In this document: positions 1-46,801 of the stretch, piece by piece
Layout: every line of letters starts with the position of its first letter
How positions within the stretch are numbered: the first letter of the stretch is position 1
DNA from: Gemmatimonadales bacterium
GTDB lineage: Bacteria; Gemmatimonadota; Gemmatimonadetes; Gemmatimonadales; JACORV01
Direction of reading: 5' to 3'
Assembly: GCA_030697825.1 (NCBI GenBank)
Contig: JAUYOW010000331.1
Location: forward strand, 1 to 46,801
DNA: 46,801 nucleotides
Position numbers and translations under genes: made by a program
Notes under the pieces: generated by a model
What the model saw: the letters and a program-made list of their open reading frames with translations, nothing else
What the model was told of the DNA's origin: nothing
Databases searched by the model: none

Positions 1-1680
1 GGATGCGGCAAGCAGCGCTTCGCGGGCGGGCGGCGTCAGCGACTGCACGCGCAGCGTGAGGGCGGCGATCACGGCGCCGGGCACGGGGAACGGCAATGGC
101 TGTGCCGTCGTCTCACCGGCCGCGGGCCACAGTGCGGCGCCACCAGAGGCCCCGCCGGCGAGCGCCCGCAGGATCTCCACGACGAACAGGGGGACGCCGT
201 TCGCTTCGCGGCGCAGGCGTCGTACCAGGCGTGCCTGTTCGTCCTCGCCGTACGCCGGCAGCAGCGCCCGGGTGAGCTCGGCGACATCAGCGTCGCCGAG
301 CGGGTTTACTGTGACCTCAACGCCCGCCAGATCGTGGCCGATGCGCGAGCGCAGCGCAGTGACCCCGTCGGGAACGGCGGCATCGGTGCGTGCCGCGAGC
401 AGCACGGTGAGCCGGGCGCGCTCGGCGGCCCGCAGGAGTGCCGGCAGCGCGTCGAGCGAGAGGTGGTCCGCGAGGTGGGCGTCGTCGATCGCGACCATCA
501 CCGGGCCCTCTTCGGCCACCGCGGCGAGCGCTTCGCCCAGGGCGCGGCCAAGGTCCGCCGAACCGGTGGCCGGCCGCGGCTGGGCTCCGGGGTAGCGACG
601 GGCGATCTCCGGCTCCAGCATGGCCAGCACCGCGACCGCGTCCGGTGACGCCGAGGCAAGGCCGGCCGCCCGCGCGAGACCCCGCCGGACCAGCGCGGTA
701 ATGGCGGAGCCCGGGGCATCGGCGTCGGCGCCCACACACGTCATGGCGAGCAGGCGTCCGCCCTCGAGGCGGGCTCGCTCCACTACCTCCCTCAACAGCC
801 GGCTCTTCCCGCAGCCCGGTCCTCCGCCGAGCAGCACCACAGTGACGCGCGGCGAGTCGACCGGCGCGAAGTGGGCGGCAATGGTTGCGAGCAGATGCTC
901 CCGACCGCACAACGGCGGCGTCGCCACCAGCGTGCCGGCGCCGGTCTCCGGCGGAGCGTGATGCCGCACGCCTCCGCGGATACGCTCCGCGACCGCCGCC
1001 AGGTCCGCTGCCGGCTCCGCCGCCTGCTCGGCGCGCAGCCACGACGCGTATGCGTCGAAGCGGCCCAACGCGGCGGGAGCGGCTCCGGCCAGCGTCTCGG
1101 ATAGCATGGCGACCCGCAGCGCCGCCTCGGCGCCCGGATCGGCGCGGAGGACGCGCGACCCGAACTCGAGCGCTTCCCGATGATGTCCTGCCCGCATCAG
1201 CCGGTCCGCTTCCGCGGTGAGCGCGTCCCGGAAACGGGTGCGCCACGCGTTGCGTTCCGCCGCGAGCCAGTCTTCGAAGGGCGATGCATCGGGGATCCCG
1301 AACCCTTCCAGGAACTCGCCGCGCCACAGCGCCGCGAGGCGCCGCGCGTCGCGCGCCGCCAGGGCTTCTTCCGCGTCCATCCAGTCGGCGTGAAGCAACT
1401 CGCGGTCGAGCACGATCGCGGTGCCCTGCGTCTCGAGCGCGGCGTCACCCACCGATCGCCGGATCGCGCCGCACGCCTCGTTCAGGCTGTGACGCGCACG
1501 GGCCTCGTTCTTCTCGGGCCAGAGGAGCCCGATCAGGTGGTCGCGCTGCCGAGTCCCGCCGGGGGAGCGCGCCAGGTAGACGAGCAGCGCGAAGTGTTTT
1601 CGCCACGTCAGCTCGGCCGGGGCGGGCCTGCCGTCCTGGGTAAGCTCGGGCGGCCCGAACGCCACCAGCGAGAGCGTCAT
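1..1680 (-). CDS. BTAD/AAA-ATPase transcriptional regulator (3' end beyond window)
   Basis: The frame is open from an ATG at 1680 to the left edge, so at least 560 residues are present and the C-terminus is missing. The N-terminus (about 1-95) looks like an OmpR-type winged helix, including RQRDHLIGLLWPE and ARHSLNEACGAIRR. A bacterial transcriptional activator domain follows (about 98-245). An AAA/NACHT-type ATPase then has a Walker A (GGGPGCGKSRLL, near residue 283) and a Walker B (VMVAIDDAHLAD). This is the architecture of SARP/AfsR-like regulators, whose ligand is usually unknown. A purine-rich GGGGGAG lies just upstream of the ATG. It diverges from an AraC-type regulator 74 bp away, so the two may share a control region. 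The target genes cannot be told from the sequence. Confidence 0.85.
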   Translation of the reverse strand, partial: MTLSLVAFGPPELTQDGRPAPAELTWRKHFALLVYLARSPGGTRQRDHLIGLLWPEKNEARARHSLNEACGAIRRSVGDAALETQGTAIVLDRELLHADWMDAEEALAARDARRLAALWRGEFLEGFGIPDASPFEDWLAAERNAWRTRFRDALTAEADRLMRAGHHREALEFGSRVLRADPGAEAALRVAMLSETLAGAAPAALGRFDAYASWLRAEQAAEPAADLAAVAERIRGGVRHHAPPETGAGTLVATPPLCGREHLLATIAAHFAPVDSPRVTVVLLGGGPGCGKSRLLREVVERARLEGGRLLAMTCVGADADAPGSAITALVRRGLARAAGLASASPDAVAVLAMLEPEIARRYPGAQPRPATGSADLGRALGEALAAVAEEGPVMVAIDDAHLADHLSLDALPALLRAAERARLTVLLAARTDAAVPDGVTALRSRIGHDLAGVEVTVNPLGDADVAELTRALLPAYGEDEQARLVRRLRREANGVPLFVVEILRALAGGASGGAALWPAAGETTAQPLPFPVPGAVIAALTLRVQSLTPPAREALLAAS

Positions 1681-1754
1681 GTCTCCCCCGCGGTGATGCG
1701 GTGGTGATGCTGCCGCGTACCTTGGTTCGCGGATCGCATTTCCCGGAGGCGTGG

Positions 1755-2612
1755 ATGTCGGCAGGTGTCGCGACGGTCGCAACGGTTCTGCTGCCAGAGG
1801 AACGCTCGCGCGTGGAGGCAGCCCTCGAGGGCTCCTACATCACGCTGCACCGGGACTCGATCAACGACGCCACGCGCGAAGTGCGCCGCAATCGGGTGGA
1901 CGCGGTCTTCCTCTCCGTACATCGATGCGGCGAGGTCGATCTGCCCCAGGTCGCGCGGTTCGTGCGCGAGTTCCCCCACGTGCCCGCCGTGGCGCTCATC
2001 TCCCGCAGCGACAATGAAGCCAGCGAGCGGGTCCTGCAACTCGGTGCGCAGGGCGTGCGCGCGGTGGTGGACGTCAGCGCTTCGGCCGGCTGGCACCGCC
2101 TGCGGTCGGTGCTCCGCGAGCCGAGTTCGCCGGTGGTCGCGGCCGTAATGGCGGCGCTCGATCCCGACCTCCGCGACGGGCCGCCCGACTGCCGGCTCTT
2201 CTTCGAGGTGGTGGTGCGCAGCGCTCCGGACATCAGGACGGTCGGGCAACTGTCCGCGGTGCTGGAGGCGGTGCCGAGCTCGCTGATGTCCCGCTTTCAT
2301 CGCGCCCAGCTGCCCTCACCCAAGGTGTACCTGGCGCACGCCCGGCTGCTCCATGCCGCGCACCTCTTCAATGGCGGGGGCCTCAGCATCTCGGACGTCG
2401 CGCACCGGCTCGACTACTCGTCGCCGCAGAGCTTCGGCCGCCACCTGCGGGCCCTCCTCGGCATGACGGCCGGTGAGTTCCGGACCCGCTTCCCGTTCGA
2501 GGCCGCCGTCCGACGCTTCCGCGCTTCATTCGTCACCCCGTTCCGGGACCGGTTGCTCGCGTTCCATCCATTGGGAACGTGGCCCGGGGATCACGGACAA
2601 TCCGCGGCGTGA
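1755..2612 (+). CDS. AraC-family helix-turn-helix regulator
   Basis: This is a 285-residue predicted DNA-binding regulator. The C-terminal part (about 200-265) has the double helix-turn-helix pattern of AraC proteins, with GGLSISDVAHRLDYSSPQSF followed by GRHLRALLGMTAGEFR. The N-terminal 130 residues resemble a degenerate receiver-like alpha/beta fold (VATVLLPEERSRVEAAL, DAVFLSVHRC, VPAVALISRSD) without a clear phosphorylatable Asp pocket, so ordinary two-component control is doubtful. ATG 1755 is chosen because GGAGG lies 5 bp upstream at 1745-1749; a start at 1701 would lack this. It diverges from the BTAD regulator. Target genes are unknown. Confidence 0.8.
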   Translation: MSAGVATVATVLLPEERSRVEAALEGSYITLHRDSINDATREVRRNRVDAVFLSVHRCGEVDLPQVARFVREFPHVPAVALISRSDNEASERVLQLGAQGVRAVVDVSASAGWHRLRSVLREPSSPVVAAVMAALDPDLRDGPPDCRLFFEVVVRSAPDIRTVGQLSAVLEAVPSSLMSRFHRAQLPSPKVYLAHARLLHAAHLFNGGGLSISDVAHRLDYSSPQSFGRHLRALLGMTAGEFRTRFPFEAAVRRFRASFVTPFRDRLLAFHPLGTWPGDHGQSAA

Positions 2613-2642
2613 GCGGCCGTCCCGGCGGGGTGATCTCGTCGA

Positions 2643-4313
2643 TCAGGGGCGCAGCACGGCGGCGTATTCCGCCGTGTCGTGCCCGCGTCCGAGAATCGAG
2701 AACCGCACCACCGATCCCCTAAGGCGCTCCGACACCTCCGACAGCTGCTGCGACATCGTGGCGAGGCGCTGCAGGGAGACGTGCTGCTCGGTGGCGGAGC
2801 CCGCGGCCTCGGCCGCCGCCTGGGCCGACGTAGCGGCGAGCGCTTCCACCCGCTCCATCGCCTGGAGAAGCACCGTCATCCCCTCGGCTTGCTGGTGCGA
2901 AGTAGAAGCTGTCTGATCGACCAGCGCGGACAGGGACGCGATGCCGGCCAACACTTCGCGCTGAGCCTCGTCGGCCTGCTCGGCCACAACGCCGACGTCG
3001 CGGACCCTCGTCTCGCCCGCCTCCATCGTGTCCACCGCAGCCGTGACTCCCTCGCGGACCTCGTCGATCGTGCCAGCCACTTCCCTGGCGGCGCGCGCTG
3101 CCTCCTCGGCGAGCTTCCGCACCTCGGCGGCGACCACGGCGAAGCCGCGCCCGTGCTCGCCGGCACGGGCCGCCTCGATCGCCGCGTTGAGCGCGAGCAG
3201 GTTGGTCTGGCGGGCGATCCTGGAGATCGTCTTGGCGAGCCCACCGATCCGCTCCGAGAGCGGCGCCAGCGCCGAGACAGCTGCGCCACCTCGGCGCACC
3301 TCGTCGCCGATTGACACGAGCGTCGTGCCCGCGCGGCCGATCCGCTCTCGGCTCGCTTCCGCGGCCCCTACCAGCGCGCGCGCCTGCTCCGCCATGCGGG
3401 CTGCGCGCTCGTTAAGCGCGGCGGCGTCCGCGGTCGTCCGTTCGGTCCGCGCGCCGCTCGCGGCCGCGATGGACTTCTGGTCGCGCAACTGCGCGGCGAG
3501 GCGCGCGGCGCTCCCGCCCACCGATGCGCTCGACCGGCCCAGGTCGTCCGCGGAAGACGCCAGCACGTCGGAGTACGCCGCGACCTCGTCCGCTTCCCGC
3601 TGCACGCTGGAGATCGTCTCGGCGGTGCTGGCGAGCATCCGATTGAACGACCTTTCCAGCATCCCTAGTTCGTCGGCGGCGGTCGCCGCGGCGCGGACCG
3701 CCAGGTCCCCCTGCTCTGCTTCCTCCATGGTGCGCCGCATGGCGCGCAGCCGCTGCGCCAGCATCGCCGGCGCGCGGGACAGCACCAGCGTCACGACGAC
3801 GATCAGGATCGCGTCGAGATACGCCCCGGCCGGCAGGTCGAGAACCGTGACGATCCCCGTAGGCGGCTCGTACCAGCGCGCGTGCAGCACCCGAGCCGCG
3901 ACGTACCCGGCACCGGCCCCGGTCGCCAGCCAGGTGGTTGAGCGGCGGTTCCACTGGACCGCGTACGGGGCGATCGCCGGGAGGTAGAAGAACGCAACGC
4001 CCCACTTGCCGGAGAGGAGCACGGCGAGCGAGACGAGAACGACGTCGAGACCCGCGGCGGCCGGGAGGGCCGGGCGGCGCAGCCACCGCACTTTGGAGGA
4101 GAGCATGATCGCGGTGTTCAGCGCCAGCGCGAGAGCGGTAGCGAAGAAGATCGTGCGGAACGAAGCATCGACGAGATTGGCCGGGCCCAGGATCAGGAGC
4201 ACCAGCGCGGCCAGCGGGATGCCCCACCAGCGGCGCCGACAGCTCCGGCTGATGGCGCTCTCGTCGGGCGGCGACGGCGGAGCGCGCATTGCGGACTGCG
4301 ACGGCCGAGTCAC
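2643..4313 (-). CDS. Methyl-accepting chemotaxis-type transducer with multi-TM sensor
   Basis: About 556 residues from GTG 4313. The N-terminal half has several hydrophobic segments ([52 protein letters not shown]) and no obvious periplasmic ligand domain, suggesting a membrane-embedded sensor. A HAMP-like region follows ([20 protein letters not shown]). A long Ala/Glu-rich coiled coil then carries the MCP signalling tip, with [20 protein letters not shown] and [18 protein letters not shown]. The GTG overlaps the pyrE stop as GTGA, implying translational coupling. No cheA, cheW, cheR or cheB gene is visible, so it may feed a remote pathway. An alternative start is ATG 4289. Confidence 0.88.
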
Positions 4314-4879
4314 GACCGGGAGACGAGCTCGCCCAGCGAGACGAGCGCATGCACGGGAAGCCCGTCGCCGGCGATCGCGTCGCGGCCACCCTCGTCGCGA
4401 TCCACCACGGCGAGGACACCCACGACCGTGCCGCCTTCCTCGCGCACCGCGCGAACCGCCTCGAGGGCCGAGCCTCCGGTCGTGATCACGTCCTCGACGA
4501 CCACAACCCGTGCTCCCTCGGTGAAGCAGCCCTCGATCCGGCGCCCGGCGCCGTGGGTCTTCACCGTTTTTCGCACGGTGAACCCGTGGATTTCGGGTGG
4601 GTCGGCATGGGAGGCCATGGCGATGGCGTAGGCGACGGGATCGGCGCCCATCGTCATGCCGCCGACGGCGTCCGCCACCCAACCCAGGGCGCGCACCGCG
4701 GCAAGTCCGAGCCCGCCGATGAGCGCGAGGCCTTCGGCGTGCATGGTGGTGCGGCGGCAATCGACATAGTGGCTGGAGCGGCGACCGGACGCGAGGACGA
4801 AGTCACCGTGTAACACCGAGCGGTCGCGCAGCAAGGAGATCAAGCGGTCTCGCCCGAGGGCGCCGGCGGCGCGTCCCAT
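4310..4879 (-). CDS. pyrE: Orotate phosphoribosyltransferase
   Basis: This 189-residue cytoplasmic enzyme joins orotate to PRPP, giving OMP in pyrimidine synthesis. The PRPP-binding signature is [13 protein letters not shown]. Upstream lie [18 protein letters not shown] and [15 protein letters not shown], both typical of PyrE. The length fits the family. It starts 4 bp after the kinase stop and its own stop overlaps the chemoreceptor start, so it is the middle gene of a kinase-pyrE-transducer cluster. No other pyrimidine gene is in the window. Why a housekeeping enzyme sits between two signalling genes is not clear. Confidence 0.95.
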
Positions 4880-4883
4880 CGTC

Positions 4884-5795
4884 TCAGCGGCTGCCGCCGA
4901 ACATCCCCTTCAGCGACCCGAGCAGTCCGCCCCTGCCGGCGGCCGGCGGCTGGGTCGCGGCGGCCGAGAAATCGTTCGCGAACTCGAGGACCGAAGGCTG
5001 ACGTTTCTGCGGCTCGCGCTGGAGGCCGCGCATGACGACGTCCTCGACCGCGCGCGGGAAGACGAGGTCGCGCCGTGCCGTGCCAAGCGCGACGGGCGGC
5101 TGCGTCAGGAGTTGGTGGAATAGCTCACGCGGGGACTTGGCGACGTACGGCAAGTACGTGGTGAGCAGGAAGTAGGCGATCGTCGCCAGGGAGTAGATAT
5201 CGGCGGACTCGCCCACCAACTCGCCGGAGAGTGCTTCGGGCGCCACGTATTGCAGCGTACCTACGAAGAAGCCGGTCCGGGTGAGCCGCTCCTCGGGCTT
5301 GAGCTCCGCGTCCCTGGCGATTCCGAAGTCGAGCAGGCGCGCCCGCTGCGTGCGCGGGTCGTAGATGACGTTCTCCGGCTTGAGGTCGCGGTGGATGATC
5401 CCCGCGGCGTGGGCCGCCTGGAGCGCCTCGCCGATCTGCTGCACGATCGTGGCCGCGAGCGGCAGGGCGAGCGGACCGGAGCGGCGCACGAATCTCGCGA
5501 GGATCTCCCCGTCCGCCCACTCGAGCGCGAGGTAGTGCAGCCCGCCGTCCGCCTCGCCGAAGTCGTACGTCTGCACCACGCCCGCGTGCTTGACGCGCGC
5601 GCCGTACGCGGCCTCGCGCAGGAACCGCTGCACCGCGGTGCGGTCGGCGCGGAGCTTGGCCCGCAGCAGCTTCACGGCGCAGACTCCGCGCTCGGCGTGC
5701 TGGGCCCGGTACACCGTGGCCGTGCCACCCTCGCCGACGCGTTCCAGCAGGCTGTAGCCGGCGACCGACGCTCCGGTGAGATCTTCGGATTGCAT
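4884..5795 (-). CDS. Serine/threonine protein kinase (Hanks type)
   Basis: A 303-residue eukaryotic-like kinase with all core motifs: glycine-rich loop GEGGTATVY (21-29), ATP lysine K42 in CAVKLL, catalytic HRDLKPEN (135-142, D137), LLDFGIA (DFG at 156-158), and VAPEAL with SADIYSL. It looks active. It has no transmembrane segment and no PASTA or other sensor domain. The C-terminus is a short Gly-rich tail, GRGGLLGSLKGMFGGSR. ATG 5795 is the first start giving a normal kinase N-terminus, but no Shine-Dalgarno is evident. It leads the kinase-pyrE-transducer cluster; substrates are unknown. Confidence 0.93.
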   Translation of the reverse strand: MQSEDLTGASVAGYSLLERVGEGGTATVYRAQHAERGVCAVKLLRAKLRADRTAVQRFLREAAYGARVKHAGVVQTYDFGEADGGLHYLALEWADGEILARFVRRSGPLALPLAATIVQQIGEALQAAHAAGIIHRDLKPENVIYDPRTQRARLLDFGIARDAELKPEERLTRTGFFVGTLQYVAPEALSGELVGESADIYSLATIAYFLLTTYLPYVAKSPRELFHQLLTQPPVALGTARRDLVFPRAVEDVVMRGLQREPQKRQPSVLEFANDFSAAATQPPAAGRGGLLGSLKGMFGGSR

Positions 5796-5854
5796 GGAGA
5801 TTGGCGAATGTACCGTGGGGCGGCGGACGCGGCAAGTGAAGGCGGGATAGCGCC

Positions 5855-5884
5855 TTGACTCCACCGACCGCGCGTCCGTAGCTT
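5855..5884 (+). promoter_or_regulatory. Putative sigma70-type promoter of the GWxTD lipoprotein gene
   Basis: TTGACT at 5855-5860 and TAGCTT at 5879-5884 are separated by 18 bp and fit a -35/-10 pair. The -10 ends only 4 bp before GTG 5889, so the transcript would start at or close to the start codon. The element lies in the 93-bp gap between the divergent kinase and lipoprotein genes. Confidence 0.45.
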
Positions 5885-5888
5885 GCCC

Positions 5889-7286
5889 GTGGTTCCCCGC
5901 CTCCCCTCGTCGCCCGAGGCTCGCACGCGCCGGTTCGTTGAACGTCTCATCGTCGGGCTGCCGTTGGCAGCACTCGCCGCATGCGGCTCGTGGCAACGCG
6001 TCGGCACGCCCGAGCCTGCCACTGCCCCGCCGGAGCGGCTTCCGGCGGTCTTCGACCCCTCGACCGTTTACCGGCAGATGGGACTCATGGTCGACGCCGG
6101 CCCGATCCCGTTCATCGGCACGGTGAAGGTGCTGGCCGGCCCGCCGCCGGACTCGCTGATGGCGGTCGTCGCGCTCTCGCTCCATAACCGCGGGCTCAGC
6201 TTCCGTCGTGACGGCGACGCCTTCCTCGCCGAGTACCGCGTCGAGCTGGTCTTCCGGCAGGGCACGGCGATCGCCCGGCAGGTCACCCGCGACGAGCGCA
6301 TCCGCGTGAGCACCTTCCGCGAGACCCAGCGTTCCGACGAAAGCGTCATTTTTCAGCAATTCGTGCCACTGGTGGCCGGGCAATACGGGCTCACGGTCAC
6401 CGTGCGCGACCGCAACGGCCCTAATTCCAGCCACTTCGAGCAGTTGCTGTCGGTGACTCAACTCAGCACGCCGGCAGTCACGTCGCCTATCGCGATCTAC
6501 GAGGGGCGGCCGCGGACCGCCATCTCCGCGTCCCCCGACCTGGTGGCGAATCCGCGCAGCACGGCCGAGTACGGCACCGACTCGCTCCGCTTCTATCTGG
6601 AATCCTACCGCCTGCCTGCGGGGACCGCGATCGTCCTTTCCGCACTCGACGCCGGGGGCCGGGTCGCGTGGCTGGACAGCGCCTGGATCGATGCGGCCAT
6701 CCCGCTCATCGGGCTGGTCTTCACGGTGCCGCCGGCCCGGCTCTCGATCGGGCGCTACGACCTCCGGGTCGCACTGGGCGGCAACGTCCTCTCGACCACG
6801 CCGTTCCTAGTGTCGTTCTCGGACCGGTGGGTGCTGTCGAACCTAGAGGACGTGATCTCGCTCCTCCGGTACTTCACCTCCCCCGACACATTGCGCTCGC
6901 TCGCAGAGGCCCCGCCGGAAGAGCGCGGTGCGGCCTGGCAGAGATTCTGGCGGGCGAGCGACCCGAATCCGGCCACTCCGGAGAACGAAGCGCTGGATCA
7001 GTACTTCGCGCGGGTGCAGTCGGCCAACGAGCAATTCCGCGAGGAAGGGCTGCCAGGCTGGCTCACGGATCGCGGCGAAGTCTTCATCTCCCTGGGCGAG
7101 CCCGACGATGTCGTGGACCGGCGGTCAGAGCTTCAAGGCCGCTCGCGGGTCGTCTACTGGGTGTACAACGAGTATCGGCTCACCTTGAGCTTCATCGACG
7201 ACACGGGCTTTGGGCGCTACCGGCTCGATCCCCGCTCGCGGTCGGAGTATCTCCGCGTCCTCAACCGCGTCCGCCGCGCGACGTGA
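5889..7286 (+). CDS. GWxTD domain lipoprotein
   Basis: About 465 residues. A lipoprotein signal is visible: basic RTRRFVERL, hydrophobic IVGLPLAALAAC, then GS, with the lipobox ending at Cys, so it should be lipid-anchored in the envelope. The C-terminal third holds the GWxTD motif (GWLTDRGEVFISLGEPDD, near residue 390), which names a domain of unknown function. The middle is beta-rich with repeated acidic and aromatic strands. GTG 5889 is preferred; TTG 5883 in frame is also possible, and neither has a clear Shine-Dalgarno. The stop overlaps the next gene as GTGA. Its role is unknown; envelope or secretion functions are plausible. Confidence 0.8.
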   Translation: MVPRLPSSPEARTRRFVERLIVGLPLAALAACGSWQRVGTPEPATAPPERLPAVFDPSTVYRQMGLMVDAGPIPFIGTVKVLAGPPPDSLMAVVALSLHNRGLSFRRDGDAFLAEYRVELVFRQGTAIARQVTRDERIRVSTFRETQRSDESVIFQQFVPLVAGQYGLTVTVRDRNGPNSSHFEQLLSVTQLSTPAVTSPIAIYEGRPRTAISASPDLVANPRSTAEYGTDSLRFYLESYRLPAGTAIVLSALDAGGRVAWLDSAWIDAAIPLIGLVFTVPPARLSIGRYDLRVALGGNVLSTTPFLVSFSDRWVLSNLEDVISLLRYFTSPDTLRSLAEAPPEERGAAWQRFWRASDPNPATPENEALDQYFARVQSANEQFREEGLPGWLTDRGEVFISLGEPDDVVDRRSELQGRSRVVYWVYNEYRLTLSFIDDTGFGRYRLDPRSRSEYLRVLNRVRRAT

Positions 7287-7849
7287 CCGGCCCCGCGCGG
7301 CGCGAAATCCGGCGCCGCGTTCTCCATCTCGCTTCGGGGAGCCTCGGTCTCGCGGCGCCGCTCCTGCCGGCGCGCTTGGCCGGCTTCGCCTTCCTCGCGC
7401 TGGTCGTGCTCGCCGCGGGGCTCGAGTTCGCGCGCCTCAGGCTGCCTTGGGCACGGTCCGTCATGGAGCGGGTCGCGGGCCCGCTGTTCCGTCCGGCGGA
7501 AGCCGGCCGAGTCAGCGGCGCATTCACGCTCGCGTTGGGGTTCACCCTGACCTGGTGGCTCTTCCTCCCGGGCATCGCCGCGTCCGCCATCGTCGTCGCG
7601 GCGGTCGCCGACCCTGCCGGAGCGCTCGTGGGCAACCGCTTCGCTCCGAATGCCGGCCGCAAGACGATCATCGGCTCCGCCGCTGTGCTCGTCGCCGCCG
7701 CGCTGGTCCTGTTCGCGATGCGAGTCTCCCCCGTGCCTGCCTTCGCTGCTGCCGTCGCCGCGGCGCTGGCCGAACGCGCGCCCTGGCCCGCATCGGACAA
7801 CCTCTGCGTTCCGTTGCTCACCGCCGCCGCGCTCGCGCTCACCACGTGA
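7283..7849 (+). CDS. Diacylglycerol/polyprenol kinase-like (phosphatidate cytidylyltransferase-type) membrane protein
   Basis: A 188-residue, strongly hydrophobic protein with about six membrane segments. The motif DPAGALVGNRFAPNAGRKTI followed by IGSAA matches the conserved Asp-Pro...Gly...Lys-Ser/Thr loop of the CTP-dependent dolichol/diacylglycerol kinase (SEC59/DGK1/VTE5) superfamily. By family knowledge it would phosphorylate an isoprenoid or lipid alcohol with CTP; the true substrate is not readable. GTG 7283 overlaps the upstream stop, so translation is probably coupled to the lipoprotein gene. polA follows after 19 bp. Confidence 0.7.
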   Translation: MTGPARREIRRRVLHLASGSLGLAAPLLPARLAGFAFLALVVLAAGLEFARLRLPWARSVMERVAGPLFRPAEAGRVSGAFTLALGFTLTWWLFLPGIAASAIVVAAVADPAGALVGNRFAPNAGRKTIIGSAAVLVAAALVLFAMRVSPVPAFAAAVAAALAERAPWPASDNLCVPLLTAAALALTT

Positions 7850-7868
7850 TGGATCGCCGGGGTCGTCC

Positions 7869-10640
7869 GTGACAGCCGTCCGCCCCCGGTTCTTCCTCGT
7901 GGACGGGTACGCCCTGATCTACCGAGCGTTCTTCGCCATGCTGTCGCGGCCTTTGACGACGAGCCGCGGGGAGAACACGTCGGTCGCCTGGGGCATCGCG
8001 AACTTCCTCCTGCGCCTCAGCGACAAGCATCGGCCCGACTACGTCGCCTGGGTCCACGACGCCGGTACCAGCTTCCGCCACCAGACCTACGCCGAATACA
8101 AGGCGACCCGCGAGAAGCTCGACGAGGAACTCCAGCAGGACTTCGACCAGTCGGTGACGCGGGTCGAGGGGTTGCTGAGCGCCTGCCGCGTGCCGCTGGT
8201 GGCGGTGGATGGCTACGAGGCCGACGACGTCATCGCCACGCTGGCCATTCGCGCCGAGGAGGCGGGCCTCGACGTCGTGATCGTCTCGGGCGACAAAGAC
8301 TTCTATCAGCTCATCACCGGGCACGTGTCTCTGCTCAATCCTGGCCGCGGCGGACCGGCGGCGGTCGAGGAGCAGCTGGTGACCACGGCCAATGCGGCGG
8401 AGCGGCTCGGTGTGACCCCCGAGCAGACCGTGGACTTCCTCGCGTTGATGGGCGACACGGCGGACAACATCCCCGGCGTCACCGGCGTCGGCGAAAAGAC
8501 CGCGCAAAAGCTCCTCGCCGAGTACGGCACGCTGGACGCGATCCTCGCCCACGCCCACGCCATCCCGGCCAAGCGGGTGCGCGAGGCGCTGGAGCGCGAG
8601 GCCGACTTGGCACGGCTGTCGCGCGAGCTGGTCACGCTCCATCGCGACGTGCCGGTCGAACTGGAGCTGGAAGCGTTCGCCGCTCGCGAGCCGGATTGGC
8701 CGGTCTTGCTGGCGCTGATGAGCGAGCTCGAGTTCCACTCGCTGGTCAGGACCGTGGGCCCGCGCGCGGGCGCGGCGCCAGTGGCGCCGGCGGCAACGCC
8801 GTCGGCGGGGCCGGCCTACGCTCTGGCCGACACGCCGGAGGCCTTGGCGGACGTCGTGCGCCGCGCCCGTGCGGCCGGCGTCTGCGCGCTCGACGTGCGC
8901 GCCACTTCCCCCGAAGCGATGCGCGCCGAGCTTCTGGGCCTCTCCCTTGCGATAGCAGATGGCGTCGCGTGGTACCTCCCGTTCGGCCATCACTCTCCCG
9001 GCGATGTCTTCGAGCGGACCGAAGTGCGCAACCTGCCGCCGCTCGGTGACGCGGCGCTCGCGCCACTCGCCGCGATGCTGGAGGACGTCTCGGTCGCCAA
9101 GGTCGGGCACGACATCAAGCCGGCACTGCTGCTCCTCCGCCGCGCGGGCGTCGCGCTCGGCGGGGTCGCGTTCGACACGATGATCGCGAGCTTCATGATC
9201 GATCCCGGCAAGCGCTCGCACGCCCTGGATGCGCTGGCGCTGGAGCACTTCGGGTTCCGCATGCGCGCGCTCGAAGAGATGACCGGCAAAGGAAAGAGCG
9301 GGAAGCCGTTCGCCGAGGTGCCGGTGCGGGAGGCAGCCGACTACGGCGCCGCGGCCGCCGACTACACGCTCAGGCTGCGCTCGCTCCTGGAGCCGACCCT
9401 GGCCGACCACAGCCTCATGAAGCTTTTCCGCGAGGTGGAGATCCCGCTCATCGGCGTTCTGGTGGAGATGGAATGGGAGGGCATCGGCGTTGATATCGCC
9501 GTGTTCGAACGGCTGACGGCGGAGTTCAGGAACGAGCTCAGGGGCCTCGAACGCGCCATCCTGACGGCCGCCGGCTCGGACTTCAATATCCAGTCCACCC
9601 CGCAGCTCCGGCACGTGCTGTTCGAGAAGCTCCAGCTCCCCGTCCTCAAGAAGACCAAGACCGGTGCGTCCACCGACGCCGAAGTGCTCGAGGAGCTGGC
9701 GGCGATGGGGCACGAGGTGCCAAGACTGCTACTCGACTACCGGGAGGTCTCCAAGCTGCTCTCGACCTACCTCGAGGCGCTGCCGGCCGCCATCAACCCG
9801 CGCACCGGCCGCATCCACACGTCGTTCAACCAGATCGGCGCCGCCACGGGCCGACTCAGCTCGAACGACCCCAACCTCCAGAACATCCCGGTCCGGACCG
9901 CGCGCGGTGAGGCGATCCGGCGCGGCTTCGTGCCGCGTCCCGGCTGGCGGTACGTCGTCGCCGACTACTCCCAGATCGAGCTCCGCCTACTCGCCCACCT
10001 CTCCGGCGACTCGGCCTTCGTCTCGGCGTTCCAGGCGGGTGGCGATATCCATCGCCAGACCGCCGCGGTCATCTTCGGGGTCCCGGTGGACGACGTGACG
10101 GCCGAGCAGCGGGCGCGCGCCAAGACCATCAACTTCGCCACCATCTACGGCCAGGGCCCCCACGCGCTGGCCCGCCAGCTCGGCATCCCATACGACGAAG
10201 CGAAGCGCTTCATCGAGGAGTACTTCGCGCGATTCGCCGGGGTGCGCGGCTTTCTCGACGACACGGTTGCGTCCGCAAGGCAGAAGGGGTACGTCGAGAC
10301 GATCTTCGGACGCCGTCGCTACATCCCCGAGCTCAAGGACAAGAACTTCAACATGCGCGCCTTCGGGGAGCGCACGGCCACCAACTCGCCGCTCCAGGGC
10401 TCGGCCGCCGACCTCATCAAGATCGCGATGATACGCGTGGCGCAGTCGTTGCGCGATGGCTTGCGCGCCCGCCTCCTCCTCCAGGTCCACGACGAGCTCG
10501 TGGTCGAGGCGCCGGCGGAGGAAACGGAGGCAGTAGCGCAATTGATGAAGCGCGACATGGAGGGAGCGGCCGCCTTGACCGTACCACTGGTGGCGAGCGT
10601 CGGCATCGGGCGTGACTGGCTCGACGCCAAGGCCGGCTGA
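7869..10640 (+). CDS. polA: DNA polymerase I with degenerate 3'-5' exonuclease site
   Basis: 923 residues, close to the usual 928. The 5' nuclease domain is intact (FFLVDGYALIYRAFFAM, DGYEADDVIATLA, VSGDKDFYQLIT, VTGVGEKTAQKLL). The polymerase domain has motif A (VVADYSQIELRLLAHLSGD), motif B (KTINFATIYG) and motif C (LLQVHDELVVEAP). The middle exonuclease fold is present, but compared with E. coli the metal ligands are altered. The DTE motif is DVR (D342 kept, R344 replaces Glu), the Asp of KYDR is A419, and the Asp of the YxxxD motif is A496. Proofreading is therefore probably absent, as in Taq-type enzymes. GTG 7869 gives the standard N-terminus. Confidence 0.96.
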   Translation: MTAVRPRFFLVDGYALIYRAFFAMLSRPLTTSRGENTSVAWGIANFLLRLSDKHRPDYVAWVHDAGTSFRHQTYAEYKATREKLDEELQQDFDQSVTRVEGLLSACRVPLVAVDGYEADDVIATLAIRAEEAGLDVVIVSGDKDFYQLITGHVSLLNPGRGGPAAVEEQLVTTANAAERLGVTPEQTVDFLALMGDTADNIPGVTGVGEKTAQKLLAEYGTLDAILAHAHAIPAKRVREALEREADLARLSRELVTLHRDVPVELELEAFAAREPDWPVLLALMSELEFHSLVRTVGPRAGAAPVAPAATPSAGPAYALADTPEALADVVRRARAAGVCALDVRATSPEAMRAELLGLSLAIADGVAWYLPFGHHSPGDVFERTEVRNLPPLGDAALAPLAAMLEDVSVAKVGHDIKPALLLLRRAGVALGGVAFDTMIASFMIDPGKRSHALDALALEHFGFRMRALEEMTGKGKSGKPFAEVPVREAADYGAAAADYTLRLRSLLEPTLADHSLMKLFREVEIPLIGVLVEMEWEGIGVDIAVFERLTAEFRNELRGLERAILTAAGSDFNIQSTPQLRHVLFEKLQLPVLKKTKTGASTDAEVLEELAAMGHEVPRLLLDYREVSKLLSTYLEALPAAINPRTGRIHTSFNQIGAATGRLSSNDPNLQNIPVRTARGEAIRRGFVPRPGWRYVVADYSQIELRLLAHLSGDSAFVSAFQAGGDIHRQTAAVIFGVPVDDVTAEQRARAKTINFATIYGQGPHALARQLGIPYDEAKRFIEEYFARFAGVRGFLDDTVASARQKGYVETIFGRRRYIPELKDKNFNMRAFGERTATNSPLQGSAADLIKIAMIRVAQSLRDGLRARLLLQVHDELVVEAPAEETEAVAQLMKRDMEGAAALTVPLVASVGIGRDWLDAKAG

Positions 10641-10650
10641 TCGCTTGCCG

Positions 10651-10971
10651 GTGCCGAACGCGGACCATACCGTGCCATACCGTCCCTTTCCTAGCGTGAC
10701 GTGGCGGGAATTCCGCCGCCGGCGCGACGGGCTCGAGCATGCGCTGGACGGCGGGCTCTGGTTGCATCGCTACACCCTCGACGATCGCCCGATGGCCCAT
10801 CTGGTGAGCAGCGACCGGGACGCGCTCCTCGGGTGGGGCGCGGCGCACGGCTTCGACGAGCGTTGGCTCCAGTACAAGCCGCTGCGTGACCCCAGGACCG
10901 GCATCCGGATCCCGGCCTGGCACTGGGACCTCTGGGAGGACCAGGTCCCGCCGAGGGTCGGCGAGCCGTGA
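10651..10971 (+). CDS. Small DUF4031-like protein
   Basis: About 106 residues, starting 10 bp after polA. The sequence has LWLHRYTLDDRPMAHLVSSD, then an Ala/Gly helix, then AWHWDLW. This resembles the W-H-L-S-D ... H-Y-D pattern of the DUF4031 family, but I judge this by eye only. It has no signal peptide or membrane segment. The start is uncertain: GTG 10651, GTG 10672 and TTG 10645 are all in frame and none has a good Shine-Dalgarno. Function is unknown. Co-transcription with polA is likely from the spacing. Confidence 0.5.
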   Translation: MPNADHTVPYRPFPSVTWREFRRRRDGLEHALDGGLWLHRYTLDDRPMAHLVSSDRDALLGWGAAHGFDERWLQYKPLRDPRTGIRIPAWHWDLWEDQVPPRVGEP

Positions 10972-11086
10972 GACCGTTGCTGCGCACGGTCCGGTCTTGC
11001 AGATTGGCGGGGGCGGGGGCGGGAGCCGGCGTGTCCGGCCACGACCCCGGGACCGGCGAGGTGTCCACCACCACGGGAGCAGGCAC

Positions 11087-12055
11087 GTGAACAGGGCAAC
11101 CAGTTATTGGCGCTGCGCGCTGATGCTGTTCGGCATCCTAGTTGGCGTGTCCGAGGCTGCGGTCGCGCAACGCGCGGCCGCCGTGGCCCCGCTCGTCGCG
11201 GCGCGACCAGGCTCGCTCGCCTCCATGCCCGACCTGGTCATCGCCTTCACGCCCGACACCAACTACATGTTAGTCTTCCCATCGCTCTGGGAGCGGCGCA
11301 GCGTCTACCGCCAGGTGCAGGCGGAGTGGACGATCGTGGAGCTTGCTTTCACCCGTGACAGCACCCGCGCGGCCCGCGTTACCGGCAAGGCGGCCGGGAT
11401 GTACATCAACGGAGCGCCGGTGGGCGCGGGCCGCATCCGCCAGGTGCTCCCCGGCTTCTGCGGCGATCCGCCCGCGTGGTGCCCGACCCGCGCGGTCGTG
11501 GAAGTCGTCGGCTCGCTGAGCCGGACCGAGCCGCCCATAGTGGCCGTGAGCCCGCCGCCCACCCACAGCGCTGAGACGGTGGACCCGACCGACGATGAGT
11601 TCGCCGCCGCTACCCAGGCGCTGCTGGTGGTCTTCCGTACCGCCGCCGGCATCCGCATCCGGATCACGGCAGAGCAGATGGGGACGCCCACGGTCTATGC
11701 GATCAATGACATCGACAACGAGCGGCGGCTGATCGTGGCGGCGGGATCGCTCGATCTGGGCGGGGGCGGTTCGTTCAGCGGCCTGGTGGTCGGGGTCGCG
11801 GCCGACACGGTGTTGCGCGCCGCGAGCGGCCGAGCGAAGCGGCTGACCGCAGGCCGTTCCGAGGAGCTGCGGTCGGTGAACGCGTTCGACCTCAACGGCG
11901 ACCTGCGTGACGAGCTACTGCTCGCCTGGAAGAGCGGCGACGACTGGCAGTTCGAGTTGCTGGCCCCGGACCGGCTGAGCCGCTTCTCGCAGCTGTGGCG
12001 CGGGCCAGACCTCTCGCTGCCGGCCGCTGCGCCCGCCCGCCCGCGCCGGCGCTAG
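11087..12055 (+). CDS. Secreted protein of unknown function with FG-GAP-like segment
   Basis: About 322 residues from GTG 11087, which has GGGAG about 8 bp upstream. The N-terminus is a signal peptide (ALMLFGILVGVSEAAVAQ, cleavage near AQ-RA). No family is recognised. Near the C-terminus, NAFDLNGDLRDELLLAW followed by DDWQFELLAPD resembles one FG-GAP/VCBS-type blade (D-N-G-D...DELLL), which usually binds calcium. Two cysteines in the middle (FCGDPPAWC) could form a disulfide in the periplasm. It follows the polA group after 115 bp and converges with the MMPL gene. Confidence 0.7.
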   Translation: MNRATSYWRCALMLFGILVGVSEAAVAQRAAAVAPLVAARPGSLASMPDLVIAFTPDTNYMLVFPSLWERRSVYRQVQAEWTIVELAFTRDSTRAARVTGKAAGMYINGAPVGAGRIRQVLPGFCGDPPAWCPTRAVVEVVGSLSRTEPPIVAVSPPPTHSAETVDPTDDEFAAATQALLVVFRTAAGIRIRITAEQMGTPTVYAINDIDNERRLIVAAGSLDLGGGGSFSGLVVGVAADTVLRAASGRAKRLTAGRSEELRSVNAFDLNGDLRDELLLAWKSGDDWQFELLAPDRLSRFSQLWRGPDLSLPAAAPARPRRR

Positions 12056-12148
12056 AGCCGCCCCCGGCCCGCGGTGGCCAGATTGGGGAGTTACTGCTCC
12101 ACCATCTCCGCTGTGACCACCCCGAAGTAAGGCGTGCCGGCGTTGCCC

Positions 12149-14449
12149 TCAGCCGTCCAGTGGGTCTTCCACGCCGCCGCTGGCGCGGCGGTAGTGGCCG
12201 GCACCGGGCGGCCGCCGGTAGCCCGGCCACCAGTTGAACCGCCCCGCGAGGTGCATCACCGCGGGCACCATCACCATGCGGATCAGCGTCGCGTCGAGCA
12301 GCACCGCCACCGCGAGCCCGAACCCGATGAGCTTCACCGCCAGCACGCGCGCGAACGCGAACGCGCCGAAGACCAGGATCATGATCAGGGCGGCGCTCGT
12401 GATCGTCGCCCCGGTCGCCGCGAGGCCCGCCGTCGTCGCCGCGTCGTTGTCGTGCGAGAGGTCGAACTCCTCCTTGATGCGCGCGAGCAGGAAGACCTCG
12501 TAGTCCATCGATAGCCCGAACACGATCGCGAAGACCAGTACCGGCCCCAGCACGAAGATCGCCTCGGTGGGCCCCTCCAGGCCGATGACCGAGCCCCCCA
12601 CGCCCCACTGGAAGACCACCACCGTCAGCCCGAACGTCGCCGCCACCGAGAGCGAGTTCATCACCACTGCCTTGATCGGCACCAGGAGCGAGCGGAAGAC
12701 CAAGGCGAGCATGACTCCCGTCGCCCCCAGCACGAGGATCACCAGCAGCGGGAACCGGCCCAGCAACTCGTCCCTGAAGTCCAGATTCGATGCGGCGAAC
12801 CCGCCCACGAGCAGCTCGGCCTGGTCGAGTGCGGGCAGCTGGCGGATCGAGATGGCCCGGATATGGCGCACCGCGTCGAGCGATCCGTCGAGCGACACCG
12901 AGTCGGCCAGGAAGACGTCCATGGCGGTCGCCGACGCGTCCCGGCTCAGGAACGCCTTGAAGGCATCGGGGAGCCGCCCTCGCGCCCGGGCGGTGTCGGC
13001 GTACAGGTCCACGTACCAGTACAACGGGATGCCAGGGCGGAGGTCCACCATCCCGCGGACCTCCTCGACGCGCGGATTGGCGCGAATCGAGTCCGTGAGC
13101 ATCCGGAGCCCGCGCAGCCGGTCCACGTCGATCGCGTTGCTCCCCGCCGGCAGGTTCACCACCACTTTGATCGGCGTGAGCGCGGCGCCCTCTCCCATCT
13201 GCTCCAGCACCGCGAGGCCCTCTCCGGCGTCCGTGTCCCTGGGGAACCACCCCGAGCCCGGCATCCCGATCCTCAACCAGAACGAGGGCGCGGCAAGCAC
13301 GAGGATCGCCGCCCCAGAGATGATGACGGCGCGCACCGGGTGCTTTGATATGCCGAGCGCGTACCGGTTCCAGCCCACCTCCGAGCGGAATCTCGCCAGC
13401 CTGGCCGCAAGGCCCTTCGGCCAGTCGATGCGGTGACCGAGAATGGCCAGCACAGCCGGCAGGAACGAGATCGAAAGACCGACCGATGTCGCGACCACGA
13501 TGAGCCCGCTGACGCCCACAGAGCGAGTCTCCGAGAGCGGGACGACCAGCAGCGCCGCCAGGCCTACCATCACCGTTGCGCCGGAGGTGATCACCGCGGA
13601 GGCAGCGGTCCTGATGGTCGTCGCCGCGGCGGCCAACGGGTCAGCCCCCGACGCCATCTCCTCCCGGAATCGGGTCAGCACCAGGAGGGAATAGTCGATT
13701 CCGACGCCGAGCCCCATCATCGTGGTGATGTTGAGCACGAAGATCGACATGGGCATGAAGGCGGCGATCACCGCGATCACGCCCAGCGTGACCGTGATCG
13801 CGATGAACCCCACGGCCACCGGGATCAGCGCGGCGACCAGCGCGCCGAAGGCGATCACGAGCAGCAGCCACGTGAGAGGGATCAGGTGGCGTTCCAGTGA
13901 GTTGGAGTCCTCGGCCGCCACCGTCCGCGTGTCGTAATCGAACGCGGGGCTCCCGGTCACGTGCGCCTCGAAGCCGGGAGCGGCGCGGACCTTCGCTTCC
14001 CGGATCGCCTCACGCAACCGCGGGACGTAGCTCGTGGGGTCGTTGTCGTTGTGCTGGCGAAGCCCCGCCACGACGAACGTGGTCTTGCCGTCCGCGCTCC
14101 GGAACCGCGCGGCCCCGGCGCGCCGCCAGTTGAGCGTCTGGAGTACGAACGGGAGCCGGTCGAGTGTGGTGGTGAGCGAATCGACCCAGGCGGCGTACGC
14201 CGGATCGTCGAGCGTGAGGGAGGCGTGGCGCACCGCGACGACGACGAAGTTCGCGAACGGCGTGCCGATCCGGTCGCGGACGATCTCCTCGGCCCGCGTG
14301 GACTCGGAGTTGGGCAGGTTCTGCCCGCCGACCTGGAGGCGCTGCTGGAGCTCGCTCGCCACGGGTACCATCAGCGCGGCGAACAACACCCACACCACGA
14401 CTATCGGCCAGCGCCATCGGACGATGAAGTTGGCCGGCAGTGGAATCAA
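12149..14449 (-). CDS. MMPL/RND-family membrane exporter
   Basis: About 766 residues with the duplicated RND layout: one helix at the N-terminus (WPIVVVWVLFAALMVP), a large periplasmic loop, a block of five to six helices, then the same plan again. The helix blocks include VLNITTMMGLGVGIDYSLLV and FVLGPVLVFAIVFGLSMDYE; the conserved G-x-x-x-D-Y motif of MMPL transporters appears in both halves. By family it would export lipids or small hydrophobic molecules using proton motive force. The likely start is TTG 14449; starts further upstream would add a long Arg/Pro-rich tract not seen in the family. It stands alone and diverges from the matrixin gene. Confidence 0.9.
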   Translation of the reverse strand: MIPLPANFIVRWRWPIVVVWVLFAALMVPVASELQQRLQVGGQNLPNSESTRAEEIVRDRIGTPFANFVVVAVRHASLTLDDPAYAAWVDSLTTTLDRLPFVLQTLNWRRAGAARFRSADGKTTFVVAGLRQHNDNDPTSYVPRLREAIREAKVRAAPGFEAHVTGSPAFDYDTRTVAAEDSNSLERHLIPLTWLLLVIAFGALVAALIPVAVGFIAITVTLGVIAVIAAFMPMSIFVLNITTMMGLGVGIDYSLLVLTRFREEMASGADPLAAAATTIRTAASAVITSGATVMVGLAALLVVPLSETRSVGVSGLIVVATSVGLSISFLPAVLAILGHRIDWPKGLAARLARFRSEVGWNRYALGISKHPVRAVIISGAAILVLAAPSFWLRIGMPGSGWFPRDTDAGEGLAVLEQMGEGAALTPIKVVVNLPAGSNAIDVDRLRGLRMLTDSIRANPRVEEVRGMVDLRPGIPLYWYVDLYADTARARGRLPDAFKAFLSRDASATAMDVFLADSVSLDGSLDAVRHIRAISIRQLPALDQAELLVGGFAASNLDFRDELLGRFPLLVILVLGATGVMLALVFRSLLVPIKAVVMNSLSVAATFGLTVVVFQWGVGGSVIGLEGPTEAIFVLGPVLVFAIVFGLSMDYEVFLLARIKEEFDLSHDNDAATTAGLAATGATITSAALIMILVFGAFAFARVLAVKLIGFGLAVAVLLDATLIRMVMVPAVMHLAGRFNWWPGYRRPPGAGHYRRASGGVEDPLDG

Positions 14450-14583
14450 CGTTCCGTCCCGGGGATCAGGCGGTGAGACTGGCGCAGGACGCGCGCAATA
14501 CGCGGATAGGGATTCTGGCCGTTCGGGCGCGGTTTCGCAATCACGGCAGGTTTGCCCGTCGCCCGTCGCCAGGCCATGATTCG

Positions 14584-15414
14584 ATGACGATGGCGAGATC
14601 CGGGAAGGCCGGCATCCTGCTGACGGCGTTCGCGTCGCTGCTCCTCGGCGCGGTGGTCGTCGACATCGTGCGCCGCGCCATACCGGCCCATCTTCCCGCG
14701 GCCTCGCCCGAGTCCGCCTCGCCCATCGACTTGGAGGCTCCTTCGCCGTCCACGCCCCCGGCCGCCACACCGTCGCAGGACGGCGACCTGGCATTCTCGG
14801 GCACGACGGCTCCGGCGCGGCCAACCACCGCCGCCGACTCGACGCGCCACGCCGAGGTTCGGGGGCGCATCCGACTCGAGAGCGGGGGGACCTACCTGGT
14901 CGAGATGCTCGCGGGTGGCGATTCGATGCTGCGCCGCTGGCCGGAGGAACGCACGCGGACACCGCTCCGGGTCTCGGTCATCCGGCAGGCGGTGGATGGG
15001 TTCCGCGAGGACTTCGTCGCCAACGTCGCCTGGGCGGTCGGGCGCTGGAACGGCGCCCAGCTCCCCGTGCAGATGGAGTCGGAGAGCGACACGGCGCGCG
15101 CCGATATCGTAGTGACTTGGGTGAGGCAGATGGACAGCAACCGGACCGGCCGCGCCGATGTCACCTGGGACATGCAGGGGCGGATCCGGCGCGTCGCCGT
15201 GACCCTCGCCACCCACTCTCCCGACGGGAGCCTGATCGTTGGCAGCCAGATGGTCGCGCTGGCGCTGCACGAACTCGGACACGCCCTCGGCCTCAACCAT
15301 TCGCCGGTCCGCGCCGACGCACTCTTCCCTGAGACCGCGGCCATCGAGCTGACCGAGCGCGACCGCCGCACCGCGCGACTCCTCTACGCGCTGCCCATGG
15401 GCAGCTACCGCTAG
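14584..15414 (+). CDS. Secreted matrixin-like zinc metalloprotease
   Basis: 276 residues. A single N-terminal hydrophobic segment (GILLTAFASLLLGAVVVDIV) acts as signal or anchor. A Pro/Ala/Ser-rich linker (about 40-80) follows, then a metzincin-type domain. The zinc site is HELGHALGLNHS, matching HExxHxxGxxH, the signature of matrix-metalloprotease-like enzymes. The region before it (FVANVAWAVGRWNGAQLPV) matches the helix-and-strand start typical of the fold. It probably acts outside the cytoplasm on proteins. ATG 14584 and ATG 14590 are both possible. The 134-bp gap to the divergent MMPL start presumably holds both promoters. Confidence 0.85.
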   Translation: MTMARSGKAGILLTAFASLLLGAVVVDIVRRAIPAHLPAASPESASPIDLEAPSPSTPPAATPSQDGDLAFSGTTAPARPTTAADSTRHAEVRGRIRLESGGTYLVEMLAGGDSMLRRWPEERTRTPLRVSVIRQAVDGFREDFVANVAWAVGRWNGAQLPVQMESESDTARADIVVTWVRQMDSNRTGRADVTWDMQGRIRRVAVTLATHSPDGSLIVGSQMVALALHELGHALGLNHSPVRADALFPETAAIELTERDRRTARLLYALPMGSYR

Positions 15415-15429
15415 CGGCAACTGCCCCGA

Positions 15430-16959
15430 CTACTTCGACGGGAACAGCCGCGGACGGGCTCCCGTTTCGAGCGCCCAGCCGATCCGGTAAGCGTAGTCGG
15501 CGTATCGGAGCAGACCCGCGAACGGAAAGCTCGCCGCCCAATGGTCCGATGCCTGATGGTAGTGGTCCCATCTACGGCGCAATACGTCCGAGGCCTCCGT
15601 CGTCAGGCCCTCGTACGGACCGGGCGAGGGCACGAGGAAGACGGCCGGCACTCCGATGCGGAGCAGCGGGAAGTAGTCCGAGTTGGGTGAGGCCGGCCGC
15701 ACCTCCGCCGCCCACCCCGCGCGCCGCGCGACGTCCACGGCCAACTGCCCGAGGCTCGAGCGGTCGCCGCCGGCGACGTGCCAGCTCACCACCGGCGCCG
15801 GCGGCGCTCCGGCATCGAGGTTGATCGCGCCCACGATTTCGGCGGCCGGCACGAGAGGGTGCGCCGCGAAATAGTCCGAGCCGAGCAGGCCGCGCTCCTC
15901 GCCCGTGAACCAGAGGAACAACACCGGCCGCGGTGGCCGTCGCCCCGTCACCATCGCCTCGGCGATCCCCAGCAGCATCGCCGTGCCCGACGCATTGTCG
16001 GAGAATCCGTTGTAGATCGAGTCCCCGCGTTCGTCCGGTGTCGAGACGCCGAGGTGATCGTAGTGCGCCGTGTACACCACGAACGCATCCCGCTGCGTCG
16101 AATCGGACCCGGGCATGATTGCCGCCACGTTGCGCGCCGCTACTGCACTGGCACGCACCGCGATACGAACGTCGATCCGCCTTCCGGGCAGCGCCCGGGG
16201 ACGGTCCGCCTCCGCGGCGACGTCGGTGCCTTCCAGCAACCGCTGCTCCAGCTGCGGACTCGCGATCACCGCCGGGATGTCGGGGATCATAGACGAGACC
16301 GCCTGAGCCTCCTCCGCGATGTACATGCGCGACGGCCCGCGGCTTCGCACGTAAAGACCGTACAGCTCCGGGTCGCCCAGGAGTTGCACGACCCCCGTCG
16401 TTCCGCCAGCGCGCAGCGTGTCGGCGGCCGCGGCCTCCGGCCCGAACACGCCGCGCATGACCGCGACCTTGCCGGTCAGGTCAGGGAGCCGGTCGGGGTG
16501 GACCAGGATGTCGCGCGCCGAGCCGACGTAGACGAGGTCGCCGGAGAAGCCGGTCAAGGTGCGGGCCGTGCCCACGTTGGGGATGAACCCGCGCGGGTAG
16601 AAGAACTGGAAGACGATCGCGGAGTTGCTGTCGCGGTCCGGCACGCGCAGGGTGATGGAGGTATTCGTCCGGTCGATCTCCGCCTCTACCAGCGGTACCG
16701 GCTGATATGGGCTGCCCGCCGGCCCGGCTCCCCTGAGACCGATCCGCTCGGCCTCGGTGGCAACGTACAACGCCGCCACGTCGGCGCCGCGCCGGCCCGT
16801 CCCCCGTCCCTCGAGAAGGTCGTGCGAGAGGAACCAGGTGTGGGCGCGCAGGCGCATCGAGTCGATTCCGCCGGAGGTCTGACCGGACAGGCGCGCCGGC
16901 GACCCGAAAGCCAGCGCAAACGCGGCAAGCGCAAGTCGCGCAACGGCTTTCCGTTTCAT
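15430..16959 (-). CDS. Secreted M28-family zinc aminopeptidase
   Basis: 509 residues with a signal peptide (MKRKAVARLALAAFALAFG...LSGQ). The M28 di-zinc ligands appear in order: H in TAHYDHLG, bridging D in FSDNASGT, catalytic E pair in FTGEERGLLGSDYF, D in INLDAG and a C-terminal H in WDHYHQASDH. The segment around residues 130-230 looks like an inserted PA domain (GDLVYVGSARD, TGKVAVMRG, GGTTGVVQLLGD). It should be periplasmic or secreted and release N-terminal residues from peptides. It converges with the matrixin gene (15 bp apart) and diverges from amrS (57 bp gap). Confidence 0.92.
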   Translation of the reverse strand: MKRKAVARLALAAFALAFGSPARLSGQTSGGIDSMRLRAHTWFLSHDLLEGRGTGRRGADVAALYVATEAERIGLRGAGPAGSPYQPVPLVEAEIDRTNTSITLRVPDRDSNSAIVFQFFYPRGFIPNVGTARTLTGFSGDLVYVGSARDILVHPDRLPDLTGKVAVMRGVFGPEAAAADTLRAGGTTGVVQLLGDPELYGLYVRSRGPSRMYIAEEAQAVSSMIPDIPAVIASPQLEQRLLEGTDVAAEADRPRALPGRRIDVRIAVRASAVAARNVAAIMPGSDSTQRDAFVVYTAHYDHLGVSTPDERGDSIYNGFSDNASGTAMLLGIAEAMVTGRRPPRPVLFLWFTGEERGLLGSDYFAAHPLVPAAEIVGAINLDAGAPPAPVVSWHVAGGDRSSLGQLAVDVARRAGWAAEVRPASPNSDYFPLLRIGVPAVFLVPSPGPYEGLTTEASDVLRRRWDHYHQASDHWAASFPFAGLLRYADYAYRIGWALETGARPRLFPSK

Positions 16960-17016
16960 GCGCCCAGGCTAAGCACCCCACTGGCGCGGCGGCAAGTTCG
17001 GCGCGAACATTCACCC

Positions 17017-18123
17017 ATGGCCGCTGGTAGTCCGCGCGTCATCACGAGCTTGCTCGCGGGCCGGGAAGCGGCGGGACCGACGCTCCAGGAAACGCTGGAC
17101 GATTGCGCCAAGATGGGCCATCTCTGGCACCCCGAAGCCGACGACGCCGTCCGCTGCTACGCCTGTGGCCATCGGTGTCTGATCAAGCTTGGCCGCCGCG
17201 GCATCTGCAAGGTCCGCTACAACGAAGCCGGCAGCCTGTACGTGCCGCACGGCTACGTCGCGGCCCTTCAGTCCGATCCGATCGAGAAGAAGCCGTTCTT
17301 CCACGTGCTCCCCGGCTCCGACTGCGTGACCTTCGGCATGCTGGGCTGCGACTTCCATTGCGGCTACTGCCAGAATTGGCTCACCTCGCAGGCGCTGCGC
17401 GACCCGGGCGCCGGTGTCGCGCCCACACGCATCACCGCTGAGCAGCTCGTCGAGATCGGCGTCGGGCGCGGAGCCCGGGCGATCGGCTCGTCCTACAACG
17501 AGCCGCTGATAACCGCCGAATGGGCGCTGGATGTCTTCAAGGTGGCGCGTCCGGCTGGACTCAGGACGTGCTTCATCTCCAATGGCAACGCCACCGCGGA
17601 AGTGCTCGACTTCATCCGCCCCTGGACCGACTGCTACAAGATCGACTTCAAGGCCATGCAGGACCGGGCCTATCGCCAGCTGGGCGGAGTGCTCCAGCAC
17701 GTACTCGATGCTATGAAGATGGTGCACGAGCGCGGGTTCTGGATGGAGCTGGTCACGCTCGTAGTGCCGGGCTTCAACGACCACCCCGACGACTTGAAGC
17801 GCATGGCCGGCACGATTGCGGCTATCTCGCCGGACATTCCATGGCACATCACGGCGTTCCATCAGGATTACAGGATGACCGACCCGCGGAACACCACCGC
17901 CTCGGATCTCATCAAGGCGTGTGAGATCGGACGCGAGACCGGGCTCCAGTTCGTGTACGCGGGCAATCTTCCGGGTCGGGTGGGCCGATGGGAAAACACC
18001 TGGTGCCCCAGCTGCGGTGATCTCCTGATCGAGCGCTTTGGCTACCAAATTCTCCAACAGCGCATCATGGCCCAGGGCACCTGCCCATCTTGTGCCGCTC
18101 GCATCCCTGGCGTCTGGACCTGA
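17017..18123 (+). CDS. amrS: AmmeMemoRadiSam-system radical SAM enzyme
   Basis: 368 residues. The radical SAM cluster motif is GCDFHCGYCQ (C111, C115, C118; CX3CX2C). The N-terminal VRCYACGHRCLIKLGRRGIC is the zinc-finger-like segment seen in AmrS proteins, and WENTWCPSCGDLLIER with a final CPSC provides further cysteines near the C-terminus. Family members work with MEMO and AMMECR1 homologues, which are not in this window; the chemical reaction is not established. ATG 17017 has no clear Shine-Dalgarno. The downstream DCC-family gene begins 13 bp later, suggesting an operon. Confidence 0.9.
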   Translation: MAAGSPRVITSLLAGREAAGPTLQETLDDCAKMGHLWHPEADDAVRCYACGHRCLIKLGRRGICKVRYNEAGSLYVPHGYVAALQSDPIEKKPFFHVLPGSDCVTFGMLGCDFHCGYCQNWLTSQALRDPGAGVAPTRITAEQLVEIGVGRGARAIGSSYNEPLITAEWALDVFKVARPAGLRTCFISNGNATAEVLDFIRPWTDCYKIDFKAMQDRAYRQLGGVLQHVLDAMKMVHERGFWMELVTLVVPGFNDHPDDLKRMAGTIAAISPDIPWHITAFHQDYRMTDPRNTTASDLIKACEIGRETGLQFVYAGNLPGRVGRWENTWCPSCGDLLIERFGYQILQQRIMAQGTCPSCAARIPGVWT

Positions 18124-18136
18124 GTCTCTCCACGCG

Positions 18137-18526
18137 GTGACCGCCGCGCGGGAGTGGACGCTCATCTACGACGGCGACTGCGCGTTCTGCCGGCGTTGCG
18201 TCGCACTTCTCGCGCAATGGGATCGCCACGGCCGCGTGCGCGCCGTGCCGTTTCAGGAAGAGAAGGCCCTGGTCGGCCTCCCTTCGATCCCGCTCCGCGC
18301 GCTCCACCAGGCCATGCACCTCGTCGCGCCCGACGGCGCCGTGCTCCCGGGCGCCGCGGCCGTCCCCGAGATCCTGCGGCTACTGCCTGGTGGAACCCCG
18401 CTCTCCTGGGCGTTCGCAGCACCCGGCGTACCAAGGGTCGCGGCCGCGATCTACCGGGTCGTTGCCCGGAACCGTCATCGGCTGGGGTGTGGGTCCGCGA
18501 CCTGCCCGAACGGTCTCCCGGGTTGA
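18137..18526 (+). CDS. DCC-family thiol-disulfide oxidoreductase-like protein
   Basis: 129 residues. The N-terminus has WTLIYDGDCAFCRRCV, the hallmark D-x-x-C-x-x-C of the DUF393/DCC family, which has a thioredoxin-like fold. The C-terminus has the usual AIYRVVARNRHRLG followed by an extra CGSATCP pair of cysteines. By family it may handle disulfides or quinone-linked redox in the cytoplasm, but substrates are unknown. GTG 18137 lies 13 bp after amrS and is the first start giving the standard beginning. The promoter of the next gene starts 3 bp before this gene ends. Confidence 0.85.
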   Translation: MTAAREWTLIYDGDCAFCRRCVALLAQWDRHGRVRAVPFQEEKALVGLPSIPLRALHQAMHLVAPDGAVLPGAAAVPEILRLLPGGTPLSWAFAAPGVPRVAAAIYRVVARNRHRLGCGSATCPNGLPG

Positions 18527-18551
18527 ACGCCGGGGCGCTTTGGGGTACGTT
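18523..18551 (+). promoter_or_regulatory. Putative sigma70 promoter for the MIP18/SufT-like gene
   Basis: TTGAAC (18523-18528) and TACGTT (18546-18551) are spaced by exactly 17 bp. The expected transcript start is near 18558, leaving about a 20-nt leader with AAGGGAG (from 18561) before ATG 18578. It overlaps the last codons of the DCC-family gene. Confidence 0.55.
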
Positions 18552-18577
18552 GCCGTGACGAAGGGAGTTCTGAGCCG

Positions 18578-18880
18578 ATGCCAACTGAAGACCAGGTCCG
18601 AGCGGCGCTGCGCCGGGTCAAGGACCCCGAGCTGAACCTCAACATCATCGATCTCGGGCTCGTCTACGAAATCGCCGTTGACGATCAGACCGCCGATGTG
18701 CACGTGCAGATGACGCTGACTTCGCCCGGCTGCCCGGCCGGCCCCGAGATCATGTCCGATGCCCAGGCAGCCATCGAGGGCTTGGAGGGTGCCGGAAAGG
18801 TGGACATCGAGTTGGTTTGGACGCCCTACTGGACGCCCGAGCAGATCGACCCTCGGCTGAGGGCGTTCTTGGGGGGTTAG
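18578..18880 (+). CDS. MIP18/DUF59-family Fe-S assembly factor (SufT-like)
   Basis: 100 residues covering a complete DUF59 domain: VKDPELNLNIIDLGLVYEI, then VQMTLTSPGCPAGPEIM with the conserved Cys, then VELVWTP-like VDIELVWTPYWTP. Family members (SufT, PaaD, MIP18) help mature iron-sulfur proteins. It fits the SUF operon 13 kb away, although it is not part of it. It has its own promoter-like sequence and a Shine-Dalgarno AAGGGAG. Its stop codon TAG overlaps the stop TAA of the convergent rnd gene by 2 bases. Confidence 0.88.
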   Translation: MPTEDQVRAALRRVKDPELNLNIIDLGLVYEIAVDDQTADVHVQMTLTSPGCPAGPEIMSDAQAAIEGLEGAGKVDIELVWTPYWTPEQIDPRLRAFLGG

Positions 18881-20034
18881 CTCGCCAGGGCCTTGAGGAA
18901 ATCCTCGCCCAGCACTTCCACCTGCCACTTCCGCATCTCGGGGATCGTCCGCAGCGCACCCGCCGCCTTCGGCATCGCCCGCGCCACCGCTTCCAGCGTC
19001 CCCTTGGGACAAAGCACTCCAGGGTCGAGCGCGAGTCGCTCGGCCGCCGCGTTGCGTACTGTCTTGAGCCGCTCGACGCGCCCTTCGAACTTCGGGTCGG
19101 AGGCACGGCGCTCGCCGTGCGGAAAGCGCGGCAACTCCTTTTCCGGCACCGCGAGGCCACGCTCGATAGCTCCAAGGAGCGCATCGCTACGCTGCTCCAC
19201 GATCCGCGGGGAGATGCCTTTCCAGTCCTTGAGCGCCTCAGGCGTCCGCGGTCCCGCGCCCGCCAGATCGAGGAGAGCTTCGTTGGAGACCACGCGGAAG
19301 CTCGCCCGGTCCAGCTCTGCCGCGACCTCGTCCCGCCAGTGGACCAGCTCGCGCAAGAGCGCCAGGCCGCGCCGCGACAATAGCCGTGCGCCCTTGACCC
19401 GCAGGTACGAATCACCGTTGGTCTGCGGCGGTGACCAACGCAGCTTCTCCAGTCGCACGAACTCCTCTTCCGCCCACGCCAGACGCCCGTTGGCCTCGAG
19501 TGCGGCGCGGAGCGTGTCCCTTAGCGCTGGGAGATATCGGGTGTCGGTCGCGGCATAGTCGAGCATCTCGGGCGGGAGCGGCCGGCGCGACCAGTCAGCG
19601 CGCTGGTACTTCTTGTCGAGCGTCACGCCCACATGCTTCTCGAGCAGCGCCGCCAGGCCGATGGCCGGCTCGCCGAGGAGCTGCGAAGCGATTCTCGTGT
19701 CGAAGAGACGCCGGGCCCGAACGCCGTAGTCCCGGTCAAGGATGCGGAGGTCGTAATCGGCGTCGTGGAACACGACCTCGACCTTGGGGTCGGCGAGCAG
19801 CGCGCCGAGGGTGCTGACGTCGGTCACCGTGAGCGGGTCGATGATCGCCGTCTCGCGACGGCTGGAGAGCTGGATCAGGTAGATCCGGTCGACGAAACGG
19901 TGGAAGCTTGCGGCCTCCGTATCGACCGCGACCAGTGGTTCCTTCCCCACCCGCTGCACCAACGCCTCAAGCTCGGCGGCGGTGCTGACATACCGGTGCG
20001 GCGTGGGCCCTTTCGGCGCGGTCACCATAATCAA
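18877..20034 (-). CDS. rnd: Ribonuclease D
   Basis: 385 residues. The DEDDy exonuclease motifs are present: Exo I VDTEAAS, Exo II VVFHDADYDLRIL, Exo III DYAATDTRYLPAL. An HRDC domain follows (RGLALLRELVHWRDEVA, then LKDWKGISPRIVEQR). By family it trims the 3' ends of tRNA and other stable RNA in the cytoplasm. ATG 20034 and ATG 20028 are both possible starts and no strong Shine-Dalgarno is seen. The gene is convergent with the SufT-like gene; upstream is the AT-rich repeat region at 20.1 kb. Confidence 0.93.
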   Translation of the reverse strand: MIMVTAPKGPTPHRYVSTAAELEALVQRVGKEPLVAVDTEAASFHRFVDRIYLIQLSSRRETAIIDPLTVTDVSTLGALLADPKVEVVFHDADYDLRILDRDYGVRARRLFDTRIASQLLGEPAIGLAALLEKHVGVTLDKKYQRADWSRRPLPPEMLDYAATDTRYLPALRDTLRAALEANGRLAWAEEEFVRLEKLRWSPPQTNGDSYLRVKGARLLSRRGLALLRELVHWRDEVAAELDRASFRVVSNEALLDLAGAGPRTPEALKDWKGISPRIVEQRSDALLGAIERGLAVPEKELPRFPHGERRASDPKFEGRVERLKTVRNAAAERLALDPGVLCPKGTLEAVARAMPKAAGALRTIPEMRKWQVEVLGEDFLKALAS

Positions 20035-20132
20035 GGAAGCTCGCCGGGCGACGCGGCTTGGCGCAACTGCCGGGCAGTCGCTGTTTCCACCTATCCACGT
20101 CGATACTCACGGATTCTTCAACAATGACGTGT

Positions 20133-20219
20133 TGATGTGTAGATGATGTGTTGACAGACGGCAGACCTAGCTAATAACTGACGCTATGATGTATTTATGA
20201 TGTCTCGATACTGACGCTA
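20133..20219. repeat. Helically phased direct repeats TGATGT (x4) and CTGACGCTA (x2)
   Basis: TGATGT occurs at 20133, 20144, 20187 and 20198, two pairs each spaced 11 bp, one helical turn. CTGACGCTA occurs at 20178-20186 and 20211-20219, 33 bp apart, three turns. The second TGATGT pair lies between the two CTGACGCTA copies. Phased repeats around a promoter suggest a binding site for a multimeric regulator; the protein is unknown. Confidence 0.6.
20151..20177 (+). promoter_or_regulatory. Possible promoter of the thioesterase-hydrolase fusion gene
   Basis: A perfect -35 word TTGACA lies at 20151-20156. The best -10 word is TAATAA at 20172-20177, with a short 15-bp spacer, so the pairing is not certain. 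If it is used, the leader before GTG 20366 is about 180 nt. Confidence 0.35.
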
Positions 20220-20365
20220 CTATTTGCAGTGGCGCGTACATCCGGAGGTGGAAACCTCGCGAACAAGACTCGGCCGCGACGCTCGCCAAGGTACCTTCGC
20301 TCAGCTACCTTTGGACCTTCAACGTCTTTTCTTCTTCGACCTTCAACTCTTCGACGTCCTATATC

Positions 20366-21577
20366 GTGAGCCGACTCCCTCCCGTCACCATCACCGTCTA
20401 CCCGTACGACTGCGATTCGTATGGCCACCTCAACGAAGCTGCGTACCTCCAGGTCTTCGAGCGCGCGCGCTGGGAGGCCATCGCCAAGACGGCGGGGAAG
20501 GATCTTTTCCGGCGCCATGGCGTGTGGCCCGCCGTTCGGCGCGCGACGGTGGATTATCACCTGCCCGCGTTTCCGGGCGACGTGCTCGAGATCGAAGTGC
20601 AGATGGAGAAGCTGGGGCGAACGTCGATGGAGCTGCGCCAGCGCGCCAAGCGTTCGTCCGACGGCGCGCTCGTGGCCGAGGCCCATCTGGTCTTCGTGAT
20701 GATAGACGGCTCAGGGAACCCCACCCCGGTGCCGGAGGAGATCGGGGGCCTGTTCGGGACGCGGGTTTCGACCCGCGTCGGCGAGGTGGTGCGTTACGAC
20801 GTAGGCGAGGTCACGCTGGCCGCGGACGTCCGAGGCGACGGGCCGGCGCTGCTCCTCATCCACGGCTACCCGCTCGACCGCTCCATCTGGGCGCACCAGG
20901 TAGCCACCCTCGCCGGGTGGCGGCGCATCGCGCCGGACCTCCGCGGTCTAGGTCTATCCGACGCGCCGGCCGAAGGGTACTCGATGGCGGCCTATGCCGA
21001 TGACTTGGCGCGGCTGCTCGATCGTCTGCGGATAGACAAGGCTGTGATCGCCGGGCTTTCGCTGGGGGGGTACATCGCTTTCGAGATGTTGCGGCGTCAC
21101 CGGATCCGGGTGGCGGGGCTGATCCTCGCCGACACGCGGGCGGAGGCTGACGACGAGGACGCGAAGCGCGCTCGCGACGAGGCGGCTGCGCTGGCGGTGT
21201 CGAAGGGGGCGACGGCCATCGCGGAGCTGATGATCCCGCGCCTGCTCGGCCGCTCGACGCAGCAGACCCAGCCGCAGGTCGTGGACAGGCTGAGGGAGAT
21301 CATCGGCCGGGCGTCGGTGCCGGGTATCGTCGGGGCGCTGCGCGCCATGCGCGACCGGCCTGACTCCACGGCGTTGCTTCCGACGATCGATGTGCCGACG
21401 CTGGTCGTGGTGGGGCAGGAAGACGAGCTGACGCCGCCGGCTTTGGCGAAGGCGATGACCGCGGCGATCCCGTCAGCCGCGATGACGATCATTCCGAGCG
21501 CCGGCCACGTGACGTGCCTGGAGGCGCCCACAGCGGTGAGCCGGGTGTTCGCAGAGTTCCTGGAAGCGGTGAGGTAG
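20366..21577 (+). CDS. Fusion protein: hotdog (4HBT) thioesterase plus alpha/beta hydrolase
   Basis: 403 residues with two domains. Residues 1-135 form a 4HBT hotdog thioesterase: VYPYDCDSYGHLNEAAYLQV carries the probable catalytic Asp (D17) of YbgC/FadM-like acyl-CoA thioesterases. Residues about 145-403 form an alpha/beta hydrolase: LLLIHGYPLDRSIW oxyanion region, nucleophile S232 in GLSLGGY, acid D353 in GQEDELTP, and H381 in SAGHVTCLE. Both sites look complete. It probably cleaves an acyl thioester and then an ester or related bond, but the substrate is unknown. GTG 20366 is the only usable start and has no Shine-Dalgarno. It converges end to end with the ferredoxin gene. Confidence 0.88.
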   Translation: MSRLPPVTITVYPYDCDSYGHLNEAAYLQVFERARWEAIAKTAGKDLFRRHGVWPAVRRATVDYHLPAFPGDVLEIEVQMEKLGRTSMELRQRAKRSSDGALVAEAHLVFVMIDGSGNPTPVPEEIGGLFGTRVSTRVGEVVRYDVGEVTLAADVRGDGPALLLIHGYPLDRSIWAHQVATLAGWRRIAPDLRGLGLSDAPAEGYSMAAYADDLARLLDRLRIDKAVIAGLSLGGYIAFEMLRRHRIRVAGLILADTRAEADDEDAKRARDEAAALAVSKGATAIAELMIPRLLGRSTQQTQPQVVDRLREIIGRASVPGIVGALRAMRDRPDSTALLPTIDVPTLVVVGQEDELTPPALAKAMTAAIPSAAMTIIPSAGHVTCLEAPTAVSRVFAEFLEAVR

Positions 21578-21847
<270 letters not shown>

Positions 21848-21900
21848 CTATGTGCTCCAGCCATAAGGCGTTTCGGACCGGTGTTCAGGCTCCTTGGCGC

Positions 21901-21929
21901 GATTTAAGGGACGGCCGATGCGGTGTCAA
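21901..21929 (-). promoter_or_regulatory. Putative strong sigma70 promoter of the ferredoxin gene
   Basis: Read on the minus strand, TTGACA (21929-21924) and TAAATC (21906-21901) are spaced by 17 bp. The transcript would start near 21894, leaving a 47-nt leader with GGAG before ATG 21847. The -35 lies in the loop of the hairpin that ends the upstream barrel gene. Confidence 0.6.
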
Positions 21930-21951
21930 GCCCGCACGCGGCCGTCTCCTT
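21906..21951 (-). terminator. Hairpin, probable terminator of the PorV-like gene
   Basis: GACGGCCG (21910-21917) pairs perfectly with CGGCCGTC (21939-21946). An inner TGCGG/CCGCA stem extends it and AAGG/CCTT pairs outside it across a bulge. On the minus strand it comes 9 bp after the PorV-like stop and is followed by CCCTTAAAT, a weak U-run. It also contains the ferredoxin -35. Confidence 0.5.
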
Positions 21952-21959
21952 TTCGTGGC

Positions 21960-22919
21960 TCAGCGTCCGACGGTGACCCCCAAACGCTGCTGAGTGCCAA
22001 ACACGTTCGAGCCCTGGTAGGCGTAGTCCAAGGTGAGCGGGCCGAGGACCAGTCCGCCGCCGAAGCTGATCGCCTTGGTCCCGTAATCCGCGTCCGCCCC
22101 CGAAGCGAATCCGAAGCGCCCGAGCAGCTCGAAGCTCCCCGGTCTTCCGAGGCCCAGCTCGGCGCCGCCCACGATACGGCCGGGCGCACCCTTGAGGCCG
22201 ACGTAGTCGGCGGCCAGGGCCAGGTGCAGCGAGCCTTCCGGGCGCAGCGGCCGGAGCTCGATGCCGGCGCGCAGGGTTTGCGGCAACGGCGAGGAGAAGT
22301 CTGCCAGGTCCACGCTGCCGCCGACGAACTGGACGCTCGCCCCCACGGACACGGGCGCGCCGGCGCGTGCCGGCAGCCGGAGCCCGGCTGAGAAGCTCAT
22401 GGAGGAGCCGGATTCGTCAGCGACGGTCGTCGAATAGTAGTTGACCGCGGCACCCACGCTCAGCGAGCGGCCAAGCGTGAAGGCCGCCGCGCCGGTCGCG
22501 GCCAGCTCATTCGCCGACAGGGAGTTTCCCGTAGGTGTGCCTTGGCCGCCGCAGCCGTTGCACACCAGCTCATCGATGGAGCCGAGGTTGAGGTAGCGGG
22601 CCCCGACCGCGACCCTGAGAGCAGAGGCGCGGAAGCCGAGCGCCATGGAGCCTGCCTTCGCGCCGTCGAAGATGGTCTGCCCGGATGCGTGCAGCGTGAA
22701 ACCCGCCACGGTCGCGAGCCCGGCCGGGTTGGCGAACAGGCTGGCGATCCCGCCCGTGGCGGTGAGGGCGCCGCCCATCGCGGCGGCGCGCGGCACGGTG
22801 GTGAGCTGGAGTACGGTGGCGCCGGACTCGCCGTTGGCGCGGTCCACGGTCTGGGCGGAGGCGGCCGCCGTGGAAGCGGCCGCGAGCGCGAGGGCGGAGA
22901 CGACGGTTCGCATGGTCAT
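21960..22919 (-). CDS. PorV/PorQ-family outer membrane beta-barrel protein
   Basis: 319 residues with a signal peptide (VVSALALAAASTAAASAQ). It begins the mature part with ATVLQLTTVPRAAAMGGALT and ASLFANPAGLA, the typical opening of PorV/PorQ (UPF0164) proteins, followed by alternating amphipathic strands and GVTVGR at the end. In Bacteroidota PorV helps the type IX secretion system release and attach cargo. The gene starts 10 bp after the stop of the S8 protease gene on the same strand, so the two are probably co-expressed, consistent with a cargo-helper pair. AAGGCGG precedes the ATG. Confidence 0.8.
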   Translation of the reverse strand: MTMRTVVSALALAAASTAAASAQTVDRANGESGATVLQLTTVPRAAAMGGALTATGGIASLFANPAGLATVAGFTLHASGQTIFDGAKAGSMALGFRASALRVAVGARYLNLGSIDELVCNGCGGQGTPTGNSLSANELAATGAAAFTLGRSLSVGAAVNYYSTTVADESGSSMSFSAGLRLPARAGAPVSVGASVQFVGGSVDLADFSSPLPQTLRAGIELRPLRPEGSLHLALAADYVGLKGAPGRIVGGAELGLGRPGSFELLGRFGFASGADADYGTKAISFGGGLVLGPLTLDYAYQGSNVFGTQQRLGVTVGR

Positions 22920-22929
22920 GGGTACCGCC

Positions 22930-25900
22930 TTAGCGTGACGGGCTGAGAATCATGAGGCGCCGCCGCAGGATGCCGGTGCCGGTGTCGATCACCACCAGGT
23001 ACATGCCGTTAGGAAGTCCGGGTGACTCGCCGCGCACGTCCCATACGTAGCGGTTGGGCGGGAGCTGTTCCAACAGGCGCACCCGGAGTCCCGAGAAGCT
23101 GTAGATCGCGACGGACCGGGGAATCTGGTCGTAGCTGAAGATCACCTGCCCGTTCCGGACCGGGTTCTCCGAGAAGATGAACGCTTCGCCGGCGGCGAGG
23201 ATCGTGGCCGATCCGAGCGTGCTCGATCCCGCGAGCGACACCGTCGCGGGAAGCGTCGAGAGAAGACCAGTCGCGTACACCGTCGCGGGCGTCAGCCCAA
23301 GCGTGTCTCCCTGACGGAGCCGATCCGTCAGGGTGAGAACGGCGAGCAGCGTCTGCGAGCCACCCGCCGCAACGTTATGGTTGAGCCCTTTGAAGGTCGC
23401 GCTCGCCCCGGCCGCGAAAGGGTTGTTTACTGTGGCGAGCGGCGGTCCGCTCGGCACCATGCCGGTGCCTGCGGAGTCCCGGTAGAGCGCCAGCTGCTGC
23501 ACGAGTGCGCTCAGGGAGTTGCCGCTCGTCGCGGACACACGGAGCGAGTCCACCCGGGCACCTTCCAGGCTCGTGGCGCCGATGGTGAGCTGGAGCGCCG
23601 CCAGCGCCCCCACCTGAAGCCGTGCCGTTGGCGGGCTCGGCCCCGGCGCGACGGCGAGGGCGGCCTGACCGCCGATCGTGAACCGTCGGAAGGAGAAGCT
23701 CACCGGCCCGAGCTTGACGGGGCGCGTGCCGCTGTTCTTGCCCCGCGCGTAGACGTCGGCGCTGTCGAGCCGGAACTGGATCGCCTGTCCCCAGGTGGCG
23801 TTATCGGCGCCGTCGCCGAGTACCACCCACCACCGGTCTCCGGGCGGCAGGATCCCCCCGTTGCCGGGCAGGACGCGAACGACTCCCCCGCTGATGTTGA
23901 GGGAGGTGGCCAGCACCGGCTCGCCGCTGCCGGCCACCCCATTGGAGTCGAGGTCGGCGACGAGGCGCATGTTGGTCAGCGAGTTCGCCGCCAGATTGCC
24001 GGTGGTGCGTAGGATGAGCGAGTCGACGATCGTGGACTCCCCCTGGACAACGAACCGCACGTGAGCCAGCGCCAGGGCGGTCGCCGTGCGCAGCACGGCG
24101 GCGGTGTCCAGCACCGGCCCGCCGTAGGCGAGCGTGGATTGGATGATGTTCAGGCTGCTGCCGGTGACCGGTAACCCGGTCGTGACGATGGCGCTGTCGG
24201 TGACCAGGCCGCGTCCCGAGAGCGAGTCCGTCCGGAAGTCGATCGTGCCGCCCACGGTCGCCGTGATCGGGAAGTCGGCCACCACGAGCCAGTTCTTGGT
24301 CGTCGCGGCGCTCGCCCGCGGGTCGCCGCTCGGCGTGAAGCTCGCGGCGACCGTCGCGCCGGTGACGGTGCTCGCGATGGTCGCCTCGCTGCTGTCACCG
24401 GTGTCGAACACGCCGTTGCCGTTGGCGTCCCGCACCAGACGCAGGTTCTGCAGCGAAGCGGCTGGCGTCGCCGTGCCGCCTATCGTGCCGACGAACCGAC
24501 GCAGCGAGAATCCCTCGGAGGCATCGGGCGTCGCGTTGAGGCGCAGGAGCACGACATTGGGCTGGCCGGTCGTCGCAACGCTGGAAACAAGCGCACCGCC
24601 CGAGGAGGCCGCCACCGTACCGATGGCCTGGGCACGCACCACGCCTCCGCTGATCGCGATGCCCGAGAAGGTGACATCGCTGGCGTCGCTCACCTTCTGA
24701 GCGGTGATGTTCGCCGCCGCCTCGAGGTTGAGCTGGAACGTCTGTCCGTTGGTCGGTGTGCCGTTCAGGGCGTACGCCGCGAGCAGGTAGACGTTGGCGC
24801 TGACCGGGAGGTTGAGGGAGAGCCCCGTGAAGACGGCCTCACCATCGTTGGTGGGAACCGCGACCGTTCCCAGCAGCACCTCGCTTCCGCCCACCGTGCC
24901 GGTGCTGTCCACGTCCGCGTAAAGCGAAACGCCGATCACGCCCGTGGCGTCGTTGCCGGTCCCCGTCGACCGCAGGCGGATGCCGGTGAGCGTGAAGGCG
25001 TCCGTCTGGCTGCCCGACAGACGAACCTGAAGCGAGGGGATGATCGAACGCGGCAACACGAAGGGACCGCCTAGGCTGCCGTTCGAAGGTCCCGCGGTCG
25101 CGGTCAGGTTGGCGGGCGTCGCGCCCAGCGCCATCTGCACGTCGAGCTTGCCATACCCCCACGACGCATTGGGGAGCGGTGCGCCGACCGGCGAGCCGCT
25201 CGCCGTGTTGTAGGCGACGGCCGTGAAGCCGTCCGAACGCGCGCTCCCCGCGAGAATGGCGCGCACCAGTTCCGGGGTGAGTCCCGGGTTGCGTTCGAGG
25301 AGCAAGGCCGTCGAGCCCGTCACCATCGGGGCCGACATCGACGTGCCGCCCGCGATGGTGTGTACGCCGTCGGTGCCCACCAACAGCGGGTTCGGAGCCG
25401 GGGTCGTGTTGATCGAAAGCGACGAGAAGATCGCGGTGCCCGGAGCCGAAATGTCCGGCTTCTGGCGTGCCACCGCATCGCGGACGGGTCGCGATGGACC
25501 GGACGACGAGAAGGTGGCGAGATCTCCGAGTGTGGAGCGAACCGTGAATGCGACATTGTTTCCGCCCTGCGAGTTCCAGGACAGCCTGGTGGTGTGCGCC
25601 GCGACGGTGATGGCCCGCGAGGCGTTCCCCGGCGACCCGACGATGTTGCCGTTGTCCCCGCCGCCGACGATCTGGGCTTCGAGGAACGTGGCACCGAGCT
25701 GCGAGGCGTAGAGCCAGGTGTCGAAGCGCCCGTTCCCCAGACGGCGGTTCATCTGGACGGTGACCCGCCAGGTACCTGGAGCCGGTGTCTGGGTCGCCAC
25801 AGCGTCGAAGAACTCGATCTCCACTTGTCGGTCGAGGTTCTGCGGCGCGAGCCCGGAGGAGGCGTTGTCAATGAAGATACGTCCCTGCGCGTCGTCGGTC

Positions 25901-27180
25901 GCGGCGGCGGCGTCGCCGGTGCGCCGGGAGAAGGATGTCCCGTTCGGTCGGGTGACCGTCACCGTCACGGTGTCGCGCGCGTCGTACCACATCGTGAGCA
26001 GGACGAAGTCGTTCGACGCGCCGGTGGCCCCGGAGTAGGACGGGACGACCACCGTGAACTGAGCCGTGTCGCCCGTGTTGAGGGTGCGCGCCGCGTGGAT
26101 CAGAAACGGCGTGTTGCTGCCGGTTCCAATGTTGTTCTGGTTGCTCCCCTCGTTGCCCGCCGAGATCACCACGATCTTGCCGGGCCCCGAGAGCGAGTCG
26201 ATCGCCTGCTCTTCGGCCATGGTCCCGTCGTGCGGCCCGAACTGCCCCCCAAGGCTGAGGTTCACGACCGCCGGCCGGCCTAGGGTCGTCGCACGCTTGA
26301 AGATGTACTGGATGCCCTCGATGATGTTCAGGGTCGAGAAGCTGCCGTTGCCGCCCTTCACCACGATGAGGTTCGCATTCGGTGCCACGCCGGTGTACTG
26401 GTACGCCGGCTGGCCAGCGCCGGTCGCGGCGCCGTTTCCGGCGGCGATGCCGGCGACGTGCGTCCCGTGGCCGAAGGTGTCTTGTTGGCTGCAGCCGTTG
26501 GCGTTGATCAGGGCGGCGTTGCACTCGTTGCCTCGACTGAAGCTCTGTCCGCCGATCACGCCGGGCGGCGTGCCCGACACGGTCTGGTCCCAGAGGTAGA
26601 GGAGCCGGCTCGTGCCGTCGGGGTTCCGGAAGTCCCCGTGCCGGAAGTCGATGCCGGTATCGAGGATGCCCACGATGACGTTGCTGCCGGTGGCGCCGGT
26701 AAACGTCGTACCGGAGACGCTGCGGACCAGATTGGCCCGGATATCGACCATCGCGAGGTCGTTGCGCAGGCGCACGTAGTGGGCGGCCTGGATGTACCGC
26801 ACCCTGGGATCGCCTTCGAGCCCGGCGAGCGCGGAGAGCGGGAGGCGCGCGCCAATGAGCGAACCCGCCAGGACGCGTACCTCGCCGCCCACCGCCTCGA
26901 TGAGGCCGGGGATCGAATCCGTCAGCGAGATGAACGCGTCCACGAACATCTCAACCCGTCCGGGACCTCGCGTGAGGACGATCTGGTTTGCGCTGGGGAG
27001 TCCCACGGCGGCGGCCACGTCTTCGACCCGGGTGACGCCATTGGCGCGCGCGACGACGTCCGCGTCGCGGAACGGGCGCAGCAACGGGTCGAGCTTGGCC
27101 ACACCGTTCTGCCCCAGTGCGGGGGCCGCGGCAACGAGGAGCAGCGCACCTTGGGCAAGGAGCACACGGAAACGGTGCAC
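22930..27180 (-). CDS. Giant secreted S8 (subtilisin-like) protease with repeat domains and C-terminal sorting-type domain
   Basis: About 1416 residues from GTG 27180, with a signal peptide (RVLLAQGALLLVAAAPALGQ). The catalytic triad is D174 (VGILDTGIDF), H241 (GHGTHVAG) and S614 (GGTSMSAPM). After it come about four diverged beta-rich repeats, each with a DxDxxG-like turn: YADVDSTGTVGGSE, VRDANGNGVFDTGD, VADLDSNGVAGSGE, YRDSAGTGMVPSG. The last 85 residues (SENPVRNGQVIFSYDQ, SFSGLRVRLLE, LPNGMYLVVI) look like a type A sorting/FlgD-like domain used for surface delivery. GAGG lies 5 bp before the start. It leads a two-gene unit with the PorV-like gene. Confidence 0.88.
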   Translation of the reverse strand: MHRFRVLLAQGALLLVAAAPALGQNGVAKLDPLLRPFRDADVVARANGVTRVEDVAAAVGLPSANQIVLTRGPGRVEMFVDAFISLTDSIPGLIEAVGGEVRVLAGSLIGARLPLSALAGLEGDPRVRYIQAAHYVRLRNDLAMVDIRANLVRSVSGTTFTGATGSNVIVGILDTGIDFRHGDFRNPDGTSRLLYLWDQTVSGTPPGVIGGQSFSRGNECNAALINANGCSQQDTFGHGTHVAGIAAGNGAATGAGQPAYQYTGVAPNANLIVVKGGNGSFSTLNIIEGIQYIFKRATTLGRPAVVNLSLGGQFGPHDGTMAEEQAIDSLSGPGKIVVISAGNEGSNQNNIGTGSNTPFLIHAARTLNTGDTAQFTVVVPSYSGATGASNDFVLLTMWYDARDTVTVTVTRPNGTSFSRRTGDAAAATDDAQGRIFIDNASSGLAPQNLDRQVEIEFFDAVATQTPAPGTWRVTVQMNRRLGNGRFDTWLYASQLGATFLEAQIVGGGDNGNIVGSPGNASRAITVAAHTTRLSWNSQGGNNVAFTVRSTLGDLATFSSSGPSRPVRDAVARQKPDISAPGTAIFSSLSINTTPAPNPLLVGTDGVHTIAGGTSMSAPMVTGSTALLLERNPGLTPELVRAILAGSARSDGFTAVAYNTASGSPVGAPLPNASWGYGKLDVQMALGATPANLTATAGPSNGSLGGPFVLPRSIIPSLQVRLSGSQTDAFTLTGIRLRSTGTGNDATGVIGVSLYADVDSTGTVGGSEVLLGTVAVPTNDGEAVFTGLSLNLPVSANVYLLAAYALNGTPTNGQTFQLNLEAAANITAQKVSDASDVTFSGIAISGGVVRAQAIGTVAASSGGALVSSVATTGQPNVVLLRLNATPDASEGFSLRRFVGTIGGTATPAASLQNLRLVRDANGNGVFDTGDSSEATIASTVTGATVAASFTPSGDPRASAATTKNWLVVADFPITATVGGTIDFRTDSLSGRGLVTDSAIVTTGLPVTGSSLNIIQSTLAYGGPVLDTAAVLRTATALALAHVRFVVQGESTIVDSLILRTTGNLAANSLTNMRLVADLDSNGVAGSGEPVLATSLNISGGVVRVLPGNGGILPPGDRWWVVLGDGADNATWGQAIQFRLDSADVYARGKNSGTRPVKLGPVSFSFRRFTIGGQAALAVAPGPSPPTARLQVGALAALQLTIGATSLEGARVDSLRVSATSGNSLSALVQQLALYRDSAGTGMVPSGPPLATVNNPFAAGASATFKGLNHNVAAGGSQTLLAVLTLTDRLRQGDTLGLTPATVYATGLLSTLPATVSLAGSSTLGSATILAAGEAFIFSENPVRNGQVIFSYDQIPRSVAIYSFSGLRVRLLEQLPPNRYVWDVRGESPGLPNGMYLVVIDTGTGILRRRLMILSPSR

Positions 27181-27226
27181 GCGTCCTCGGTGGTCAGAGT
27201 GATGGGCGAGCTGGTGGATGGCTGCC

Positions 27227-27256
27227 AATATGTCGCGCCGAGCGCCGGCACGGCAA
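27227..27256 (-). promoter_or_regulatory. Possible promoter of the S8 protease gene
   Basis: On the minus strand TTGCCG (27256-27251) and CATATT (27232-27227) are 18 bp apart, each matching four of six consensus positions. The transcript would start about 40 nt before GTG 27180. Confidence 0.35.
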
Positions 27257-27338
27257 GAAAGTAGATGAGTTGCTGTCTCCCCGGGGGTGGTGACGGCGGC
27301 CACGTCGGAAATGGGTTCGATTCACCTGGGCGAGAGCA

Positions 27339-27373
27339 GGAGCCCTCTCCGGGGCAAGCCCGGGGAGGGCTCC
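27339..27373 (-). terminator. 15-bp GC-rich hairpin downstream of thiC
   Basis: GGAGCCCTCTCCGGG (27339-27353) pairs with CCCGGGGAGGGCTCC (27359-27373), with one G-U position and a 5-nt GCAAG loop. It lies about 100 bp after the thiC stop in the direction of thiC. No good U-run follows on the minus strand; a short TTT follows on the plus strand. It may end thiC transcription or insulate the S8 gene. Confidence 0.45.
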
Positions 27374-27426
27374 TTTCGCTTCGCTCGTAGCACGCGACCC
27401 GGGGTCGAGTGCTGGCTCAACCTAGC

Positions 27427-27462
27427 TCACCGGCATCACCACACTGTCACCAGCTCGTCACC
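27427..27462. repeat. Phased TCACC words between thiC and the S8 protease promoter
   Basis: TCACC begins at 27427, 27436, 27447 and 27458 (spacings 9, 11, 11), about one helical turn each. They lie just after the thiC stop and about 170 bp upstream of the putative S8 promoter. They could be a binding site, but the words are short and may be chance. The rest of the 289-bp gap holds only the hairpin and the putative promoter. Confidence 0.3.
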
Positions 27463-27469
27463 AACGCGG

Positions 27470-28899
<1,430 letters not shown>

Positions 28900-28907
<8 letters not shown>

Positions 28908-29523
28908 GAATATGGATGGTCTGCCAGGTGAGGTAAAGGCCGAGCGCCGCGAAGATGGCCGCCGCGCCCACGTCCACCAGCTGGAGCGCTCGCCGGGTGA
29001 CGAACCGCCGGCCCCAGGCGCACAGCCCCGAGACCACCAACCCGTAGATGACCGCGCCCACAAAGATGCCGCCGTAGAGCGACGAGCGCGTGGCGAAGTC
29101 GCCGCCGCCGATCCCCGCCCCGACCGACCCGATCACCGCCAGCAGCACGACGACAGCGAACGGGCTCGCCAGGCATAGCAGCGCACCTACCGCGAAAGCG
29201 CGCCCATGGCTCGTTCGCTCGGCGGGGGTCAGCTCCGGCTCGCGCCGCGAATGTTGGTATGCGCTCCACGCCAGCCAGAGCAGCAACGCGGCCCCGGCGC
29301 CGCCGATCGTCACCCGCAGCGAAAGCCGGGACATGATCAGTTCCGCGCCGCCGACCGCGACCGTGAGCCATACGGCATCCCCGACGATCGCGCCCAGGGA
29401 GACCATCAGCGCGGCCATGAACCCACCCGTGAGGCCGCGCCGGATGATCTCGACGTTGACCGCGCTCACGGGCAGGCAGTACACGATTCCGCCGAGGATC
29501 CCGGCCAGGAAAGCGGCTAGCAT
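28900..29523 (-). CDS. LysE/RhtB-type transporter-like membrane protein
   Basis: 207 residues with about six membrane helices. The N-terminus MLAAFLAGILGGIVYCLPVS then RRGLTGGFMAALMVSLGAIV resembles the LysE/RhtB exporter opening (G-x-x-P-G-P ... G-x-x-G-D); the family proline motif is altered to YCLPVSA. By family it would export an amino acid or similar small molecule across the inner membrane. Its stop overlaps the thiC riboswitch, so read-through of one transcript into thiC is likely. A link to thiamine precursors is possible but not shown by the sequence. It diverges from the M1-like gene. Confidence 0.72.
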
Positions 29524-29571
29524 GAGGCGCCGAATGTAGCGCGGGAAGCGGCCCGCGAGTAGCATCGAAGC

Positions 29572-31428
29572 GTGCTCAGCCTGCTCCTCGCCCTCGCCAC
29601 GGCCGCCGCGCCGCAGCAGCCGACGACCCTCGACGTCCCCGTCTACCGTGACTCGCTGTACGGCGTCTCGCTTCCCCGCCCCTTCGACGACTGGGTCTTC
29701 GAGCCGGCGTCGAGCCGTGGCACGACCACCGTCATCTTCCATCCTCGCGACGCCTCCCTGCGCGAGCAGCTTTGGGGCGCGCTCGTGCTGACGACCTTCA
29801 ACCGCGACGTGCCGATCGGCCAGGTAGCGGACCAGCGGGTGCTCACCTCGTGGCAGGCTACCCTCGGGCCGTCCTTCACGCTCCTCACGCGCGACTCGAT
29901 GACGGTGGTCGGGCTTCCGGCCATCCACGTGGTGATGGGGGGCACCATCGACCACGCCGTGCTGGACGTCGAGGAGTACCTCGTGGCACGCGGCGGGGAC
30001 CTCATCCTGCTCCAGTTCAGGTATCCGCGCGGCCTGCCGCGCGACTCCATCGCGGCCGGCTACGAGCGAGTCTTCGACGGGATCCGCATTCGCGGGGCCC
30101 CGGGCGAGCGCGCCTCGCCGCAGACCGCCGCGGATGAGGCGCGGCGCCCGCGGACGGCGATGTGGAGCGCGTTGCGCGCCTCGCCGTGGCGCCTCCAGGC
30201 CTATGACGCACTGGTGCGGTACGACACGACCCAGCCGCGGCTGGACTTGACCGCGCGCCTCGATCTCGCGAACGACGATATCGTGCCGCGTGACTCGGTC
30301 GCTTTCTGGCTGGCGCCGTTCCTGGTGGCGGACAGTGTGCGCGCGGGCCTGGGGCGCTCGATCCCGCTGGGTTCGGGCCCGGTGCAACGAGTAGCGCTCG
30401 GGGCCAGAGTGGCGCCGCAGGGCCAGAGCACGGTCACCGTCTACTATCACGCCACACCCGATCGCACCGGGGCGGCGCGTGATGTCCGTATCACCCGGGA
30501 AGAAGCACTCGTTCTCCCGGATTGGATCCCGCGCGTCCAGTCGCCGACGGACTCGTCCGGCCAATACGCACAGGTGCCGCGCGCCCGCCAGACGCTGCGC
30601 TTCGATCTGCCGGGGGAGCGGCGTGCGGTGGCGCCGGGCCGGCTCACTTCGGAAGTCACTGCCCTCGGCAGGCGGAGGATGACGTGGCTCGCGGATGACG
30701 CCGCGGTGGGCGCCTCGGGTTTTGCGATCGCGAACTACCGGACCGAGTCCCGCGATGTGGGACGGCTGCGCCTCAAGGTCTTTCTCCGCGACTCCGGCGA
30801 GGCGGCCCCTAACCCCCTGAACGACTCACTCGTCGCGCAGGTCGCCCGCGGCTGGTCCTTCTATTCGCGGGCCTTCGGCCCGCTCGAAACCTCTGACATC
30901 TCGATTGTCGAGGGCACGCTCGATGGGGTCCGGGGAGCCCCAGGCGTGCTCTTCGTCGGCGCGGGAGTGTTGCCGCCGGCAAACCTCATCTTTCGTGAGA
31001 TGGCGCGCTCATGGTGGGGAGGCGCGATCGCCGCGGCCGGCCCGGGCTCGGCGTGGATCACCGACGCCTTCCCGGCCTGGGCCTCTATCGCCGCGCGGGG
31101 CGTCATCGAGGGCGATACGGTGCGCCAACGTTTGGTGCGCGAGGCCGAATCGGCGTGGCACCTGGCAGTAGCCGGTCACGACGACCCGCCGCTCGCCGGC
31201 CTCAGTGTTGATGGAGACTCCAGCCTGGCGCTGCTGCTCGCCAAGGGCGCAGCTGCCCTCGAAGCTGCCCGGCGTGCCGCCGGCGAAGCACGCTTCAGGG
31301 AAGCGATCCGCACCTTCGCCGCCGAGCATCGCGCCGGATGGGCGCGAGTCGCCGCTTTCCTCCCTCTCCTCGGCCCCGAGGCGACGGCCGTCATCCAGCC
31401 CTATCTTTTCGGCCCCCAACCACGTTAG
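29572..31428 (+). CDS. Secreted M1-peptidase-like protein with a degenerate zinc site
   Basis: 618 residues, signal peptide MLSLLLALATAAA followed by QQ. The N-terminal 200 residues match no family I recognise. The later half has an M1/gluzincin-like layout: FREMARSWWGG then AWITDAFPAWAS. In active M1 enzymes these are HExxHxWWG and WLNEGFA. Here the zinc ligands are replaced: R475-E-M-A-R479 for HExxH, and D for the third ligand Glu. It is therefore probably a catalytically dead relative, perhaps a binding or structural envelope protein. GTG 29572 has no Shine-Dalgarno; TAGCAT ends 6 bp upstream. No frameshift is evident. Confidence 0.75.
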   Translation: MLSLLLALATAAAPQQPTTLDVPVYRDSLYGVSLPRPFDDWVFEPASSRGTTTVIFHPRDASLREQLWGALVLTTFNRDVPIGQVADQRVLTSWQATLGPSFTLLTRDSMTVVGLPAIHVVMGGTIDHAVLDVEEYLVARGGDLILLQFRYPRGLPRDSIAAGYERVFDGIRIRGAPGERASPQTAADEARRPRTAMWSALRASPWRLQAYDALVRYDTTQPRLDLTARLDLANDDIVPRDSVAFWLAPFLVADSVRAGLGRSIPLGSGPVQRVALGARVAPQGQSTVTVYYHATPDRTGAARDVRITREEALVLPDWIPRVQSPTDSSGQYAQVPRARQTLRFDLPGERRAVAPGRLTSEVTALGRRRMTWLADDAAVGASGFAIANYRTESRDVGRLRLKVFLRDSGEAAPNPLNDSLVAQVARGWSFYSRAFGPLETSDISIVEGTLDGVRGAPGVLFVGAGVLPPANLIFREMARSWWGGAIAAAGPGSAWITDAFPAWASIAARGVIEGDTVRQRLVREAESAWHLAVAGHDDPPLAGLSVDGDSSLALLLAKGAAALEAARRAAGEARFREAIRTFAAEHRAGWARVAAFLPLLGPEATAVIQPYLFGPQPR

Positions 31429-31431
31429 ATT

Positions 31432-31463
31432 CGACTTCGCGAACAAAAGTATTGACGAAGTTG
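31432..31463. promoter_or_regulatory. Imperfect dyad upstream of sufR, possible operator
   Basis: CGACTTCG (31432-31439) and CGAAGTTG (31456-31463) are inverted with one mismatch, in the 43-bp gap before sufR. A palindrome TTCGCGAA (31436-31443) overlaps the left arm. Position suggests SufR autoregulation, but the word does not match a site I know. Confidence 0.35.
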
Positions 31464-31471
31464 GGGGACCT

Positions 31472-32172
31472 ATGGCTAACGGCGACGCTTCCCTACCCGG
31501 ATATCGGGGCCTCAGAGGGCAGATCCTCCTCGAGGTCAAGAAGTCTCAACCTGTTACAGCTAAGCAGCTTAGCTCAGTTTTTGGGGTGTCCGCCAATGCC
31601 ATCAGGCGGCACCTGAAGGAACTCGAGCTGGCTGGCCTCGTTCACTTCGGGCGTGAACAGCACGGCCTCGGCGCCCCCGCCTTCGCCTACCGCCTCACCG
31701 ATGAGGGCGAAGCCCTCTTCCCCAACGGCTACCGCGACGCGCTGACCGAACTCCTGGAGCAGGTGGCCGAGCGAGACGGGCGCGGCGCGGTGGTGCGGCT
31801 CTTCGAGGAGCGCTACGCGCAGCTCACGCGCAAGCTACAGAGCGAGCTGGCGGTGGCGCCGCATGAGCGCCGCCTGGACGTCGTCGCCCGCATCATGACC
31901 GAAGCGGGCTACATGGCGGACTGGAGCGAAACTGACGGCGCCTTCCAGTTCGCGGAGCACAACTGCGCGCTGCGCGCGGTCGTTCAACGGTTCCCGGAGG
32001 TCTGCGCGGCCGAAGAGCAGTTCCTCAAGGACGTCCTGGGCGCCGAGGTGGAGCGGCGGGCTCACATCGTCAACGGCTGCAACGCGTGCGAGTACGCGAT
32101 CAGCTTCGGCGCGGCTTCACCCGTCGTAGTCCCCACGCCCCGCAAGACGGCAGCGCCGGACCAGAGGCAGCC

Positions 32173-32176
<4 letters not shown>
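31472..32176 (+). CDS. sufR: SufR-type Fe-S-sensing transcriptional regulator
   Basis: 234 residues. The N-terminus has a winged helix ([20 protein letters not shown], then [16 protein letters not shown]). The C-terminal half contains conserved cysteines: [16 protein letters not shown] (CX12C) and [11 protein letters not shown] (CX2C), the pattern that binds a [4Fe-4S] cluster in SufR proteins. By family it represses the suf operon when clusters are sufficient. GGGGGACC precedes ATG 31472. The stop overlaps the sufB start as ATGA, so it is the first gene of the operon and likely autoregulated. Confidence 0.9.
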
Positions 32177-33609
<1,433 letters not shown>

Positions 33610-33610
33610 C

Positions 33611-34362
<752 letters not shown>

Positions 34363-34366
<4 letters not shown>

Positions 34367-35706
34367 ACGCTCCGCGGGTCCTGGATCGCTTCATGGCGCA
34401 GCACGAGGCGTTCGCCAGGAACGGCGGGAAGGTCGCGCCCGAGTGGCTACGCGTCCTGCGCGCTGGCGCACTGGCGCGCTTCGCGGAACTCGGCTTCCCG
34501 ACGACGAAGCTCGAGGCATGGCGCTTCACCAGCGTGCAGCCGATCGCCGAGACCGCGTTCGCGCCCGCGAGCGAGGCCTCCGGTGAGTTGCCGGCTGGGA
34601 AGTCGCTCGAGCGGCTCGAGCTGTGCGAGGCGCGGCGGCACCTCGCGGTCTTCGTCAACGGGCGGTTCGTCGAGGCGCTGTCGTCGGTGGCCGGCCTGCC
34701 GGCCGGCGCCCGGGTCGGCAGCCTCGTCGGCGCGCTTGAGCGTGAGCCGGAGTTGGTGGAGCGGCATCTGGCGCGGCAGGCGCTCCTCGACGATAACGCG
34801 TTCGCGGCGCTGAACACGGCGTTCGTGCACGATGGAGCGTTCGTCTACCTGCCGGAAGGCACGGTCATGGAAGAGCCGGTGCAGCTCCTCTTCCTATCGA
34901 TGCCGGGCGCGGAGCCGATGGTCTCCCACCCGCGTAGCCTCATCGTGGTGGAGCGGATGGCGCGGGCCTCCGTGGTCGAGACGTATGCCGGACACGGCGA
35001 CGGCGTCTACTGGACCAACGCCGTGACGGAGGTGGTCCTCGGCGACGGCGCGCGCGCCGATTGTTACCGGGTGCAGCGCGAGAGCGAGCGGGCATACCAT
35101 GTCGCCACGACCCAGACGCGGCAGGGCCGGGACAGCGTGCTGTCGGTCCACGCCGTGGTCCTGGGCGCGGTTCTTTCGCGTCACGACATCGGCACCGTGC
35201 TCGACGGGCCCGGCGGCAAGTGCACTCTGAACGGCCTGTACCTGCTCGAGGGCAGGCAACACGCGGACCACCACACCACCATCGACCACGCCCAGCCGCA
35301 CTGTGAGAGCCACGAGTACTTCAACGGCGTGCTGGACGGGCGGTCCCGCGGGGTATTCAACGGCCGGATCATCGTGCGCAAGGGCGCGCAGCGCACCGAC
35401 TCGAAGCAGACCAACAACAACCTCGTGCTCTCCGAGGAAGCGCGCGCCGACAGCCAGCCGCAACTGGAGATCTACGCCGACGATGTGAAGTGCACTCACG
35501 GCGCGACGCTCGGACCAATCGACGAGAAAGCCCTTTTCTATCTCAAGAGCCGGGGTCTTTCGCCTAACGAAGCGCAGGGTCTCCTCACCTACGGCTTCGG
35601 CGCGGAGATCCTGGACAGAATGGAGATCGCGCCGCTCCGGGTGCAGCTGGAGCGGCTGGTGCGCGCGCGGCTGCTCAACCGCGCCCGGGGGCGGCGGGCG
35701 GCGTGA
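34363..35706 (+). CDS. sufD: Fe-S cluster assembly protein SufD
   Basis: 447 residues, homologous to SufB through its beta-helix core. Landmarks include [13 protein letters not shown] near the N-terminus, [20 protein letters not shown] with the conserved histidines, and [20 protein letters not shown] at the end. It forms the scaffold with SufB and SufC and helps iron entry. The GTG start overlaps the sufC stop and its own stop overlaps sufS, so all are translationally coupled. Confidence 0.95.
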
Positions 35707-36971
35707 CGACGGCCCAGCGAGCTGCCACGGGCCAGCGGGCCGGCGGGCCGGAGCGAACGGACTTTGCGCTCCTGAGAACGGACTTTCCCATCCTCCAGGA
35801 GCGGGTGCACGGCAAGCCGCTCGTCTACGTGGACAACGGGGCGACCAGCCAGAAGCCGCGCCAGGTGATCGACGCGATCTCCCGTTACTACGCGACCGAG
35901 AACGCCAACGTCCACCGCGGCGTCTACTGGCTGAGCGAGCACGCGACGGCGCTCTACGAGGGCGCGCGGGAGAAGGCGCGCCGCTTCGTGAACGCGCGCG
36001 AGGCGCGCGAGATCATCTTCGTGCGCGGCACCACGGAAGCGATCAACCTGGTGGCGAGCAGTTTCGGCCGCGCCAACCTGTCGGCGGGCGACGAAGTGCT
36101 CGTCACCGCGATGGAGCATCATTCCAACATCGTCCCGTGGCAGCTGATCTGCGGGGAGCGCGGCGCCCGGCTCCGCGTGATCCCGATGGACCAGCGCGGC
36201 GTGCTGTGCGTGGACGAGGTCCCGAAGCTCCTCGGCCCGAAGACGAAGCTGGTCGCCATGGTGCACGTCTCGAACTCGCTCGGCACGATCAATCCGGTGA
36301 AGGAGATCGTGGCGCTCGCCCACGCGCGCGGGATCCCCGTGCTCGTCGACGGCGCACAGGCGGCGCCGCACCTGCCCATCGACGTGCAGGACCTGGACTG
36401 CGATTTCTACACGGTGTCCGGCCACAAGATGTTCGGGCCGACCGGCATCGGGGTGCTGTACGGCAAGGCCGAGCGGCTCGATTCCATGGCGCCGTACCAG
36501 GGCGGCGGCGACATGATCCGTTCGGTCACGTTCGAGAAGACGACCTACGCGCCGCTCCCGGCGAAGTTCGAAGCGGGCACGCCGCATATCGCGGGCGCGG
36601 TCGGGCTCGGCGCCGCCATAGACTATCTGGCCGCGCTCGACTGGCAGCAGCTCGCCGCGCACGAGGCGGATCTGCTGGCGTATGCGACGGGATCGCTGGC
36701 GCAGGTCACCGGGCTCCGGTTGATCGGCACCGCGCCACACAAGGCGAGCGTCGTCTCCTTCGTGATGGACGGCGTTCACGCGCACGACGTCGGCACGATC
36801 GTGGACCAGGAGGGCGTCGCCATCCGGACCGGCCATCACTGCACCCAGCCCGTGATGGACTTCTTCGGCGTGCCGGCGACGGCGCGTGCGTCGTTCGCCT
36901 TCTACAACGACCGCGATGACGTGGACCGGTTGGTCGAGGCGGTGAAGAAGGTCCGCGAGGTGTTCGCCTGA
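35703..36971 (+). CDS. sufS: Cysteine desulfurase SufS
   Basis: 422 residues, a PLP enzyme that takes sulfur from cysteine. The PLP lysine is in [11 protein letters not shown], and the active cysteine is in [12 protein letters not shown] (class II RxGHHC motif). ATEAINLV (as [11 protein letters not shown]) and [11 protein letters not shown] bind PLP and substrate. The first 25 residues are an Arg/Gly-rich extension of uncertain use; GTG 35703 overlaps the sufD stop as GTGA. SufU, the sulfur acceptor, follows directly. Confidence 0.96.
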
Positions 36972-37421
36972 ATGGCCGACCTCGCCGATCTCTACCAGCA
37001 AATCATCATCGACCACAACCGGAATCCGCGAAACTTCAAGCATCTCGACGACGCCAACCGCACCGCTCACGGAGACAACCCGCTCTGTGGCGACAAGATC
37101 ACCCTCTACGTGCATCTGGACGGCGAGGTGATCTCCGACGTCGGCTTCCAGGGCTCCGGCTGCGCGATCTCACAGGCCTCAGCCTCGCTCATGACGAGCG
37201 CGGTCAAGGGCAAGACCACGGCCGACGCCGAAGCGCTCTTCCACGCCTTTCACGCGATGGTCATGGGTGAGACCGGGGCGGGAGACCCGAAGGCGCTCGG
37301 CAAGCTCGCCGCCTTCGCCGGAGTGCGGCAGTTCCCTGCCCGGGTCAAGTGTGCCAATCTTCCATGGCACACGCTTCACGCCGCTATCACCGCCTCTGCG
37401 GAGCCAGTCACGACCGAGTAG
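36972..37421 (+). CDS. sufU: Sulfur-transfer protein SufU
   Basis: 149 residues. Cysteines in NPLCGDKI, GSGCAISQAS and RVKCANLPWHT, with Asp after the first, form the zinc site of SufU. The long stretch between the second and third Cys is the SufU-specific insertion, so it is SufU rather than the scaffold IscU. It takes sulfur from SufS and passes it to SufBCD. The ATG follows the sufS stop directly, with no gap. Confidence 0.95.
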   Translation: MADLADLYQQIIIDHNRNPRNFKHLDDANRTAHGDNPLCGDKITLYVHLDGEVISDVGFQGSGCAISQASASLMTSAVKGKTTADAEALFHAFHAMVMGETGAGDPKALGKLAAFAGVRQFPARVKCANLPWHTLHAAITASAEPVTTE

Positions 37422-37432
37422 TATTCGGGCCG

Positions 37433-37963
37433 ATGGCGCCACGAAACCGCAGCGTACTTTACATCATCGCCCCGGAACGCTTCCGCGACGAGGAGCTGCT
37501 CGAGCCCCAGCGTGCGCTCGAGGGCGCCGGCCACAGTGTGCTGGTGGCGTCCACGAGGCGTGGCGTGGCGGTCGGGATGCTTGGCGCTCGGGTCAACGCC
37601 GAGGCAAGCTTGAGCGAAGTGCTCGCCAAGGACTTCGACGCGCTGGTGTTCGCGGGCGGCGCCGGCGCGCCGTCGCACCTGTGGGACAGCGACCCCGCGC
37701 TTCGGCTCGCGCGGGAGATGTATGCCCTCGGGCGGCCGGTGGCGGCGATCTGTCTCTCCTGCCCGGTGCTCGCGCGGGCGGGTGTGCTGGCCGGCAAGCG
37801 CGCGACGGTCTTCCCCGATGCGCGCGCGATCATCGAAATGAAACGCGGCGGCGCGACCCTCGTAGATGAGGCGGTCGTGGTGGAAGGCATCATCGTCACC
37901 GCTCGCGGACCCGAGGCCGCTCCGGCCTTCGGCTCCGCGCTCGTCAACCTCCTGGGATCATGA
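37433..37963 (+). CDS. DJ-1/PfpI-family protein
   Basis: 176 residues. Typical features are a flavodoxin-like start (VLYIIAPERFRDEELLEP), the acidic Glu of the family (PERFRDEE), a glycine-rich VFAGGAGAPSHLW, and the nucleophile elbow AAICLSCPVLARAG, with Cys in the expected place plus a second Cys three residues on. Members act as chaperones, deglycases or peptidases; the exact role is not clear. ATG 37433 lacks a Shine-Dalgarno; TAGTAT lies at 37419-37424. The stop overlaps the ABC ATPase start as ATGA. Confidence 0.88.
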   Translation: MAPRNRSVLYIIAPERFRDEELLEPQRALEGAGHSVLVASTRRGVAVGMLGARVNAEASLSEVLAKDFDALVFAGGAGAPSHLWDSDPALRLAREMYALGRPVAAICLSCPVLARAGVLAGKRATVFPDARAIIEMKRGGATLVDEAVVVEGIIVTARGPEAAPAFGSALVNLLGS

Positions 37964-38919
37964 ACAACGACCTGATCGTCGAGATCGACGCCATCTCCAA
38001 GCGCTTCGGCGACTTCGTCGCCGTGGCCAGCCTGTCGCTGCGGGTGCCGAAGGGCGCGGTGTACGGCCTGCTGGGCCCCAACGGCGCCGGGAAGACCACC
38101 AGCATCCGGATGCTGATGAACATCACGATCCCCGACCAAGGGACCGTGAAGCTCTTCGGCGACGATCTGGGCGGCCGGCACCACAGCGCGCGCATCGGCT
38201 ACCTGCCCGAGGAGCGCGGGCTGTACCGCAAGATGAAGGTGCGCGACACGCTGGTCTTCCTCGCGGAGGCTAAGGGTGTGGCGCGCGCGGCGGCCGGCCG
38301 CAAGGCCGACGAGTGGCTCGACCGCCTGGGCCTCGGCGAGTGGCGGCTGCGGAAGGTGGAGGAGTTGTCCAAGGGCATGCAGCAGAAGGTGCAGTTCATC
38401 GCCACGATGCTGCACGAGCCGGAGCTCCTGATCCTCGACGAGCCGTTCTCGGGCCTCGACCCGATCAACCAGGACGTGCTCAAGGAGATCATCGTGGACC
38501 TCTCGCGAAAGGGGACGACGATCATCTTCTCGACCCACCAGATGGACGTGGCCGAGAAGATCTGCGACCACGTCTGCATCGTGGCGCGCGGGCGGAAGGT
38601 GCTTGACGGCACGCTGTCGGAGGTGAAGCACGTGCACGGCGGGACGCACGTGGCGGTGGCCTTCGAGGACGGAGCCGACACCGCCGCGGCGCTGGCCGGC
38701 GTCAGTGGTCTGGTAGCGAAGGCGGACGACTACGGCGTCTACGCGGAGCTGGCGCTCAGGGACGGAGTGGACCCGCAGGCGCTGCTCGAGCAGCTGATGC
38801 GCTCGGGCGCGAGACTGCGCCGGTTCGAGCGGGTCGAGCCTTCCCTGCACCGCATCTTCCTCGACAAGGCGGGTCCCGACGCCGCTGCTGAGTCCCAGCA
38901 GGAGCCGGCCCATGCGTAA
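37960..38919 (+). CDS. ABC-2-type exporter ATP-binding protein (NatA-like)
   Basis: 319 residues. Walker A is GLLGPNGAGKTTSIRML, the signature is LSKGMQQKVQF, Walker B is LLILDEPFSGLDP, and the H-loop is IFSTHQMDV. The C-terminal 80 residues form the usual extra domain of drug or sodium exporter ATPases. It pairs with the membrane gene that starts within its last 8 bp. Substrate unknown. The start overlaps the DJ-1 stop as ATGA. Confidence 0.92.
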   Translation: MNNDLIVEIDAISKRFGDFVAVASLSLRVPKGAVYGLLGPNGAGKTTSIRMLMNITIPDQGTVKLFGDDLGGRHHSARIGYLPEERGLYRKMKVRDTLVFLAEAKGVARAAAGRKADEWLDRLGLGEWRLRKVEELSKGMQQKVQFIATMLHEPELLILDEPFSGLDPINQDVLKEIIVDLSRKGTTIIFSTHQMDVAEKICDHVCIVARGRKVLDGTLSEVKHVHGGTHVAVAFEDGADTAAALAGVSGLVAKADDYGVYAELALRDGVDPQALLEQLMRSGARLRRFERVEPSLHRIFLDKAGPDAAAESQQEPAHA

Positions 38920-40186
38920 GGTCTGGGCGGTGATCCGGCGCGAGTTCGTCGAGAAGGTGCGCAACAAGTGGTTCCTGATCTCGACGCTCCTGGGGCCGGT
39001 GTTCATCATCGCGATGTTTGTGCTGCCCAGTCTGCTGGCGACCAAGACGGGCCGAGTGAACGACATCGTGATCGTCAATGAGGGGAGCGGGCCGTTCGCG
39101 GAGCGGGTGCGGACGCAGCTGGTGGCGAGCGGCCGGTTCCTGGTCACCATCCTGCCGGTCGAGGCGGACCGGTACACCGCGGTGGCCGACTCGCTGACGG
39201 CGGAAGCGCGGCGCCAGGCGCTCGACGGGTTCCTGACGCTCACGGCGGCGACGATGGAAGCGGGCACGGCCGAGTACCGCGGCCGCAACGTCTCGTCGTT
39301 GCGGGACATGAGCGTCCTGGAACGCGTGATCCGGCAGACGTTGGTGGTGGAGCGGCTCACCCGGCGCGGCATCGATCCGGCGATCGTGCAGGAGGCCCAG
39401 GGTCGGGTGGACTTCAAGACGCTGCGGATCAGCCGGCGCGGCACCACCGGGGCGTCGAGTGAGGTGACCTTCTTCCTCGGCTACTTCGTGGGGCTCATCC
39501 TCTACATGATCATCCTGATTTACGGGATGGGGGTGATGCGCAGCGTGCTGGAGGAGAAGCAGACCCGCATCATCGAGGTTCTGGTTTCGAGCCTCCGGCC
39601 CTTCGAGCTGATGCTCGGCAAGGTGATCGGCGTGGGGGGTGTGGGACTCTTCCAGTTCTCGATCTGGGGCGCGGTCGGCTACTTGATGGCGCACTTCCGC
39701 CGGCAGATCCTTGGCTTCTTCCACGTCTCGGCGGAGGCGGCGAACGCGGTCCAGATGCCGGAGGTGAGCGGCGGCCTTCTGCTGGTGATCGGGGTGTACT
39801 TCCTCCTCGGCTATCTCCTTTATTCGGCGCTGTTTGCGGTGGTCGGGGCGTCGGTGAACACCGACTCGGAGGCGCAGCAGGCCCAGCAGCCGGTGATGAT
39901 GCTCCTGGTCTTTTCTCTCATCATCTCGTTCGCGGCGATGACCGATCCCGACGGCCAGCTGGCGGTGGTGGCCTCGCTGGTCCCGCTGAGCGCACCCATC
40001 ATCATGCCGGTTCGGGTGGCGACGTCGGACGTCCCGCTGCGCCAGCTCGCCTTGTCCCTGGCTATTATGGCGGCCACCGCCGTCGCGGTGGTGTGGGGCG
40101 CGGCCCGGGTCTACCGGATCGGGATACTCATGTATGGGAAACGGCCCAGCCTGAAGGAGTTGTGGCGCTGGGCGAGGCAGAGTTGA
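38912..40186 (+). CDS. ABC-2-type permease (NatB-like)
   Basis: 424 residues. A first helix follows the N-terminus (WFLISTLLGPVFIIAMFVL), then a large soluble loop (about 45-185) and five to six helices (FFLGYFVGLILYMIILIYGM, LLLVIGVYFLLGYLLYSALF, MMLLVFSLIISFAAMT). The motif VMRSVLEEKQTRIIEVLVSS is the conserved cytoplasmic coupling helix of ABC-2/NatB permeases. Together with the upstream ATPase it forms an exporter of unknown substrate. Confidence 0.92.
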   Translation: MRKVWAVIRREFVEKVRNKWFLISTLLGPVFIIAMFVLPSLLATKTGRVNDIVIVNEGSGPFAERVRTQLVASGRFLVTILPVEADRYTAVADSLTAEARRQALDGFLTLTAATMEAGTAEYRGRNVSSLRDMSVLERVIRQTLVVERLTRRGIDPAIVQEAQGRVDFKTLRISRRGTTGASSEVTFFLGYFVGLILYMIILIYGMGVMRSVLEEKQTRIIEVLVSSLRPFELMLGKVIGVGGVGLFQFSIWGAVGYLMAHFRRQILGFFHVSAEAANAVQMPEVSGGLLLVIGVYFLLGYLLYSALFAVVGASVNTDSEAQQAQQPVMMLLVFSLIISFAAMTDPDGQLAVVASLVPLSAPIIMPVRVATSDVPLRQLALSLAIMAATAVAVVWGAARVYRIGILMYGKRPSLKELWRWARQS

Positions 40187-40201
40187 TGGACACGAAAAAA
40201 G

Positions 40202-40237
40202 GCGAGTAAGGGGAGTAAGGGGAGTAAGGGGAGTGAG
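40202..40237 (+). repeat. 9-bp minisatellite, four units of GGGAGTRAG
   Basis: Units are GCGAGTAAG, GGGAGTAAG, GGGAGTAAG and GGGAGTGAG. They follow the permease stop after 15 bp and precede the first parS-like site by 9 bp. Confidence 0.85.
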
Positions 40238-40246
40238 GCTGGTAAG

Positions 40247-40262
40247 GGTTTCACGTGCAACA
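40247..40262 (+). promoter_or_regulatory. parS-like ParB-binding site 1
   Basis: GGTTTCACGTGCAACA matches the 16-bp bacterial parS consensus TGTTTCACGTGAAACA at 14 of 16 positions, with the central CACGTG intact. It lies 104 bp upstream of parA, between the two inverted minisatellite arrays. Confidence 0.8.
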
Positions 40263-40282
40263 CCCGCTTCGCCGCGCAACCC

Positions 40283-40309
40283 CTCCCCTGACTCCCCTGA
40301 CTCCCCTGT
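40283..40309 (-). repeat. Inverted copy of the 9-bp minisatellite, three units
   Basis: On the plus strand the units are CTCCCCTGA, CTCCCCTGA and CTCCCCTGT; reverse-complemented, the unit is GGGAGTCAG, one base different from the array at 40202. The two arrays could pair across the first parS-like site. Confidence 0.8.
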
Positions 40310-40331
40310 TTTCTTCTCCACCCACCCTATC

Positions 40332-40347
40332 TGTTCCACGTGCAACA
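40332..40347 (+). promoter_or_regulatory. parS-like ParB-binding site 2
   Basis: TGTTCCACGTGCAACA matches the parS consensus at 14 of 16 positions and shares CACGTGCAACACC with site 1. It ends 18 bp before the parA ATG, where bound ParB could affect parA expression. TAGATT, a possible -10, follows at 40351-40356. Confidence 0.85.
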
Positions 40348-40365
40348 CCATAGATTCTCCGCCCC

Positions 40366-41193
40366 ATGGGCCGCGTGATCGCCATTGCCAACCAGAAAGG
40401 CGGCGTCGGAAAAACGACGTCGGCCGTGAACCTCGCCGCCTCGCTCGCCGCGGCGGAGAAGCGCACGCTGCTCGTGGACGCCGACCCCCAGGCCAACGCG
40501 ACCAGCGGCGTGGGGCTCGAGCGGGATGGCCTCAGGCTCACCGTTTACGAAGTCATGATCGACGGCCGGCCCCTCAACGACGTCATCCGGCGCGGGGTCC
40601 ACTTCCCTCGCCTGGACGTGGCTCCCGCCTCCCGAGACCTGGTCGGTGCCGAAGTCGAACTCGTCTCACGCTCCCACCGGGAGTCGATCATGCGCCGCGC
40701 CCTCGAAAGCGTGCGCACCAACTACGACTACATCCTCATCGATTGCCCGCCGTCACTCGGCATGCTCACGCTGAACATGCTGTCCGCCGCGGATGCGGTT
40801 CTCATCCCCATCCAATGCGAGTACTACGCCCTGGAGGGGCTGTCCCAGCTCCTCAACACTGTGCGCCTCGTGCAGCGTAACTTCAATCCACGGCTCGCGA
40901 TCGACGGGGTGTTGCTGACCATGTACGACGCCCGGCTCAACCTGTCCAAGCAGGTGGCCGACGAGGCGAAGGAGTACTTCGGGGTCCGCATGTTCAACAC
41001 CGTCATCCCCCGGAACGTCCGCCTGGCCGAGGCCCCCAGCTTCGGAAAGCCCATTCTGCTGTACGACATCGGGTCGATAGGCGCTCAGACCTATCTCAGT
41101 GTGGCAGAAGAACTTATCCGCCGTACCGCCAACCGGACCCCGGCCGAGACGCGCGAGGCTACGCTGCTTCCGACCATCGAGGCGATGCCGTGA
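40366..41193 (+). CDS. parA: Chromosome-partitioning ATPase ParA (Soj-like)
   Basis: 275 residues. The deviant Walker A is [17 protein letters not shown], Walker A' is [14 protein letters not shown], and Walker B is [16 protein letters not shown]. It has no N-terminal DNA-binding extension, as in chromosomal ParA. It forms ATP-dependent gradients on the nucleoid that move ParB-parS complexes. ATG 40366 has no Shine-Dalgarno and lies 9 bp after TAGATT, so the leader may be only a few bases. Its stop overlaps parB (GTGA). Confidence 0.97.
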
Positions 41194-42080
41194 GCGGCAC
41201 GGCCGGCAACAAGCGTCGCCTGGGTCGCGGTCTCGAGGCCCTGCTCGGCGTTTCGACGGTCGAGGACGCGGAGCGCGACGGCTCGCTGCGCCAACTCTCC
41301 GTGGGCGAGATCAAGCCCAATCGGTTCCAGCCCCGCCGGGCCTTCGACGCCGAGGCGCTCAAGGAGCTCAAGCAGTCCATCGCCGCGACCGGTCTCATCC
41401 AGCCCATCGTCGTCCGCCAGACCGGAGACGGGTACGAGCTGGTGATTGGCGAGCGGCGTTGGCGTGCGGTCAGGGAGCTCGGGTGGAAGCGGATCCCGGC
41501 GGTCGTGCGTGAGGTGGACGAGCGGACACTGCTCACGCTCGCGCTGGTGGAGAACCTGCAGCGCGCTTCCCTCTCCCCCATCGACGAGGCGGAAGGCTAC
41601 CAGCGGCTCGCGCGCGAGTTCAGCCTGTCGCACGGGGAGATCGCTCAGGCGGTCGGGCGTGACCGGTCCACTGTGGCGAACGCCGTCCGCCTGCTCAAGC
41701 TTCCGCAGAGCGTGCAGCAACTGCTCGACGCCGGCGAGCTCACCGCGGGCCACGCGCGCGCCCTGCTCTCGCTCGAAGACCACCGCGAGATGTCGCGACT
41801 CGCGCGCGAGTGCGTGGCACACGGGTGGTCGGTGCGCGAGATGGAGCGGCAGTCGCGCACCGATTCGACCCCGCGCAAGAGCCGCGACGGCAGGAAGGCT
41901 CGACGGCAGGTCCCGACCGAGGTACGCCGGATCGAAGCGGCGTTGCGCAAGAAGCTCGGCACCGATGTCCGCGTCGTGCTGAGCGGCAAGGCCAAGGGCC
42001 ACCTGGCCATCCGTTTCTATTCGGATGAAGACCTCGGCCGGCTGCTCGAGTTGATCCTCGCCCGGCGCTGGGACGGCTGA
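41190..42080 (+). CDS. parB: Chromosome-partitioning CTPase ParB
   Basis: 296 residues. The N-terminus [13 protein letters not shown] is the ParA-stimulating peptide. The CTP-binding parts are [21 protein letters not shown] and [12 protein letters not shown], with [20 protein letters not shown] next. The helix-turn-helix region [20 protein letters not shown] recognises parS. The C-terminus is a short dimerisation domain. GTG 41190 is coupled to parA. Its stop overlaps the M23 gene start (TGATG). Confidence 0.97.
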
Positions 42081-42892
42081 TGCGCGGGCGTGGATTGACC
42101 ATCATGCTGCACCGGGACGGCGCGCTCGATTCGCGCCAGTATCGGGTGCCGTTCTCGGTCGTGCGGGTCGCGGCGGTTTGCGGCATTGGTGCGGTCCTGT
42201 TGCTGACGGCGCTGGTCGTGTTCTATGGCCCGATCGTCGTCGCGGCCGGCCGGGCGCCGTTCCTCCAGAGGGAGATCTCGCGGCTGAACCGTGAGAACGG
42301 CCGCGTTGGAGAACTCGCGCACGCGCTCGATGAGGCCGAGGCGCGTTACGCGCAGCTGCGCGGGATGCTGGGTGCCGAACCGGGCGCGCCGAACGCCGCG
42401 GGCGGAGTTGCGATGACTGCCTCGAGAGTGGAAAGGCTCTACGTGGCGCCGCCGATCATGGCGCGCGCGCCGAGCATCGCGGCCGCGAATGAGACGCCGG
42501 GGCCGTCGGTGCCGCGACGCTGGCCGCTTTCGGTCCCGGCGTACCGGACCAGGGGGCTTGCCGCCGGTGATTCGAGCGAGGGGCATGGTGGCGTCGACCT
42601 GGCCGTGCCGGCGGGTTCGGAGGTTCGTGCCTCGGGCGGTGGAATCACCAAGGAGACCGGCAACGACGCAGCTTATGGTCGGTACATCCTCATCACCCAT
42701 CCCGATGGTTACGAGACGATGTACGGGCACCTCTCCCGCGTGCTCGTCGCGCGAGGCGACGCTGTGAACGCGGGGCAGGTGATCGGACTTTCCGGCAACA
42801 GCGGGCGGTCCACGGCGCCCCACCTGCACTTCGAGGTGCGCCGGAGCGGGCGATCGGTGGATCCGTTCACATTGGTGAGAGAAGGGACCTAG
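42080..42892 (+). CDS. Membrane-anchored M23 (LytM) peptidoglycan endopeptidase
   Basis: 270 residues. One N-terminal helix (AAVCGIGAVLLLTALVVFYG) anchors it with the rest in the periplasm. A short coiled coil follows (LQREISRLNRENGRVGELAH). The LytM zinc residues are HGGVDLAVPAG (H-x3-D) and APHLHFEVR (H-x-H), with YETMYGHLS between them. It looks active and would cut peptide crosslinks in the cell wall. It overlaps parB by one base and is followed after 2 bp by bactofilin, so wall cutting is tied to segregation and cytoskeleton genes in one operon. Confidence 0.93.
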   Translation: MRGRGLTIMLHRDGALDSRQYRVPFSVVRVAAVCGIGAVLLLTALVVFYGPIVVAAGRAPFLQREISRLNRENGRVGELAHALDEAEARYAQLRGMLGAEPGAPNAAGGVAMTASRVERLYVAPPIMARAPSIAAANETPGPSVPRRWPLSVPAYRTRGLAAGDSSEGHGGVDLAVPAGSEVRASGGGITKETGNDAAYGRYILITHPDGYETMYGHLSRVLVARGDAVNAGQVIGLSGNSGRSTAPHLHFEVRRSGRSVDPFTLVREGT

Positions 42893-42894
42893 CC

Positions 42895-43422
42895 ATGGGA
42901 ATCTTCGGGACGAAAGCGGCAGCCGACGCGGGAGCGATGGTAGACCACAGAGGGCCGGGCACCACGGGCGGACTGTCCATCATCGGCGCCGGAATGACGG
43001 TGCGCGGCGACATCGAGACGGCCGGCGTAGTGAAGGTGGAAGGGACGGTGGACGGCCACGTCAACGCCCAGCACCAGGTGCTCGTGGCGAAGGGCGGGGT
43101 GGTGCACGGTGACATCGAAACGCGCGAAGCCGTGATCGGCGGAACCGTGAACGGAGCGGTCCGGGCCGGGGACCGGGTGGAGATACAATCGGGGGCCGCG
43201 GTCAACGGGGACATCACGACCCGCAGGATCGCCGTAGCGGAGGGCGGGAGCCTAAACGGACAGATCAGAATGGGCGACCAGCCGGCGCTGGAACTCAAGG
43301 TCTCCAACGGCGCCAGGGTGGAGCCGCGACCGGTGCCACAACCCAGCCTTAGCAGGCCTTCGGTGCCAGTCGCGCGAGTCGCGGTACCGCCAAGAGCCAC
43401 GTTGCCAAGAACAGGACACTAG
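42895..43422 (+). CDS. Bactofilin cytoskeletal protein
   Basis: 175 residues. The core (about 25-125) is a right-handed beta-helix with repeated short turns: GGLSIIGAGMTVRGDIETAG, VEGTVDGHVNAQHQVLVAKG, GVVHGDIETREAVIGGTVNG, and so on. Bactofilins polymerise without nucleotide and scaffold cell-wall enzymes or ParABS components in other bacteria. The C-terminal 45 residues are Pro/Arg-rich and disordered, possibly a partner or membrane tether. AAGGG lies before ATG 42895. It is the last gene of the par operon. Confidence 0.95.
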   Translation: MGIFGTKAAADAGAMVDHRGPGTTGGLSIIGAGMTVRGDIETAGVVKVEGTVDGHVNAQHQVLVAKGGVVHGDIETREAVIGGTVNGAVRAGDRVEIQSGAAVNGDITTRRIAVAEGGSLNGQIRMGDQPALELKVSNGARVEPRPVPQPSLSRPSVPVARVAVPPRATLPRTGH

Positions 43423-43439
43423 CGTATCAACCGAAGGTT

Positions 43440-43467
43440 CAACATTGTGCGCGACGCGACCAACATT
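43440..43467. repeat. CAACATT words upstream of the BMP gene
   Basis: CAACATT occurs at 43440-43446 and 43461-43467, 21 bp apart (two helical turns). An inverted copy AATGTTG is at 43501-43507, and CAACATA at 43526-43532; the latter two are part of the perfect inverted repeat. The cluster looks like an operator region in the 89-bp gap after bactofilin. Confidence 0.5.
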
Positions 43468-43501
43468 CGTCTGTTAACTATTTGTGTAGCACCATGATGG
43501 A

Positions 43502-43531
43502 ATGTTGACTCGTGGACAAACGAGTCAACAT
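43502..43531. promoter_or_regulatory. Perfect 12-bp inverted repeat across the BMP gene start codon
   Basis: ATGTTGACTCGT (43502-43513) and ACGAGTCAACAT (43520-43531) are perfect reverse complements with a 6-base GGACAA loop. GTG 43512 overlaps the end of the left arm. As RNA it would be a stable hairpin holding the start codon; as DNA it would suit a dimeric repressor. Confidence 0.85.
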
Positions 43532-44531
43532 AGTGTCATGTCGTTCACTGTTCGCTGTCGTGTCACTGCTCGTTCTAGGGTGCTCCAAGACGCGTAGCGA
43601 TTCCTTCAAGGTCGCCCTCCTCACCCCCGGTCCCATTTCGGACGCCGCCTGGAACGCCGCCGCCTACGAAGGCTTGGTTCGCATCCGAGACTCGCTGGGG
43701 GCGGAGATCAGCCATGTGGAGACGAAAACTCCGGCTGAGTTCGACGAGGCGTTCCGCGACTATGCGTCCCGCGGTTATCGGCTGGTGTTCGGTCACGGCT
43801 TCGAGTTCCAGGACGCGGCTGCCCGGGTCGGTGCGGATTACCCGAACACGATCTTCATCACCACGTCCGGCTCGACCGTCCGACCCAACGTCTCGCCTAT
43901 GGTGTTCCGGCTCGAGGAGGGGACGTACCTCGCCGGCATGCTTGCCGGATCGCTCACGCGGAGCGGCCGGCTAGGGTTCATAGGGGGGATCAAGCTCCCG
44001 CCGGTCGAAGGCACCTACCTCGGGTTCGTCGCTGGGGCGCGTGCCGTGCGCCCCGCCGTCACGGTCCTCCAGGCGTACCTCGGCAACTTCGAGGACGTAG
44101 CGGCGGCCAAGGAGAACGCGCTGGCGCAGATCCGCCGCGGCGCCGACATCATCCTGCACAACGCCGACGCGGCGTCCTTCGGCATCTTCCAGGCGGCACG
44201 CGAGTCGCCGGGAGTGCTGGCGCTCGGCGCCAACCGGGACCAGAATGACGTGGCGCCGGACGTGATAATCGCCTCGGCGACGCTCGACGTGCCGCAAGCC
44301 CTCCTGCTGGTGGCGCGCGAGGTGCGGGACGGGCGGTTCCGTCCCGGCGTGCGCTACTTCGGCATCAAGGATGGCGTAGTGGACCTGGCGGTAAACCCCG
44401 CGCTGAGCGGCCGAGTGACGCCGGAGCTGCGCGCCCGCATCGCCGCAGCCCGCGACTCGATCGTGGCGGGTACGCTAGCCGTCCCACGGGTCGAGTTCGT
44501 GCCGGATTCGGTTCCGGTGGTCGTGCGCTGA
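43512..44531 (+). CDS. BMP/PnrA-family substrate-binding lipoprotein
   Basis: 339 residues. The lipoprotein signal is basic MDKRVNIVSCR, hydrophobic SLFAVVSLLVLGC, with lipid-linked C24. The rest is the periplasmic-binding fold of basic membrane/PnrA proteins: FKVALLTPGPISDAAWNAAA, YRLVFGHGFEF, EGTYLAGMLAGSL, LGFIGGIKLPPVE. Family members bind purine nucleosides and deliver them to an ABC importer. GTG 43512 lies inside the hairpin; GTG 43533 is an in-frame alternative just beyond it and also gives a normal signal peptide. Nif3 and ABC ATPase genes follow with 1-bp gaps. Confidence 0.9.
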   Translation: MDKRVNIVSCRSLFAVVSLLVLGCSKTRSDSFKVALLTPGPISDAAWNAAAYEGLVRIRDSLGAEISHVETKTPAEFDEAFRDYASRGYRLVFGHGFEFQDAAARVGADYPNTIFITTSGSTVRPNVSPMVFRLEEGTYLAGMLAGSLTRSGRLGFIGGIKLPPVEGTYLGFVAGARAVRPAVTVLQAYLGNFEDVAAAKENALAQIRRGADIILHNADAASFGIFQAARESPGVLALGANRDQNDVAPDVIIASATLDVPQALLLVAREVRDGRFRPGVRYFGIKDGVVDLAVNPALSGRVTPELRARIAAARDSIVAGTLAVPRVEFVPDSVPVVVR

Positions 44532-44532
44532 C

Positions 44533-45285
44533 ATGAGACTCGAAGACCTTGCCGGATACCTGGACGGCTACCTTCGGGTGCGCGAAGTAGCCGACGAAGC
44601 GAACGCGCTGAACGGCTTGCAGGTGGAGAACGCCGGCCAGGTGCAGCACCTGGCGTTTGCGGTCGATGCATGCCAGGCGGCCATCGATCAGGCGGCCGAG
44701 CGCGGAGCGGATCTGCTCATCGTCCATCACGGCCTGTATTGGGGAGGACTCGAGCCACTGGTCGGGCGCCATTATCGCCGCGTCGGTGCGCTGGTTCGCC
44801 ACGGCATCGCGCTCTACTCGGCGCACATCCCGCTCGACCGGCACCCCGAAGTGGGCAACAACGCGGTGCTGGCACGAAAGCTCGGCATGGAGGTTCGTGG
44901 GTGGTTCGGCGACTACCGCGGCGCGCCGATCGGCGCGTGGGGAGAGCTCGACCTGCCGCGTGAGGCGCTCGCCGAGCGAGTCGCGACGGTGCTGGGCCCG
45001 GCGCCGCGCTTGATGCCGTTCGGTCCGGAGCGCGTCCGCCGGGTTGGCATCATCACCGGAAGCGCGGGCTCGATGATCCGTCAGGCGCACGAGGCCGGGC
45101 TCGACACATTCATCACCGGCGAAGGCCAGCACTGGACCTTCTTCGATGCGGAAGAGCTGGGCCTGAACGCGCTGTACGCGGGACACTACGCCACCGAGAC
45201 GGTCGGACTCCAGGCGCTGGCGGAACACGTCGCGGAGCGCTTCCAACTGCCGTGGTCCTTCATCGATCACCCGACCGGCTTGTAG
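44533..45285 (+). CDS. Nif3-family dinuclear metal-centre protein
   Basis: 250 residues. Metal-binding segments of the Nif3/YbgI family are present: LLIVHHGLYWGG, YSAHIPLDRHPEVGNN and, near the C-terminus, FITGEGQHWTFFDAEELG. Members form hexameric toroids binding two metals. Some are linked to GTP cyclohydrolase-like activity, but the function is not established. It begins 1 bp after the BMP lipoprotein and 1 bp before the ABC ATPase, an odd place for this gene that hints at a link with nucleoside uptake. Confidence 0.92.
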   Translation: MRLEDLAGYLDGYLRVREVADEANALNGLQVENAGQVQHLAFAVDACQAAIDQAAERGADLLIVHHGLYWGGLEPLVGRHYRRVGALVRHGIALYSAHIPLDRHPEVGNNAVLARKLGMEVRGWFGDYRGAPIGAWGELDLPREALAERVATVLGPAPRLMPFGPERVRRVGIITGSAGSMIRQAHEAGLDTFITGEGQHWTFFDAEELGLNALYAGHYATETVGLQALAEHVAERFQLPWSFIDHPTGL

Positions 45286-45286
45286 C

Positions 45287-46786
45287 GTGACGGAGCGGGA
45301 GGAGGCCGTGCGCATGCGCGGCATCTCGCGGCGGTTCGGCTCCGTGCAGGCGTTGCGCGGGGCCGATTTTTCTGGTGCTGCCGGCGAGATCCACGCGCTG
45401 CTGGGAGAGAACGGCGCGGGCAAGAGCACGCTGATGCACATCCTGTTCGGGCTGGTGCCGGCGGACGCGGGGACGGTGGAAGTCGCCGGCCGGGCGGCAC
45501 GGTTCCGTTCGCCCGCTGATGCGATGGCGGCCGGCCTGGGAATGGTGCACCAGCACTTCACCCAGGTGCCGGCGATGACGGTAGCCGAGAACGTCTGGCT
45601 CGGCCGGCGCGGCCTGCGTTACGATCGCGAGGCGGCGAGCGCCTTGGTGCGACGGGTCTCGCAGGCGACGGGCCTCGCGATCGACCCCGACGCTACCGCC
45701 GGCGATCTTCCGGTCGGACTTCGCCAGCGCCTCGAGATAGTCAAGGCGCTCGCGCGTGAGGTGCGGGTCCTCATCCTCGACGAACCCACCGCCGCGCTCG
45801 CTCCGGGTGAGATCGCGGAACTCTTCGGCGCGCTGAGACGCCTCGCTGACTCCGGCGTCGCCGTTGTGCTCATCACTCACAAGCTTCGCGAAGTGGCGGC
45901 GATAGCCGACCGGGTGACGGTGCTTCGGCGCGGCGAGACGGTCGTGTCGGGAGAGGAGGCGGGCCGTCGGGACGCCGCAGCTCTGGCACGCGCCATGATC
46001 GGTGAGAGTGCCGCGCAGCGTGAGATGGAGGAGGCGATGAAAGAGGTGAGAGAGGTGAGAGAGGGGAGTGAGGGGAGTGAGGGGAGAGAGCGGGGGGAGG
46101 GGTTGGCGCTGGAGGTGAGAAATCTCTGCGTTGGGAGTTCGGGCGGGCGTAGGGTCGTGGATGGTGTTTCGTTCGGCGTGGCGCGGGGTGAGATCGTCGG
46201 GATCGCGGCGGTGGAGGGGAACGGGCAGCGCGAGCTGATGCGGGCAGTGGCGGGGCTCGTGCCACGCGAAGGCGCTCTGACGATCGGTGGTTCCGGCACC
46301 ATCGGTTTCGTGCCGGAGGATAGGCAGGGAGAGGCGCTCATCCTCGAATTCAGCGTGGCGGAGAACCTGGCGCTGGGCGGAGCGGGCGGGTGGTGGGTGG
46401 ACCGGGCGCGGGACCTGGCGGCGGCCGACGAGGCGATCGGGGCATTCGACATCCAGGGCCTCGCGGGTGGACGGGTGCGAACGCTTTCGGGCGGGAACCA
46501 GCAGAAGGTAGTGCTCGCCCGAGAACTGTCACGCCGGCCGGCACTCCTCGTGGCGGAGAACCCGACGCGCGGTCTGGACGTACGCGCCACGGCAGAAGTG
46601 CACGCGCGCATCCTCAGGGCGGCGCGGCAGGAAGGGGCCGGCGTGCTCTTTCATTCCACCGACCTGGACGAAGTGCTCGCGCTTGCCGATCGGGTCGCCG
46701 TGATGGTGGAGGGACGCTGGATCGAGCTTCCGCGTACCGCCACTCGCGAAGAGGTAGGCGCGCGGATGCTGGGTAGCGCGGCGTGA
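45287..46786 (+). CDS. Two-domain ABC ATPase of a BMP/nucleoside importer
   Basis: 499 residues with two nucleotide-binding domains. First: Walker A LLGENGAGKSTLMH, a modified signature LPVGLRQRLEIVKAL and Walker B VLILDEPTAALAP. Second: a degenerate Walker A (AAVEGNGQRELM), signature LSGGNQQKVVLAREL and LLVAENPTRGLD. This asymmetry is typical of RbsA/BMP-type importers, where only one site hydrolyses ATP. The linker (about 253-272) is encoded by the 9-bp minisatellite and reads EVREVREGSEGSEGRERGEG. The stop overlaps the next start (GTGA). Confidence 0.93.
   Translation: MTEREEAVRMRGISRRFGSVQALRGADFSGAAGEIHALLGENGAGKSTLMHILFGLVPADAGTVEVAGRAARFRSPADAMAAGLGMVHQHFTQVPAMTVAENVWLGRRGLRYDREAASALVRRVSQATGLAIDPDATAGDLPVGLRQRLEIVKALAREVRVLILDEPTAALAPGEIAELFGALRRLADSGVAVVLITHKLREVAAIADRVTVLRRGETVVSGEEAGRRDAAALARAMIGESAAQREMEEAMKEVREVREGSEGSEGRERGEGLALEVRNLCVGSSGGRRVVDGVSFGVARGEIVGIAAVEGNGQRELMRAVAGLVPREGALTIGGSGTIGFVPEDRQGEALILEFSVAENLALGGAGGWWVDRARDLAAADEAIGAFDIQGLAGGRVRTLSGGNQQKVVLARELSRRPALLVAENPTRGLDVRATAEVHARILRAARQEGAGVLFHSTDLDEVLALADRVAVMVEGRWIELPRTATREEVGARMLGSAA
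46043..46096 (+). repeat. In-frame 9-bp minisatellite in the ABC ATPase linker
   Basis: Units are GAGGTGAGA, GAGGTGAGA, GAGGGGAGT, GAGGGGAGT and GAGGGGAGA, then a degenerate GAGCGGGGG. They lie in codon phase and encode EVR, EVR, EGS, EGS, EGR. Rotated, GAGGGGAGT is GGGAGTGAG, identical to the last unit of the array before the first parS-like site. Confidence 0.85.
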
Positions 46787-46801
46787 AGCTGCGGGCGCGG
46801 C
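46783..46801 (+). CDS. Start of next gene, probably the importer permease (cut by window end)
   Basis: GTG 46783 overlaps the ATPase stop (GTGA) and opens a frame reading MKLRAR to the window edge. By operon order in BMP-type importers this is expected to be a permease, but only six codons are visible, so the identity is inferred from position. Confidence 0.4.

Follow-up and report, generated by a model that had tools for sequence, protein, structure and literature searches.

Inverted tandem arrays around a predicted parS site in a Gemmatimonadales bacterium are probably the arms of a gene-end hairpin

In the window (the whole stretch of 46,801 nucleotides of a Gemmatimonadales genome analysed here), the gap before parA holds two sites like parS, a DNA mark with a part in chromosome sorting; the first of them, parS1, lies in the loop of an inverted repeat that takes in two inverted arrays of 9-bp units. 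We lean, with somewhat better than even confidence, toward the view that the two arrays are the arms of a terminator or insulator hairpin at the gene end of the upstream ABC operon, with parS1 in the loop incidentally; the pairing of arrays and parS is probably a by-product of gene-end punctuation, not a new parS device. On the same reading, held with the same modest confidence, parS1 and parS2 are best taken as ordinary predicted ParB sites.

Results

The gap and its flanking genes are laid out as follows.

38912..40186 (+): ABC-2 type permease gene (Pfam ABC2_membrane_3, E 4e-47), whose stop codon directly precedes the hairpin
40187..40224 (+): 5' arm, TGGACACGAAAAAAGGCGAGTAAGGGGAGTAAGGGGAG, with A-tract (gapless inverted-repeat search, score 20; RNA fold)
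40199..40238 (+): array A, AAGGGGAGT (GGGAGTRAG), period 9, 4.4 copies (Tandem Repeats Finder score 66)
40247..40262 (+): parS1, GGTTTCACGTGCAACA, in the hairpin loop; 14/16 to TGTTTCACGTGAAACA, kept in relatives
40283..40308 (+): array B, CTCCCCTGA (inverted GGGAGTCAG), period 9, 2.9 copies (Tandem Repeats Finder score 52, 100% match)
40283..40320 (+): 3' arm, CTCCCCTGACTCCCCTGACTCCCCTGTTTTCTTCTCCA, with T-tract (gapless inverted-repeat search)
40332..40347 (+): parS2, TGTTCCACGTGCAACA, directly 5' of the -10-like box of parA; 14/16 to TGTTTCACGTGAAACA
40351..40356 (+): TAGATT, likely -10 box of parA, found in six family members
40366..41193 (+): parA (AAA_31, E 1e-66)
41190..42080 (+): parB (ParB_N, HTH_ParB and ParB_C; TIGR00180 over cut-off)

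By their Pfam and TIGR domains, ParA (a Walker ATPase) and ParB (N-domain, HTH and C-domain), encoded side by side as in chromosomal ParABS systems, are clear members of their families, and close matches to parA were found in nearly all of the 61 genomes searched. The sequence-only reading had reported two 14/16 matches to parS, 85 bp apart and within 120 bp of parA, and both are indeed present, their starts 85 bp apart and lying 119 and 34 bp upstream of the ATG of parA (40366). Scanning the window for the site common to the two, with up to 3 mismatches, gave 4 strand matches, at both places, against 0.23 expected, and a search of the whole genome returned these two sites only. Their identity as parS is further supported by the ParB domains and by the retention of paired sites across the order.

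One or two parS-like sites lie upstream of parA in all 30 loci read (the source genome among them), and the total of exact parS cores is one to three in most genomes of the order. A parS pair upstream of parA, without arrays, is ordinary in this Gemmatimonadota order, in keeping with the earlier remark that parS near parAB is usual. The locus resembles known chromosomal ParABS in its parA-parB operon, in the paired parS close upstream and in its proximity to dnaA in relatives; it differs in that the bases beside the CACGTG core are, in this family, often G or C and not T/A (GTTGCACGTGCAAC-like), and in that parS1 lies in a hairpin loop in genus g1. Because six relatives with long contigs place parAB at a distance of 20-53 kb from dnaA, the proximity to the replication origin that the sites had been taken to suggest is likely here as well, although the source genome is fragmented and its dnaA is on another contig. 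A ParA-based scan of a genome collection returned order-level and remote relatives only, and no genome of this family. One family member listed as 100% complete (G004) lacks both a parS core and a close ParA orthologue (best E 6e-12), the result of either loss of ParABS or an assembly gap.

The TAGATT box lies 9 bases before the parA ATG, is kept within the family and leaves few or no leader bases. TANNWT boxes are enriched before gene starts in the source genome and in its nearest relative, the congener G001, with a peak at -12 to -15, a pattern that suggests that leaderless or very short-leader transcripts are common in both. Given this enrichment and the position of TAGATT next to parS2, putative ParB occupancy at parS2 would overlap the parA promoter. 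The position of parS2 is the same (-34) in the source genome, G001, G005 and G006.

That parS1 sits between inverted 9-bp arrays, as first described, was borne out by Tandem Repeats Finder, except that the second array is not identical to the first, its unit being GGGAGTCAG on its own strand; the four and three units originally counted correspond to 4.4 and 2.9, and the pairing region is longer than either array (40187-40224 with 40283-40320), the arms also taking in GAAAAAAGG opposite TGTTTTCTTC. For two GGGAGTRAG units side by side, allowing 3 mismatches at most, the window gave 8 matches where chance predicts 0.09. With regard to G-quadruplex potential, array A has only three runs of four G. 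The gapless inverted repeat leaves a loop of 58 nt with parS1 inside, and the centre of the site (40254.5) is 1 base from that of the hairpin (40253.5). The arrays had been proposed to pair into a stem or cruciform. Pairing as a single strand is supported: the hairpin folds better than shuffles whether taken as RNA (z -3.6) or as single-stranded DNA (z -3.2), and parS1 is found at the tip of the fold. A stable stem directly after the stop codon of the last gene of the ABC operon is what one would look for in an intrinsic terminator, but the loop is far longer than the short one (about 3-10 nt) of canonical examples, and a pattern scan for intrinsic terminators gave no hit at this hairpin; a U-tract would be expected directly after the stem, and TTTTCTT is present, paired with the A-tract. 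Elsewhere in the window, the gap 43423-43559 contains a perfect 12-bp inverted repeat with a 6-base loop (43502-43531; ATGTTGACTCGT/ACGAGTCAACAT), a candidate ordinary terminator.

Arrays of this kind are widespread. A 6.8-unit array of the GGGAGTRAG 9-mer at 46042-46102 runs in frame through an ABC ATPase gene (45287-46786), where on the coding strand it encodes a VREGSEGSEGRERGEG-type linker; its presence there already speaks against a feature specific to parS. A search of the source genome for two units of this 9-mer in a row gave matches at 110 places as compared to 63 for the backward control, although matches overlap within arrays, so that separate arrays are fewer, and the reversed unit is similar, which partly inflates the control. 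The 9-mer is nearly absent from relatives other than G001. In 690 kb of the source genome and 634 kb of G001, other units behave alike (GTTGCAGR, GAGCCGG, CCGCTCC, AGGCGCAC, GTGATGRG, GGTCTTAG and more), and the genus as a whole has many 7-9-bp tandem arrays of varied units that start just after stop codons and are G-rich on the coding strand. The recurrent plan is a stop codon, a G-rich array, a spacer and often an inverted array; inverted pairs of GGGAGTRAG and of other units follow stop codons without parS, and many arrays have no inverted partner. Unit families are patchily distributed across the order: the octamer recurs often in three g1 species and in one of three g2 species. A GAGCCGG heptamer array is abundant in a genome of another family of the order (G024; 63 matches, backward control 0), and is a separate expansion of a like kind of repeat.

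Hairpins with an arm score of at least 12, counted in gaps of 40-600 bp over 1.32 Mb of the source genome and G001, were found in 23/54 convergent, 48/321 co-directional and 2/78 divergent gaps (convergent versus divergent, p 6e-9; co-directional versus divergent, p 0.002), far above the roughly 4 in all seen in dinucleotide shuffles; part of this sample had been picked for array-bearing contigs, and an unpicked small subsample had hairpins in 5/36 co-directional gaps of 100-200 bp and in 10/25 of 200-600 bp. Gene calls came from a simple codon-model script whose output was compared by eye with the ORFs of the window only, so that some gap classes may be wrong (e.g., L211 4879-5222, where a downstream gene was probably missed). 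A gradient from convergent through co-directional to divergent gaps is what characterises elements tied to gene ends. The 5' arm starts at a median of 12.5 nt after the stop codon (directly after it at the parS gap), the G-rich array comes first in 19/19 inverted array pairs of the two main units, and 9-mers inside genes lie on the coding strand in 11/11 cases. T-runs lie near the 3' arm in 21% of hairpins as compared to 12% at random positions, and arm mismatches in co-directional gaps are G-U more often than A-C (28:17, p 0.135), a trend only.

The array units and hairpins turn over fast, as units differ and hairpins come and go among orthologous gaps. Among 23 such gaps compared between the source genome and G001, both species have a hairpin at 3, with the same octamer at 2 and different units at the parS gap; at several others, only one of the two has a hairpin. 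An orthologous octamer hairpin kept between convergent genes (C1:795-925 in G001, C55:30991-31117 in the source genome) has in its loop an inner palindrome like CAGGCGGCAGGGAATCCCTGCCGCCTG. At its own parS1, G001 has an octamer hairpin with 41-bp arms, 39/41 positions paired and a loop of 82 nt, and these arms are unrelated in sequence to the 9-mer arms of the source genome. The third congener (G002) has only a 10-bp inverted repeat around parS1, near shuffle level; in G005 and G006 the first parS is immediately preceded by a GC hairpin. Elsewhere in the order, no comparable hairpin was found at the parS locus, and parS is in a loop at only 1 of 27 loci.

Discussion

The concentration of hairpins at gene ends, their onset close behind the stop codon, the strict polarity and the flanking A- and T-tracts are consistent with a terminator or 3'-end barrier. 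We propose that, starting at the first base beyond the stop codon, the permease transcript would fold into a long, imperfectly paired stem composed of repeat units, which, flanked by the A-tract and U-tract, would act as a transcription terminator or 3'-end barrier and separate the ABC operon from parAB. The genus would build many such hairpins from tandem 7-9-mers whose unit sequences are quickly replaced, and parS1 would be in the loop since it was already present in the gap; parS2, abutting the predicted parA promoter, is where ParB could repress parAB. The RNA fold, the excess of T-runs by the 3' arm, the distant relatives with a parS pair and no arrays and the GC hairpins of G005 and G006 point the same way, as does the reported excess of transcript starts or stops at comparable G-rich arrays in Xanthomonas (PMC4692102). 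However, beyond the long loop and the lack of a pattern-scan hit, the T-run enrichment over all hairpins is modest, the G-U excess expected under selection on RNA is only a trend, many arrays are unpaired, and presence at orthologous gaps is not strongly conserved, unlike what one would expect of an essential terminator.

The long loop, modest T-runs and wobble trend leave room for a neutral mutational origin, in which slippage linked to transcription or replication makes the G-rich arrays, template switching inverts copies, and the hairpins have no selected function, with parS1 merely nearby. The many different units per genome, the presence/absence differences and unit swaps at orthologous gaps, and the arrays that stand unpaired or in protein linkers would all be accounted for, and the strict adherence of arrays to the coding strand, inside genes too, is suggestive of a mutational process linked to the strand. 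Such an origin does not readily explain the near-absence of hairpins from divergent gaps, which are also intergenic, the very long near-perfect arms at single loci (39/41 in G001) or the A/T-tracts flanking the arms at the parS gap, and we regard it as a serious but unlikely alternative.

The sequence-only reading had instead proposed that the arrays could form a stem or cruciform presenting parS1, or affect ParB loading and spreading, which they would do as a boundary that limits or directs both. In three congeners parS1 does lie in the loop of the strongest inverted repeat of its gap, with unrelated arm sequences, and in the source genome the centres of site and hairpin are 1 base apart. However, the corresponding offsets in the other two congeners come to 7 and 12.5 bases, giving by hand calculation a combined p of about 0.1, and the third species' arms are only 10 bp and near shuffle level, so the shared arrangement is suggestive and, given the high hairpin rate, not clearly beyond chance; the centring, considered as evidence for a parS role, was judged not significant across the three species. 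The octamer was likewise considered as a look-alike of a parS half-site (GTTGCA) and dropped, since octamers occur at tens of places without parS. ParB binds duplex parS, and cruciform extrusion would melt that duplex. Most relatives have a parS pair and no arrays. Absence of the arrays from close relatives that keep parS had been named as refuting the proposal, and here the picture is mixed: GGGAGTRAG is absent from this gap in 5/5 family members that have the locus, although the nearest, G001, has inverted arrays of a different unit in the corresponding place. Because like hairpins follow many other genes and most parS loci do without them, there is little support for a parS-specific role, and we consider a dedicated parS device improbable.

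Insertion of a miniature mobile element (MITE or REP-like) beside parS1 seems to us more improbable still. The octamer hairpins are dispersed and lineage-patchy, with common arm ends (GTTGCAGCGG...CCGCTGCAAC) and fairly uniform loops of 65-100 bases, as such elements might be, but their loops are mostly unrelated between copies, with no conserved MITE/REP core, the 9-mer inverted pairs have loops of 11-53 bases and no common core, and the arms are tandem arrays of variable length, with different units in different gaps. REP/BIME palindromes and the BrickBuilt minisatellite MITE (PMC3733652, PMC4596501) are similar in being palindromes or repeat-bearing elements scattered outside genes, for which roles near gene ends have been proposed; here we see tandem-unit stems with unrelated loops, and neither a common palindrome core nor MITE terminal repeats. 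Deinococcus secondary replicons also have tandem arrays upstream of parAB, but these are 14-18-bp iterons bound by ParB and DnaA (PMC7671480), whereas the units described here are unlike parS and spread over the genome.

The closest precedent for a gene-end hairpin built from arrays is the inverted GGGAATC arrays after stop codons in Xanthomonas, where (GGGAATC)n, like GGGGA(C/T)T in Nostoc, forms dispersed G-rich heptamer arrays, mostly within 50 bp of stop codons and on the coding strand; each Xanthomonas genome has 70-75 convergent inverted pairs, and transcript starts or stops are more frequent at arrays able to form a quadruplex than at controls (PMC4692102). Our arrays share the dispersed 6-9-bp G-rich tandem units, the proximity to stop codons, the coding-strand bias and the convergent inverted pairs. 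What is new relative to the Xanthomonas/Nostoc kind is that each genome combines several units of 7, 8 and 9 bases, not all of them quadruplex-like, that the unit differs at the same gap between sister species, that one pair encloses parS, and that the phylum is a different one; a literature search found nothing on such arrays in Gemmatimonadota.

A bolder version, which we think quite unlikely though less so than a parS device, is that the lineage uses gene-end hairpins selected for structure and free in sequence, the units arising locally, being mirrored to an inverted partner and being replaced wholesale while the position is kept; parS1 would then lie in hairpin loops with unrelated arms in three congeners because the stem serves to keep upstream transcription away from the site at which ParB nucleates.

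These findings turn a one-off parS curiosity into a testable genome-wide habit, that of building gene-end hairpins from short tandem arrays with units that differ from one sister species to the next, and the parS gap with its three congeners offers a clean test case. If the hairpins terminate transcription, they would illustrate how terminators of very GC-rich genomes can arise and turn over fast, with structure kept and sequence free.

Follow-up and report, generated by a model that had tools for sequence, protein, structure and literature searches.

A perfect inverted repeat over the start of a BMP lipoprotein gene in a Gemmatimonadales genome, read as the probable core of an origin-proximal DnaA-box-like cluster

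The window analysed here, a stretch of 46,801 nucleotides of DNA from a Gemmatimonadales bacterium, contains a perfect 12-6-12 inverted repeat, ATGTTGACTCGT-GGACAA-ACGAGTCAACAT, which overlaps the start of a BMP/PnrA-like lipoprotein gene and which, judged from comparison of sequences, on balance probably forms the core of a cluster of DnaA-box-like sites near the origin, lying over the leader and the first codons of that gene (Table 1). Among the relatives that have a name, most are Gemmatimonadota, which makes this phylum probable for the window as well. The comparison suggests a pair of predicted DnaA sites rather than a nucleoside-sensing RNA switch. The features of the DNA itself that had been described in a sequence-only reading were confirmed: arm 43502-43513 pairs perfectly with arm 43520-43531 across a loop of 6 bases, the GTG at 43512 begins within the end of the left arm, and two CAACATT words, the first of them at 43440, lie 21 bp apart upstream and share one core with the arms. 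No perfect short-loop inverted repeat in the window is longer than this one and no other reaches 11 bp, the next being of 10 bp. The repeat is single-copy in the 3.37 Mb assembly even when 3 mismatches are allowed, and a genome-wide search for TGTTGAC-N2..30-GTCAACA returned no occurrence besides it. A sigma-70 promoter within the repeat (TTGACT-18-CATAGT) was rejected for the BMP gene, as transcription would begin inside signal-peptide codons.

Table 1. Features of the BMP leader and its surroundings (window positions; G001 is a same-genus genome)
Feature	Position	Strand	Remarks
Inverted repeat	43502..43531	.	two ACGAGTCAACAT copies, inverted; perfect 12-6-12
Left-arm DnaA-box-like 9-mer GAGTCAACA	43503..43511	-	relatives' PWM rank 15-16 among all window 9-mers; GAATCAACA in G001
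Loop-spanning DnaA-box-like 9-mer TTGTCCACG	43511..43519	-	8/9 to TTGTCCACA; not kept in G001
Right-arm DnaA-box-like 9-mer GAGTCAACA	43522..43530	+	codons V-N-I; place and frame of relatives' F-N-I / V-H-I boxes
Upstream box-like 9-mer GGTTCAACA	43436..43444	+	G001 has TCTTCAACA at the aligned place
Weak box-like 9-mer GTATCAACC	43424..43432	+	PWM
Second CAACATT word	43461..43467	+	no DnaA-box score
BMP/PnrA-like lipoprotein gene	43512..44531	+	GTG 43512 or 43533 start; lipobox VLGC; Pfam PF02608, E 1.2e-53; ORF
Bactofilin gene	42895..43422	+	upstream of BMP gene

In the leader, a span of 116 bp contains 5 matches to the relatives' PWM where 0.95 would be expected (P 0.001), and the coincidence of box words there has a shuffle P of 0.0025 or less; the leader is among the two densest box clusters of the window by match count and third in a score-weighted ranking. 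Its sites are variants, with the loop box departing from TTATCCACA by 2 mismatches and the arms by 4, at positions 1, 2, 3 and 6, and with a score of 9.4 for the arms where the consensus reaches 16.5. The relatives' PWM is variable at positions 1-3 and 6, with no preference at position 3 and with C at 0.69 and A at 0.29 at position 6, a split conditioned on the core TC[CA]ACA with which the training words were gathered and which left position 3 free. Read on the minus strand, the left arm and the loop form TTGTCCACGAGTCAACAT, a tandem pair with an 8-bp core offset, and this layout matches the family's clusters upstream of RNase D, in which TCCAC and TCAAC alternate at the same positions; it is 15/18 identical to TTGTCCACATGTCAACAG of one of them (G003). 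The dnaA promoter region of ten f1/f2 genomes consists of TTGACT, a box and then a -10-like hexamer (the G013 dnaA record begins at the box itself), and the box is TTTTCCACA or TTATCCACA in most, TTTCCCACA in G002 and TTTTCAACA in G006. Since TCAACA stands in place of TCCACA in the G006 dnaA promoter and in the family clusters, it would appear to be a usable box variant. In Epsilonproteobacteria, the first three positions and the last one of the DnaA box vary from species to species (PMC5043019). It has to be noted that DnaA does not require a perfect 12-bp palindrome and that relatives lack it, which, together with the weakness of the arms as boxes, leaves some probability to a private repressor or to a lineage-specific accident.

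Boxes of the strict type are concentrated in the leaders of related BMP genes. When k-mers were counted without bias in 103 BMP-start regions (from -200 to +60) and compared with those in 504 kb of flanking sequence of the same loci, the top enriched words included TTTCCACAG, TTGTCCACA, TTATCCACA, TTTTCAACA and TTTTCCACA, the last three of which, all DnaA boxes, are the most enriched; TT[ATG]TC[CA]ACA occurs 43 times in the 26.7 kb of BMP-start regions and 4 times in the 504 kb of flanks. TTNTC[CA]ACA boxes were found in 32 of the 64 leaders with par/bactofilin genes upstream and in 2 of the 35 leaders that lack them there (Fisher P = 5e-6); no strict box is present in the other half of the par-linked leaders, that of G013 among them. 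None occurred in 42 kb around the nif3, parB and bactofilin starts. In the orthologous leaders that carry them, the boxes sit where the arms sit in the window, and there the word falls within signal-peptide codons in two reading frames (16 of the [FL]ST type and 16 of the [VF][HN]I type), so that it is the DNA and not the peptide that is conserved; tandem boxes within these codons are 10 bp apart. The right arm of the window, read as GTC AAC ATA (V-N-I), is in the second of these frames and at the same place, which favours as the start GTG 43512, the earliest possible one of the BMP open frame, over the next in-frame GTG at 43533, which begins just past the right arm. The product had been read as probably nucleoside-binding, and the Pfam match upholds this as a Bmp/PnrA-like family assignment, which does not extend to the ligand. 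The gene belongs to the order parA (40366), parB (41190), M23 peptidase (42080), bactofilin, BMP gene, NIF3 and ABC ATPase; just 5' of parA lie two parS-like sites (40247-40262 and 40332-40347), with 2 mismatches to TGTTTCACGTGAAACA.

The repeat is known from two genomes only, that of the window (G000) and the same-genus G001, in which it reads ATGTTGATTCGT-GTACGA-ACGATTCAACAT. The start regions of about 100 relatives of the BMP gene (roughly 50-60% identical) contain no such hairpin or repeat, and the hairpins seen in some of them (e.g. L003, L041 and L042) are unrelated, lie further upstream and are probably terminators. The G001 copy is 26/30 identical (87%), against 45% for the upstream and 40% for the downstream flank, and it outlives its gene: the G001 BMP gene is an old internal-deletion pseudogene, the remaining fragment of which has 60% amino-acid identity, compared with 94% for NIF3 and 77% for bactofilin. 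The BMP gene of G004, from another genus, has also decayed, with ATATCAACATAGCGTCGCG kept, the GTG start now GCG and the left arm gone. The retention of the repeat in G001 and of ATATCAACATAGCGTCGCG in G004 beside decayed genes argues that the site seems to have been kept, for a time, independently of translation. Relatives that have lost the BMP gene entirely are missing the cluster too, so that the cluster is not essential. The two internal-deletion pseudogenes lie at L112:3376-4502 (G001) and L124:1200-1410 (G004), the ABC ATPase that follows the BMP gene is truncated in G001, and the transporter has probably been lost repeatedly in this family.

These comparisons bear on two other readings of the repeat. 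That it arose by chance, or through the recent inverted duplication of a single weak site, and serves no function at present, would fit its presence in two genomes only and the disappearance of the cluster with the gene, but is quite unlikely in view of the 87% identity held across the genus amid surroundings of 40-45% and of the shuffle result for the box words. The other reading, an operator of a dedicated dimeric repressor or activator specific to the BMP gene and perhaps responsive to a nucleoside, is consistent with a perfect dyad symmetry centred on the start and with the near-symmetric block conserved in G001. It is nevertheless unlikely: the single genomic copy implies no regulon, the annotated adjacent genes include no regulator, the site is kept where the BMP gene is dead, and this reading would leave unexplained why relatives carry DnaA boxes at that place. 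For the purine-responsive repressor site that had been proposed from the sequence, no support was obtained, as the genome holds no second palindrome, and hence no further copies upstream of other genes such as a global repressor of the purine type would have, and as the site persists beside a dead gene.

Likewise weighed was control of translation by an RNA hairpin in which the start codon is sequestered, whether or not a ligand takes part. The predicted RNA fold of the 101-nt region has an energy of -32.2 kcal/mol (z = -2.16), which is better than chance and not extreme, and the G001 version is still able to form at -17.7 kcal/mol, so that the RNA model is weakened rather than eliminated by the mismatch that it carries. 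This mismatch is the sole arm difference between G000 and G001, a C-G pair having changed on both sides to T/T; the lone variable stem pair thus changed without compensation, and the change falls in both arms on box position 3, which is free in the PWM. The outer stem pairs are largely altered in G001, an Rfam search of the region gave no match up to E 1, the hairpin is found in none of the roughly 100 relatives and the repeat is retained beside a dead gene. All this makes the hairpin very unlikely and leaves the earlier proposal of a translation-blocking RNA switch unsupported. Of the alternative first put forward, an RNA switch or a DNA repressor site, what stands is that the repeat may be a DNA-binding site, and neither specific proposal was borne out.

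The position of the predicted DnaA sites relative to the origin was assessed by cumulative GC skew. The minimum lies within dnaA in G005 (107,570) and at the dnaA 3' end in G017 (313,248) and G011 (324,145), and box clusters adjoin the latter two minima (313.5-313.6 kb and 324.1-324.3 kb, respectively); in G057 it lies 40 kb from the BMP gene. The BMP leader as oriC itself was rejected, not being at a skew minimum, a test that separates the two loci weakly in G017 and G011, where the skew is nearly flat from the BMP gene to dnaA. By GC skew, oriC is likely at dnaA, 18-20 kb from the BMP leader in some relatives, and in G017, G011 and G057 the BMP leader and the dnaA locus rank as the best two box clusters of the 180-200 kb origin-region stretch. 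A search of the literature found no paper devoted to the oriC of Gemmatimonas.

Further clusters were seen elsewhere. The window's own cumulative skew minimum is near 20-21 kb and not at the repeat, and at this minimum lies an AT-rich gap (20083-20260), flanked by the divergently oriented RNase D and thioesterase genes and containing tandem DnaA boxes as well as TTCAACA/TGTTGA words in inverted orientation; RNase D is preceded by related clusters in G002, G003, G005 and G006, and partly so in G004, and the gap is a candidate for oriC or for a second DnaA-box cluster. A dense DnaA-box cluster in which TTATCCACA and TATCAACA words alternate occurs at L200:2515-2630 (G013), 1.63 Mb from dnaA, and at L201:2519-2635 (G059); the two open frames that flank the G013 cluster have no Pfam match. 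In G057, tandem TTTTCCACA boxes 10 bp apart are found about 0.25 kb upstream of recA (L202:1892-1910).

In the model favoured here, DnaA would bind the inverted pair and the upstream box, and its binding would repress or modulate the BMP gene, as is thought to occur at the dnaA promoter; the cluster may in addition help to titrate DnaA near oriC. By further extension, nucleoside uptake could be linked to replication, much as DnaA controls nrdAB and gua in E. coli. A broader proposal, which we regard as rather doubtful, is that Gemmatimonadota maintain, some 20 kb away from an origin linked to dnaA, a second cluster of DnaA boxes that serves in titration, in reactivation or as a sub-origin; some families would have it at the BMP leader and another family upstream of RNase D, in which case the window would have both and the palindrome would be a lineage-specific form. 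If the DnaA reading is true, the repeat offers a specific and testable DnaA target for a phylum in which replication has seen little experimental study, and it would tie nucleoside uptake to the par locus and the origin region. It would also be a case of initiator sites that persist within signal-peptide codons, in alternative frames, with one site outlasting the decay of its gene.

Among known systems, the dif site of XerCD has a dyad of similar size (11-6-11), but was rejected for the repeat, which lies beside parAB and has no match to the XerC/XerD consensus, a proper dif-like site being present on another contig (G000:C49:63624). Purine or nucleoside riboswitches and operators of the PurR type share with the repeat a place in the leader of a nucleoside-transport-type gene and differ from it in that here there is no Rfam match, no regulon and no stem conserved in relatives. 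In E. coli, origin-proximal clusters and titration sites comprise datA, DARS and a high-density region near oriC (PMC12371093); the second box cluster 17-20 kb from the dnaA locus in G017, G011 and G057 resembles these, whereas the boxes here are few and tied to one gene leader, and the comparison covers the boxes. The DnaA-regulated promoters of E. coli include dnaA, nrdAB and gua, so that genes of nucleotide supply are known targets (PMC8203912). The present case departs from them in its target, a nucleoside-type substrate-binding lipoprotein, and in the form of the sites, which in relatives are boxes within signal-peptide codons and in the window a perfect palindrome of weak variants, but it agrees with them in having boxes around a gene promoter or start, as do the dnaA promoters of this group, with one box between -35 and -10.
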